64,000 nucleotides of DNA. Source: Octadecabacter sp. (lineage in GTDB: Bacteria; Pseudomonadota; Alphaproteobacteria; Rhodobacterales; Rhodobacteraceae). How positions within the stretch are numbered: position 1 is the first letter of the stretch; each line of letters starts with the position of its first letter. The DNA lies in contig JAPKAD010000011.1 in NCBI GenBank assembly GCA_028825445.1, positions 1-64,000 on the forward strand, written 5' to 3'. Positions 1-64,000 of this stretch are shown here, one piece after another. The translations under genes were made by a program, and so were the position numbers. Under the pieces are notes generated by a model. That model made no database searches. It was not told the DNA's origin and worked only from the letters and a program-made list of their open reading frames with translations.

Positions 1-1292
1 GCTGGTCTGCTGTACCGGGTCGGTTCAAAGATTACATAAGTCAGGCGAAAACCAACGGATACCGTTCCCTACACACCACCGTGTCTGGACGCGATGGAAA
101 GCGTGTTGAAGTCCAGATACGTACTGTTGAAATGCATGAAGTTGCCGAGGCTGGTGTCGCGGCACACTGGTCTTATCGCGATGGCATCCGAACTGAAAAC
201 CGATTTGCTGTCGATCCGGCTCGCTGGATAGCGCAATTGACGGAACATCTCGATGAAGATCATGACCATGATGAATTTCTCGATATGGTTAAACTGGAAA
301 TGTATCAGGACCAAGTGTTTTGCTTCACTCCTAAAGGGGATGTAATTAAATTACCACGTGGCGCAACGCCTATTGATTTCGCCTATGCCATTCATACCCG
401 TATTGGCCATGCCTGCGTTGGCGCAAAAATTGATGGAATGCGAGTACCTCTTTGGACCCGTGTCAAAAATGGCCAATCGGTTGATATTATCACGGCCGAG
501 GGCCAAACGCCGCAAGCCACATGGATCGACATTGCCGTAACTGGCCGCGCTAAAACTGCGATCCGTAGAGCACTTCGTGAAGAAGATCGTGAACGCTTTA
601 TCCGATTAGGCCGCGAACTTGTCCGCGTTGCATTTGAAAATATTGATAAGAAAGCCACCGATAAAGCGCTTAAAACTGCTGCTAAATCCCTTGGTCTTAG
701 TAATATTAATGATCTCTTGGAACGGGTTGGATCCGCTGAAATTACATCGCGCGAGGTTGTGTCCGCGATCCACCCCGAACTCGTCAAACCAGTCGGCCAT
801 GAAATTGAAGCCCGCCGCGCGGTTATTGGACTTGAGGTGGACCAGTCCCATCGACGCGCCCAGTGTTGCCAACCTGTTCCTGGTGAGCGCATCGTTGGCA
901 TCACCTATCGAGGCCAAGGAGTTGTTGTGCATACCATCGATTGTGGCGTTCTGGTGGATTACGAGGATCGTCCGGACCGCTGGATCGATCTGCACTGGCA
1001 AGAAGGCACTCATTCGCCAACCAACACAATTACTTTAGAAATGACGATCACAAATGATGCAGGCGTGTTGGGTGGAATTTGCACACTTATTGGTGAAAAA
1101 GGCGCCAACATCTCTGACTTGGTGTTCATTGACCGCAAACCGGATTACTTCCGATTCTTGATCGAGGTTGACCTGCGCGATGTAGAACATATGCACATCA
1201 TCATGACTGCGCTTGAAGCTGACAGCAATGTTGCCGCAATCGCACGGCACCGCGATCCTGATCGTGCAGGGCAGATCGAACGTCAAGGCTAA
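1..1292 (+). CDS. RelA/SpoT-family (p)ppGpp synthetase/hydrolase, C-terminal part (5' end outside window)
   Basis: Open frame from base 3 (WSAVPGRFKDYISQAKTNGYRSLHTTV...) continuing into ORF 81..1292; TGS-like (CFTPKGDVIKLPRGATPIDFAYAIHT) and ACT-like C-terminal regions. Confidence 0.95.
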   Translation, partial: WSAVPGRFKDYISQAKTNGYRSLHTTVSGRDGKRVEVQIRTVEMHEVAEAGVAAHWSYRDGIRTENRFAVDPARWIAQLTEHLDEDHDHDEFLDMVKLEMYQDQVFCFTPKGDVIKLPRGATPIDFAYAIHTRIGHACVGAKIDGMRVPLWTRVKNGQSVDIITAEGQTPQATWIDIAVTGRAKTAIRRALREEDRERFIRLGRELVRVAFENIDKKATDKALKTAAKSLGLSNINDLLERVGSAEITSREVVSAIHPELVKPVGHEIEARRAVIGLEVDQSHRRAQCCQPVPGERIVGITYRGQGVVVHTIDCGVLVDYEDRPDRWIDLHWQEGTHSPTNTITLEMTITNDAGVLGGICTLIGEKGANISDLVFIDRKPDYFRFLIEVDLRDVEHMHIIMTALEADSNVAAIARHRDPDRAGQIERQG

Positions 1293-1327
1293 TGGGCGCA
1301 AGCCTGATTTGAAAATAGGGGTATCAG

Positions 1328-1984
1328 GTGGTTTTCAGACGCAGAGACAAGCGACCGCTTTGGCGTGTGTTGCTGGAACTGATCTGGCCACGCGGTGGCT
1401 GGAGCCGTGCTGCACAATACGTCAAACACCGTGTTCGCCGGCTGCCTGACACTCCTGAAAAGATATCGCGCGGAATCTGGGCTGGTGTTTTTACATCCTT
1501 CACACCGTTTTATGGCCTCCATTTCATTATTGCTGCATTTATTGCAATAATCATGCGTGGCAATATTCTTGCTTCGTTGATGGGGACGTTTTTTGGAAAT
1601 CCGCTGACTTATATCCCCATAGCCTATTCGGCGCTGGCAACAGGGCATTGGCTACTCGGTTCGCGACTTGATCACACTTTATTGGAAGGACCACGCGACC
1701 CTTATTTTTGTAGCATTGGATGCCAGTTCAAGAACGCAGGTAATGATTTATTGCATAATTTCAGTGTTATGTTTACAAATGAAAAGGCGGACTGGCACGG
1801 TCTTCTGGCCTTTAACACTGAAGTTTTCTATCCCTATCTTGTAGGTGGCATCCTTCCTGGCATCATCGCGTCCACTATCGCATACTATGTTTGCGTGCCG
1901 ATAATCCGGGCCTACCAAAACAGCCGACGGAAGGCGTTGCGCGCAAAACTCAACCAGCTGAAGAATCCTGCTGACGGCGAATAA
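1328..1984 (+). CDS. DUF2062 domain-containing protein
   Basis: 218 aa; PEKISRGIWAGVFTSFTPFYGLHFIIAAFIAIIMRGNILASLMGTFFGNP motif typical of DUF2062; conserved neighbourhood. Confidence 0.85.
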   Translation: MVFRRRDKRPLWRVLLELIWPRGGWSRAAQYVKHRVRRLPDTPEKISRGIWAGVFTSFTPFYGLHFIIAAFIAIIMRGNILASLMGTFFGNPLTYIPIAYSALATGHWLLGSRLDHTLLEGPRDPYFCSIGCQFKNAGNDLLHNFSVMFTNEKADWHGLLAFNTEVFYPYLVGGILPGIIASTIAYYVCVPIIRAYQNSRRKALRAKLNQLKNPADGE

Positions 1985-2022
1985 ATCCTGCGCTAATATG
2001 ATGCCAGTAGAAGGAACCTATT

Positions 2023-2763
2023 ATGTCCAAATTACGTTTAGGTGTAAACATTGATCACGTGGCAACCGTGAGAAATGCGCGCGGTGGAGATACGCCTGAT
2101 CCAGTACGGGCCGCTGTAATGGCCCAAGAAGCTGGTGCCGACGGCATCACTGCTCACCTGCGTGAAGACCGTCGTCACATCGGGGACGCAGACATCGATG
2201 CCTTAATGGATGCGCTTGTCATCCCGCTAAATTTCGAAATGGCTGCCACGGCAGAAATGCAAAAAATTGCCTTGCGCCATAAACCTCATGCAGTCTGCAT
2301 CGTCCCAGAAAAACGCGAGGAGAGGACGACTGAAGGTGGCCTTGAAGTTGCGCGCGAAGAAAATCAACTTGCTCACTTTATCGCCCCTTTGCGCGATGCA
2401 GGTTGCCGCGTTTCCATTTTCATCGCTGCTGATCAACGTCAAATTGAAGCTGCACATCGCATTGGTGCGCAGATTATCGAACTTCATACCGGTGCCTATT
2501 GCGACGCACATGCAAGAGGCGATTTTGCCACCCGCGACGTAGAGATTGAAAAGATGCATGATATGGCAGCCCTGGCCCTGTCGCTCGGCCTTGAAGTCCA
2601 CGCTGGCCATGGGCTTACATATGACACAGTTAAGCCAATCGCCACGTTTCCTGAAATTATGGAGCTTAACATTGGGCATTTCCTGATTGGTGAGTCGATC
2701 TTTCGTGGCTTGCAACCTGCCATTGCTGAGATGCGTCGCCTCATGGATGAAGCGCGATTGTAA
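2023..2763 (+). CDS. pdxJ: Pyridoxine 5'-phosphate synthase
   Basis: [31 protein letters not shown]...; followed by acpS as usual. Confidence 0.97.
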
Positions 2764-2784
2764 ACTATGGTTGAAGGTTAACGC

Positions 2785-3204
2785 ATGATCCTCGGTATTG
2801 GTACGGACTTAGCAAACATCGAACGAATTCAGGGCACTCTGGATAGATTTGGCGAGCGTTTTCGCCGCAGAGTATTCACTGATATTGAGCGAGCCAAGGC
2901 TGGAAGCCGCATAGATATTGCAGGCACTTATGCTAAACGCTGGGCCGCAAAAGAAGCTTGTTCCAAGGCGCTCGGGACGGGTCTTCGAATGGGCATTTCG
3001 TGGAAAGACATGGCCGTTACAAATATGCATACAGGGCAGCCAGTAATGGTGGTCACTGGTTGGGCTGCGCAGCGGCTGGCCATCATGACCCCCGTGGGAC
3101 ATGACGCTATAATCCATGTCACCTTATCAGACGATCATCCGTGGGCGCAGGCGTTTGTCGTTATTGAAGCGAGACCCCATACAAATAAGGATACTTCGGG
3201 TTGA
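2785..3204 (+). CDS. acpS: Holo-[acyl-carrier-protein] synthase
   Basis: [15 protein letters not shown]...[15 protein letters not shown] motifs. Confidence 0.96.
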
Positions 3205-3269
3205 CTTGACGCGACCTGACGCGCACATAACCTAAACTTTTATTTACCTTAAGACGTTAGGGACGACCT

Positions 3270-4088
3270 GTGTGGGCATCTATTAAAGAGACAATAAAAA
3301 CAGTAGTTTATGCGCTGCTGATAGCGGGAGTTTTCCGCACGTTCCTGTTCCAGCCATTCTGGATTCCATCAGGATCTATGAAGGAAACTCTGTTGATTGG
3401 AGATTTCCTGTTTGTGAACAAAATGGCATACGGTTATTCTTACGCTTCCTGCCCATCAATTGTCATCCCGCGATTCGGCGTCAACGTTGATGCGGAGGAC
3501 TTCTGTGGCGTGTTCAAGGGTGGTGATGAACGCCTGTTTGGCTCAGATCCTGAGCGCGGTGATGTCGTGGTATTTCGCCACCCTGTCACAGGCCGTGATT
3601 TTATCAAACGTGTGATTGGTTTGCCGGGAGATACGATTCAGATGCAAAATGGTATCATCTTGCTGAATGGTACTGAAATAGCGCAAGTCGATGCGGGTCT
3701 GTTCAGCGAAACGATGGAACAGCAAGGAAGCTTAGGAAACCTACCTCGCTGTACAAATGGTGCTGTGGGGCTTGGGGCTGAATGTCTTAAACAACGCTTC
3801 GTGGAAACATTGCCAAACGGTACTGAATATACGGTTCTGAATATTGGCAACAGAAACCTGGATACAACAGGAATCTTTACCGTCCCTGAAGGCCAATACT
3901 TTTTTATGGGTGATAACCGGGATAATTCATCAGACAGCCGCGTTCCGCAGATTTCTCGCGGTGTTGGTTTTGTACCATTGGAAGATATTGTTGGGCGAGC
4001 TGATCGCATCATGTTTTCATCTTCCGGTCGCTCGCTTTTGGCTTTTTGGACGTGGCGGTCAGACCGTTACTTCAAAGCTGTGGAATGA
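3270..4088 (+). CDS. lepB: Signal peptidase I
   Basis: [47 protein letters not shown] motifs; GTG start. Confidence 0.96.
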
Positions 4089-4095
4089 GTGTTTC

Positions 4096-4785
4096 ATGAA
4101 ATTATCTGGTGCACTTCGCGACTTTCAAGACCGGATTGGCCATACTTTTGCCAAACCTGACCAGCTAATTCGCGCGGTGACCCATTCGTCTATGTCGTCG
4201 CCTAATCGTGACGACAATCAACGTCTCGAATTTTTGGGTGATCGCGTCCTGGGTTTGGTCATGTCCGAAGCTCTTTTGCAGGCTGATATAAATGCCTCTG
4301 AAGGTTTGTTAGCGCCTCGTTTTAACGCTCTAGTACGTAAAGAAACTTGTGCTGATGTTGCACGGGAAATTGACCTTGGTGCAGTGCTGAAACTTGGCCG
4401 ATCTGAGATGTTAACAGGCGGGCGGCGCAAAGAAGCGCTATTGGCTGACGCAATGGAAGCAGTAATTGCAGCAATTTATATTGATGCAGGATTTAATGTT
4501 GCCCGCAATCGTGTTGTCGCCCTTTGGGGGGCTCGAATTTCAAACGTTGAACAAGACGCGCGGGACCCCAAAACGTCCCTGCAAGAGTGGGCCCAAGGGC
4601 AAGGCGAACCGCCGCCTAGTTACATTGAAACGGCTCGATCTGGCCCTGATCATGCACCGATATTTACGATAGAAGTTCGCCTGCAATCAGGCGCCACAGA
4701 TACTGCGCAAGCGCCCAGTAAACGCCAAGCCGAACAAGCCGCCGCCAAGTCCCTTTTGGACCGTGTACAAGGAGAGACCCTGTGA
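4096..4785 (+). CDS. rnc: Ribonuclease III
   Basis: ORF 3844..4785; internal ATG at 4096 ([18 protein letters not shown]) is the natural start; [15 protein letters not shown] signature and dsRBD. Confidence 0.95.
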
Positions 4786-5750
4786 CTGAAAAGCCAGTGA
4801 CCGAAGGCACAAAAGACACCCCCCCCGTTATTCCAGACGTAACGTTACAACGCGCAGGATTTGTTGCCCTGATTGGCGAACCTAACGCGGGTAAATCAAC
4901 TTTGTTGAACCGAATGGTGGGTGCAAAAGTGTCTATTGTCACCCATAAAGTTCAGACAACTCGCGCGCGTATCCGCGGAGTTGCAATTGAATGTGACAGC
5001 CAGATTGTGTTCGTTGACACCCCTGGTCTTTTCCAGCCTAAACGCCGCCTTGATCGCGCAATGGTTGCTGCCGCATGGAGCGGTGTTTCAGATGCCGACG
5101 TCGTCGTACTTATGATTGAAGCGCACCGTGGCATCACCAAGGGTGTTGAAGCAATATTGGAGCGTTTGGGCGACGTTGGCAAAGGGCGCACGATTGCGCT
5201 GGCAATAAACAAAATTGACCGTGTCGAAGCCCCCGTTTTGTTGGGCTTGACAAAAGAAATGAACGAACGCTTCACTTTTTCTGAAACATTTTTGATTTCT
5301 GCTGAAAAGGGCCATGGCGCGGGAACTTTGCGCACTTGGCTGGCTGAACGTATGCCTGTTGAACCGTGGTTGTATCCGGAAGATCAAATTGCGGATCTAC
5401 CCCTGCGGATGATCGCCGCTGAAATTACTCGTGAAAAGCTTACACTGCGTTTGCATCAGGAATTACCCTATCAGTTGACCGTTGAGACGGAAAATTGGGA
5501 AGAACGCAAAGATGGTTCCTGTAAGGTCGACCAGTTGGTCTACGTCATGCGCGATGGCCATAAAGGTATTGTGTTGGGTAACCGTGGTGAGACGATTAAG
5601 TCGGTCGGTCAAGCAGCGCGTGCGGAGTTAGTCGAATTCCTAGGCCGCAAAGTGCATCTTTTTATTCAAGTCAAAGTGCGGCCGAACTGGCTTGAGGATT
5701 CGGATAGGTACTCTGAGATGGGACTTAATTTTAAAGACGGGAACGAATGA
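4782..5750 (+). CDS. era: GTPase Era
   Basis: [40 protein letters not shown] motifs; KH domain; 4-bp overlap with rnc. Confidence 0.97.
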
Positions 5751-6079
5751 ACCCTCGCTTAACGGCCGAATTCTGGGTTTCTGCCTATCTGACAAGATTG
5801 AGGCTGGTTGATATCCCCGTATTTGTAGCTCGTAAGGGGGATAAAACAGCTGGGTCCGTTTTGGTGAAACTCAACACGCTTGATGGGCAGGCAAAGGCCT
5901 TTCAACGTCAATTTAACTTGATTTCAGGGGAACTTGAATGGATTGTTATGGCGGAAGGGGCTGAGGCAGACGTGGATGCATCGCTTTATAAACAGGCAGG
6001 ATTTGATCGTGACATTTGGGTGCTTGAGGTTGAAGATCGGGATGGCCGCCATTTGTTAGATGATCCTTCGCTTGCCTAA
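5747..6079 (+). CDS. DUF1491 family protein
   Basis: 110 aa between era and recO, a position usual for this family in Rhodobacterales; overlaps era by 4 bp. Confidence 0.75.
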   Translation: MNPRLTAEFWVSAYLTRLRLVDIPVFVARKGDKTAGSVLVKLNTLDGQAKAFQRQFNLISGELEWIVMAEGAEADVDASLYKQAGFDRDIWVLEVEDRDGRHLLDDPSLA

Positions 6080-6105
6080 GATCAGCTCTTGCCTAGACTA
6101 TACAA

Positions 6106-6834
6106 ATGATTGAATGGCGTGACGAAGGGGCTTTGATAAAGGTCCGCAAACATGGAGAATCCTCCGCTATAATTGAAGTGTTTACTGCTTCACGTGGCCT
6201 GACCGCCGGCATTGTCCGTGGCGGGACCAGCCGTAAGATTGCGCCAACATTACAGCCTGGTGCGCAGTTAGATGTCACGTGGAAAGCCCGACTTGAAGGT
6301 CACCTTGGCAGCTTCACCGTTGAACCTATCCGCAGCCGCACGGCTCAAGTCATGCAGGATCGACTTGCCCTTTCGGGTTTAAACGCTGTGATGGGGCTTT
6401 TATCTTTTTTGTTGCCAGATCGTGAAGTGCATTTGCCGCTTTATGCCCGCACAATCCAATTGCTCGATTTGCTTGGTCAAAACGATGTTTGGCCTTTGGC
6501 CTATCTACAATGGGAGGTCGCGTTGCTAGACGAGTTGGGGTTTGGAATGGACTTGTCAGCCTGCGCTGTGTCAGGCTTGAACGACGATTTATTTTATGTG
6601 TCGCCGCGCACAGGTCGCGCAGTGTCTCGATTAGCTGCGGGTGTATGGGCGGATCGGTTGCTTCCTCTGCCACATGTTTTGTTGGGCAAAGGTGATGCAA
6701 ATCTACATGAGATTGTAATTGCTTTGCGCACCACTGGGCATTTTCTTAACAATCATTTGGCACGATCACTTGGTGATCGCCCACTCCCTAACGCTCGTCA
6801 GCGATTAGTTGAAACGATGAAACGGTTGACCTAG
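6106..6834 (+). CDS. recO: DNA repair protein RecO
   Basis: [40 protein letters not shown]...; follows era. Confidence 0.93.
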
Positions 6835-7068
6835 TGCGCCACTAAGAGCATCCGGCGGACAGTTTTTTGGGCAAGTTCAACATGTTGTCTGACGCTTCAG
6901 GCAATGTCGTGTTTTAAATGGCAGCATTTTTCGCAGCCAAGTTAAACAGGTCATGTGGGTCGCTCGCATCCCATTCAGCTTAAAACATTGGAAAGAAACT
7001 GTCTGGGTTGCAGTATAGATCTTGCACGGGGCTTGGCACATTACTTCTACCGCCCTAGGAAAATAGTT

Positions 7069-7092
7069 GAGAGCCCAAATTGATGGGCTCTC
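7069..7092. repeat. Perfect 9-bp inverted repeat (gagagccca-aattga-tgggctctc)
   Basis: Read directly; no T-run on either side long enough for a confident terminator call. Confidence 0.6.
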
Positions 7093-7889
7093 CATTAATC
7101 TTAATCAAATGATACTCAGCTTGAGATTATAAATAATCTGTGGTGCGTTTACCGCAAGCACAGGTGTTGAATAAGACGATTTGCATCTACGTGGAGAGTA
7201 TCTTTACACACTGTTATACAAGCTTCTGTTTGACCCAATAAAGGGATGAAAGATTATAGGGTTTGTAATATTTTGTTACTCAGTTTGCTAAATTCATCGT
7301 CCAATATTGGGCCGCTTTTTGTCTAAGGCGATTTACCGAACCCGCAAGTTATTACAAATCCGCCTGAGTGCATCGCAATCAGACTAACTTGATTGCAGCT
7401 ACCTGACGTAACGCGTGTTGCCTGCAAGAATGATGATCTCGGTTAGAAGCTATTATTTAGAGCTTTCGCGGTAAGCAAAGATTTTGTTTATGGTTTTGTC
7501 GTTGTTGCCAAATTTATGGAGGCTGCACGCAAGGTTGCTACAGGAATATGCCCTAAAAATTAACTAGTTTTTTGATTTTTACTTAAATTTTGCCAAGGGT
7601 TTTGTGCTGCTGGAAACTGAACAAATCAGTCTCGCATCTGAAGCAGGCGAATATTATTAAAATCCTGATCTAAGCCTGAGCCGTTTTCGCGTCATGGCGA
7701 TCAATGAAGGCTAAGCATATTTAGTTGTTTGGAGTTGTTGGTCTCCGCGCAAAACTTCTGAGGCTACCCTGAGAGATTGTAATGAATAATTAATTGATGA
7801 TTTGCCTAGCTTGGGTGAAGTGCCTTGTATTTTAGAACCGTTTAAATTGGTGATCTTTGCCAATACCGTAATAATCTTGCCCATTATTG

Positions 7890-9587
7890 TCACAAAATCC
7901 GCCGCGCTATTACCTGCGCCTGAATTTCGGCAGCGCCTTCAAAAATGTTGAGAATTCGTGCGTCACAAAGGATGCGGCTTACTTTATATTCTAGCGCAAA
8001 TCCATTGCCACCGTGAATTTGTAACGCATTGTCCGCTGCCGCCCAAGCGACGCGTGCGCCAAGTAGTTTTGCCATGCCCGCTTCAACATCGCAGCGCCGA
8101 CCCTCATCTTTCTCGGACGCTGAAAAGTAAGTCAGCTGGCGAGCGATCATGATCTCAACGGCCATCATAGCCAGTTTGTTGGCAACACGGGGGAATTCAA
8201 TTAGGGATTTACCGAATTGCTTGCGATCTTGCGCATATTTCATCGCTTCATCGAGCGCGGAACAGGCCACACCAATAGCACGTGCTGCTGTCTGGATTCG
8301 CGCAGACTCAAACGTTTCCATGAGTTGTTTGAAGCCTTTGCCTTCTTCCTCGCCAAGTAGGTTCTCACCTTTGATGTGGAAGTTATCGAAAGCCAGTTCG
8401 TACTCCTTCATTCCCCTGTAGCCTAGAACTTCGATTTCGCCGCCCGTCATTCCCTCAGTTGGAAAAGGGTGCGCGCAATCGCCAGGTGTCTTTTCAGCGA
8501 GGAACATTGATAGGCCTTTATAGTCCGAGCTGTCAGGATCCGTACGTACCAACATCGTCATCACATGAGTTCGTGATGCGTGGGTAATCCACGTTTTGTT
8601 GCCAGTGACGCGGTAGTCGTCACCGTCTTTCACAGCCCTTGTGCGTAAAGCGCCAAGGTCAGACCCTGTGTTAGGTTCTGTGAATACCGCCGTCGGTAAC
8701 TTCTCCGCGCTTGCCAAAGCTGGAAGCCATTTTTGTTTTTGCTCTTCGGTGCCACCTGCGAGGATCAATTCTGCGGCTATTTCAGTTCGCGTACCCAGTG
8801 ATCCCACACCGATGTAGCCGCGTGACAATTCCTCAGAAACTACACACATTGATGTTTTTGATAGCCCAAACCCGCCATATTCTTCTGGGATTGTGAGGCC
8901 AAATACGCCCATTTCAGCAAGTTGATCTATCACCGACATCGGTATCAACTCATCCTTGAGGTGCCACTCATGGGCAAATGGTTCTATCTTGTCGACTGCG
9001 TAACGACGGAACTGTTCGCGGATCATGTCTAGCTCTTCGTCGAGGCCCGTGGATCCGACAGTTGCTTCGGCGCTACGTTCTTGCATCAGATTAACCAGAC
9101 GCAATCGTGCAGCTTGGGTGTTCCCACTATTAGTTAGTTTTTGAACTGCGGGTTCCATCAGTCCGCTCATCTGGTCTTTGGTCAAACCGATGTCTTGCAG
9201 GCGCACAATCTCACTCTGGTTCATTGGGATGCCACCATTAATTTGCCAGAGATATTCACCGAACGCAATCTGGTGGATCAATTGCTCAATCTCATCAAAC
9301 TTGTTGTCCACCAGTAATTTTTCGGCCCAGACTTGCATTTGTATTAATGCTTCGATGTAGGTTGCCAGCCAAGCCAGCCCATGAGTCGCCGTCTGTTCCG
9401 CCTCAACCAATGCTCCCGATGCATAGCCGTCTACCATCACTTTTTCACGCACACAGTTTTTGGCAGTCGCCAACAGGGCGCGGAGTGGCGTGATAGCGGC
9501 AGCTGTTGTGGTCAATAAGTCCTGCAAGACGGGCATGGAATTGACGTTATGGTCATGTGCGTCACGTGGCATGGATAAATCCTTCAT
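7890..9587 (-). CDS. mcd: Acyl-CoA dehydrogenase with N-terminal extension, probable (2S)-methylsuccinyl-CoA dehydrogenase
   Basis: 565 aa; about 160-aa N-terminal extension before a standard ACAD core (TEPNTGSDLGALRTRA, QIHGGNGFALEYKVSRILCDARILNIFEGAAEIQ); architecture and length match the ethylmalonyl-CoA pathway Mcd. An internal ATG at 9572 is an alternative start. Confidence 0.75.
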   Translation of the reverse strand: MKDLSMPRDAHDHNVNSMPVLQDLLTTTAAAITPLRALLATAKNCVREKVMVDGYASGALVEAEQTATHGLAWLATYIEALIQMQVWAEKLLVDNKFDEIEQLIHQIAFGEYLWQINGGIPMNQSEIVRLQDIGLTKDQMSGLMEPAVQKLTNSGNTQAARLRLVNLMQERSAEATVGSTGLDEELDMIREQFRRYAVDKIEPFAHEWHLKDELIPMSVIDQLAEMGVFGLTIPEEYGGFGLSKTSMCVVSEELSRGYIGVGSLGTRTEIAAELILAGGTEEQKQKWLPALASAEKLPTAVFTEPNTGSDLGALRTRAVKDGDDYRVTGNKTWITHASRTHVMTMLVRTDPDSSDYKGLSMFLAEKTPGDCAHPFPTEGMTGGEIEVLGYRGMKEYELAFDNFHIKGENLLGEEEGKGFKQLMETFESARIQTAARAIGVACSALDEAMKYAQDRKQFGKSLIEFPRVANKLAMMAVEIMIARQLTYFSASEKDEGRRCDVEAGMAKLLGARVAWAAADNALQIHGGNGFALEYKVSRILCDARILNIFEGAAEIQAQVIARRIL

Positions 9588-9718
9588 TGTGCAAGTGCAG
9601 AAATACCGCTTTCGCAGCGATAGCGCAATAATAATTCGTAAAAAACTTACTCAGCGAACTATAGTGACTGAACGGAATTGCCGTGCTACATGTGCTGAGA
9701 CAGTATACTCCCGTTAGA

Positions 9719-10486
9719 ATGGATCAGTTTCTTGGGTTAGACAGCTATTATTCAGTATCTTTCGTTTTTGCTGTCGCGCTGTTTGCTGGATTGGTAAAGG
9801 GCATCGTAGGCTTTGCAATGCCGACGATTCTTATTTCGGGCTTAACGTTGGTGCTGGCCCCCGAACAAGCTCTTGCAGCGTTGATAGTTCCAACACTGGT
9901 TACAAATGGTTGGCAGGCGCTACGGCAGGGAATCAACAGTGCAATAAAAACAGTCGTTCAGTTCCGCCTGTTTCTTGCCTGTGGTTTGGTCATGTTGGTC
10001 CTCAGCGCACAACTTGTTCGTGTACTTGATACCCGTATTCTCTATGGATTGATTGGTGGACCAGTTGCACTTTTCGCAGGGCTCCAAATGGTGGGGTGGC
10101 ATCCGAAGTTGGCACATCGGTCTGCCCGTATTGAGGCTGCAGTAGGCTGCTTTGCTGGCTTCATTGGTGGAATGTCTGGTATTTGGGGGCCGCCAACAGT
10201 TGGTTATCTAACAGCTATCGGTACGCCAAAACAAGAACAGATGCGTGCGCAAGGTGTCATTTATGGATTGGCTGCAGTGGCCCTCGCAGGATCGCATATT
10301 CAAACGGGGGTTTTCCGAATAGACTCACTGCCGCTGACGTTAACAATACTGCCGTTTGCACTGGGGGGTGTATGGTTGGGATTCCGAGTTCAAGATCGTA
10401 TTCCACAGGTGGCATTTCGGTTTGTCACACTTGTAGTTCTTGCTCTTGCAGGCCTGAACTTGTTGCGTCGTGCGTTGATTGGCTAG
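9719..10486 (+). CDS. TSUP (TauE/SafE) family permease
   Basis: FAVALFAGLVKGIVGFAMPTILISGLTLVLAPEQALAALIVPTLVTN; multi-TM; ATG at 9719 within ORF 9683..10486. Confidence 0.85.
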   Translation: MDQFLGLDSYYSVSFVFAVALFAGLVKGIVGFAMPTILISGLTLVLAPEQALAALIVPTLVTNGWQALRQGINSAIKTVVQFRLFLACGLVMLVLSAQLVRVLDTRILYGLIGGPVALFAGLQMVGWHPKLAHRSARIEAAVGCFAGFIGGMSGIWGPPTVGYLTAIGTPKQEQMRAQGVIYGLAAVALAGSHIQTGVFRIDSLPLTLTILPFALGGVWLGFRVQDRIPQVAFRFVTLVVLALAGLNLLRRALIG

Positions 10487-10616
10487 CTATGTAGGTCGAA
10501 GCCGCAAGCAAGCGAAAGTCCTGCAAGGGCACTGGGTAACACGATGGTGAATTTTTTTTCGTAAAAAGTGTTATTGTTCAGGCTAGCCAGTATAACCTAT
10601 TAACCCAAGGTCAGTT

Positions 10617-10648
10617 AATAGCCATAGCCATAGCCATAGCCATAGCCA
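10617..10648. repeat. Hexamer tandem repeat (atagcc)n, about 5 copies
   Basis: ...aatagccatagccatagccatagccatagccaaa... read directly. Confidence 0.9.
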
Positions 10649-11070
10649 AATTGACAGGACGTAATAATGGAGTTGGCACATCAATCCGATGTTGTTTTTA
10701 AAACTTTGCTGCGTAAAAATATTTTTCCCCAACACAGGGCTGGGAGTTATTAAAATTTCGTTATGAGTTAATATAGATGTTGGGCCAGATCAAAACCAAA
10801 AAACCGATACCCAACATTGCAGGCACAGCACAGTCTTTGCTGACAAAACGGCGGGAACCTGTGATGATACGGAATTGCCTTTAAGCATTTTGGTTGCATT
10901 AAGAAGCACTTTGTTCGTTAACGAGCAGATTACCCCCGCCTGAAAGAAGCCAATCATTGGCAAGAAAAAAATCGTATTGAGCCGCAAAAGGTTATTGCCC
11001 TAAGCCACCCTAAGGCTCATGGCGAAAGTATTGTGCTCTAGGGTAAAGTATATCTATTCAATACAACATC

Positions 11071-12669
11071 TTAGCCAATCGCGCAGTCTTTGACATCATT
11101 ATCTATGAATGGAATGTATTGTGCGAAGTTACTGGCGAACATAGAAACTAATTTAGCTGCCTGCAAATCGTAGGCGGCCACTTCGCCCCATGTATCGCGT
11201 GGGTTAAGAAGTACATCTTCCACACCATCACAGGTCACGGGTACATCAAAACCAAAATTAGCGTCTTTGCGGAATTGTCCCTCGACCATTTTCCCGTTCA
11301 GCGCCGCCGTCAATAAAGCGCGTGTTGCCTTAATTGGCATCCGCGCTCCGCTGCCATATGCTCCACCAGTCCAACCAGTATTTACCAGCCAGCACGTTGC
11401 TCCATGGTTTGCTATCTTGGCACGCAAAAGGTTACCGTATACTTCGGGACGGCGTGGCATGAACGGTGCACCAAAGCAGGTCGAAAACGTTGGCTCAGGT
11501 TCCGTGACACCACGTTCGGTGCCTGCAACCTTGGATGTAAAGCCGGACAAGAAGTGGTACATCGCTTGCGCTGGTGTCAGCCGCGCAATCGGGGGCAGAA
11601 CACCGAATGCATCACAGGTCAGCATAATGATGTTCTTAGGATGCCCGCCCAATGCCGTATCACTGGCGTTGGAAATGTAGTTAAGCGGGTAGGCGCAGCG
11701 CATGTTTGCAGTTAAACTGTCGTCGTTAAAATCCAACTCCAGCGTCTCAGGATCAAACACCATGTTTTCGATTACTGTGCCTGGCATTTGGGTTGTCGCG
11801 TAAATTTCAGGCTCGGCCTTTGGGTCCAAACCTAAGGTCTTAGCGTAACAACCACCCTCAAAGTTGAAAATACCACTATCCGACCAGCCGTGTTCATCAT
11901 CGCCTATCAATGTGCGGTTGGGGTCGGCCGACAACGTTGTCTTGCCTGTTCCAGACAAACCAAAGAACACGGCGCTATCAACAAGATTGCCTTTGGCATG
12001 GTTGGCTGAACAATGCATCGGCATTATATTTTGCGCTGGAAGCAGGTAGTTCAGAAGCGTAAAGACGGACTTCTTATTTTCACCTGCGTATTCGGTACCC
12101 GCGATAAGAATCATTTTACGATCAAAATTCATTGTGATGACGGTTTCTGACCGACAACCATGACGTTTAGGGTCTGCGAGGAAACTTGGGCAATTGATTA
12201 CGGTCCAATCTGGCGCAAAGCTTTCTAACTCAAGTGTTTCAGGGCGGCGCATCATATGTCGAATGAACAAGCCATGCCATGCCATTTCGGTAACAAACCG
12301 CACGTCCAATCTGTGTGCTGGATCAGCACCACCAAACAAATCCTGCACAAAATAATCTTTTCCGGTCATGTGCGTGATCAAATCGATATAGAGATTATTA
12401 AATGCGTCCGGTGTCATTCCTGCATTATTTTCCCACCAAACGGTATCTTCTGTGGTTGCTGAACGTACGACGTGTTTGTCCTTAGGTGAGCGACCAGTAA
12501 ATTTTCCAGTAGTGACAAGAAATGTGCCGCCATTGCCAAGTTGGCCCTCGCCGCGCTCTAGCGCCTGAGCGATCAAATTGTCCTCGGAGAAGTTGTAATA
12601 GACCTGACCCAGCCCGCTGATGCCCTGATCGGACAGCTTCATAGATGGGTTGACCGTGCCGTGGTCCAT
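11071..12669 (-). CDS. pckA: Phosphoenolpyruvate carboxykinase (ATP)
   Basis: [38 protein letters not shown]; start at MDHGTVNPS (12669) within ORF to 12696. Confidence 0.97.
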
Positions 12670-12990
12670 AGTTTTTCTCCTAGGTTTGAGAGGCAATGAG
12701 CCCCCATATGAAATGATCTAACATGACGGTTTTGTGGGTTAAAACCCATCTTTGTAACAGTTAGCGCAATCAATTGTACGTTAGCGCCACCAAGGAGGTG
12801 AACCATCGACCTAAGTTAGGTGCAAAGGCAATAAGTGAGACATTTTAGTCGTCGGTTACTGTATAAAGAGATATAATAAGACTTTCCCAATTCCTTTTTT
12901 CAATTTTAAATTGATTCGTACCCCTTAAAGAGTGCAAAAATACAAGAAAAAGTAGGTTGTAAAAATCCGAGCAGTAAAAAGGGCAGCATT

Positions 12991-13692
12991 ATGCCACGAA
13001 TAGCACTTGTAGATGACGATCGAAATATTTTGACATCCGTACAAATCACACTGGAAGCCGAAGGCTTTGAAGTCGAAACCTACGCAGATGGTCAACAGGC
13101 GTTAGATGCGTTCAATAAAAGCATGCCTGAATTAGCAGTCTTGGATATCAAGATGCCACGCATGGATGGAATGGATTTATTACAGCGGTTGCGTCAGAAG
13201 ACGATGATACCTGTGATTTTTCTAACGTCTAAAGATGATGAAATTGACGAGGTTCTTGGCCTGCGTATGGGTGCGGATGACTATGTCAAAAAGCCTTTCA
13301 GCCAACGTTTATTGGTTGAACGCATTCGCGTATTGTTGCGCCGGCAGGATGTGATTTCGGGAGGGATCATTGAAGAAACTGAAGAAACCAAAGTTATGAT
13401 CCGTGGTGATCTAATGATGGACCCTTTGCGTCATTCGGTGAACTGGAAGGGCAACGATGTGTCACTAACCATCACCGAATTCCTACTTTTGCAGGCGCTT
13501 GCCGACCGACCCGGTTTTGTAAAGTCTCGCGATCAATTGATGGATGTGGCTTATGACGACCAAGTTTACGTTGACGACCGCACCATCGACAGCCACATTA
13601 AACGCCTGCGCAAGAAGATGCGTACTGCGGATGATGAGTTTTCGGCGATCGAGACGCTTTACGGTATCGGATATCGTTACAACGAAGATTAA
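12991..13692 (+). CDS. chvI: Response regulator ChvI (OmpR family)
   Basis: [31 protein letters not shown]...; divergent from pckA, followed by ChvG-like kinase. Confidence 0.92.
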
Positions 13693-13703
13693 GAAGGCTT
13701 TTA

Positions 13704-15443
13704 ATGACGGTTGCCCCAAAGCTTAACATTCGGGATCTAAAATCTGTGCGCGACGCTGTGCACAGTCAAGATCAGGTGTCGCTTAGTGACGTTTTTGTTG
13801 CACCATCAATGAATGTTCGAACAGCGCCGAGGCGCAAGCAGCGTGGATTGTTCCACTTGCGCAAATCACCGTTGGCACGAAAAATAACAATATTTAACCT
13901 TTTGGGTCTGATTGTTCTTGTTGCGAGTGTCCTTTATCTAAATCCTTTAAGTGGTAATCTACCTTATCAACGTGGAAGCGCGCTGGTAAACGAAGTTGAA
14001 TTGATTGCTGATCTATTAGAGGCTCAACTTCCGCTTAACGCTCCAGTAAATGTCATGAGCGACGAAGGTATGGAGAGACAAATCACGCTCGAAAATTTGG
14101 ATCTTCGGGGAAGTATTGACGTGTACCTTCTTGATTTAAACGGGACGATTGTCCAAAAATGGTCTGACCCCACACCGCAAGAAAAATCCGTTCCAGGGCT
14201 TGAACTCGATAATCGTGGTATCTTCTTTACTAATGCGTTTAATAGTTTTTTTCAAAATTTATCTAGTTTTTTTAACGGTGTCGACCAAGATATGGCTCCG
14301 CTTGATCTTACTGCAGAACTGCAGAATGCAGTAGCAACTACGCTTGAAGTAGGCACATGGATTGAAACTCAAGTGGATCTCCAAGGCCAATCCTATTTTA
14401 AAGTGCTTACCCCTGTCGTTCAGCAAGGAGGCACACCGGTTGGTGTCATCGCATTAGTCTCTGCGCCTGGTGAACTTGATGCATTGGTGAGTCGCGACCG
14501 TGAACCACTTTTGCAGATGTTTATTATTGGCATTATTGTCTCGATCGCGATGAGCCTTACACTGGCGTCAACCATTGCTCATCCCCTATCCGAGCTGGCC
14601 CAAGCCGCCGAATTTGGGCGAGACCGTAACGCGCTTAAAATGTCGCCTAACCGAATCTACATTCCTGACTTTACGGGTCGCCCAGATGAGATTGGCCGGC
14701 TGTCGGGAGCAATTCGTGGTATGCTTTCAGCCCTGTTTGAACGCATTGAAGGCAACGAACAATTTGCAGCTGATGTAGCCCATGAAATTAAAAATCCTTT
14801 GGCATCTTTGCGATCTGCTGTCGGCACCCTCCGCAAAGTAACGCGTGAAGATCATCGCGAACGTATGCTTGAGGTGATCGAACATGACGTGCAGCGATTA
14901 GACCGCCTTGTTAGTGATATTTCAAATGCGTCACGGCTGGATTCGGAACTGGTCAAAGAAGAAGAAAAAGCATTTAACTTAATCAAAACACTTGAAAATC
15001 TAGCTAAATTCTTTGGTGATCAAGCTAAAGAAAAAGATGTAGATTTTATCTCAGACCTCCCTCATGGTCAGATTAAGATTGTTGGGCTCGAGGGGCGTCT
15101 GGCGCAGGTCATCGTTAACCTTATTTCCAACGCGATCTCTTTTTGTGAAAATGGTGATGTGATCCGAGTTTGGGCCCGCAGGCGCGAAAAATGCATTTTG
15201 ATTGTTGTCGAAGACACTGGTCCTGGCATTCCAGAGGGCGCATTACAAAAGGTGTTCCAACGTTTCTACTCTGAACGACCAGATACGCAATTTGGGGATA
15301 ATTCTGGCCTTGGATTGGCTATTTCCAAACAAATCGTTGAAGCGCATGGTGGCGTTATCTGGGCTGAAAATATTCATCTGGCAGACACAGAAATTGGGTC
15401 TGAACCGCTTGGCGCGCGCTTTGTGGTTAGTCTTCCCGTTTAA
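13704..15443 (+). CDS. chvG: Sensor histidine kinase ChvG
   Basis: 579 aa; two TM segments, HAMP, FAADVAHEIKNPLASLRSAVGTL H-box, GSGLGL-type ATP lid; downstream of chvI. Confidence 0.92.
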   Translation: MTVAPKLNIRDLKSVRDAVHSQDQVSLSDVFVAPSMNVRTAPRRKQRGLFHLRKSPLARKITIFNLLGLIVLVASVLYLNPLSGNLPYQRGSALVNEVELIADLLEAQLPLNAPVNVMSDEGMERQITLENLDLRGSIDVYLLDLNGTIVQKWSDPTPQEKSVPGLELDNRGIFFTNAFNSFFQNLSSFFNGVDQDMAPLDLTAELQNAVATTLEVGTWIETQVDLQGQSYFKVLTPVVQQGGTPVGVIALVSAPGELDALVSRDREPLLQMFIIGIIVSIAMSLTLASTIAHPLSELAQAAEFGRDRNALKMSPNRIYIPDFTGRPDEIGRLSGAIRGMLSALFERIEGNEQFAADVAHEIKNPLASLRSAVGTLRKVTREDHRERMLEVIEHDVQRLDRLVSDISNASRLDSELVKEEEKAFNLIKTLENLAKFFGDQAKEKDVDFISDLPHGQIKIVGLEGRLAQVIVNLISNAISFCENGDVIRVWARRREKCILIVVEDTGPGIPEGALQKVFQRFYSERPDTQFGDNSGLGLAISKQIVEAHGGVIWAENIHLADTEIGSEPLGARFVVSLPV

Positions 15444-15893
15444 ATGTTGTCCGTTCAACCAAAAAATAGGCCTGATGGCAGCCTTCAACTTCACGCGAGT
15501 ACTGTTGTAATATGCGGCCAAGCGGTTGCAATTGTGGGACCTTCAGGTTCTGGTAAATCTGCAATGGCTTTTAAACTTTTGTCCCTTGGTGCGTCTCTTT
15601 TGGCTGATGATATAACATGGCTTGTGGCAACACGTGCAACTTTGATGGCCACTTGCCCGCCGAACCTGATAGGGTGCATCGAAGCGCGCGGCGTTGGTAT
15701 CTTGAATGTTGTTCCAGCAGCGTCTGCGCCATTACATTTGATTGTCGATTTGGGTATAGATGAACTTGAGCGTTTACCAAATCAAAAGAAGATCACACTA
15801 CTTGGGCATGATATTGCGCTGCTTCACACCGTCGCGGCCCCGCATTTTTCCAATGTTATTATGCATTACATGATAAACGGGTTAGTAGATTAA
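15444..15893 (+). CDS. hprK: HPr kinase/phosphorylase, short alphaproteobacterial form
   Basis: 149 aa; Walker A VGPSGSGKSAMAFKLLSLGASLLADD; GCIEARGVGILNV motif. Confidence 0.9.
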   Translation: MLSVQPKNRPDGSLQLHASTVVICGQAVAIVGPSGSGKSAMAFKLLSLGASLLADDITWLVATRATLMATCPPNLIGCIEARGVGILNVVPAASAPLHLIVDLGIDELERLPNQKKITLLGHDIALLHTVAAPHFSNVIMHYMINGLVD

Positions 15894-15914
15894 AATGCCT
15901 ATTCGAGGATCAAG

Positions 15915-16802
15915 GTGATCAGTAATACTTCAAAGCCGCAAAAACTGATAGTTGTCAGTGGTCCGTCTGGTGCAGGGCGGTCCACCGCGATCAATGTACT
16001 TGAAGATCTTGGGTTTGAAACGATCGATAACGTCCCATTGACCCTGATCCCACGATTGACGGATGGTGCTTTGCCGCGTCCACTTGCAATTGGGCTTGAT
16101 GTTCGAAACCGTGACTTTACCCTGTCTAACGTGTCAGATTTGATGACACAACTACACCAACGGGTGGATATTGACGCACAGTTACTGTTTCTTGAAGCAG
16201 GGGAAGACATCTTGATACGGCGTTATTCAGAAACGCGCCGCCGGCATCCGCTTGCCCCTGATGAGCCTGCAATTCAAGGGATCAGGAGAGAGGCGGACTT
16301 ACTTCTGCCGTTACGTCAAACGGCAGAATTCCTTTTGGATACATCAGAAATGTCGCCTCATGATCTGAAGGCGCACCTGACAGATTGGTTTGGGGATTGT
16401 GGTTCTTCTCTGTTTGGCATTAGTTTACAGTCATTTTCGTACAAACGTGGTCCCCCCAAAGGGATGGACATGATGTTCGACTGCCGGTTTCTTAAGAACC
16501 CATATTGGGAACCATCGCTGCGTGAGTCGACAGGCGTAGATACTGCTGTGGGGACATATATCGAAACGGATCCGCGGTTTTTAGGATTTTTAACTAAGGT
16601 GTCAGATCTAATTCTTATGCTGCTGCCCGCCTTCCGAGATGAGGGTAAATCCCATCTCAGCATTGGGTTTGGCTGCACTGGTGGACAACACCGATCTGTC
16701 TACGTAACTGAACAATTAACCTTGGCACTTGCGAACCAAGGTTGGCAGGTGTCTAAACGACATCGAGAAATGGATCGGACTCGGATGGGTCCACTGCCAT
16801 AG
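15915..16802 (+). CDS. rapZ: RNase adapter protein RapZ family (YvcJ-like P-loop)
   Basis: LIVVSGPSGAGRSTAINVLEDLGFETIDNVPLTLIPRL; SIGFGCTGGQHRSVY motif. Confidence 0.94.
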   Translation: MISNTSKPQKLIVVSGPSGAGRSTAINVLEDLGFETIDNVPLTLIPRLTDGALPRPLAIGLDVRNRDFTLSNVSDLMTQLHQRVDIDAQLLFLEAGEDILIRRYSETRRRHPLAPDEPAIQGIRREADLLLPLRQTAEFLLDTSEMSPHDLKAHLTDWFGDCGSSLFGISLQSFSYKRGPPKGMDMMFDCRFLKNPYWEPSLRESTGVDTAVGTYIETDPRFLGFLTKVSDLILMLLPAFRDEGKSHLSIGFGCTGGQHRSVYVTEQLTLALANQGWQVSKRHREMDRTRMGPLP

Positions 16803-16815
16803 GGCAGATCAACGG

Positions 16816-17220
16816 GTGGCAAATTTGATCGGAATCGTGATTGTTGCGCATGGTGGGTTGGCGGCAGAGTATCTGTCGGCTGTGGAGCATGTCGTTGGAA
16901 AACAGATTGGGATCCATACCATCGCTATTGCACCCGACGATGATCGAAGTCTGAAGCAAGATGAAATTTGTAATGCAGCAGATTCCGTGGATAAAGGTAG
17001 TGGTGTGGTGATCGTGACTGATATGTTTGGTGGGTCGCCTTCCAACCTATCTCTTCGGGCGTGTCGTCTTCATAATCGCCGAATTTTGTATGGTGCGAAT
17101 CTTCCGATGCTTATAAAACTTTCCAAATCGCGCAATAAAACTGTGCTCGATGCAGTGAATGCAGCGTTGGATGCAGGACGCAAATATATTGACAGCCACG
17201 CTGTCGATTTGGACTCATAA
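16816..17220 (+). CDS. PTS IIA component, mannose/EIIA-Man type
   Basis: LIGIVIVAHGGLAAEYLSAVEHVVG...VIVTDMFGGSPSNLSL; GTG 16816 or TTG 16825 as start within ORF 16729..17220. Confidence 0.88.
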   Translation: MANLIGIVIVAHGGLAAEYLSAVEHVVGKQIGIHTIAIAPDDDRSLKQDEICNAADSVDKGSGVVIVTDMFGGSPSNLSLRACRLHNRRILYGANLPMLIKLSKSRNKTVLDAVNAALDAGRKYIDSHAVDLDS

Positions 17221-17228
17221 GGTATAAA

Positions 17229-17498
17229 ATGACGCTACGCCCCCTGAGGATTAATAATATTAAAGGGTTGCACGCACGTGCGTCTGCCAAGTTTGTTGAA
17301 ACAGTTGAGAAATTTGATGCGCAAGCTGAAGTATCAAAAGATGGGATGTCGGCTGATGGTGATAGTATTATGGGGCTTTTGATGTTGGCAGCTTCCATTG
17401 GAACCTCTATTGAGGTTGAAACAAAAGGCCTTCAGGCAGACCAGCTCATGGATGCGCTGGAAGAACTTGTGGCAGACAAGTTTGGGGAAGGGGACTAA
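17229..17498 (+). CDS. ptsH: Phosphocarrier protein HPr
   Basis: 89 aa; NIKGLHARASAKFV (active His), DSIMGLLMLAASIG. Confidence 0.95.
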   Translation: MTLRPLRINNIKGLHARASAKFVETVEKFDAQAEVSKDGMSADGDSIMGLLMLAASIGTSIEVETKGLQADQLMDALEELVADKFGEGD

Positions 17499-17531
17499 TA
17501 TCCCAAACCTCGAAAGGGTAGAGAACAGGGT

Positions 17532-18407
17532 TTGACTGATATGTTGACAAGATCACAGACGTCACCCGTTGAGGCTGAAGTTAAGCGCGTATATGATCGA
17601 CGTTCCCTTACGTATTCTGAAACCTTTGATAGCAGAACTAAACGTTGGTTCATTAAGGCGATTGAATGGATGACGGGTAAGATTACAATTGTCCGGCGCA
17701 TCCGAGCTTTTGAGAAAATGGGCCAGCCTACCGGTCAGGCATTCTGGCCTGCCACAATGAAGATTATGGGAATTGATATTCATACTCCGAAAGACCAGCT
17801 TAAAAATATCCCTGAAAAGGGTCCTGTAATGTTTGTAGCGAACCATCCCCATGGTATGATTGATGGGATGGTTCTTGCGGACCTGATTGGTCGCCGCCGT
17901 AATGATTATCGTATTCTGACACGGTCCCTATTAACTGGGATTGACGAAGCCGCATCGAGTTACATGATTCCAGTCCCGTTTGTGCACCAAGTGGATGCGC
18001 AAGAAAAAATGATTGAAATGCGGGCAAAATCTATGGAACATCTGAGCAATGGTGGATTGATTGCGATTTTTCCTTCTGGTGTAGTTGCATCTTCTGAAAC
18101 GATGTGGGGGCCCGCCGTCGAAGAAGAATGGAACGTCTTCACAGCCAAAATGATTCGTCGATCTGGCGCAACAGTCGTCCCATGTTTTTTTCCAGGCAGT
18201 AATTCGCGAATCTATCAAATTGCCAACCAGATCAACGCGACACTGCGCCAAGGCTTGCTGATTCACGAAATTGTTCACGCCTTTGATAAACCGCAAAACC
18301 CCGTCATTGGCAAACCGATCACACCAGAGGAAATCGCCGAACGGGGAGATGATCCACGGGCATTTATGGCATGGCTGCGCCAACACACGTTGGCGCTGAA
18401 AGACTAG
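17532..18407 (+). CDS. Lysophospholipid/1-acylglycerol-3-phosphate acyltransferase family protein
   Basis: PVMFVANHPHGMIDGMVL (NHxxxxD-like) and GLIAIFPSGVVASS motifs. Confidence 0.8.
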   Translation: MTDMLTRSQTSPVEAEVKRVYDRRSLTYSETFDSRTKRWFIKAIEWMTGKITIVRRIRAFEKMGQPTGQAFWPATMKIMGIDIHTPKDQLKNIPEKGPVMFVANHPHGMIDGMVLADLIGRRRNDYRILTRSLLTGIDEAASSYMIPVPFVHQVDAQEKMIEMRAKSMEHLSNGGLIAIFPSGVVASSETMWGPAVEEEWNVFTAKMIRRSGATVVPCFFPGSNSRIYQIANQINATLRQGLLIHEIVHAFDKPQNPVIGKPITPEEIAERGDDPRAFMAWLRQHTLALKD

Positions 18408-19285
18408 CGCGTTGGAACTGGCTTTTCACCGCGATAGTCGTAAAATCCGCGTTTCGTTTTTCGGCCTAACCAACCAGCCTCTACATATTTTGTTAGCAGG
18501 GGGCAGGGGCGGTATTTAGTATCAGCCAGCCCTTCGTGCAACACGTTCATTATCGACAAGCAAGTATCTAGGCCGATGAAGTCAGCAAGTTCAAGTGGTC
18601 CCATCGGATGGTTTGCACCAAGTTTTAGCGACGTATCAATAGACTGGACGCTACCGACGCCTTCGTAAAGCGCATAAACGGCCTCGTTGATCATAGGCAT
18701 CAGGATTCGATTGACAATAAAGGCTGGGAAATCTTCGGCTGTGGCGGATGTTTTTCCAAGCCGCTCAACTACGGCTTTGCAGGCATCATATGTCGGAACG
18801 TCTGTCGCGATGCCCCGGATTAATTCGACCAATTGCATAATCGGGACTGGGTTCATAAAATGAAACCCCATAAACTTTTCTGGGCGGTCCGTACGAGACG
18901 CAAGCCGTGTGATGGAAATCGATGACGTGTTGGAAGTAAGAATCGTATCTGGTGTAAGGTGGGGGAGCAAATCCTCAAAAATCGCCTGTTTTACAGTCTC
19001 GCGTTCGGTCGCGGCTTCAATCACTAAATCTGTGGGTCCAAGATCGACCAATTTCAACGTTGTATCAATTCGGCGCAGACCTTCGTCTTTGTCAATTGCA
19101 GTAATTAGGCCCTTAAATATTTGACGGTCCATATTTCCAGAAATTTTTTGAACAGCAGCAGCAAGGGCGTCTTCGCTTACGTCCGTCAACAACACGTCGT
19201 ATCCTGCCAGAGCGCAAACATGCGCTATGCCGCTACCCATCTGTCCTGCGCCTACGACGCCGATCCGTTCAATGCCCATTTCCAT
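18404..19285 (-). CDS. 3-hydroxybutyryl-CoA dehydrogenase
   Basis: IERIGVVGAGQMGSGIAHVCALAGYDV Rossmann motif; KFMGFHFMNPVPIMQLVEL; start MEMGIERIG at 19285 within ORF to 19351. Confidence 0.93.
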   Translation of the reverse strand: MEMGIERIGVVGAGQMGSGIAHVCALAGYDVLLTDVSEDALAAAVQKISGNMDRQIFKGLITAIDKDEGLRRIDTTLKLVDLGPTDLVIEAATERETVKQAIFEDLLPHLTPDTILTSNTSSISITRLASRTDRPEKFMGFHFMNPVPIMQLVELIRGIATDVPTYDACKAVVERLGKTSATAEDFPAFIVNRILMPMINEAVYALYEGVGSVQSIDTSLKLGANHPMGPLELADFIGLDTCLSIMNVLHEGLADTKYRPCPLLTKYVEAGWLGRKTKRGFYDYRGEKPVPTR

Positions 19286-19393
19286 CTGCCCTTTATTAGT
19301 TTGTGACACCTTAGGCTCGTGCAGAGGCAGTCTCAAGCGCGGCGCATTCACACAAATTTAATTGTCGTGCCACTATGCCGTTGCATTTTTTAT

Positions 19394-19454
19394 CCTGATG
19401 CCTGATGCCTGATGCCTGATGCCTGATGCCTGATGCCTGATGCCTGATGCCTGA
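19394..19454. repeat. Heptamer tandem repeat (CCTGATG)8 plus partial copy
   Basis: Eight consecutive perfect copies from 19394, then cctga-g. Confidence 0.97.
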
Positions 19455-19968
19455 GTGCTGCGAGTTTCAGCAATTTGTATTATAAGTTGCATCCGAGGGG
19501 TGACGAGCAATTCATTGCTCTAACTACTAGATCGATTGCTCTCTAGCCTAAGATCAATCCAGCCAAGGTATTTCTACAAGCTATTTTATGGGATGTCTTG
19601 CGCTGTCGATAGAGTGGTTCTTGATGGTTTTGGACTATTTAAAGAAATCCTGTATTGACTTGATGACGACGCTTGTGGGGTTGGCGAAGAAACTAGTCTC
19701 TTTCTTTGGCTCACATCGCGTGTACAGAATGATAAATGCAATGGCAATTATTAAACTTTCCTAAGTATTTAACTTTCGTAATATTCAAAATTTTATGCCC
19801 CCCTTTTTTAATATTACTTTGGCCGTGCAGAACGTGGAACGTCAGGTATTTTCTATCGCTTGACGACCTAGTGATAAAAAACGTTTGGGATCAAAGTGAA
19901 ATGAGGCTGCTGCGAAAGAGTTGCGTAGTTCACAAATTCTTTCTCTTATTTGAATCGTGATACGAAAA

Positions 19969-19996
19969 AAAGGCCCACCAACTAAGGTGGGCCTTT
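19969..19996 (-). terminator. Intrinsic terminator downstream of etfA (possibly bidirectional)
   Basis: aaaggcccacc-N6-ggtgggccttt with A-run on + strand (= T-run on - strand). Confidence 0.9.
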
Positions 19997-20027
19997 CAAA
20001 ATAAAATCATATACTAAATTCGTAAGT

Positions 20028-20957
20028 TTAGCTTAGCTTTTCAGTTAATTCAGGCAAGGCATCAAACAAATCGGCAACAAGACCAAAATCTGCTACTTGA
20101 AAGATTGGCGCTTCCTCGTCTTTGTTGATCGCAACTATGACTTTGGAATCTTTCATGCCAGCCAAGTGCTGGATTGCTCCTGAAATTCCTACTGCAACGT
20201 ACATGTCAGGTGCCACTACTTTGCCAGTCTGGCCAACCTGCCAGTCGTTCGGCGCATAACCGGAATCTACTGCTGCACGGGACGCACCCACAGCGGCACC
20301 CAGTTTATCAGCCAAACTTTCGATTAGTTTGAAATCATCTTCCGAGCCAACACCACGACCGCCAGATACGACGATCCCCGCTGAGGTCAGTTCAGGGCGA
20401 TTAGATGTTGCAACTTTGTCTTCGATCCACTCAGATAAACCGGAGTTTCCAGCGCTTTCTATTTCCTCGATAGTCGCAGAACCACCCATCCCAGCAGCGT
20501 CAAAAGTTGCTGTCCGGATAGTCATAACTTTAGTAGCATCTGTTGATTTTACCGTTTGCAATGCGTTGCCTGCATAGATTGGGCGCACAAATGTTTCGGA
20601 GTCGACCACTTCGACCACCTCGGAAATAATCATCACGTCGAGCATCGCTGCGGCGCGTGGCATAATGTTTTTGGACGCAGCGGTGGAAGGCGCAACTATA
20701 TGGGAGTAATCACTCGCCAATGAGATGATCATATCAGCCATTGGTTCAGCTAAGTCATGACCATAGGCATCATCTGATACACACAGAACCTTCGAAACGC
20801 CATCAAGTTTAGCAGCATCTGAAGCAGCAACTTGGCAAGCAGATCCGGCGCACAAAACGGTAACGGCACCTAACGACTTCGCAGCTGTCAGGGCCTTTGC
20901 TGTAGCATCCATGGACAATTCACCATTCACAACTTCAGCGATTAAAAGAACAGACAT
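20028..20957 (-). CDS. etfA: Electron transfer flavoprotein alpha subunit
   Basis: [53 protein letters not shown]. Confidence 0.97.
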
Positions 20958-21716
20958 TTATACAGCTCCCACTTCTTTGAGTTTCTCAATTAACTCATCA
21001 ACTGAGCCAACTATGATTCCAGCTGCGCGCGTTTCAGGTTCCGCGTTTCCGACTATTGTGAGACGCGGTTTAATATCTACGCCATAATCTGCAGGTGTTT
21101 TTTCATCCATCTGCTTTTTCTTTGCCTTCATGATGTTAGGCAAGGATGCGTAGCGCGGTTCATTCAACCGTAAATCGACCGTGATGATCGCAGGCATCTT
21201 AAGTTTGATGGTTTGCAAGCCGCCGTCTACTTCGCGTGTTACTGTGGCAGTGTCGCCATCCACATCAAGTTCGGACGCAAATGTGCCTTGTGCCCAACCT
21301 GTAAGAGCTGCCAGCATCTGGCCGGTTGCATTCATGTCGTTGTCAATTGCCTGCTTTCCGGCCAATACCATGCTTGGCTTCTCTTCGTCGATGATAGCTT
21401 TAAGGATCTTAGCAACGGCGAGTGGTTCGATATCATTGTGCACATCATCTGTGGCAACAACTAAAATTGCACGATCAGCTCCCATTGCCAGAGCTGTGCG
21501 GAGTGTTTCTTGGGATTGCTTAACGCCAATGGAAACGGCGATAATTTCGTCAGCCTTTCCAGCCTCCTTAAGACGGATGGCTTGTTCGACTGCTATTTCA
21601 TCGAACGGGTTCATAGACATCTTGACGTTTGTAAGATCAACACCGCTGCCGTCCGCTTTGACACGAACTTTAACGTTATAATCAATTACGCGTTTGACGG
21701 GTACGAGGACCTTCAT
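20958..21716 (-). CDS. etfB: Electron transfer flavoprotein beta subunit
   Basis: [20 protein letters not shown]...; immediately upstream of etfA. Confidence 0.97.
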
Positions 21717-21838
21717 CAGCGATTTCTCCCAGTTTGGATTCTATTGTCTGCAGTTTGGTAGCGTGACTGACATGAGGAAAACAGCACAAAATCGACGTAT
21801 AAAGAGTTTGTGACGCCAAATTATTTATCAATTACAAC

Positions 21839-22411
21839 TTAACGGTTTGCGCCTGGAACCCATAATACATCATCTTTGCCATCATTGTTGGCGATCCGTG
21901 AGGCGTTGAAAAACCAATCAGACAAACGGTTAAGGTATTTGACTGCCGCCGCGTTCACCGTTTCGACAGTTGCCAATTCCACAGACAATCGCTCTGCGCG
22001 CCGCGAAACTGTACGGCAAAGGTGCAAATGTGCTGCCAATGCAGACCCGCCTGGAAGAATAAAGCTGCGTAACGGTGACAGAACATCATTCATAGCGTCA
22101 ATCTCGTGTTCCAGTCTCGTGACCTGTGTATTGGTCATCCGGAGTGGCTGATATTCTGCGTCAACGTCTTTTTCCATGTCTGGACGGCACAAATCTGCGC
22201 CCAGATCGAACAGATCGTTCTGTATCATCGCCAATTGTGCGTCTATGTTACCATTTGCGTGCAGCCGAGCAAGACCAACTGCTGCATTTGTCTCGTCAAC
22301 TGTGCCATATGCATTAACGCGCTTTGAATGTTTTGCTACACGGCTACCGTTGCCCAATGCAGTTTCGCCACCATCGCCAGTTTTTGTGTAAATTTTATTT
22401 AAAACAACCAT
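21839..22411 (-). CDS. Cob(I)yrinic acid a,c-diamide adenosyltransferase, PduO type
   Basis: MVVLNKIYTKTGDGGETALGNGSRVAKHSKRVNAYGTVDETNAAVG...LSDWFF. Confidence 0.94.
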   Translation of the reverse strand: MVVLNKIYTKTGDGGETALGNGSRVAKHSKRVNAYGTVDETNAAVGLARLHANGNIDAQLAMIQNDLFDLGADLCRPDMEKDVDAEYQPLRMTNTQVTRLEHEIDAMNDVLSPLRSFILPGGSALAAHLHLCRTVSRRAERLSVELATVETVNAAAVKYLNRLSDWFFNASRIANNDGKDDVLWVPGANR

Positions 22412-22614
22412 CAGTTACCCCCTTGGGAACGGAAGTAGGCAAAGCCTACGATTACGATAACAGCTAGGAATTGTGCTGCGATTCGCAGCTGCATGATTTT
22501 ATTTGATTTCTTGCCGTCGCCGCCTGCTTGAAACGTCGACAAGCCCCAAGCCAGAACGCCCGCCACAATTAGGCAGACAACAATTATGACGTAGAAGAAT
22601 GAATTGTTGGCCAT
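22411..22614 (-). CDS. Small twin-TM protein, HIG1-domain-like
   Basis: 67 aa; two TM helices, KIMQLRIAAQFLAVIVIV; overlaps the adenosyltransferase start by 1 bp. Confidence 0.75.
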   Translation of the reverse strand: MANNSFFYVIIVVCLIVAGVLAWGLSTFQAGGDGKKSNKIMQLRIAAQFLAVIVIVGFAYFRSQGGN

Positions 22615-22674
22615 GAGTTTTGGTCCTTTAACAAATTAATTAGTAGTTAGCAGGAGATACACAAAAGGGAAGGG

Positions 22675-23502
22675 TTAGCCCTTGCGCAGCACACGGTCTA
22701 GGGCTCGCGATGTTAGAATTCGTCGTAAAAACCCCATCATGTAAGTTGGGGTTGTGACGTAATAACGCGGTTTCGGATTACGATGTGTGACAGCTGTTAG
22801 CAGTTTAGCAGTCACCGCAGAGGCAGGTAACTCAAACTTATCTGCTCCACGATCGTCGTACAAACGTTTGCGAAGGCCTAATTCGTATTGTGCTTGACGG
22901 GGTGAGTTTTTCCAATCTACCCACTTTTCAAAATGTGGAATCGAATTTTTGCGAATATTAGACGTTATTGGTCCCGGTTCGATCGTAATGATCTTAATAT
23001 TGGTATCGGCCATCTCTATTCGTAGGGTGTCCGTAAGCCCCTCGAGCGCAAACTTTGTCGCTATGTAGGCCCCCCGCCAACGCATCGCGATCAGTCCAAG
23101 AACAGATGAGTTTTGAATAATCCGCCCGTGACCTTGCGTGCGCATGGCGGGAATAACGCGGACTGTCAGGTCATGAACGCCAAACACATTTGTCTCAAAA
23201 ATTTCACATAGCGCCTCGCGCGGCAGGTCTTCGATCGCGCCAGGAATTCCAAAAGCACCATTGTTAAACAATGCGTCAAGAGTCCCATTCGTAGCGGTGA
23301 AAACCTCAGACAGTCCAGCTTCAATACTGGTGGGATCAGCGTAATCGATCAATGGAGCGTCGAAACCTTCTGCCCTTAAACGATCACAGTCAGCTTGCTG
23401 ACGGCACGATGCAAAAACACGCCATCCCGCTTTGCGCATTCCGTACGCTGCATCGTAGCCAATCCCGGAAGAGCAGCCCGTAATAAGTATTGTTTTTTTC
23501 AT
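22675..23502 (-). CDS. Short-chain dehydrogenase/reductase (SDR) family protein
   Basis: MKKTILITGCSSGIGYDAAYGMRKAGWRV; NNGAFG; YIATKFALEGL. Confidence 0.88.
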   Translation of the reverse strand: MKKTILITGCSSGIGYDAAYGMRKAGWRVFASCRQQADCDRLRAEGFDAPLIDYADPTSIEAGLSEVFTATNGTLDALFNNGAFGIPGAIEDLPREALCEIFETNVFGVHDLTVRVIPAMRTQGHGRIIQNSSVLGLIAMRWRGAYIATKFALEGLTDTLRIEMADTNIKIITIEPGPITSNIRKNSIPHFEKWVDWKNSPRQAQYELGLRKRLYDDRGADKFELPASAVTAKLLTAVTHRNPKPRYYVTTPTYMMGFLRRILTSRALDRVLRKG

Positions 23503-23950
23503 ATCCGACTTCATGCCTCGCATTTTTTAACACGGCAAGAGGCTATCAAAGTACGTTTTAAAACTTTTTATCTATTAAATAGGTTTTCGGCGATCCAACC
23601 TTCAATTCATTAGTCGACAGCGCTGAAACTCGCCAACTGTCTGCGTAAATGTTCTGCACCTCAAGTTTGGTGGCACAGTATTGGGTAGTTGTGACTCAAA
23701 ATCTTGTACCTGACACAATCTGCATGTTCATGTGCGACACAGCAACTTCGCTGATGTCTATTTTTATTCGGTGATAGTCGCCACCACTGGTTTGACAGTG
23801 GAAATACTTGTGGGTTCAACTTCATCGCACTGCAAAACTTTAACAAATCTGTTGTTGTTTAATCAGGAGGTCTGTTTTTAATAGAAAAATTCGTATGTCG
23901 AATTAAATTTATTCGTTGTCGTGCAAATAGGCCTTCGGTAGACACCATTT

Positions 23951-26248
23951 ATGAATGATGATGCGCTAGACCCTAAGATGAACCCGACCGAAACGCTGCG
24001 CCGTGCGCTGGGTGATCGATATTTGACCTATGCGCTGTCAACGATCATGCACCGCGCCTTGCCTGATGCCCGTGACGGGTTGAAACCGGTGCACCGGCGA
24101 ATTCTATTTGCTATGCGTGAACTAAAGCTCGCCAGCAAGGGGGGGTTCCGAAAATCTGCTAAGATTTCTGGTGATGTTATGGGTAACTATCATCCTCACG
24201 GTGACGCTGCGATTTATGATGCCATGGCGCGTTTAGCTCAGGACTTTAATGTGCGTTATCCGCTCGTCGATGGCCAAGGAAATTTTGGCAATATTGACGG
24301 TGATAACCCTGCTGCAGCGAGATATACCGAAGCACGGATGACCGCGGCTGCAGAAGCACTGTTAAAAGGTTTAGACGAAAACGCAGTTGATTTTCGGGAA
24401 AACTACGATGGCACGCTAGAAGAGCCTGTCGTGTTGCCAGCGGCGTTCCCGAACCTTTTAGCGAATGGATCAAGCGGCATCGCAGTTGGCATGGCGACGA
24501 ACATCCCCCCCCACAACCTAGAAGAACTTATCGGTGCGTGTTTGCATCTGATCAAAACACCAGATGCGCGCGATGAAACCTTACTGAATTATATTCCCGG
24601 ACCAGATTTCCCCACAGGTGGGGTCATTGTTGAACCGAAAGAAAATATTGCTGAGGCTTATCGCTCCGGTAAGGGCGGTTTCCGCTTGCGGTGTAAGTAC
24701 GAGGTCGAAGATCTGGGTCGTGGCCAGTGGCAGGTCATTATTACAGAGATCCCCTATCAAGTTCAAAAATCAAGGCTGATTGAAAAACTTGCTGAGATTA
24801 TCGACTTGAAGAAGGTTCCAATTCTTGCTGACGTGCGCGATGAATCTGCCGAAGATATTCGCATTGTATTGGAACCAAAGTCTAAAAACGTCGATGTCGA
24901 AGTTTTGATGGGTATGCTGTACCGAAATTCTGAACTAGAAACGCGTTTTAGCCTAAACATGAACGTGCTGATCGATGGTCTCACGCCAAAGGTGTGTTCG
25001 CTAAAGGAAGTGCTGCGCGCCTTCCTTGATCACCGTCGTGATGTATTGCTTCGTCGCAGCACGCACCGGATGGTTAAGATCGACCATCGGCTTGAAGTCC
25101 TCGAAGGTTTTATAATTGCCTTTCTGAACCTGGATCGTGTGATCGACATCATTCGCTACGATGACAGTCCGAAGATAGCTTTGATGACAGAAGATTGGGG
25201 CAAGGCCCACGTCCGCGCCATGGACGAGGCTGATTATGTCGCACCGCTGAAGGGCAGTGAAATGGGGCTGACCGAAGTACAGTCTGAAGCTATCTTGAAT
25301 ATGCGCCTACGGTCTTTACGCCGTCTTGAAGAAATTGAGCTTGTCAAAGAACGTGACGCTTTGATGCTTGAACGCGTTGGGCTGGAGGACCTTTTAGATA
25401 GTGAGGATATGCAATGGAAAACCGTTGCAGAGCAGCTGCGTGAAACACGCAGTTTATTCGGCTCAAAATCCAAGGGCGGTGCGCGACGAACGGCATTCGC
25501 TGTTGCCGGTGTAGTTGAGGATGTCCCTCTTGAAGCGATGATCGACAAAGAACCAGTTACCGTCGTCTGTTCAAAAATGGGTTGGATTCGTGCAATGACG
25601 GGCCATATCGACCTTGCGCGAGAATTAAAATTTAAAGACGGTGATGAGGGAAGGTTTGTGTTTCATGCGCAAACTACCGATAGATTATTGGTGTTTGGCA
25701 GCAATGGGAGGTTCTATACGCTTGGCGCATCTGTCCTTCCAGGTGGGCGTGGCATGGGAGAACCGCTGCGGCTGATGGTGGACCTGCCTAACGAGGCTGA
25801 AATCGTTGCGTTGTTCATTCATCGTGTCGGCAATAAGTTGCTAGTCGCATCGTCGGCGGGTGATGGGTTCGTGGTATCCGAAGATGACGTGGTTGCGCAG
25901 ACCCGTGCGGGCAAACAGGTATTGAACGTCAGGGGTGAAGTGCGTGCTAAGGTTTGTTCTACTATTGCGGGCGACTACGTGGCGTGTGTTGGTGAAAACC
26001 GCAAGGTAATTCTATTCCCACTTGATGAGCTGCCCGAGATGGGCCGTGGCAAGGGTGTTCGATTGCAAAAGTACAAAGATGGCGGTTTGTCAGACGCAAC
26101 GACATTTAAGCTTAGCGATGGCTTGTCATGGCTCGATCCTGCAGGACGCACCCGCACTCAAACTGAACTAAGTGAATGGGCAGCGAAACGTGCGGGAGCT
26201 GGCCGCATGGCACCGCGTGGTTTTCCAAGGAATAACCGGTTCACTTAA
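23951..26248 (+). CDS. parC: DNA topoisomerase IV subunit A
   Basis: RALPDARDGLKPVHRRILFAM, GDVMGNYHPHGDAAIYDAMARLAQDF; 765 aa. Confidence 0.96.
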   Translation: MNDDALDPKMNPTETLRRALGDRYLTYALSTIMHRALPDARDGLKPVHRRILFAMRELKLASKGGFRKSAKISGDVMGNYHPHGDAAIYDAMARLAQDFNVRYPLVDGQGNFGNIDGDNPAAARYTEARMTAAAEALLKGLDENAVDFRENYDGTLEEPVVLPAAFPNLLANGSSGIAVGMATNIPPHNLEELIGACLHLIKTPDARDETLLNYIPGPDFPTGGVIVEPKENIAEAYRSGKGGFRLRCKYEVEDLGRGQWQVIITEIPYQVQKSRLIEKLAEIIDLKKVPILADVRDESAEDIRIVLEPKSKNVDVEVLMGMLYRNSELETRFSLNMNVLIDGLTPKVCSLKEVLRAFLDHRRDVLLRRSTHRMVKIDHRLEVLEGFIIAFLNLDRVIDIIRYDDSPKIALMTEDWGKAHVRAMDEADYVAPLKGSEMGLTEVQSEAILNMRLRSLRRLEEIELVKERDALMLERVGLEDLLDSEDMQWKTVAEQLRETRSLFGSKSKGGARRTAFAVAGVVEDVPLEAMIDKEPVTVVCSKMGWIRAMTGHIDLARELKFKDGDEGRFVFHAQTTDRLLVFGSNGRFYTLGASVLPGGRGMGEPLRLMVDLPNEAEIVALFIHRVGNKLLVASSAGDGFVVSEDDVVAQTRAGKQVLNVRGEVRAKVCSTIAGDYVACVGENRKVILFPLDELPEMGRGKGVRLQKYKDGGLSDATTFKLSDGLSWLDPAGRTRTQTELSEWAAKRAGAGRMAPRGFPRNNRFT

Positions 26249-26995
26249 TCAAATCATTTTCTATCCCCAATGGTCCTAGGTTTGAATTCGTTGCACCTAT
26301 GGTCAAATTTACAAGTTTGCGCCGACCAGCGAAATTTGGACTATGCTATTATTCGGTATTTATAGTTTGTAGATAAAAGCGTGTTTGCAGCACTGGATTG
26401 TTGTGGTCCCTCGTTGGATATTTTTGTGGGGCTTTTTTATTGCTGTTGTAATTATGGGTTTCTATATTGGGGTCTCCTCAGTTGCTATTATTTTTGAAAA
26501 ATACATTTGTTGATTGATGAGATTGATGGCCTTAAAAAAGTCGCCATGATTTTCATTCATGAGATTGGCAATATTGAGCCTTCCTACCTCACGCATTTTA
26601 GTGTGTTGGTTTTTTATTTGATGATTTTGCACTCAGTTCACCAATGCTATTTTTTGGCGGAAAGGATCATCAAGGCAGACTGCCCCAAAGACGGCGAAGC
26701 TGCAGGTGGTAAGCTTTTTATTATGGTCTGTTGGACAGCGCACTGAGATTATTTGCTGTCGCCACTTTCTTTACACGAACGACGATTTAAAACAATAAAA
26801 AGTAGGTACAATAGCACAATGAATGTCACACACAGTACATTGCGTTCCTATTGCAGTGGCCTATGCAACAGAATCTTAATTGTAAATTTTCGCCATTGTT
26901 AAGCAACAAGAAATGAGATGCCTTCGGTATTTCCTAAGATTGATTGCGAGCATGGACATGCTTCGATAGTTAAAAGCAAAATTAAAGGAACTAAT

Positions 26996-27643
26996 ATGCG
27001 TAATTTTGTAACTTTATTGTTTCTTTTAATACTTACTGCTTGTGGTGGAATTCGCGACGATCTTGCCAGTGTGCCAGATCCTGTTGGTACATTCCGGCTT
27101 GGTCACAATATCGCTGTGGTAAATGAACCTGCTAAAGGTCCATTTTCACGTACCGTCGAAGATGCTGAGTGGCAGGCTGCCATGGTTACAGCTGTTGAAG
27201 ACCGATTGGGTGATGCGCGCTTTTTTGGTGATAAATATTTTCATGTTGGCGTTTCTGTCCAAGGCTATGTGCTTGCGTATCCAGGGATCCCGCTCGTCTA
27301 TTCGCCAAAGTCTGCGTTGATCTTTTCTGTCAATTTTTTTCAGGATTCAACGCAGACAAAATTGAACGACGAACTGATCCAGATAACCGTGTTTGAACCT
27401 TGCTGTACGATTCCGTTTCTTGGGTCTGGCTTTACGCGAGGCAAAGCTGAACAAATGGAGGGACTATCTTTCAACGCGGCCCGGGCCATAGAACGCACAA
27501 TTCGCCAGAACGCCGATTGGTTTGATGGCACGCCCGAGGTTCTTCAGGCGGATGACACAATCCTTGAAGGTAATGTTTTGGAAAATAATCCTGAACTGGT
27601 TGTGCCGCAGAATGTACCGCCCACCGAATTTGTAACCAATTAA
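26996..27643 (+). CDS. Uncharacterised putative lipoprotein
   Basis: MRNFVTLLFLLILTACGG signal peptide with LTAC lipobox; ATG at 26996 within ORF 26918..27643. Confidence 0.7.
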   Translation: MRNFVTLLFLLILTACGGIRDDLASVPDPVGTFRLGHNIAVVNEPAKGPFSRTVEDAEWQAAMVTAVEDRLGDARFFGDKYFHVGVSVQGYVLAYPGIPLVYSPKSALIFSVNFFQDSTQTKLNDELIQITVFEPCCTIPFLGSGFTRGKAEQMEGLSFNAARAIERTIRQNADWFDGTPEVLQADDTILEGNVLENNPELVVPQNVPPTEFVTN

Positions 27644-28309
27644 CCCACTCGGTGACATTTGCCTACCAAAGGCCGTACGTCATTCTTGATCATGCACCTA
27701 TTTCAAAATAGCCAGATTACTATTTTTAATTGGGCTACTATTTACCCCAAAATAACAAGACGTCATTATTGCTAAGTCAAAATTTGAACGTAAAGAATCG
27801 CAAGTAAATATCGGCGCTATTAGAGCGACTCCAACGCTGATGCTACATCTATTGACCTGATTTTTTTATTTCGCGACTTAGCCTAAAACACAATGCTTTA
27901 ACCTACAGTCATTGATAAGTTTTCCGGCCGCGTGATTTCATCATATCCTTGGCCAATTGTTGATATGATGGGTTCTCCCGCTTTCCTTGGTAAAGTGCTC
28001 TGATATGGTTCAAAAACTCCGTCTATTCCTGGTGTAAAACCAAATTTGATCCTTGACGCCATAATTTGCAAATCGCGCCATGCGCGACTATTTTTTTTAG
28101 TTCGCAAATATGAAATGGCTGTATTATTCGAGCGAAACGTGCTGTTTAAGTTTCGGCTAAAATTTGACCTAGCCAACTTAACATTTTAACAATCGCTGCA
28201 CTGTAAAAATTCTATGGTGGCATTGTCTAATTGACGCTGTAGTGTTCCATGAAATCGCCATTAGTAGCACTAATTTAGTTAATTTGATGAAAGCCACGAG
28301 CCAGCATAA

Positions 28310-29299
28310 ATGATCCTGAAAATGCTCCTGCTACCATTCCGCTTTAACTGGATAATTTATTTGACCCTAGCTCTTGGGGCGGGCTATTTCGCTAACCAGG
28401 AGTATCAGATCTATTCAGCCAATATTGTTGACGCTAAAGCCCAGATTGCAGAAGGTCCACCTGACCCGTCTCCCCTTCCGAAATGGAATGCAAGTACCGA
28501 TATATCGGTCAATGGTGAGGTCAATATCGTGGGCGTTTATATTCCATCCTTTGACCAAGGTCGGTTTGATCTGTTCGGGGCTAAATGGGGGGTTATCATA
28601 TTGGCCGACGAAAAAGTTCGTGAGGTTAGTGCAGTGCTTGTGGTTAGGTTTGACGATATTAGTCTGATCGAACATCAATTAGTAGCGCAGGGGAATGGTG
28701 AGCGTATTATTGTCACGGTGAACGGTACATTGAACCATAGCAGCGAATGGGTAGATCTGATTTGGGGAGAATTATCTGTAATGGACATCCCCATTTCAGA
28801 TGACTTGGTCGTGATTGAACCCTTCATAGGAAATCGCGCGGAGGTGATTTATAGAGCCGCTGAAAAGACGATTGATACATTGATTATTTTTAGCAGTTTA
28901 GCTGGTATTTTGGCACTTTTGGCGTTAGTAAAATTTTTGAATAAGCGCAAATCATCCGTCAGCCAATCGCAGATTCTAGATCGAGAGGCGTTGGCTGCAG
29001 GGCAGAAAAGCCCGCGCAGTCAACGATCAGCTCCTTCAAATGGTTTAATTGTGACCTCTCCTTGGGGGATCCCCAAAGAACAGTCAGGTCTGCTGCCAGT
29101 AATGGTAAATGCTCAGGCTAAATCACAAAATATTTTAAACCCACTGTGTCTGCATATTGCTGACTTGGAGGTTCAACCACCATTCACAAGTGTCTTTCCT
29201 GGTGGCGGTTCCAGCTTCCGGTTTAAGTCTGCCGATGAGATTATTCACCAGTCGTTTGGCACCCTCAGCACACTCAAGCCATTAAAGCCTTACGACTAG
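28310..29299 (+). CDS. Uncharacterised membrane protein: N-terminal TM, extracytoplasmic region, second TM, basic/low-complexity linker
   Basis: 329-aa ORF; TM segments near residues 13-28 and 189-208; no family recognised. Confidence 0.65.
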   Translation: MILKMLLLPFRFNWIIYLTLALGAGYFANQEYQIYSANIVDAKAQIAEGPPDPSPLPKWNASTDISVNGEVNIVGVYIPSFDQGRFDLFGAKWGVIILADEKVREVSAVLVVRFDDISLIEHQLVAQGNGERIIVTVNGTLNHSSEWVDLIWGELSVMDIPISDDLVVIEPFIGNRAEVIYRAAEKTIDTLIIFSSLAGILALLALVKFLNKRKSSVSQSQILDREALAAGQKSPRSQRSAPSNGLIVTSPWGIPKEQSGLLPVMVNAQAKSQNILNPLCLHIADLEVQPPFTSVFPGGGSSFRFKSADEIIHQSFGTLSTLKPLKPYD

Positions 29300-29311
29300 C
29301 GCGGTTTGCGG

Positions 29312-29339
29312 TTGCCAAGTGCTGTAGCCATCGTTATCT
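29312..29339 (+). promoter_or_regulatory. Candidate sigma70-type promoter for tRNA-Trp
   Basis: TTGCCA-N16-TTATCT ending 13 nt before the tRNA 5' end. Confidence 0.45.
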
Positions 29340-29352
29340 CAACACTCGGCAT

Positions 29353-29428
29353 AGGGGTTTAGCTCAGTTGGTAGAGCGACGGTCTCCAAAACCGTAGGCC
29401 AAGAGTTCGAGTCTCTTAGCCCCTGCCA
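29353..29428 (+). tRNA. trnW: tRNA-Trp (anticodon CCA)
   Basis: aggggtttagctcagttggtagagcgacggtctCCAaaaccgtaggccaagagttcgagtctcttagcccctgcca; cloverleaf and encoded 3' CCA. Confidence 0.97.
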
Positions 29429-29453
29429 AGCCACTCGTAGTCAGGGTGTTAAT

Positions 29454-30410
29454 GTGGTTAAACGGGAGATAAAATTGCCCCGCTTGCCACAATCCATTGC
29501 CATACATATAGGTGCACATAAGACTGGAACATCGCATCTTCAAAAGGTGCTCTTCAAAAATAGCATTATGATATCTGACGAGGGTATTCGTTGTTATGGA
29601 CCAAGGTTTTTGCGGAAACACGGCTGCAATCTTGGGGCTATGTTTGGGTTGTCTTGGTCGAAAGGTAATGTGTCAGGTCGCACAGCACATGATCAGTTGG
29701 CATTTCTGGCCGAAAGCAAAGACCGTCTTGTGTTTTCTGAGGAAAATTTTGTTGAAACGTTGTCGGATAAATATGGGTGCGTCAGTTTACCGGTTTATCC
29801 TTTAGCGATCGAACGCTTGACCGAACTGTTTGCAACATGGGCTCCGATCAGGCCGCAATTGTTTTTGGCTGTGCGTAATCCAGCGTCGTTTTTGGAGTCA
29901 GCTTATAGTCAGGTGCTTTTGGGGTCTTTATGTATCGAGCCAGATAAATTTCGGGCCCGTAACGATTGGCGCAAAATTGATTGGGCAGATTACATTGCCA
30001 AATTACGAAAAATAAAAGGTGTTGGCGAAATCTACGTATGGAGGCAAGAAGATTATCACCTAACGCAACGCTTGATTATGCGCCACATGTTGGGTTGGGA
30101 TGTCAGCCGCAAGATTAAACTGATTAAGGGCCGCGTTCATCAAAGTTTGTCAGTGCCGGCCGTTTGTCAAACGCTGGCTTGGGCGCAAGGTGGCGAAATT
30201 GGTAAGCACGCTGAGAAGGCACGAAAATTGTTTCCAGTAAATACTGAAAACAAGCATTTTGATCTTTATGGAGCAGACACACTCACACAAGCAGGGGTGA
30301 TTTACGATGCGCAAATGGTGCAAATCGAAGCAATGGACAATGTTACCATACTGCACGCGCCTTTGCGCAAGCAGAAAGGGTTGAAAAGCCCAGCCAAGAC
30401 AGCTACCTAA
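29454..30410 (+). CDS. Sulfotransferase-like P-loop protein
   Basis: AIHIGAHKTGTSHLQKVLFKNS (5'-PSB-like loop), LFLAVRNPASFLESAYSQ; GTG start. Confidence 0.65.
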   Translation: MVKREIKLPRLPQSIAIHIGAHKTGTSHLQKVLFKNSIMISDEGIRCYGPRFLRKHGCNLGAMFGLSWSKGNVSGRTAHDQLAFLAESKDRLVFSEENFVETLSDKYGCVSLPVYPLAIERLTELFATWAPIRPQLFLAVRNPASFLESAYSQVLLGSLCIEPDKFRARNDWRKIDWADYIAKLRKIKGVGEIYVWRQEDYHLTQRLIMRHMLGWDVSRKIKLIKGRVHQSLSVPAVCQTLAWAQGGEIGKHAEKARKLFPVNTENKHFDLYGADTLTQAGVIYDAQMVQIEAMDNVTILHAPLRKQKGLKSPAKTAT

Positions 30411-30439
30411 ATCCCGTTTACAGTTCTTAAGGATAGACC

Positions 30440-30634
30440 ATGGCCAGAACCAACCCATTACAATTTATTCAGCAGGTCCGTGCCGAAGTCGGCAAGGTCG
30501 TTTGGCCATCGCGACGTGAGGTTACTTTAACCACAATCATGGTGCTAATCATGGCGACCGTTATGGCGTTGTTTTTTACGGTGGTAGATATGTTTATCCG
30601 CTTTGGGCTTGAGAGCGTGCTTACTGCGTTTTGA
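30440..30634 (+). CDS. secE: Preprotein translocase subunit SecE
   Basis: 64 aa; FIQQVRAEVGKVVWPSRREVTLTTIMVLIMATVMALFF. Confidence 0.95.
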   Translation: MARTNPLQFIQQVRAEVGKVVWPSRREVTLTTIMVLIMATVMALFFTVVDMFIRFGLESVLTAF

Positions 30635-30842
30635 TCCTGTGAAGGATTTGCGATCAGCACCCCTTGAATTGGATGAAGTTGCGCGGTAACTGACATGAAA
30701 TTCTTGGAATGGCGTGCTGCGAATCGTGTTGCACGCCGATTTTATTTTTCGAGACTCTCGTGGCAAACGCTGCGAACAGATTGAAACTTTTGCGCTGATC
30801 CATTTTAAGATGGTGGTGCACGACGACAAGGTGGCGAGCAAC

Positions 30843-31376
30843 ATGGCGAAACGGTGGTACTCTGTCAGTGTCCTGTCGAACTTCGAAAAGAAGATCGCAG
30901 AATCCATTCGTGCTTCTGTAGAAGAACACGGTTTAGGAGAGCAGTTTGGCGAAGTTTTGGTTCCAACTGAAGAAGTAATCGAAATACGTCGTGGCAAGAA
31001 GGTCACGGCCGAACGTCGCTTTATGCCCGGCTACGTGCTGGTCCATATGGAAATGTCTGACGATGGCTATCACTTAATCAATTCAATAAATCGCGTCACC
31101 GGCTTTCTGGGGCCTCAGGGCCGCCCGATGCCTATGCGCGACGCTGAAGTGCAGCAAATCCTTGGCCGCGTTGAAGAAGGCCAAGATGCACCTCGCACGC
31201 TTATTAATTTTGAGATTGGTGAGAAAGTTAAGGTTAGTGAAGGTCCATTTGAGGACTTTGATGGCATGGTTGAAGAAGTTGACGAAGAGAACCAGCGTCT
31301 TAAAGTGACTGTGTCCATCTTTGGTCGTGCCACACCTGTTGAATTAGAATTCACTCAGGTCTCTAAGCAGATTTGA
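30843..31376 (+). CDS. nusG: Transcription termination/antitermination protein NusG
   Basis: ATG at 30843 (MAKRWYSVSVLSNFEKKIAESI); KOW domain; precedes rplK. Confidence 0.97.
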   Translation: MAKRWYSVSVLSNFEKKIAESIRASVEEHGLGEQFGEVLVPTEEVIEIRRGKKVTAERRFMPGYVLVHMEMSDDGYHLINSINRVTGFLGPQGRPMPMRDAEVQQILGRVEEGQDAPRTLINFEIGEKVKVSEGPFEDFDGMVEEVDEENQRLKVTVSIFGRATPVELEFTQVSKQI

Positions 31377-31418
31377 GTGTGTCAGAGGTGGGAGGTGTGG
31401 ATTGTAAGATCCGCTCCG

Positions 31419-31464
31419 AACCACCACAAGCCGACCCTTGGGGTCATTGTAAGGTGGGTTTTTT
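31419..31464 (+). terminator. Terminator/attenuator-like structure between nusG and rplK
   Basis: aaccacc...ggtgggtt stem (one bulge) enclosing gaccc-ttg-gggtc hairpin, followed by TTTTTT. Confidence 0.6.
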
Positions 31465-31491
31465 AATCCATCGCTGAAAAGGAGAAGCCTA

Positions 31492-31917
31492 ATGGCTAAG
31501 AAAGTCGCTGGCACCATGAAGCTGCAAGTAGCAGCTGGTAAAGCCAACCCCTCCCCACCTGTAGGTCCTGCATTGGGCCAACGTGGTATTAATATTATGG
31601 AATTCTGTAAGGCGTTCAACGCCAAGACTGCTGATCTTGAGCCCGGTGCGCCGTGCCCAACCGTGATTACTTATTATCAGGATAAATCCTTCTCGATGGA
31701 AATCAAGACGCCACCAGCGTCTTACTTCCTCAAGAAGGCTGCCAAGATTAAATCAGGTGCTAAAACTCCGTCACGTGAGACGGTCGGCACTGTGACTACC
31801 AAGCAGGTTCGTGAGATTGCAGAGGCCAAAATGAAGGATCTCAATGCAAACGATATCGAAGGCGCAATGAAAATCATCCTGGGCTCTGCTCGGTCTATGG
31901 GCATCGAGGTTAAGTAA
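31492..31917 (+). CDS. rplK: 50S ribosomal protein L11
   Basis: [44 protein letters not shown]. Confidence 0.98.
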
Positions 31918-31918
31918 T

Positions 31919-32617
31919 ATGGCAAAGTACGGAAAACGCACAACCGCCGCACGCGAAGCCTTCGCTGGCAAGAACCTCGTCACTGTCTCCGAGGCAGTGG
32001 CGCTAGTCAAAGACAACGCTAAAGCAAAGTTTGATGAGACTATCGAAATCTCAGTCGTTCTTGGTGTTGACCCACGTCACGCAGACCAAATGGTTCGTGG
32101 AAAAATTGCGCTGCCAAACGGCACTGGTAAAACTATGCGCGTGGCTGTGTTTGCACGCGGTGATAAGGCTGATGAAGCGACTGCAGCCGGAGCTGATATT
32201 GTTGGTGCAGAGGATCTGATGGAAATCGTTCAAAGCGGCAAGATCGAATTCGATCGCTGCATAGCAACACCTGACATGATGCCAATTGTAGGTCGTCTTG
32301 GTAAGGTTCTTGGCCCGCGTAACTTGATGCCAAACCCTAAAGTTGGCACAGTAACAATGGATGTAAAAGCGGCTGTTGAGGCTGCTAAAGGTGGTGAAGT
32401 CCAGTTTAAAGCTGAAAAAGCTGGTGTTGTTCACGCAGGTCTAGGCAAAGCGTCTTTCTCAGCTGCAAAGCTGGAAGAAAACATTTTGGCATTCGTTGGT
32501 GCTGTTCAGAAGGCTAAGCCTACTGGTGCAAAAGGCACTTACATGAAGAAGATTTCGCTAACGTCTTCCATGGGCCCAAGCGTAACTCTCAACATTGATA
32601 ATGCGACTGGAAATTAA
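31919..32617 (+). CDS. rplA: 50S ribosomal protein L1
   Basis: [15 protein letters not shown]...; [19 protein letters not shown]. Confidence 0.98.
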
Positions 32618-32656
32618 GGTCTAGCCGCGCAATTGGCTTCACTTTACATAAATTTT

Positions 32657-32685
32657 AAAGCGCGTTCCATTGGGGCGCGCTTTTT
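32657..32685 (+). terminator. Intrinsic terminator after rplA
   Basis: aaagcgcg-ttccattggg-gcgcgctttttt stem-loop plus T-run. Confidence 0.85.
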
Positions 32686-32987
32686 GCGTTATGCTTGGCC
32701 GCAAGGCAAGCTTTGAGGGGCGATGATTCAATAAAGATGGAGGTGGATTTCGACCTCAACATGTTTCAGAGTGCGGGAGCGAGAAGGCTTGGCCCTCACA
32801 CGGGGAGGGTGGCCATAATTGGTTAGCTACCGGCGTGGTGCAAAAAAATGATATTTATGGCACTACTCGATGCCATTCCATTAATTGCCTCGAAGTTTGT
32901 CATATTCTAACGCTACGATTTCCCTTTTACTGCAATGTCCCTTCTTGTGCTTTCGAACATGGCAGACTAAACGAGCCATAGCTAAAC

Positions 32988-33014
32988 AGCGCGCGATTCG
33001 TCACGCGCTTTTTT
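32988..33014 (+). terminator. Second intrinsic terminator between rplA and rplJ
   Basis: agcgcg-cgattcgtca-cgcgct followed by TTTTTT. Confidence 0.75.
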
Positions 33015-33107
33015 GCATTCGTCCAAGATGGTGGGTTGGGGACTTAGTTTCCGTTAATTCCTGCCTGAGGCGGGTGGCCAAATTGACCTAAGGCGAAAGC
33101 TTTTGGC

Positions 33108-33200
33108 GGTTCGGGCGTCCCGTTAGATGGACCCAACCGCCGGAGCAATCCGGTAAGACTGAGCCGGGTAACCAGATTTAGGTCTGGCCCCGATATTGGA
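33108..33200 (+). promoter_or_regulatory. Probable L10-type ribosomal protein leader upstream of rplJ
   Basis: ggcggtt...aaccgcc 7-bp stem enclosing a cggg-cgt-cccg hairpin, then cggagcaatccggtaag; position directly before rplJ. Assignment by position and structure only. Confidence 0.5.
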
Positions 33201-33208
33201 GTGAAACT

Positions 33209-33724
33209 GTGGATAGAGCACAAAAAGAACAATTGGTTGAGGATCTCGGCCAAATCTTTGAAAGCTCTGGCGTCGTTGTGGTATCCCACTACGAAGGCCT
33301 GACAGTTGCAGAGATGCAGGACCTGCGCGCACGCATGCGTGAAGCGGGTGGTTCTGTACGTGTTGCCAAGAATAAGCTCGCCAAAATCGCCCTAGAGGGC
33401 AAAGCATGCGCAAGCATTGCTAAGCATCTCGATGGTATGACCGTCATAACCTTTTCTGAGGATCCTGTGGCTGCGGCCAAGGTTACTCAGGGGTACGCCA
33501 AAGATAACGCAAAGCTTGTTATTCTTGGTGGTGCCATGGGTGAGATGGACCTTGACCCCGCTGGTGTCAAAGCTGTGTCCGAATTGCCGTCGCGTGAGGA
33601 GCTCATCGCTTCTATCGTTGGCTGCATTGCTGCACCTGCTTCGAACATTGCTGGGGCCATTGGCGCGCCTGCTTCTAACATCGCGAGCATTCTTTCGACT
33701 ATCGAAGAGAAGGCTGCTGCCTAA
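33209..33724 (+). CDS. rplJ: 50S ribosomal protein L10
   Basis: GTG start; [33 protein letters not shown]. Confidence 0.97.
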
Positions 33725-33792
33725 AGCAACTTGATTGGCTGACGTAGGGATTACCCCTGTCGTTGGAACACAACCTTAGAATGGAAAAGCAA

Positions 33793-34161
33793 ATGGCTGA
33801 TCTGAAAAAAATTGCTGAAGACATTGTCGGTCTGACACTGCTCGAAGCACAAGAACTGAAAACCATCCTCAAAGACGAGTATGGCATTGAACCAGCCGCC
33901 GGTGGCGCTGTTATGATGGCTGGCCCTGCTGAAGGTGCTGCTGAAGAAGAAAAAACTGAATTTGATGTCATCCTCAAGAGCCCAGGCGCTTCAAAGATCA
34001 ACGTGATCAAGGAAGTCCGCGGCATCACTGGTCTTGGTCTCAAGGAAGCAAAAGACTTGGTTGAAGCCGGTGGTAAAATCAAAGAAGGCGTTTCCAAGGA
34101 AGAAGCTGAAGACGTTAAGGGCAAGCTGGAAGCAGCTGGCGCCGAAGTCGAATTGGCTTAA
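33793..34161 (+). CDS. rplL: 50S ribosomal protein L7/L12
   Basis: [22 protein letters not shown]...[38 protein letters not shown]. Confidence 0.98.
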
Positions 34162-34219
34162 TTTGTTTAACAATAGCTGGAAAGGACTACTTTATACCTA
34201 ACCAACTATTAAAAAATCT

Positions 34220-34250
34220 GGCTGGATCCATTAAAAATTTGGGTCCAGCC
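34220..34250 (+). other. Hairpin between rplL and rpoB
   Basis: ggctggatcc-attaaaaattt-gggtccagcc; no T-run, so a processing or attenuation element is possible but unproven. Confidence 0.4.
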
Positions 34251-34425
34251 TAATCTGTCTAAATAAGTGCTTTAGAAACTAAGCATTTTTTTAGATCGGT
34301 TCATTGGTCGGGAGGCACTCCTTGGGATGGGTGTCAAGAATTGGCTGAAACGATCTGTTCTCAGGGTAATGCGCCGTCGCCCAACGGTGTTGCGCCCATA
34401 GAGATTTTGAAAGGTGACAACGCAC

Positions 34426-37400
34426 ATGGCTCAATCCTTCCTCGGCCAGAAACGCTTGCGCAAATACTACGGTAAAATTCGCGAAGTTCTCGAGATGCCA
34501 AACCTCATCGAGGTTCAGAAATCATCCTATGATTTGTTCCTGCGCTCTGGTGAAGGCGACACGCCACATGATGGTGAGGGCATCAAGGGTGTTTTCCAAT
34601 CTGTTTTCCCGATCAAAGACTTCAACGAGACATCTGTTCTAGAATTCGTTAAGTACGATCTTGAAAAGCCAAAATATGACGTCGAAGAGTGCCAGCAGCG
34701 TGACATGACATATGCCGCTCCACTTAAGGTAACCCTCCGTCTAATCGTGTTTGACATGGATGATGACACTGGGTCTAAGTCTGTAAAAGACATCAAAGAA
34801 CAAGACGTGTTCATGGGCGATATGCCCTTAATGACACCAAACGGGACGTTTGTTGTAAACGGCACAGAGCGTGTGATCGTTTCCCAGATGCACCGCTCCC
34901 CAGGGGTTTTCTTTGACCACGATAAAGGTAAATCGCACAGCTCGGGCAAATTGCTGTTCGCTTGCCGCATCATCCCATATCGCGGCTCATGGCTCGACTT
35001 TGAGTTTGATGCCAAGGATCTCGTATTCTGCCGCATCGACCGTCGCCGTAAATTACCCGTAACGACTCTGTTGTATGCTCTCGGTCTTGATCAAGAAATG
35101 ATCATGAACGCTTATTACGACCACGTTGATTATACTTTCGACCAAAAGGCGAACAGCTGGAAGACAAAGTTTTTCCCAGAGCGTGTGCGCGGCACACGGC
35201 CGTTGTTTGATTTGGTTGACGCCAAAACTGGTGAAGTGATAGCTGAGGCTGGTAAAAAAATTACCCCACGTGCCGTCAAAGCCTTGATCGACGAAGGTAA
35301 TGTGAAAGACCTTCTCGTCCCGTACGATCAGATTCTTGGTAAGTTTGCGGCAAATGACATTATCAACGAAGAAACCGGTGCGATTTACGTCGAAGCTGGT
35401 GATGAATTAACTTTGGAGATGGACAAAGCCGGCGACGTCGTAGGCGGTACACTCAAAGAACTCGTTGACGCGGGTATCACATCCATCCCTGTGCTTGACA
35501 TCGACAACATCAATGTTGGTCCTTACATGCGCAACACGATGGCGGCAGACAAAAATATGGGCCGCGAAACTGCACTTATGGATATCTATCGCGTAATGCG
35601 TCCTGGCGAACCACCTACTGTAGACGCTGCATCAAACCTGTTTGATAGCTTGTTCTTCGACTCCGAGCGTTATGACCTTTCTGCTGTTGGTCGCGTTAAG
35701 ATGAACATGCGCCTTGCACTGGATGCTGAGGACACAATTCGCACCCTCCGCAAAGAAGACATCGTGTCCTGTATAAAAGCGCTTGTTATGCTGCGTGACG
35801 GTAAAGGTGACATCGACGACATCGACCATCTCGGTAACCGTCGTGTTCGCTCAGTTGGTGAGCTGATGGAAAACCAATACCGCGTAGGTTTGCTCCGCAT
35901 GGAACGCGCTATCAAGGAACGCATGTCGTCAGTTGAGATCGACACGGTTATGCCGCAAGATCTTATCAACGCAAAACCTGCTGCTGCTGCTGTACGAGAA
36001 TTTTTTGGCTCTTCGCAGCTCTCGCAGTTCATGGACCAAACGAACCCGCTCTCTGAAGTCACGCACAAGCGTCGCCTTTCTGCGCTTGGGCCAGGTGGTC
36101 TTACACGTGAACGCGCTGGTTTCGAAGTCCGAGACGTTCACCCAACACACTATGGCCGCATGTGTCCGATTGAGACGCCGGAAGGTCCAAACATTGGCCT
36201 GATTAACTCGCTGGCTACTTTCGCCCGCGTCAATAAGTATGGCTTCATTGAAACACCATACCGTGTTGTTACAGACGGCGTTGTTACGGATGAAGTCCAT
36301 TATATGTCTGCAACAGAAGAAATGCGTCACACAGTGGCGCAAGCTAACGCGAACCTTGATCAAAATATGCGTTTCGTGAATGACCTGGTGTCAACACGTC
36401 AGAATGGTGAGTATACGCTCGCTCCTAGTGAGAATGTGAATCTGATCGACGTCTCACCAAAGCAACTGGTGTCTGTTGCTGCATCTTTGATCCCGTTTCT
36501 TGAAAATGATGACGCTAACCGCGCCTTGATGGGTTCAAACATGATGCGTCAAGCGGTTCCACTGCTCCAAGTAGAGGCCCCGTTGGTTGGTACTGGAATC
36601 GAAGAAGTTGTGGCACGGGATAGTGGTGCTGCGATCATGGCAAAACGTGCGGGCATTATCGACCAAGTCGATGCGACCCGTATTGTTGTGCGTGCCACGT
36701 CGGATTTACAGATTGGTGATCCAGGCGTTGATATTTACCGCATGCGTAAATTTCAGCGGTCTAACCAAAATACCTGTATTAATCAGCGTCCGCTGGTCAA
36801 AGTTGGTGATACGGTACTTAAGGGCGAAGTCATTGCTGACGGCCCATCTACTGACATTGGTGAATTGGCTCTTGGAAAAAACGTTATTGTCGCGTTCATG
36901 CCGTGGAATGGCTACAACTACGAAGACTCGATCTTAATCTCGGAGCGGATTACGCGTGATGACGTGTTTACTTCAATTCACATTGATGAATTTGAAGTTG
37001 CAGCACGTGACACGAAGCTCGGCCCAGAAGAAATCACACGTGATATTCCAAACGTCGGTGAGGAGGCCCTGCGCAACCTCGACGAAGCTGGTATTGTCTA
37101 TATTGGCGCCGAAGTTGAGCCAGGTGATATCCTTGTCGGTAAGATTACACCAAAAGGCGAAAGCCCGATGACCCCAGAGGAAAAGCTACTGCGCGCTATC
37201 TTTGGTGAAAAAGCATCGGACGTTCGCGATACATCGTTGCGGGTTAAGCCGGGTGATTTTGGTACAGTTGTCGAAGTTCGTGTATTTAACCGCCACGGCG
37301 TTGAAAAAGACGAACGTGCACTGCAGATCGAACGCGAAGAAGTTGAGCGTTTGGCCCGTGACCGTGATGACGAGATGACGATCCTTGACCGTAACATCTA

Positions 37401-38565
37401 TGCGCGTTTGCGATCTATGATCGAAGGTAAAACAGTCGCCAAAGGTCCACGTGGCATCAAGACAGGCGCTAACATCGACGCCCCCATGCTTGATGATATG
37501 CCACGCAGCCATTGGTGGCAGATTGCCCTCAAGGAAGAAAAAGATGCACAAATCGTAGAGGCCTTAAACGAGCAGTATGAAGCAGCCAAAAAACTTCTCG
37601 ATGCACGTTTTGAGGACAAAGTTGAGAAAGTGCGTCGTGGCGATGATTTGCCACCAGGCGTGATGAAAATGGTTAAAGTTTTTGTGGCTGTTAAGCGCAA
37701 GCTGCAGCCAGGCGATAAAATGGCTGGCCGTCATGGCAACAAAGGCGTCATTTCCAAAGTCGTTCCAATGGAAGACATGCCATTTCTTGAAGACGGTACC
37801 CCGGTTGACTTCTGTCTTAATCCACTAGGTGTTCCGTCGCGTATGAACGTTGGTCAAATTCTTGAAACCCACATGGGTTGGGCCGCACGTGGTCTTGGTA
37901 TTGAAATTGACGAAGCGTTGGGTGCTTACCGACGTTCTGGTGATTTGACACCTGTTCGTGAAGCTATGAAAGTTGCCTACGGCGATGATGTGTATGACGA
38001 AGGCATCGCCGATATGACAGAAGATCAGCTGGTCGAAGCAGCGGGCAATGTCACTCATGGTGTTCCAATTGCAACACCTGTTTTTGACGGTGCAAAAGAA
38101 GCTGACGTTAACGACAGCCTTACGCGTGCTGGCTTTGACACTTCTGGTCAATCGATTTTGTTTGATGGTCGTACGGGTGAGCAGTTCTCCCGCAAGGTCA
38201 CTGTTGGTGTGAAGTATCTTTTAAAGCTGCACCACCTTGTCGATGACAAGATTCACGCCCGTTCCACTGGGCCATACTCCCTCGTTACACAGCAGCCGCT
38301 GGGTGGTAAGGCACAGTTCGGTGGTCAGCGGTTTGGTGAGATGGAGGTTTGGGCTCTCGAAGCCTACGGCGCCGCTTACACATTGCAAGAAATGCTCACG
38401 GTGAAATCGGATGACGTTGCAGGCAGAACCAAGGTCTACGAAAGCATCGTAAAGGGCGAAGACAATTACGAGGCTGGCATCCCAGAATCGTTTAATGTTC
38501 TTGTCAAAGAAGTACGGGGTCTCGGCCTCAACATGGAACTCCTGGATGCGGAGGAGGATGAGTAA
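34426..38565 (+). CDS. rpoB: DNA-directed RNA polymerase subunit beta
   Basis: [18 protein letters not shown]...; [57 protein letters not shown]. Confidence 0.98.
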
Positions 38566-38640
38566 GGCTTAAAGCCGAAGCTCAGGGGCCGGTGAAAATC
38601 CGGCCACTCTCCCCTCCCGCCATACTTAAAAGGTATTGAT

Positions 38641-41600
38641 ATGAACCAGGAACTTACAAACAACCCGTTTAACCCGCTCACGCCGGCTAAAACGTTTGAC
38701 GAAATTAAGGTGTCTTTGGCATCACCAGAACGGATTCTATCGTGGTCATTTGGTGAGATCAAGAAACCCGAAACCATCAACTACCGCACCTTTAAACCAG
38801 AACGAGATGGCTTATTTTGTGCGCGTATTTTTGGACCTATTAAAGACTACGAATGTCTATGTGGCAAATATAAGCGCATGAAATATCGTGGCGTTGTCTG
38901 CGAAAAATGTGGGGTGGAAGTCACGCTTCAAAAGGTTCGACGCGAACGCATGGGCCACATCGAACTGGCAGCACCAGTGGCGCATATCTGGTTCCTTAAA
39001 TCTTTGCCTAGCCGTATTGGCCTGATGCTGGACATGACGCTGCGTGACCTCGAACGCATTCTGTATTTTGAAAACTATGTCGTAATTGAGCCAGGTCTTA
39101 CAGACTTACAATATGGTGCTCTGATGACCGAGGAAGAATTTCTCGACGCGCAAGACGCTTACGGTATGGATGCTTTCACAGCCAACATTGGTGCCGAAGC
39201 GATCCGCGAAATGCTGGCCGCAATCGACCTTGACGGTGAAGCCGACACATTGCGGGAAGACCTCAAGGTTGCCACTGGTGAACTAAAGCCAAAGAAGATT
39301 ATCAAGCGTTTGAAGATTGTTGAAAGCTTCATTGAGTCAGGCAACCGTCCGGAATGGATGATCTTAACTGTCGTTCCTGTGATACCACCAGAGTTGCGCC
39401 CACTTGTGCCCTTGGACGGTGGTCGTTTTGCGACGTCAGACCTCAACGATCTGTATCGTCGTGTAATCAACCGAAATAATCGTCTAAAGCGTCTGATCGA
39501 ATTGCGCGCTCCTGACATCATTGTGCGTAACGAAAAACGTATGTTACAAGAATCAGTCGATGCATTGTTCGACAACGGCCGTCGGGGCCGAGTCATCACG
39601 GGTGCCAACAAGCGTCCTTTGAAATCGCTTTCTGACATGCTGAAAGGTAAGCAAGGCCGCTTCCGTCAAAACCTTTTGGGTAAGCGCGTCGACTTCTCTG
39701 GACGTTCGGTCATTGTGACGGGTCCGGAACTTAAACTGCATCAATGTGGTTTGCCCAAGAAGATGGCTCTCGAACTGTTCAAGCCGTTCATCTATTCTCG
39801 CCTCGAAGCGAAAGGCTTGTCTTCCACAGTTAAGCAAGCCAAGAAACTTGTAGAAAAAGAACGTCCCGAAGTTTGGGACATCTTGGACGAAGTTATCCGT
39901 GAACATCCAGTTATGCTGAACCGTGCACCAACGTTGCACCGTCTTGGAATTCAGGCCTTTGAACCTGTCTTGATAGAAGGCAAGGCTATTCAGTTGCACC
40001 CACTTGTGTGTTCTGCATTTAATGCTGATTTTGACGGTGACCAGATGGCTGTCCACGTGCCACTGTCCCTCGAGGCGCAGTTGGAATGCCGTGTTCTGAT
40101 GATGTCTACTAACAACGTGCTGTCGCCTGCGAACGGCGCGCCAATTATTGTGCCGTCTCAGGATATGATCCTTGGTCTGTATTACACAACGATTGAACGA
40201 GAAGGGATGAAGGGCGAAGGTATGGTCTTCTCCAACATTGAAGAAGTCGAGCATGCTTTGCAGGCTGGTGAAGTTCACCTGCACGCAAAAATCAAAGCGC
40301 GCCTTCCCCAGATAGACACTGAAGGCAACGAAGTGTTTGAACGTTTCGAAACCACTCCGGGTCGTGTTCGTCTTGGGTCACTTTTACCAACAAACAATAA
40401 GGCACCTTATAGCCTTGTGAATCGCCTTTTGCGTAAAAAGGAAGTTCAGCAAATCATTGACACGGTTTACCGTTATTGTGGGCAAAAAGAGTCCGTTATT
40501 TTCTGTGACCAGATAATGACAATGGGCTTCCGTGAAGCATTCAAAGCCGGTATTTCTTTTGGTAAAGACGATATGGTAATTCCTAAGACAAAATGGCCAT
40601 TGGTTGAAGAAACCCGGTCTTTGGTTAAGGATTTTGAACAGCAGTACATGGATGGTCTGATTACTCAGGGCGAAAAGTACAACAAAGTTGTAGATGCTTG
40701 GTCCAAAGCTAACGACAAGGTCACGGATGCGATGATGACGACGATTTCGACCACGGAGCGCAATGCCGACGGTTCTGAATCTGAGCCAAACTCAGTTTAC
40801 ATGATGGCCCACTCAGGTGCTCGTGGTTCTGTGACACAGATGAAACAGCTGGGCGGTATGCGTGGTTTGATGGCTAAGCCAAATGGTGAAATTATTGAGA
40901 CACCAATTATTTCTAACTTTAAAGAAGGCTTGACAGTTTTAGAATACTTTAACTCTACCCACGGTGCCCGTAAGGGACTGTCGGATACAGCGTTAAAAAC
41001 TGCGAACTCTGGTTATCTGACACGACGTTTGGTTGACGTTGCCCAAGACTGTATTGTCCGTGAGGTCGATTGTGGGACCGAACGAGCGATTACTGCAGAA
41101 GCTGCGGTTAACGATGGTGAAGTCGTGTCGTCGTTGTCTGATCGCGTGCTGGGTCGTGTTTCTGCTGATGATGTTTTAAAACCTGGGACAGAAGAAGTTC
41201 TGGTGAAAGCAGGAGATCTGATCGACGAACGATCTGCCGATATTATAGAAACATCTGGTGTTGCTAAAATGCGTATCCGTAGCCCACTTACGTGTGAGGC
41301 CGAAGACGGTGTCTGCGCTATGTGCTATGGTCGCGATTTATCACGTGGTACTCGTGTAAATATTGGTGAAGCTGTCGGTATTATCGCTGCGCAGTCTATT
41401 GGTGAGCCTGGTACACAGCTGACGATGCGGACGTTCCACATCGGCGGCGTTGCCCAAGGTGGCCAGCAGTCTTTCCTTGAAGCATCCGTCGAAGGTATTG
41501 TGGAATTGCGAGATGAACAGATCCTCGAAAATGAGATGGGTGAGCAGGTTGTAATGGGCCGTAAGATGGTTCTCGCAATCATGGACGAAAACGGTGAGGA

Positions 41601-42894
41601 ACGTGCTAACCACAAAGTTGGCTACGGCTCTAAGGTGTTTGTGAAAGCTGGATCCAAGATATCCCGTGGTGACAAGATGTTCGAATGGGACCCCTACACT
41701 CTGCCAATCATTGCTGAGAAAGCGGGTATGGTTAAGTTTGTGGATCTTATTAATGGTATCGCCATTCGCGAAGACACTGACGACGCAACAGGTATGACCC
41801 AGCGTATTGTGACCGACTGGCGTTCCGCGCCAAAAGGCAACGAGCTCAAGCCTGAGATTATGATCTTAGACTCTAATGGTGAACCTGTGCTCAACGATGC
41901 AGGCAACCCTGTGACCTATCCGATGTCTGTCGACGCGGTTCTTTCCATCGAAGATGGACAAGATATTCAAGCCGGTGATGTTGTTGCGCGTATTCCGCGT
42001 GAAGGTGCTAAGACCAAGGACATTACAGGTGGTCTTCCACGTGTGGCTGAACTGTTTGAGGCACGTCGCCCTAAGGATCACGCCATCATCGCGGAAATAG
42101 ACGGCTATGTACGTTTTGGTAAGGATTACAAAAACAAGCGCCGTATTGCGATTGAGTCCTCGGAAGACGCTGACATCAAGGTCGAATATATGGTTCCGAA
42201 GGGTAAGCATATCCCAGTGCAAGAAGGCGACTTCGTTCAAAAAGGCGACTACATCATGGACGGCAATCCCGCGCCGCATGATATCCTCGCAATCATGGGT
42301 GTCGAAGCGCTTGCTGACTATATGATAGACGAAGTCCAAGACGTATACCGCTTGCAGGGTGTGAAGATTAACGACAAGCACATCGAAGTTATCGTTCGTC
42401 AGATGCTCCAGAAATGGGAAATTTCTGATAGTGGTGACACAACTTTGCTCAAGGGTGAAAACGTTGATAAGGCGGAGTTTGACGAAGCCAATGCTAAATC
42501 ACTGGCTCGTAAAGGTCGTCCTGCTCAAGGTGAGCCGATCTTGCTTGGTATTACCAAGGCGTCATTACAAACACGTAGCTTCATCTCTGCAGCCTCATTC
42601 CAGGAAACAACGCGCGTCCTTACGGAAGCATCCGTGCAGGGCAAGCGGGACAAACTGGTCGGTCTTAAAGAGAACGTCATCGTAGGCCGTTTGATCCCTG
42701 CTGGTACAGGTGGGGCTACTCAGCAAGTTACTAAGATTGCGACTGATCGTGACAATGTTGTGGTCCAAGCTCGCCGAATAGAAGCAGCGGCAGCCGCTGC
42801 TTTGGCAGCACCCGAGCCTGTTACTGAAGACGCTATTGGTGGCGATGTGTTTAATACGATCATTGCAGACACACCAGAAAACGTCGAAGAGTAA
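38641..42894 (+). CDS. rpoC: DNA-directed RNA polymerase subunit beta'
   Basis: [16 protein letters not shown] catalytic motif; 1417 aa. Confidence 0.98.
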
Positions 42895-42916
42895 GATTAC
42901 CTTACGGAAAAAGTTT

Positions 42917-42951
42917 AAAGAAGGCCGCTGGAGGTTCCAGCGGCCTTCTTT
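42917..42951 (+). terminator. Intrinsic terminator after rpoC
   Basis: aaagaaggccgctgg-aggtt-ccagcggccttcttt, 15-bp perfect stem. Confidence 0.92.
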
Positions 42952-43366
42952 GTTGTTGTATCAAATTTTTTGTGTCTATTTGATCAACGCATCTAAGGCA
43001 CCAATCGTTTCAAAAACTAAATAAATTGAGTCTAAATAAATTGTGCAGCGACTGTAATCTGCACGTTTAAAGCATGGGCTGTAAGCTAGACAAGCGAGGC
43101 GGTTAAAAGGGCCAGATACATCTTTTCGTTCAATAACTGTCTCGCCAATGTGCGGGGATACACTGTACCAAAACCATTATCCAATCACAGCTGTATTTAA
43201 CATTTTTCTGTATCCAAAGTTAGTTAATAATTTTTAAAAATCTGTCAAAATGCTGCCCTTCTGAATAACTTTGATGTGTATTTGGGAATGGCTGATACAG
43301 GTCGTTTATTCTCTTGCAGGTATTTTTATTGTAGTAACGCTCGTTAAGCTGTGGCAAATTAATTCA

Positions 43367-44269
43367 ATGATTTTGTCAGACAACATGCGCGCAGCGCTTA
43401 TGATGGCGCTGTCCATGGCGGCCTTCACTATCAACGACGCTTTGATGAAAGTCGCAGCGCCGAATCTTCCATTTTTCCAGCAGATTGTGCTTCGTGGTGT
43501 TATTATTACTTTTGGCTTGTTTGTTTTGGCGGCTTTTTGGGGTCATCTGGGATATAGGCCCAGTGGCAGAGACCGAGCCCTGACTGCTTTGAGAACATTG
43601 GCTGAAATATTTAGCACAATTTTCTTTCTAACGGCTTTGTTCAGTATTTCACTAGCTAATCTATCCGCCATTCTACAAGCCTTACCACTTACAGTGACTT
43701 TGGCTGCGGCAGTTTTTCAGGGTGAACACGTTGGGTGGCGCCGTCTTGTGGCAATTGGTATTGGTTTTATTGGGGTAACAATAATTATTCGCCCAGGAAT
43801 GGACGGCTTTAACGTCTATTCGCTCTATGGTGTGGCGGCAGTAATTGGAGTGACCTTCAGGGATCTCGCTGCGCGCAAGCTTTCTAAAACAATTCCTTCA
43901 AGTCGCGTGGCCCTTTCGGCGGCTCTTGGGGTTACAGTGATGGCTATCATCGGTTCACTGATGACGCGGGAACAGTGGGTCATGTTGTCTTTACGTGAAT
44001 GGTTGTTAATCGGTGGTGCTTCGATGTGCCTTATATGGGGCTATGTTGCCGCAGTCGCTGCCATGCGCCTTGGCGATATCGGGTTTGTTGCGCCGTTCCG
44101 TTACACTTCTTTACTTGTAGCGCTGTTTTTGGGCTACGTGCTGCTGGATGAATGGCCTGATGGTTGGACATTAATCGGGGCAGGAATCGTTATCGTCACT
44201 GGCCTGTTCACAATTTATCGCGAAGGTAAAAATGGTTCGATAATACCAACAAGTGTGCGTACTCGCTAG
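43367..44269 (+). CDS. DMT/EamA family transporter
   Basis: About 10 TM segments, duplicated EamA-like architecture; GFIGVTIIIRPGMDGFN; start chosen at 43367 within ORF 43271..44269. Confidence 0.85.
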   Translation: MILSDNMRAALMMALSMAAFTINDALMKVAAPNLPFFQQIVLRGVIITFGLFVLAAFWGHLGYRPSGRDRALTALRTLAEIFSTIFFLTALFSISLANLSAILQALPLTVTLAAAVFQGEHVGWRRLVAIGIGFIGVTIIIRPGMDGFNVYSLYGVAAVIGVTFRDLAARKLSKTIPSSRVALSAALGVTVMAIIGSLMTREQWVMLSLREWLLIGGASMCLIWGYVAAVAAMRLGDIGFVAPFRYTSLLVALFLGYVLLDEWPDGWTLIGAGIVIVTGLFTIYREGKNGSIIPTSVRTR

Positions 44270-44275
44270 ACACTG

Positions 44276-44304
44276 TTGACACCAAAATCGAGTCGACCTA
44301 TAGA
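44276..44304 (+). promoter_or_regulatory. Strong sigma70-type promoter of the str operon
   Basis: TTGACA (44276-44281), 17-nt spacer, TATAGA (44299-44304), about 225 nt upstream of rpsL. Confidence 0.8.
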
Positions 44305-44397
44305 ACGCGCATCTGTCCTAGGTTTGCCCTTGGCCAGGCATCATTATCGTCGTGGTCAAGATCCGTCCTACTATTGGTCCGATCCTCTGTAACCCAA

Positions 44398-44431
44398 CCG
44401 CTCCGTTGCTCCGGTAAGGCAACGACAGCGG
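44398..44431 (+). promoter_or_regulatory. Structured leader hairpin upstream of rpsL
   Basis: ccgct-c-cgttgc-tccggtaag-gcaacg-ac-agcgg nested stems in the untranslated leader. Confidence 0.5.
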
Positions 44432-44529
44432 GTTTGTTGTGCTTTTTGGACGCAAGAGGCGCTTAGAATTGAAAACTGTGAACCATAACGGTTCACAACA
44501 CATGTGTATGAAGTGGGGACACAAGCCCA

Positions 44530-44901
44530 ATGCCAACGATCCAGCAGCTGATCCGGAAACCCCGGCAGCCTAAAAGAAAAATCTCGAAGTCGCTTCACCT
44601 TGAAGGAAACCCACAAAAACGTGGTGTTTGTACTCGTGTGTATACGACGACACCAAAGAAGCCGAACTCCGCTATGCGTAAGGTTGCCAAAGTGCGCCTG
44701 ACAAATGGTTTTGAGGTCATCAGCTATATTGGTGGTGAAAGTCACAATCTTCAGGAGCACTCCGTGGTTTTGATCCGTGGCGGTCGTGTTAAAGACCTTC
44801 CTGGCGTTCGTTATCATATCCTTCGCGGCGTACTTGATACGCAAGGCGTCAAGGATCGTAAGCAACGTCGTTCGAAGTATGGCGCGAAAAAGCCGAAGTA
44901 A
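44530..44901 (+). CDS. rpsL: 30S ribosomal protein S12
   Basis: [13 protein letters not shown]...[27 protein letters not shown]. Confidence 0.98.
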
Positions 44902-44913
44902 GGAAGAGATAGC

Positions 44914-45384
44914 ATGTCACGTCGTCACGCCGCTGAAAAACGCGAAATTCTGCCCGATGCCAAATTTGGCGATCGGATTTTGTCTAAATTTATGAACAAC
45001 CTGATGGTTGACGGTAAAAAATCCGTCGCTGAACGGATCGTTTACAACGCATTTGATCGCGTTGAGGACAAACTGAAAAAGTCTCCGCTCGAAGTGTTCC
45101 ACGAGAGTCTAGACAACATCAAACCAAACCTCGAAGTGCGTTCGCGCCGCGTCGGCGGCGCAACCTATCAGGTTCCTGTCGAGGTTCGCCCAGAACGCCG
45201 TGAGGCACTGGCAATTCGTTGGCTTATCGCTGCTGCTAAGAAGCGTAACGAAAAGACCATGGAAGAGCGCCTAGCAGGCGAGCTTGTGGATGCGGTTCAA
45301 GGCCGCGGCACAGCCGTAAAAAAGCGCGAAGATACGCACAAGATGGCCGACGCAAACAAAGCGTTCAGTCACTACCGCTGGTAA
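44914..45384 (+). CDS. rpsG: 30S ribosomal protein S7
   Basis: [40 protein letters not shown]. Confidence 0.98.
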
Positions 45385-45399
45385 TAGGAAGCACCCGAT

Positions 45400-47517
45400 A
45401 TGGCACGCGACTACCCTCTCGACCGCTACCGTAACTTTGGTATTATTGCGCACATTGACGCCGGTAAAACCACTTGTTCCGAGCGCATCCTGTTTTACAC
45501 AGGCAAATCCCACAACCTTGGTGAAGTGCATGATGGCGCTGCGACAATGGACTGGATGGAGCAGGAGCAGGAGCGAGGTATTACAATTACTTCCGCTGCA
45601 ACTACGACATTTTGGGAGCGGACTGAAAGTGGTGATGAACCAGATGGTCTTAAGCACCGTATGAACATCATCGACACACCAGGACACGTTGACTTCACAA
45701 TCGAAGTTGAACGTTCTTTGGCTGTTCTTGACGGTGCGATTGTTGTACTTGATGCAAACGCTGGCGTTGAACCACAGACTGAAACTGTGTGGCGCCAAGC
45801 TGATCGCTACAAAGTACCTCGCATGGTTTTTGTCAACAAGATGGACAAAATTGGCGCTGACTTTCAGAAATGTGTTGACATGGTTGCGGACCGCACTGGT
45901 GCGCGTGCTATTCCTGTTTCCTTCCCGATTGGTGCAGAAACTGAGCTCGAAGGCCTCGTTGATCTTGTGACTATGGAAGAATGGTTGTGGCAGGGCGAAG
46001 ATCTTGGTGCGTCTTGGATCAAAGCCCCTATCCGTGAGAGTCTGCAAGCTCAAGCGGCCGTCGGCCGTGAATTGCTCATAGAAGCTGCTGTAGAGATGGA
46101 TGACGCAGCGATGGAGGCCTATCTTGAAGGTACGGAGCCCGACGTTAAATCTTTACGCGCATTAATCCGAAAGTCATGCTTGTCGCTGTCGTTTGTTCCT
46201 GTTCTTGGAGGCTCCGCTTTCAAAAACAAAGGCGTTCAGCCGTTGCTTAACGCGGTTGTTGACTATCTTCCAAGTCCGCTTGACGTTATTGACTACATGG
46301 GCTTCAAGCCTGGTGATGAGACGGAAACACGTAATATAGCGCGTCGCGCCGATGATGATATGGCCTTTTCTGGCCTCGCGTTCAAAATTATGAATGACCC
46401 TTTCGTGGGCACTTTGACGTTTACACGGATTTATTCTGGTAAGCTCGAAAAGGGAGATAACCTGCTCAACACGACTAAGGGGGGCAAAGAACGTGTTGGT
46501 CGTATGATGATGATGCATTCAAACGATCGCGAAGAGATCAGTGAAGCATGGGCTGGTGATATCATTGCGTTGGGTGGTCTTAAAAATACCACAACTGGTG
46601 ATACGCTTAGTTCCCCACAAGAACCAGTTGTTCTTGAAACAATGACGTTCCCCGATCCTGTGATCGAGATCGCTATTGAGCCGAAGACAAAAGGCGACCA
46701 GGAAAAAATGGGTGTTGCTCTTCAGCGTTTGTCTGCAGAGGATCCTTCATTTCGGGTGGAAACTGACATCGAATCTGGTCAGACCATCATGAAAGGTATG
46801 GGCGAACTTCACCTCGATATCTTAGTTGACCGTATGCGCCGTGAATTCAAAGTTGAAGCCAATATTGGTGCGCCACAAGTTGCATACCGTGAGACTATCG
46901 GCCACGAAGTAGAGCACACTTACACTCACAAGAAGCAGTCTGGCGGGTCCGGTCAGTTTGGCGAAGTAAAGATGGCAATCATCCCAACGGAGCCGGGCGA
47001 AGGCTATTCGTTCGAATCTAAAGTTGTTGGTGGTTCCGTTCCTAAGGAATTCATCCCGGGCGTTGAAAAAGGTATCTTGTCTGTGATGGATAATGGTCCT
47101 TTGGCGGGCTTCCCAGTGATTGATTTCAAAGTTATCTTACTTGATGGAAAATTCCACGATGTGGACTCTTCGATTATGGCTTTTGAAATTGCGGCACGTA
47201 TGTGCATGCGTGAAGGCATGCGTAAAGCTGGAGCGAAACTGCTTGAGCCTATTATGAAAGTCGAAGTGATTACGCCCGAAGAATATACTGGTGGTATAAT
47301 TGGTGACCTGACGTCCCGTCGGGGTCAAGTTCAAGGTCAGGACACACGAGGCATCGCCATTTCAATTGAAGCTATGGTGCCATTGGCAAACATGTTCGGC
47401 TACATCAACACCCTGCGTTCTATGTCTTCGGGCCGCGCAAACTTCTCGATGCAGTTCGATCACTATGATCCGGTCCCGAGCAATATCTCGCAAGAGATTC
47501 AAGAAAAATTTGCATAA
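45400..47517 (+). CDS. fusA: Elongation factor G
   Basis: [41 protein letters not shown]; 705 aa. Confidence 0.98.
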
Positions 47518-47602
47518 ATTCCGTGGCGGCTCCGGTCGCCGCGGCAAACCATTCTTGCGGCAGTTTCAGCTCTCGCAGCGCATATCTTAAAAGGAGGCCA
47601 TC

Positions 47603-48778
47603 ATGGCTAAGGCAAAATTTGAACGTAATAAACCGCACGTAAACATCGGCACGATTGGTCACGTTGACCACGGCAAGACGACGTTGACGGCTGCGATCAC
47701 AAAGTACTTTGGTGACTTTAAGGCGTACGACCAGATTGATGGTGCACCTGAAGAAAAAGCACGTGGCATCACGATTTCCACGGCACACGTTGAGTATGAG
47801 ACTGAAGCACGTCACTATGCTCATGTCGACTGTCCAGGTCACGCCGACTATGTCAAGAACATGATTACCGGTGCTGCTCAAATGGACGGCGCAATCTTGG
47901 TTGTGAACGCGGCCGACGGACCGATGCCACAAACACGTGAGCACATTCTGCTTGGTCGTCAAGTAGGTATTCCCGAAATGGTTGTCTACATGAACAAGGT
48001 TGATCAGGTTGATGATGACGAGCTGCTTGAACTGGTTGAAATGGAAATCCGTGAATTGTTGTCAAAGTATGACTACAATGGCGATGATATTCCAGTAATC
48101 CCAGGTTCCGCTTTGCACGCGATGAACGGTACTATGCCTGAAATTGGTGAAACATCGATCCGCGCACTTATGGAAGCTGTGGATACGTTCATTCCGACAC
48201 CTGAGCGCGCAATTGATCAGCCGTTTCTGATGCCGGTTGAGGACGTGTTCTCTATTTCGGGACGTGGTACTGTTGTGACGGGCCGTATTGAGCGGGGCGT
48301 GATTAACGTCGGCGACGAGATTGAAATTGTTGGTATCCGCGACACAAAGAAAACAACCTGTACGGGCGTTGAAATGTTCCGCAAGTTGCTTGACCGCGGT
48401 GAAGCTGGTGACAACGTCGGCGCTTTGTTGCGTGGTGTTGATCGTGAAGGTGTGGAGCGCGGCCAGATTTTGTGTAAACCAAAGTCGGTTATGCCGCACA
48501 CTAAGTTTGAAGCTGAAGCGTATATTCTTACCAAAGACGAGGGTGGTCGCCACACGCCATTCTTTGCGAATTACCGTCCACAGTTTTATTTCCGTACAAC
48601 AGACGTCACTGGCACAGTTAACCTGCCTGAGGGCACTGAAATGGTTATGCCCGGCGACAATCTGAAGTTTGAAGTTGAACTTATCGCGCCAATCGCGATG
48701 GAAGACGGCCTCCGTTTTGCCATTCGTGAAGGTGGCCGGACTGTTGGTGCTGGCGTGGTCTCCAAGATCCTCGCTTAA
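47603..48778 (+). CDS. tuf: Elongation factor Tu
   Basis: [50 protein letters not shown]; 391 aa; aaggagg SD. Confidence 0.98.
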
Positions 48779-48799
48779 TCGTTTTAACGGTTGACGATC

Positions 48800-48827
48800 A
48801 GGCGGGCCGCGATTAGGCCCGCCTTTC
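48800..48827 (+). terminator. Intrinsic terminator after tuf
   Basis: aggcgggcc-gcgatta-ggcccgccttt. Confidence 0.8.
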
Positions 48828-48903
48828 TAATTCAAGAGTTCGACGTGGGGGGGTAATACTGCTTTCTCCACCTCTCAATTCTTAGCCTAAGAGGGCGTAT
48901 AAA

Positions 48904-49215
48904 ATGGCAGCTAGCCAAAATATTCGCATTCGTCTGAAGGCGTTTGACTATCGTGTGCTGGATGCGTCCACACAAGAAATCGTTCAAACGGCTAAACGTA
49001 CGGGTGCTTCTGTTCGGGGTCCAATTCCGCTTCCGAATAAAATTGAAAAGTTTACTGTTCTGCGCGGGCCACACATTGACAAAAAATCCCGTGATCAGTT
49101 TGAAATCCGCACGCATAAGCGTTTGCTTGATATCGTCGACCCAACACCACAGACTGTAGACGCGCTGATGAAGCTCGATCTTGCGGCCGGTGTTGACGTC
49201 GAGATTAAGGTATAA
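48904..49215 (+). CDS. rpsJ: 30S ribosomal protein S10
   Basis: [40 protein letters not shown]. Confidence 0.98.
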
Positions 49216-49229
49216 GGGGGCAGATGAAC

Positions 49230-49982
49230 ATGTTGCGCTCTGGTATTATCGCAAAAAAGGTTGGTATGACCCGCCTTTTTCAAGAAGACGGACGGCAGAT
49301 TCCTGTCACTGTTCTTCAACTCGACAAACTTCAGGTTGTGGCCCAGCGGACTGCTGAAAAGGATGGCTACACCGCCGTTCAGCTTGGTGCTGGTACGGCT
49401 AAAGTCAAACGAACCTCTGCACCAATGCGTGGTCACTTTGCAGCTGCAAATGTTGAGCCTAAGCGGAAAGTTTGCGAATTTCGTGTGTCTGAAGAAAACC
49501 TCATTGCCGTTGGCGAAGAGATTATTGCTTCGCACTATTTCGAAGGTCAATTTGTTGATGTTTCCGGCACGTCAATCGGTAAAGGTTTTGCTGGTGCTAT
49601 GAAGCGGCACAACTTTAGTGGTTTGCGCGCAACGCACGGTGTTTCTATTTCGCACCGTTCGCACGGTTCCACTGGCCAGTGTCAGGATCCAGGTAAGGTT
49701 TTCAAAGGTAAGAAAATGGCTGGCCACATGGGTGCTGCTAAGATTACAACACAAAACCTTGTGGTTATCAAAACTGACTTAGATCGTGGATTGATCATGG
49801 TTAAGGGCGCAGTGCCCGGTTCAAAAGGTGGCTGGGTTACGGTTAAGGATGCGGTTAAGAAGCCTGCATCTGAAAACGTCATCTATCCCGCTGGTCTTGC
49901 TTCCGTTGCAAAAGCAGCCGCTAACGAGGCAGCAGCCGTAGAAACAGCGACACCGGAAGGAGATACCTCCAATGAAAGCTGA
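49230..49982 (+). CDS. rplC: 50S ribosomal protein L3
   Basis: [32 protein letters not shown] 49224 or 49230. Confidence 0.97.
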
Positions 49983-50589
49983 TGCAATCAAACTTGACGG
50001 TAAAGCCGCCGGGGCAGTTGAACTGGACGAGGCCATCTTTGGACTTGAGCCACGTATCGACATTCTGCACCGTGTGGTCCGTTGGCAGCGTAACAACGCG
50101 CAGGCCGGCACTCACAAGGTAAAGACTCGTTCTGAAGTTAAATACTCCACCAAGAAGATTTATCGTCAGAAAGGTACAGGTGGCGCACGTCACGGCGCAC
50201 GCTCTGCACCAATTTTCCGCGGTGGTGGTATCTACAAGGGTCCAACTCCTCGTAGTCACGGCCACGAATTGACCAAGAAGTTCCGCAAATTGGGCCTTCG
50301 CCATGCATTGTCTGCCAAAGTCGCAGCTGGTGAGTTGGTTATCGTTGACAGCATCGACATGAAGGACGCAAAAACCTCAGCATTGGCCAAGCAGGTTGGT
50401 GCACTCGGTTGGAAGCGTTGCCTCATCATCGATGCGACAGTGAACGAGAATTTTGCCGTTGCCGCGCGTAACATTACATCAATCAATGCTTTGCCCGCCA
50501 TGGGTGCGAACGTGTATGACATTTTGCGCTCCGACACACTTGTGTTGACCAAAGCAGGTGTCGAAGCTCTGGAGGCGCGTCTCAAATGA
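49972..50589 (+). CDS. rplD: 50S ribosomal protein L4
   Basis: [33 protein letters not shown]. Confidence 0.98.
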
Positions 50590-50897
50590 ATAAGTCTGAA
50601 ACAACCACCAAAGCACAGCACTACGACGTAATTCGTAAGCCGATCATCACTGAGAAAGCAACTACCGCCTCTGAACATAATGCTGTGGTGTTCGAAGTTG
50701 CGATTGACGCTAACAAGCCAACTATCAAGGAGGCCGTTGAAAGCCTTTTTGGTGTAAAGGTGAAAGCAGTCAATACAACCATCACCAAAGGTAAGTCCAA
50801 GCGGTTTCGCGGTCAACTTGGTCGGCGTAAAGATGTCAAGAAAGCCTACGTTACGCTCGTTGAAGGCAATACAATCGACGTATCTACTGGTCTTTAA
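50586..50897 (+). CDS. rplW: 50S ribosomal protein L23
   Basis: [47 protein letters not shown]. Confidence 0.97.
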
Positions 50898-50938
50898 ATA
50901 TACATGTGACCTGCAAGTGATGCAGACATTTAAAAATT

Positions 50939-50977
50939 TAAAAAGGCTCTCACTGAGAAGTGAGGGCCTTTTTGAAT
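50939..50977 (+). terminator. Intrinsic terminator after rplW (inside the S10 cluster)
   Basis: aaaaaggctctcact-gagaagtgagggccttttt stem-loop with T-run. Confidence 0.85.
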
Positions 50978-51334
50978 TTTAGTGATTGGTTAAATTTTAA
51001 CTTTTTTTATTTTTCATAAAATAATGGTCCTGCAAATGTGGTCATTATTAATGGTTAATGTGTATTTTTATGAGGATAGTCGGTTTGTCATATCTCCGTC
51101 AAAAAGATCTTTTTGCCACTGCAAGCCTATTTTCAGCTATCAGCTAATTCGTTCAGGATTTTTTTGTTCAAAAGGCCTTTCGCAGCTTTTTTATGAACGT
51201 TTTATATCAAAAATAACTATTACTACGTTAACCTGTCTGAAATTTTTTTGGATAGTGGTTAGGCAATTACAAAAAAACATATCCTTTTGAATTAATGAAG
51301 ACCTCTTATAAGCTGTATTCCCGATTTCATGGTC

Positions 51335-51363
51335 TTGACCTACATCGGCTCTGGTCATAGAAG
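51335..51363 (+). promoter_or_regulatory. Candidate promoter for the rplB fragment
   Basis: TTGACC-N17-TAGAAG upstream of a structured leader; -10 is weak. Confidence 0.4.
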
Positions 51364-51370
51364 CAGCCAT

Positions 51371-51420
51371 CTAGACAGCCTCAGATTCCTCTGGGGCTAT
51401 GTTTTTGTCAGTCTAGACAA
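51371..51420 (+). promoter_or_regulatory. Structured leader element upstream of rplB
   Basis: ctagacag...(cctcag-attcct-ctgggg)...gtctag nested stems in the 5' region of rplB. Confidence 0.45.
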
Positions 51421-51496
51421 CTAAGTCGGGCACCTACGGGGGCCTATAACATCAGGGCCCTAAGTTGGGTCCGCCAAGCAAACGGAAGTAGCAAAC

Positions 51497-52339
51497 ATGG
51501 CACTAAAGTCGTATAAACCGACGACGCCTGGCCAACGTGGGTTGGTGCTGATTGACCGTTCGGAGCTTTGGAAAGGTCGTCCAGTTAAGGCCCTCACTGA
51601 GGGTATTAGCAAATCGGGCGGTCGGAACAACACCGGACGGATTACATCACGTCGTCGTGGTGGTGGGGCAAAACGCCTTTACCGCATCGTAGATTTTAAG
51701 CGTAACAAGTTCGACATTCAAGCTGTCGTAGTGCGCATTGAATATGACCCGAACCGCACCGCGTTTATCGCGTTGGTTCAATATACTGATGGCGAACAGA
51801 CTTACATCATCGCTCCGCAGCGTCTCGCGATTGGTGATAAAGTTATTGCGTCTGCCAAGGCTGACATTAAGCCTGGAAATGCAATGCCGTTTTCTGGTAT
51901 GCCGATCGGAACCATTATCCACAACATTGAGATGAAGCCTGGTAAAGGCGGCCAGATCGCCCGCGCAGCTGGAACATATGCTCAATTCGTTGGTCGGGAT
52001 GGCGGTTACGCACAGATCCGTCTGAGCTCGGGTGAACTTCGCCTCGTGCGTCAGGAATGCATGGCCACCGTCGGTGCTGTGTCCAATCCTGATAACTCTA
52101 ACCAGAACATGGGTAAAGCCGGTCGTATGCGCCACTATGGTAAGCGTCCGTCGGTCCGTGGTGTCGTTATGAACCCTGTCGATCACCCGCATGGTGGTGG
52201 TGAAGGTCGTACGTCTGGTGGTCGTCACCCAGTGACGCCATGGGGTAAGCCCACGAAGGGTGCAAAAACCCGCAACAAGAACAAAGCGTCCAACCGGCTT
52301 ATAGTCCGGTCACGGCACGCCAAAAAGAAGGGTCGTTAA
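51497..52339 (+). CDS. rplB: 50S ribosomal protein L2
   Basis: [61 protein letters not shown]. Confidence 0.98.
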
Positions 52340-52341
52340 GA

Positions 52342-52620
52342 ATGGCTCGTTCCGTATGGAAAGGTCCGTTCGTTGATAGCTACGTGCTTAAGAAAGCCGA
52401 AGTTGCCAAGGAATCTGGCCGTAATGACGTAATAAAAATCTGGTCCCGTCGCTCGACGATCCTGCCACAGTTTGTTGGCTTGACGTTCGGCGTATATAAT
52501 GGCCGGAAGCATATCCCAGTGAACATCACCGAGGACATGATCGGTCAAAAGTTTGGCGAATACAGCCCTACTCGTACCTATTATGGCCATTCGGCTGATA
52601 AAAAAGCGAAGCGGAAATAA
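52342..52620 (+). CDS. rpsS: 30S ribosomal protein S19
   Basis: [48 protein letters not shown]. Confidence 0.98.
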
Positions 52621-52623
52621 GCC

Positions 52624-53004
52624 ATGAGCAAGGATAAGAATCCCCGCCGCGTGGCTGACAATGAAGCTCGTGCCAAACTGCGCATGCTTCGTACTTCGCC
52701 ACAGAAACTTAACCTAGTCGCAGCAATGATCCGCGGCAAAAAGGTGGACAAGGCTCTTACAGATCTGACGTTCTCCAAAAAGCGGATTGCAGCAGATGTG
52801 AAGAAATGCCTTCAGTCAGCAATTGCGAACGCAGAAAACAATCACAATCTCGACGTTGATGAACTTATCATCGCCGAAGCCTATGTGGGTAAGAATTTGA
52901 CTATGAAACGCGGTCGCCCTCGTGCTCGCGGTCGTTTTGGTAAGATAGTCAAGCCATTTTCTGAGTTGACAATACTGGTTCGCCAAGTTGAGGAGCAAGC
53001 ATAA
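52624..53004 (+). CDS. rplV: 50S ribosomal protein L22
   Basis: [38 protein letters not shown]. Confidence 0.97.
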
Positions 53005-53720
53005 TGGGTAACAAAGTAAACCCGATCGGTATGCGTCTTCAGGTCAACCGGACCTGGGACAGCCGCTGGTACGCAGATACGAAAGACTACGGTAATCTTC
53101 TTCTTGAAGACCTTAAGATTAAGGCTTTCATTAAGAAAGAATGCGCTCAGGCTGGTATCAGCCGTGTAATCATCGAGCGTCCGCACAAGAAATGTCGTGT
53201 GACAATTCATACTGCACGCCCTGGCGTAATTATTGGCAAGAAAGGTGCGGACATTGAGACGCTTCGCAAAAAACTTGCTGCGTTGACTGACAGCGAACTG
53301 CACCTAAATATTCTTGAGGTTCGTAAGCCTGAGCTTGACGCTCAGCTTGTTGGTGAGAGTATTTCACAACAGCTCGAACGTCGTGTGTCTTTCCGTCGTG
53401 CCATGAAGCGTGCCGTACAGAACGCAATGCGTATGGGTGCACTTGGTATTCGTGTAAACCTTGCGGGCCGTCTTGGCGGTGCCGAAATTGCACGAACCGA
53501 ATGGTATCGCGAAGGTCGTGTGCCTTTGCATACACTTCGTGCAGACATTGATTACGCGCATGTAGAAGCGCAGACTGCCTATGGTATCATCGGGATCAAA
53601 ACTTGGATCTTCAAAGGTGAAATTATGGAGCACGACCCATCTGCACATGATCGTAAGCTTCAAGAGCTTCAGGATGGCCCGCCTCCGCGCGGCGCTCGTC
53701 CTGGTGGCCGTGATCGCTAG
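53004..53720 (+). CDS. rpsC: 30S ribosomal protein S3
   Basis: [35 protein letters not shown] domain [12 protein letters not shown]. Confidence 0.98.
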
Positions 53721-53732
53721 GGGGATTGATCA

Positions 53733-54146
53733 ATGCTTCAGCCAAAACGCACTAAATTCCGTAAGCAGCATAAAGGCCGTATTAAGGGAGAAGCCAAAGG
53801 AGGCTCTGACCTGACATTCGGTACCTATGGCCTTAAAGCTACCCAACCAGAACGTGTGACAGCACGTCAGATCGAGGCAGCACGCCGCGCTATGACACGT
53901 CATATGAAACGTCAGGGTCGCGTTTGGATTCGAATTTTTCCAGATGTACCAGTGACTTCTAAACCAACAGAAGTTCGTATGGGTAAGGGTAAAGGTTCTG
54001 TCGATTATTGGGCATGTAAGGTCAAACCTGGCCGCATCATGTTTGAAATCGATGGCGTCAGCGAAGAAATTGCACGTGAGGCCCTTCGTCTTGCTGCAAT
54101 GAAATTGCCTGTTAAAACACGCACGGTACTTCGCGAAGATTGGTAA
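53733..54146 (+). CDS. rplP: 50S ribosomal protein L16
   Basis: [36 protein letters not shown]. Confidence 0.98.
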
Positions 54147-54219
54147 ATGTCCGTTTTTGAAGGTTCTAAAGAGTAGTTTTTAATTCTTGATTGAATTTTC
54201 ATACTTACTTACCAAATTT

Positions 54220-54257
54220 AAAAAACCTCCGTTGAGAAATCAGTGGGGGTTTTTTTT
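54220..54257 (+). terminator. Intrinsic terminator after rplP (inside the S10 cluster)
   Basis: aaaaaacctcc-N14-gggggtttttttt. Confidence 0.88.
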
Positions 54258-55450
54258 ATTTGAAACCGTCTTAAATTCTTCAGCCCTAAGAGAATTAGCT
54301 TCAAAGACTAGATAGTTTATTTTGAATTATACGATTACAAATGTTGTTTAAGCTAAGTTGTTATAAAATCGCTTGGCTACCCGTCAAATATGTAAATCCA
54401 AATTTCACCTAAGTCGGCTTACAACTCAGAAAACACAAATTTTATGCTTAAATTATTGTAACTGCTAAAAGCTAAATATAGCTGGAGAGTTGCAGCGTTT
54501 TTTTCGATGATTGTAATCCTATTTTCATTATATTTCTTAACATCACCTATTTCTGACCTTACGAAATAGGTGATGCTGCTGTTGACCCTAGGTGCTTAAT
54601 TTCTGGTGGCCAAGCTTAAGTTCTTACAATGGCTTCGTTGCGTTTTGTTGTAGATTGGACTGGTTACCATTTAAATGCTGGATTCCAAAAAACATTTTAG
54701 CTTAAATAACGTCACTTCACCCATTTATTTCTTTCGAAACTCAATATTGTTTAAATTGAAACGCAACTTACCGGGTAAGATCAGTCAAAACTGCGTAATT
54801 TCAGAATTTCAGAAGAGACTAAACTCGCCGTTGCCAGAGGCCACTCAAAAATTGTCGCATAACTGCCCTTTTGGCAGCTTCGCATCTTCAAGTAACATCC
54901 CCGCCGATGGGTTCCTATATGCTCAAGGTATAAAGTGTTTTTGCCATTAGCTAGTTTTTATGTACGCCCCATCGCAGACTTGGTGAAATCAGTTGATAGG
55001 GGCTTTAAGCATGGGACTGATTAGAAAAGTGTTCTATCCATTGTATGATAACGTCCAGTGTCTTCTGGGGTAGCAACAATTGGACGGGTTGCATCCGTGC
55101 AAAATGTTGGACGGCATCATAACTTGTTAACCTAGCTTCGGTGCGGTAAATAAACTCAGTAATCGATTGCTGATAAAGTGCTATTTAATTATTAGTGCAT
55201 CGGGAATATCGCCCCATGCAGTCCGGTAATGGAACGAAATACCCATCTGTTAATCTAAAGTAAAAAAAGTTTGTTCGGGTTCGGTAATAGTGAATTTAAT
55301 TAATATGGACCATCCTCGCACGGAATGACAATTCAAATCCCCTTTTATAAAATCAGAAGCATAAGTGGCATTTTTTATGCCATTGTGATTTTCTAGATTC
55401 AAGCGGTTGAGATTAATTTTTTGAACAAATATTTAATTACAAGCTTTAGG

Positions 55451-56059
55451 TTATTCCCAGCGGTAATTGAAACTTACGGAAATGCGGTCTTCCTCGGACA
55501 TGTTCATTGGAACCTCATGGCGCAGCCAGCTTTCCCACATCAGCACATCACCAACGACAGGTTTGATGTATACGAACTGCTTCATTTCATCACGTGCATC
55601 GGGTTTTCGGGCAGGGGCGGCCATCATCATTTGACTACGTGGATCCTCGAGTTTCAAAGCTGAAGTGCCTTTAGGCATTTTAACATAAGTAGTCCCGGAT
55701 ATTACGGAGTGGGGGTGAATGTGAGATGTATGTATCCCACCCTCGGGCAGTATGTTGATCCAAATGTCTTCCAGTACAAGTTTGCGTCCATCTAAATCAA
55801 AATCTAGATCGACAGCAAAATCAGAAACAAGTTTATCTAGTTTTTGAACTGCATCTCCAAAAATTGGAAACCGCCACGGCAGATCCGTGAGTGACGCGTA
55901 AGAAGTATAACCAGGGAAGTCATTGGCTTCACACCATTCATTGCCTGCATCATCATCTTCTGCAATAGAGTAACACGATGCACGGAGCTCATCTGCGTTG
56001 ATGGAACCTAGCGTGGCTTTGAAAAGACGAGTGGCAAAGAGGGAGCGGATGGTTTGCAT
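55451..56059 (-). CDS. Putative 2-oxoglutarate/Fe(II) oxygenase-like protein (TIGR02466-like)
   Basis: 202 aa; GGIHTSHIHPHSVISGTTYVKMPKGTSALKLEDPRS...GDVLMWESWLRHEVPMNMSEEDRISVSFNYRW. Confidence 0.75.
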   Translation of the reverse strand: MQTIRSLFATRLFKATLGSINADELRASCYSIAEDDDAGNEWCEANDFPGYTSYASLTDLPWRFPIFGDAVQKLDKLVSDFAVDLDFDLDGRKLVLEDIWINILPEGGIHTSHIHPHSVISGTTYVKMPKGTSALKLEDPRSQMMMAAPARKPDARDEMKQFVYIKPVVGDVLMWESWLRHEVPMNMSEEDRISVSFNYRWE

Positions 56060-56930
56060 TTTGATTGTGCCCTGGCTTGGTTATATTATAGTTTTGTTAT
56101 CTTGTTTTCTACCATTTCGAAAGTCTGACAAAGAAAATGTTAACTTTCTAAATTTCGTTGCAAGCAGTCTTGCGTTTACTTCAATTTATTTAATGATTTC
56201 TCAAATTTGGTGTAATTTCTTTCAGAAATTAAGGAAATATTACTGTCAGGATTATTTATTAAAATTGTATAACGTGGTGACATTGGTACCTATACTAAAG
56301 ATTTTTTGGTTAAATACGTCGTAAAATGGACCGTCGCCAATCCGATTAGTATTCGTGTGTAGCTGTTTAAAAGAGTACTTTTATTACGCTACAGCGGACT
56401 ATTACCCGAGGGCGACTTCACCCCATGAGCCGCTGTAAGTTGATTTCATAGATACTCATCGAGTATTAATTGGCAGTGCCTTTAAGTAATTAAGCTAACA
56501 TACTTTGTATAAACTCAGAGCCGTAAATAAATTGTCAAATAGTGCTAAGTCTGCGAAACTATAAATCACCTTAGAAGTGGCCATACGCGGATTATTAACT
56601 ATCTTGGTGTTCATTACGAACGCTTCACCGGTTTGCAATCGAGAAAAAAATTGTAAAATGATCACATTTACGAAGATGTCGAGGCTTACATAAAAGTCAG
56701 TCTTCATAAAAAGTGAATAAAGATTGTAAATGTGTCGTATTCAAAAAAGCCCTTCCAGAGTTCGTTGGTCTAGATAGCTATATTAATGGAATGTAGCTTT
56801 CTACGAATAATACAGCTTGCCGCCACCATCACAAAGGTGACGTTGTAAAAAATAGAGGACGGTGTTCTTACCCTACTCTAATCATCCATGAGATTTTATT
56901 AGTTGATTTTTCACTAATACAAACAGTTAT

Positions 56931-57000
56931 CTTCCCCGACTAACCCCCTTGCCACCCCCTCGTACCTCCCCTATACGACCAACTTCTACCTACTCCATCG
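56931..57000 (+). promoter_or_regulatory. C-rich, G-poor tract upstream of rpmC (rut-like)
   Basis: 36 C and 5 G in 70 nt (cttccccgactaacccccttgccaccccctcgtacctcccctatacgacc...). Confidence 0.35.
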
Positions 57001-57055
57001 GGAATCGAGTCACGCTTCTGCGGCTCTCCGGTGATGTTGACAAAGGAAAAGTCCA

Positions 57056-57289
57056 ATGGACGCTACTGAACTGCGCGGTAAAACGCCGGATCAACTCCGT
57101 GATGAGTTGTCCAACCTCAAGAAAGAAGCCTTTAACCTGCGTTTTCAGCAGGCGACTGGCACAATGGAGAACACAGCACGTATGCGCGTTGTTAAACGCT
57201 CAGCTGCACGTGTAAAAACCATTTTGAACGAAATGTCGGCTGCGGCTGCGTCGGACTCCACGTCCGCTAACGATAAAGCGGAGGCTTAA
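57056..57289 (+). CDS. rpmC: 50S ribosomal protein L29
   Basis: [57 protein letters not shown]. Confidence 0.97.
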
Positions 57290-57292
57290 TAG

Positions 57293-57520
57293 ATGCCCAA
57301 GCGTATCCTGACCGGTGTTGTTACAAGCAACCAGAACGAACAAACCGTCACCGTTTCTGTGGAACGTCGTTTCACACATCCGGTCCTGAAAAAGACCATT
57401 CGTAAGTCCAAAAAATATCGGGCTCATGATGAAGCCAACACAATCAAAGTCGGTGCCCAAGTCCGCATCCAAGAATGTGCGCCAAGGTCTAAAACCAAGC
57501 GCTGGGAAGTAATCGCTTAA
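57293..57520 (+). CDS. rpsQ: 30S ribosomal protein S17
   Basis: [47 protein letters not shown]. Confidence 0.98.
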
Positions 57521-57601
57521 GCGAATACTTTTCCAGTTTAACGAAACCCTAGGGGCCCGGTCAGTAATCGGGATTGACCCTATAGGTCGGGAGTAATCTA
57601 A

Positions 57602-57970
57602 ATGATTCAGATGCAGACCAACCTTGAAGTGGCTGATAACAGCGGCGCTCGCCGTGTTCAGTGTATCAAGGTTCTCGGCGGTTCACATCGCCGGTACGCA
57701 TCGGTCGGCGATATTATCGTTGTATCGGTGAAAGAGGCCATACCACGTGGCCGTGTTAAGAAGGGTGATGTACGTAAGGCCGTCGTCGTTCGCACAAAAA
57801 AGCAGGTTCGCCGTGAAGACGGCACTGCAATCAAGTTTGACACCAACGCTGCTGTCATCCTCAACAATTCAAACGAACCCGTTGGCACACGTATCTTTGG
57901 GCCAGTGGTTCGCGAGCTTCGCGCGAAGAACTTCATGAAGATCATCTCGCTTGCTCCGGAGGTGCTCTAA
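57602..57970 (+). CDS. rplN: 50S ribosomal protein L14
   Basis: [27 protein letters not shown]. Confidence 0.98.
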
Positions 57971-57971
57971 T

Positions 57972-58277
57972 ATGGCTGCTAAACTCCGTAAAGGTGACAA
58001 TGTCATCGTGCTCGCTGGAAAAGATAAAGGCATGACGGGCGAAATTTCGTCTGTTGATCCTAAATCTGGCAAAGCAATCGTAGATGGCGTAAATGTCGCT
58101 ATCCGCCACGTTAAACAAAGCCAAACATCGCAAGGTGGTCGCACACCTAAGGCAATGCCCATTCAGCTTTCCAATCTTGCTGTTGTAGATGCAAACGGCA
58201 AAGCAACACGCGTCGGCTTTAAAATGGACGGCGATAAGAAAGTGCGTTTCGCCAAGACAACAGGGGATGTAATTTAA
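57972..58277 (+). CDS. rplX: 50S ribosomal protein L24
   Basis: [33 protein letters not shown] at 57972. Confidence 0.97.
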
Positions 58278-58840
58278 TGCTTGATTCAACAACCTACACC
58301 CCCCGTCTCAAGGCTATGTATAATGACAGCATCCGTGCTGCCATGATGGAAGAGTTTTCATACAAAAACGCGATGCAGACTCCACGTCTTGAAAAAATCG
58401 TCTTGAATATTGGTTGCGGTTCAGAAGCCGTAAATGACACCAAGAAAGCCAAGTCGGCACAAGATGATTTGTCTGCAATCGCAGGTCAAATGGCTGTAGT
58501 CACAAAAGCAAAGAAATCAATTGCTGGTTTCCGTGTTCGTGAAGACATGCCGCTTGGGGCGAAAGTCACACTTCGTGGCAACCGCATGTATGAATTTCTT
58601 GACCGTCTGACCACGATCGCAATGCCTCGTATTCGCGACTTCCGCGGTGTACCTGGTAAATCGTTCGATGGTCGTGGCAACTACGCCATGGGCCTAAAGG
58701 AACACCTCGTCTTCCCTGAAATCAACTTCGACAACGTTGTTGTGAATTGGGGTATGGATATCGTGATCTGCACAACAGCAGACAACGATGCAGAAGCAAA
58801 ATCGCTGTTGAAGCATTTCAACATGCCATTCAACAGCTAA
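58277..58840 (+). CDS. rplE: 50S ribosomal protein L5
   Basis: [66 protein letters not shown]. Confidence 0.98.
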
Positions 58841-58854
58841 AGGGGACAGATAGT

Positions 58855-59160
58855 ATGGCTAAAAAATCCATGATCGCCCGCGAAGTTAAGCGTGAAAAGC
58901 TCGTTAAAAAGTACGCAGCTAAGCGCGCAGAACTCAAAGCAATCGCACTCGATGACAGCAAGACACAAGCTGAGCGTTTTACCGCCCGCCTTAATCTTGC
59001 CAAGCTGCCGCGCAACTCTGCGCCGGTCCGTTTGCATAACCGTTGCCAGCTTACAGGTCGCCCACACGCGTACTACCGTAAGCTAAAGATCAGCCGGATC
59101 GCCTTAAGGAACCTTGGTTCAAATGGCGAAATTCCCGGTATGGTCAAATCAAGCTGGTAA
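58855..59160 (+). CDS. rpsN: 30S ribosomal protein S14
   Basis: [63 protein letters not shown]. Confidence 0.97.
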
Positions 59161-59172
59161 GGAGCACTTATA

Positions 59173-59565
59173 ATGAACGATCCTATCGGTGATATGCTAA
59201 CAAGAATTCGAAATGGCCAAATGCGCGGTAAGTCAATGGTGCCAACGCCGGCGTCTAAACTTCGCGGTTGGGTATTAGATGTGCTGGCAGACGAAGGCTA
59301 CATTCGCGGCTACGAAGCCACAACTGGGTCCGATGGCCATCCGGCTTTCGATATCAGCCTGAAATATTACGAAGGTACTCCTGTAATTCGCGAAGTGAAA
59401 CGGGTGTCTACTCCCGGTCGTCGCGTCTACATGGGTGTCGATGACATCCCAACGGTCCGTCAGGGCCTTGGTGTGTCGATTGTCTCCACCCCACGGGGTG
59501 TGATGTCGGACGCGTCAGCACGGGCAGCCAATGTTGGCGGCGAAGTGCTTTGCACCGTATTCTAA
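59173..59565 (+). CDS. rpsH: 30S ribosomal protein S8
   Basis: [56 protein letters not shown]. Confidence 0.98.
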
Positions 59566-59575
59566 GGAGCGCAAG

Positions 59576-60106
59576 ATGTCTCGTATTGGTAAAAAATCGG
59601 TTGGTCTACCTGATGGCGTTACTGCCTTGGTTTCCGGCCAATCTATCGAAGTAAAAGGTCCTAAGGGGACACGTAGCTTCAAAGCAACTGACGATGTCAC
59701 GTTGTCTGTAGTAGATGGATCTGTTTCTGTTATGCCGCGTGGCAAGTCCAAGCGCGCACGCCAGCAATGGGGAATGTCACGCACTCGGATTCAAAACCTA
59801 GTGACGGGTGTAACAAATGGCTTCAAGAAAGAGCTTGAGATTCAGGGCGTTGGTTACCGAGCTCAGATGCAGGGCAATATCTTGAAGTTAAATTTGGGAT
59901 ATTCACATGATGTTAATTTCGAAGTCCCTGATGGTGTCACTGTTACGGCACCTAAGCTGACCCATATAATCGTTGAAGGTATTGACGAACAACAGGTCGG
60001 TCAGGTTGCGGCGAACATCCGCGAGTGGCGAAAGCCCGAGCCCTACAAGGGTAAAGGCATCCGGTATGCGGGCGAATACGTCTTCCGCAAAGAAGGCAAA
60101 AGGTAA
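59576..60106 (+). CDS. rplF: 50S ribosomal protein L6
   Basis: [54 protein letters not shown]. Confidence 0.98.
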
Positions 60107-60117
60107 GGACCGAATAG

Positions 60118-60477
60118 ATGGCAAACTCAAAACGACAGTTGTTCATCAAACGCCGTATGCGCGTTCGGAACAAGCTTCGCAAAGTGAACGCAGGACGCCC
60201 GCGTCTTTCAGTTCATCGCTCAAACAAGAACATCAGCGTGCAGCTGATCGACGATGTAAACGGAGTAACGCTTGCATCAGCTTCTTCTCTAGAGAAGGAT
60301 CTGGGCATCATCGGCCAAAACAATGTCGAAGCAGCGAGCAAAGTTGGCGCAGTAATCGCAGAACGCGCGAAAAAAGCCGGCGTGTCCGAAGCTTATTTCG
60401 ATCGTGGTGGTTTTCTGTTTCATGGCAAAGTGAAGGCCTTGGCCGAAGCTGCGCGTGAAGGTGGCTTAAAGATTTAA
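60118..60477 (+). CDS. rplR: 50S ribosomal protein L18
   Basis: [45 protein letters not shown]. Confidence 0.97.
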
Positions 60478-60602
60478 ATTTCTGTGAAGGGCTGCACTTT
60501 TGTGTGGCCCTTCCGATGATCGGGGGGTCCTAGGCCCACTTGGATCGATACAAATGGCGCCAACCTTAACTAAGGTGTGCCACCCAAATTTAGGAGGGCC
60601 AC

Positions 60603-61181
60603 ATGGCTCGTGATCAAAATCAACGCGGCGGTAATCGTCGTGACGAAAATCCAGAATTCCAAGATCGCCTTGTTGCGATCAACCGTGTGTCCAAAACTGT
60701 TAAGGGTGGTAAGCGTTTTGGCTTTGCAGCCCTCGTAGTTGTTGGTGACCAAAAAGGCCGTGTTGGTTTTGGCAAAGGTAAAGCTAAGGAAGTTCCTGAG
60801 GCGATTCGCAAAGCCACTGAGCAAGCTAAACGCCAAATGATACGTGTTCAGCTTCGCGAGGGCCGTACATTGCACCATGATATGGAGGGCCGTCACGGTG
60901 CAGGTAAAGTTGTTATGCGTTCTGCACCGCAAGGTTCTGGGATCATTGCAGGTGGCCCAATGCGCGCTGTGTTTGAAATGCTTGGCATACAAGATATTGT
61001 TGCTAAATCAATTGGTTCTTCCAATCCATATAACATGATCCGCGCGACTATGGACGGTCTTAAGAAAGAGGCTTCGCCTCGTTCTGTTGCCCAACGCCGC
61101 GGTAAAAAAGTTGCGGACATCCTGCCCAAGCGCGAAGACGCGCCAGTAGTCGATGTCGCAGTTGAAGCTGAGGAGGCCTAA
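60603..61181 (+). CDS. rpsE: 30S ribosomal protein S5
   Basis: [49 protein letters not shown]. Confidence 0.98.
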
Positions 61182-61184
61182 ACT

Positions 61185-61373
61185 ATGGCTAAAACAATTG
61201 TCGTAAAACAGATTGGTTCGCCAATTCGTCGCCCAAAAGATCAAAAGCAAACGCTTATCGGTTTGGGCCTGAATAAAATGCACAAAACACGTGAACTTGA
61301 AGACACGCCTTCTGTTCGTGGAATGGTTGCTAAGATCTCTCACATGGTGGAAATCATCGAAGAGAAGGGTTAA
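61185..61373 (+). CDS. rpmD: 50S ribosomal protein L30
   Basis: [57 protein letters not shown]. Confidence 0.98.
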
Positions 61374-61398
61374 TATCTTAATCTTCTTTAAAAAATTT

Positions 61399-61432
61399 AA
61401 CGCTCTGCTCTTTACATGAGTGGAGCGTTTTT
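61399..61432 (+). terminator. Intrinsic terminator after rpmD (inside the spc cluster)
   Basis: aacgctctgctc-tttacat-gagtggagcgttttt. Confidence 0.88.
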
Positions 61433-62118
61433 CGTTATTGGCTGAGCTTCAGACTGAACGAGATCACAAAGTTTCTTTAGTAGCTTTGTCAAAATTGTCT
61501 CAACTTCTTAAGTATAGGAGATGGCAAACACGCCCCTAGGTTCAACACATTTAATAAATTTTAAATCGGAAAGAATTCTTGTTCGAATTGTTTCGGACGC
61601 AGTGTTTAAAATATAAAAATTTATTTTTTAAGTCCAAAATACGTAATGTCCAACTTTGTATGGCTGAAATGTGGTAGTGGTTCATTCGTTGTTTTAAAAT
61701 TGAGAAACAGGCAGCAAGGATAGGGCAATCAAATGTTTTATGGATACTTTCGACCGTCCATCTGATGCAAAATCAAGCATAATTAATCCATTAGTAATAA
61801 ACATAAATGATGGATTTTTTGATATACGTCCCATTAAGACGTAATGATTATCCTTTCTACGATAGCCAATTCCGTTGATACGAAGCGTATGCAAACTGCA
61901 TGCAGGTTCTTTTAAATATCCAGATAAAATTACCCTGAAAATGTGTTTTGATTGTTTGGGCACCCAAAAACGAAATCTAAAATTAGGCAATTCCTGTATT
62001 TAACCAACCTGATCCTTTACCTTTTTCTTGATTTTAATCGGTGAAGCGCTTGACTTACATTGATAATAGGTTGCATCCCCACGAACAGTTCAATGATTTT
62101 CTCCTAAAGGATGCGCCT

Positions 62119-63330
62119 GTGACTGTCACTTCCGCCCTCATTTATCAAACCTACGCTGCGATCCGCGAGGCCACAATCCGCACCCCAACAATTCAAGCTT
62201 CGCGACTGTCTCTTAGTTTGGGTATTGATCTGCATCTCAAGCTTGAAAATCTTCAACACACCAATGCATTTAAAGCCCGCGGCGCGCTGGCCAAATTGCT
62301 GACGCTCACAGACGCAGAAAAAAAAGCAGGTGTAATCGCTTGTAGTGCTGGCAATCATGGCCAAGGTGTTGCCTACCATGCGACCCGTCTGGGTATTGAG
62401 GCAACCATCGTTATGCCGGAAGGCACTCCCTTTAATAAAGTGAAACGCACAGAAGACTTTGGAGCAATCGTGATTCAACACGGGGTCGGCTTTGATAATG
62501 GTGTTCAATTTACTCTTGATCTGGCTTCACGTGAGGGGTTAACTTTCATTCATCCCTTCGATGACCCTGTTGTTGCCGCAGGGCAGGGAACCATAGCGTT
62601 GGAAATGCTCGAAGACCAGCCCGAGCTTGACGTGATCGTTGTGCCCGTTGGTGGTGGTGGCTTGATAGCTGGCATGGCTGTGGCCGCTAAAGCGGTCAAG
62701 CCTGAAGTGCAGATTATTGGAGCACAGGCCGCAATTTTTGACGCGGTGAAAGCCCAGTTCGACGGAACGGAAACACACTTTGCAGGTGCCACGCTTGCAG
62801 AAGGCATTGCTGTCAAAGCACCAGCTTCGAGTAACGTTGAAATCATCAAAAAAAATGTTACTCGAATTGACACAGCAACAGAAGCTGAAATTGAGGACGC
62901 TGTTTTTGATCTACTTTCAGCCGAAAAACTCGTCGTTGAAGGTGCTCCAGGCGCAGGTCTTGCCATAATTAAAAAAAATCTTGATTTATATCGTGGGAAA
63001 AAAGTTGGTCTCGTTATTTGTGGTGGCAACATTGATAGCCGGTTGCTCTCAACTCTTATCTTGCGCGGCCTCGTGCGTGACGGGCGGATCACTCGTTTGA
63101 CTTTCGAAATTGATGACACTCCCGGCCAACTTGCTGATATATCGTGCATCATCGGCAAGGCTGGTGCCAACGTTATAGAAGTCATACATCAACGTATGAT
63201 GCAATCGGTGTCGCTTAAACAAGCCGAGTTGGACGTGGTAATTGAAGCACGGGACTTAGGGCATGTTAGGGGCATCGTAACGACACTACGAGGAGAGGGT
63301 TTCAAGGTAAGGACAGATAGTGGAGTTTAG
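62119..63330 (+). CDS. ilvA: Threonine ammonia-lyase (PLP-dependent, C-terminal ACT domain)
   Basis: LKLENLQHTNAFKARGALAKL (PLP Lys), ACSAGNHGQGVAYHA, VPVGGGGLIAGMA; C-terminal ACT-like region. ORF opens at 62041 (GTG); GTG 62119 fits homologous N-termini better. Confidence 0.92.
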   Translation: MTVTSALIYQTYAAIREATIRTPTIQASRLSLSLGIDLHLKLENLQHTNAFKARGALAKLLTLTDAEKKAGVIACSAGNHGQGVAYHATRLGIEATIVMPEGTPFNKVKRTEDFGAIVIQHGVGFDNGVQFTLDLASREGLTFIHPFDDPVVAAGQGTIALEMLEDQPELDVIVVPVGGGGLIAGMAVAAKAVKPEVQIIGAQAAIFDAVKAQFDGTETHFAGATLAEGIAVKAPASSNVEIIKKNVTRIDTATEAEIEDAVFDLLSAEKLVVEGAPGAGLAIIKKNLDLYRGKKVGLVICGGNIDSRLLSTLILRGLVRDGRITRLTFEIDDTPGQLADISCIIGKAGANVIEVIHQRMMQSVSLKQAELDVVIEARDLGHVRGIVTTLRGEGFKVRTDSGV

Positions 63331-63860
63331 AATGGGGTATTTTTCGTTTGATAATTGCTTTTGAACTATTAATTTTGCTCAATCCCCAAGACATAATTTC
63401 CACTAGTAACTAAGTTCAAAGTACTCAGTACATTAAAATTTTTTTGATGTGCTTAAGTGGGGCAGTCTTAATTCTTTTCACTTTAGAAGTATGGGGGCAC
63501 CATGCCTCTTGGTCCGAAGGCGTCATAAGTGCCCACAATTTGCCTTTAATTTTTTGCGCAAGTAAAATTGGATTTGTAATTAAAATTGATCGTTTCCCTC
63601 TGCAGATAGTCAAAATAAGTCCGTATTCTAAAACACCGCAATAGCGCTTCTGCTTTGGCGTCGAAGGGCGGGCAGACAATACAAACATTCAGGGCGTTTG
63701 GTTGATTTTTTGAATGATACTTTTTGGCTATTAGTTTTGTTATGATCTATCAGCTTAATTTGTTTATCGAGGTTGGATTTACAACACCCGTACCTCGCCG
63801 TAAGCCCTGTCCAGACGATAGGTTTTGCTTGTCATAGCAGAAAGCGTGTCCTATATGCCA

Positions 63861-63925
63861 TCAGTGGCCACTTAAAGGCTACTGATTCAAACACACGCCG
63901 CGTGCCTGATCTTCGCTGGGTCAGG
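63861..63925 (+). promoter_or_regulatory. Two consecutive hairpins in the leader upstream of rplO
   Basis: tcagtggcc-acttaaa-ggctactga (63861-63885) and cctga...tcagg (63905-63925). Confidence 0.4.
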
Positions 63926-63948
63926 TCTTCCGGCAAGGAGACAGCGAT

Positions 63949-64000
63949 ATGGTTAAACTTAACGAATTACACGACAATCCAGGTGCGACGAAACCACGTA
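63949..64000 (+). CDS. rplO: 50S ribosomal protein L15, 5' part (truncated by window end)
   Basis: atggttaaacttaacgaattacacgacaatccaggtgcgacgaaaccacgt = MVKLNELHDNPGATKPR. Confidence 0.93.
   Translation, partial: MVKLNELHDNPGATKPR

Follow-up and report, generated by a model that had tools for sequence, protein, structure and literature searches.

A gap between rplP and rpmC in the Rhodobacteraceae, its 2OG-Fe(II) oxygenase-like tenant and a candidate leader RNA

We propose that the 2OG-Fe(II) oxygenase-like gene found among the ribosomal protein genes of Octadecabacter sp. is a vertically inherited, functional gene that is parked in a break between the S10-type and spc-type units specific to its family, that it is expressed separately, and that it has no special tie to L16, a reading to which we give a probability of roughly 0.72. 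The gene lies in a window of 64,000 nucleotides (contig JAPKAD010000011.1), for which a first-pass annotation had raised the possibility, based on location, that the enzyme modifies a ribosomal protein. In the scenario that we favor, an ancestor of the Rhodobacteraceae would have opened a gap between rplP and rpmC, and the S10 and spc transcription units would have been uncoupled, with a terminator following rplP and then, ahead of rpmC, a new promoter and leader RNA. This gap would have tolerated insertions, with the oxygenase staying while other genes came and went, and the oxygenase, probably transcribed apart from the ribosomal units, would have switched strand there a dozen times or more.

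The oxygenase-like gene and its surroundings in Octadecabacter

The gene (55451-56059, minus strand) is an intact open reading frame of 202 amino acids with an ATG start, as first annotated, and it is the only copy in the Octadecabacter sp. genome. It occupies a 2909 bp interval between the end of rplP (uL16; 53733-54146, plus strand), which closes the S10-type unit upstream, and the start of rpmC (uL29; 57056-57289, plus strand), the first gene of the downstream unit. The description of its flanks as AT-rich, non-coding DNA stands as far as composition and gene content are concerned, given that the GC content of the interval is 33-46% as compared with around 50% in the flanking genes, and that the small ORFs on both sides have no Pfam match, but the flanks are not featureless, as they hold a predicted terminator, a predicted promoter, and a structured RNA. 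The two spacers in the strict sense (54256-55450 and 56060-56948) contain no recognizable gene and are not conserved in relatives; comparison with Octadecabacter relatives shows conservation only in the oxygenase gene and in the last 100 nt or so of the interval.

The putative intrinsic terminator (54220-54255, plus strand), with a 16-pair stem and a T tail, starts 74 nt after rplP, and terminator-like hairpins occur at most 260 nt from rplP in 73 of 83 oxygenase-bearing intervals. At the other end, we find a predicted promoter of the rpmC (spc-type) unit, TTGCCA-N17-TATACG (56949-56977, plus strand), followed by a covarying RNA leader (56992-57045, plus strand). The promoter pattern recurs 13-16 nt 5′ of the leader in most genera, and promoter scores reached at least 10 in 57 of 101 loci, compared with 6 of 101 after shuffling. 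Given the terminator after rplP and the promoter and leader before rpmC, the S10-type and spc-type units would be separate transcripts here, as far as can be judged from these sequence signals.

Regarding the identity of the protein, the profile search agrees with the initial assignment to the TIGR02466 type rather than the JmjC type. The NCBIfam profile TIGR02466 matches with an E value of 3e-83 and 278.5 bits (cut-off 62.5) over the full length of the model (residues 5-201 on model positions 1-200), and the Pfam profile PF13759 (2OG-FeII_Oxy_5) matches with an E value of 9e-37 and 125.9 bits (cut-off 27). The nearest named relatives are from Octadecabacter, at no more than 85% identity, and two uncharacterized solved structures are close to it, namely 3bvc from Roseovarius nubinhibens (Ism_01780; 73% identity) and 2rg4 from Oceanicola granulosus (70% identity), both with a TM score of around 0.95. 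A literature search on TIGR02466, on 2RG4/3BVC, and on the rplP-rpmC split returned no functional description and nothing on the genomic place.

Beyond the TIGR02466 family, a structure search with the predicted model (pLDDT 93) found prolyl hydroxylases as the best solved folds. These matches (4j25, 4iw3, 6t8m, and PHD2) have TM scores of 0.5-0.6 at only 11-16% identity, and they include the EF-Tu-bound P4H of Pseudomonas putida (4iw3) and a Dictyostelium PHD. In an alignment of 35 homologues, H113, H115, P116, H181, and R192 are invariant, giving an H-x-H-P motif, a distal His, and a distal Arg, and a cyanophage homologue also has the motif, as HSHP. PPHD/PHD-type prolyl hydroxylases, although perhaps alike in fold, have H-x-D where this family has H-x-H; aligned to the PHD motif, the carboxylate ligand of the canonical HxD/E...H triad is absent and replaced by His in 35 of 35 sequences. 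The best reading is a TIGR02466-subfamily enzyme of the Fe(II)/2-oxoglutarate type, with a double-stranded beta-helix probably resembling that of prolyl hydroxylases, in which H113-x-H115, H181, and R192 would form the metal and 2-oxoglutarate site. Such a protein would presumably be catalytic, though the replacement of HxD by HxH tells against taking its activity for granted.

Conservation and strand changes within the family

The oxygenase gene is present in 176 of 249 genomes of the family searched, which we take to be the Rhodobacteraceae. We compared around 19 kb surrounding it in 100 genera, a non-random set chosen from a ranked match list while avoiding contig ends, and the gene was inside the rplP-rpmC interval in 83 of these 100 genera, all of which carry it, so that its place beside rplP is indeed conserved. 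In the remaining 17, it had only one ribosomal flank in 11 (the interval exceeds the fetched stretch or a contig ends there), a rearranged setting in 2, and no ribosomal neighborhood in 4, while an overlapping set of named genera gave 36 of 48 inside the interval. Two loci (L035 and L160) have the ribosomal cluster broken and rearranged at the interval itself, and the oxygenase remains with one half. One Litoreibacter genome (L248) seems to have the oxygenase twice in the rplP-rpmC interval (3446-3821 and 6001-6603 of that locus), the additional copy being diverged. Two contigs labeled as a Saprospiraceae MAG (L281 and L285) encode an oxygenase that is 65-66% identical and are probably misbinned Rhodobacteraceae.

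Outside the family, the picture is different. The distance from rplP to rpsQ (uS17; 57293-57520, plus strand, in the window), which we used as an anchor for comparisons across families, is 3.1 kb in the window but 166-392 bp in 55 of 55 other alphaproteobacterial families; this leaves room for little but rpmC, and the gap is thus a trait of the Rhodobacteraceae. Furthermore, a check for twelve ribosomal genes up to about 9 kb from 20 close homologues outside the family (38-64% identical) found none beside any of the 20, which also have no neighbor gene in common. The proposition that homologues lie mostly outside ribosomal clusters, originally put forward as grounds for discarding a ribosomal role, is therefore borne out in part, by the homologues beyond the family.

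Of the 83 oxygenase genes inside the interval, 42 run in the direction of the operon and 41 run against it. Mapped on a tree of nine ribosomal proteins, this distribution requires at least 17 strand changes, at least 12 of which are forced by supported branches. Replacement of the gene by copies of other origin does not account for these changes, as the oxygenase tree, which is poorly resolved, needs 18 changes against the 17 of the ribosomal tree, and an inversion switch was also rejected, there being no flanking inverted repeats beyond chance. The other genes of the interval turn over, with none recurring in more than 10 of 98 intervals. By eye, the extra genes found beside the constant oxygenase (intervals L032-L167) include those for an ion channel, a Fic/Doc-like protein, a thioesterase, and a chemoreceptor, among others. 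We consider the interval to be an insertion-tolerant site. That the oxygenase has flipped at least 12 times in place without relocating, in contrast to the turnover of all other cargo, might point to some selection on its location.

In genera lacking the oxygenase, the interval is closed to 40-503 bp in 13 of 15 cases. These include four nested losses (L110, L111, L112, and L116), located well inside the gene-bearing clade and with intervals of 96-252 bp; as the gap has closed in each of these four independent losses, its persistence elsewhere may depend on the enzyme. In two of them (L111 and L112), the rpmC promoter and leader are absent as well and the interval of around 100 bp contains a strong hairpin, which suggests that the S10 and spc units have been rejoined.

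A candidate leader RNA before rpmC

An unexpected additional result was the structured RNA immediately upstream of rpmC. Its main element is a 6-pair stem present in about 100 of 107 family loci, as picked by an automatic procedure that accepted at least one spurious locus (L086) and missed one real locus (L124). The stem occurs in variants such as CACCGG/CCGGTG, CACCAG/CTGGTG, CACTGG/CCAGTG, and CATCAG/CTGATG, among others, and it is accompanied by a covarying inner stem of 3 pairs and by an apical stem. In 58 leader sequences, 98.7% of the cells hold standard pairs, against 86.6% after shuffling, and double-sided changes were observed in 80 cells, against 19.4 expected from the shuffles, while sliding the stem partners lowers pairing to 34-62%. 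A model of the leader scores 47-66 bits in family genomes, including 58 bits in a genome outside the training set (G458), and nothing above 26 bits was found elsewhere in the class. Since the leader is also present in 10 of 15 genera without the oxygenase, the two are not coupled.

In Rfam 15, the only match to the leader was a 13-bit chance match. For Alphaproteobacteria, a survey of ribosomal leaders published in 2020 names those of rplB and L17 and nothing 5′ of rpmC, and ours is not among its 20 leaders (PMC7247131). The closest parallels are ribosomal protein leaders such as the L2-Alphaproteobacteria leader (RF03142), which is likewise a short covarying structure just 5′ of a ribosomal protein unit, but which differs in structure and in the gene concerned, rplB. 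RF03142 is itself found in the window (51428-51494, before rplB), preceded by an AT-rich gap of 530 bp after rplW, and the S10 unit may also be divided there; Thr_leader matches at 50860-51007 are weak and under the gathering score. From its position and covariation, we consider the rpmC leader a candidate for binding by a ribosomal protein that would regulate the unit.

Possible roles of the enzyme

The most likely target of the oxygenase is a protein or a small molecule without a special tie to L16. One possibility is a hydroxylase of small molecules, or of general metabolism, that came to its place by historical accident. This would agree with the wide distribution of the TIGR02466 family in Alphaproteobacteria, where the neighbors vary and a genome can have as many as 7 copies. 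Nevertheless, no pathway neighbor was found, and the PHD-like fold hints at protein substrates, so we regard a strictly metabolic role as possible but rather doubtful, and a soluble 2OG-type hydroxylase acting on a protein as more likely than one acting on a metabolite.

The idea that attracted attention to this gene was that it could modify a ribosomal protein; in a more specific form, it would hydroxylate uL16 or some other such protein and stand in for YcfD in the Rhodobacteraceae. YcfD hydroxylates a uL16 arginine in E. coli and has dimerization and winged-helix domains (PMC4295552). YcfD/RoxA (JmjC_2, PF08007) and our protein both belong to the 2OG-oxygenase superfamily, but the latter is a single domain of 202 amino acids with neither of those additional domains and no match to JmjC_2/PF08007. 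The conserved place and the presence of the target arginine (Arg82, in VRMGKGKG, equivalent to E. coli Arg81) would both fit such a role, as would the scarcity of YcfD itself: no more than 4 of 151 family genomes have a PF08007 match above the cut-off, and there is none in the Octadecabacter sp. genome, where a sub-threshold match broken by a stop disappeared in a larger search. As 147 of 151 family genomes lack YcfD-type proteins, the alternative that a YcfD homologue elsewhere in the genome accounts for L16 hydroxylation does not apply.

Several observations nonetheless weigh against a ribosomal target. The arginine is present in 107 of 108 aligned uL16 sequences (the other has a gap), with or without the oxygenase, and no residue in nine ribosomal proteins that correlates with presence of the oxygenase survives 8 independent contrasts, which is a weak test. 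The oxygenase is no operon partner, since every second genus has it running against the operon, and its close homologues outside the family are away from ribosomal genes. As a base-rate control, we looked at an EamA-family transporter gene, unrelated to the oxygenase, that lies between rpoC and rpsL-rpsG-fusA in the window (43271-44269). It has stayed at most 8 kb from fusA, and never on the other strand, in 34 of 39 genera with an ortholog-grade copy, a fraction that is approximate because the cut (44% identity) was set after viewing the list, and 3 of the 5 exceptions are contig breaks. Given that an unrelated gene is kept equally well, where a gene sits in this cluster says little about its function. 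Thus, we find no support for an action on ribosomal proteins, L16 included, and we consider the replacement of YcfD by this enzyme quite improbable. Just as improbable, in our view, is its broader form, in which a new class of translation-machinery hydroxylases with a three-histidine metal site replaced YcfD in the Rhodobacteraceae and the place kept through repeated inversions reflects function.

Other components of the translation machinery are also hydroxylated, as OGFOD1 acts on uS12. Likewise, PPHD hydroxylates EF-Tu (PMC7864055), and a prolyl hydroxylase of translation factors would be in line with the fold matches, among them the EF-Tu complex and the Dictyostelium enzyme. Yet the identity is low and the TM scores are modest, the fold is common to many 2OG oxygenases, and HxH stands where HxD is expected, so this role seems slightly less probable still. 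Finally, cargo of a mobile element or a phage remnant in an insertion hotspot might explain the diverse extra genes, the variable strand, and the phage homologues found in 251 records, but these homologues are less than 30% identical in the best rows, flanking inverted repeats are missing, and a single conserved occupant is present family-wide, making this the least probable of the explanations.

We therefore return to a functional oxygenase parked in a break of the cluster, a case that illustrates how position beside ribosomal genes can mislead, with a neighboring transporter retained equally well. Across the Rhodobacteraceae, a bacterial gene cluster that is otherwise among the best conserved is interrupted, with a single constant tenant that is found in either orientation, and in this abundant marine family the rpmC leader is a candidate for a new RNA through which the spc genes would be autoregulated.
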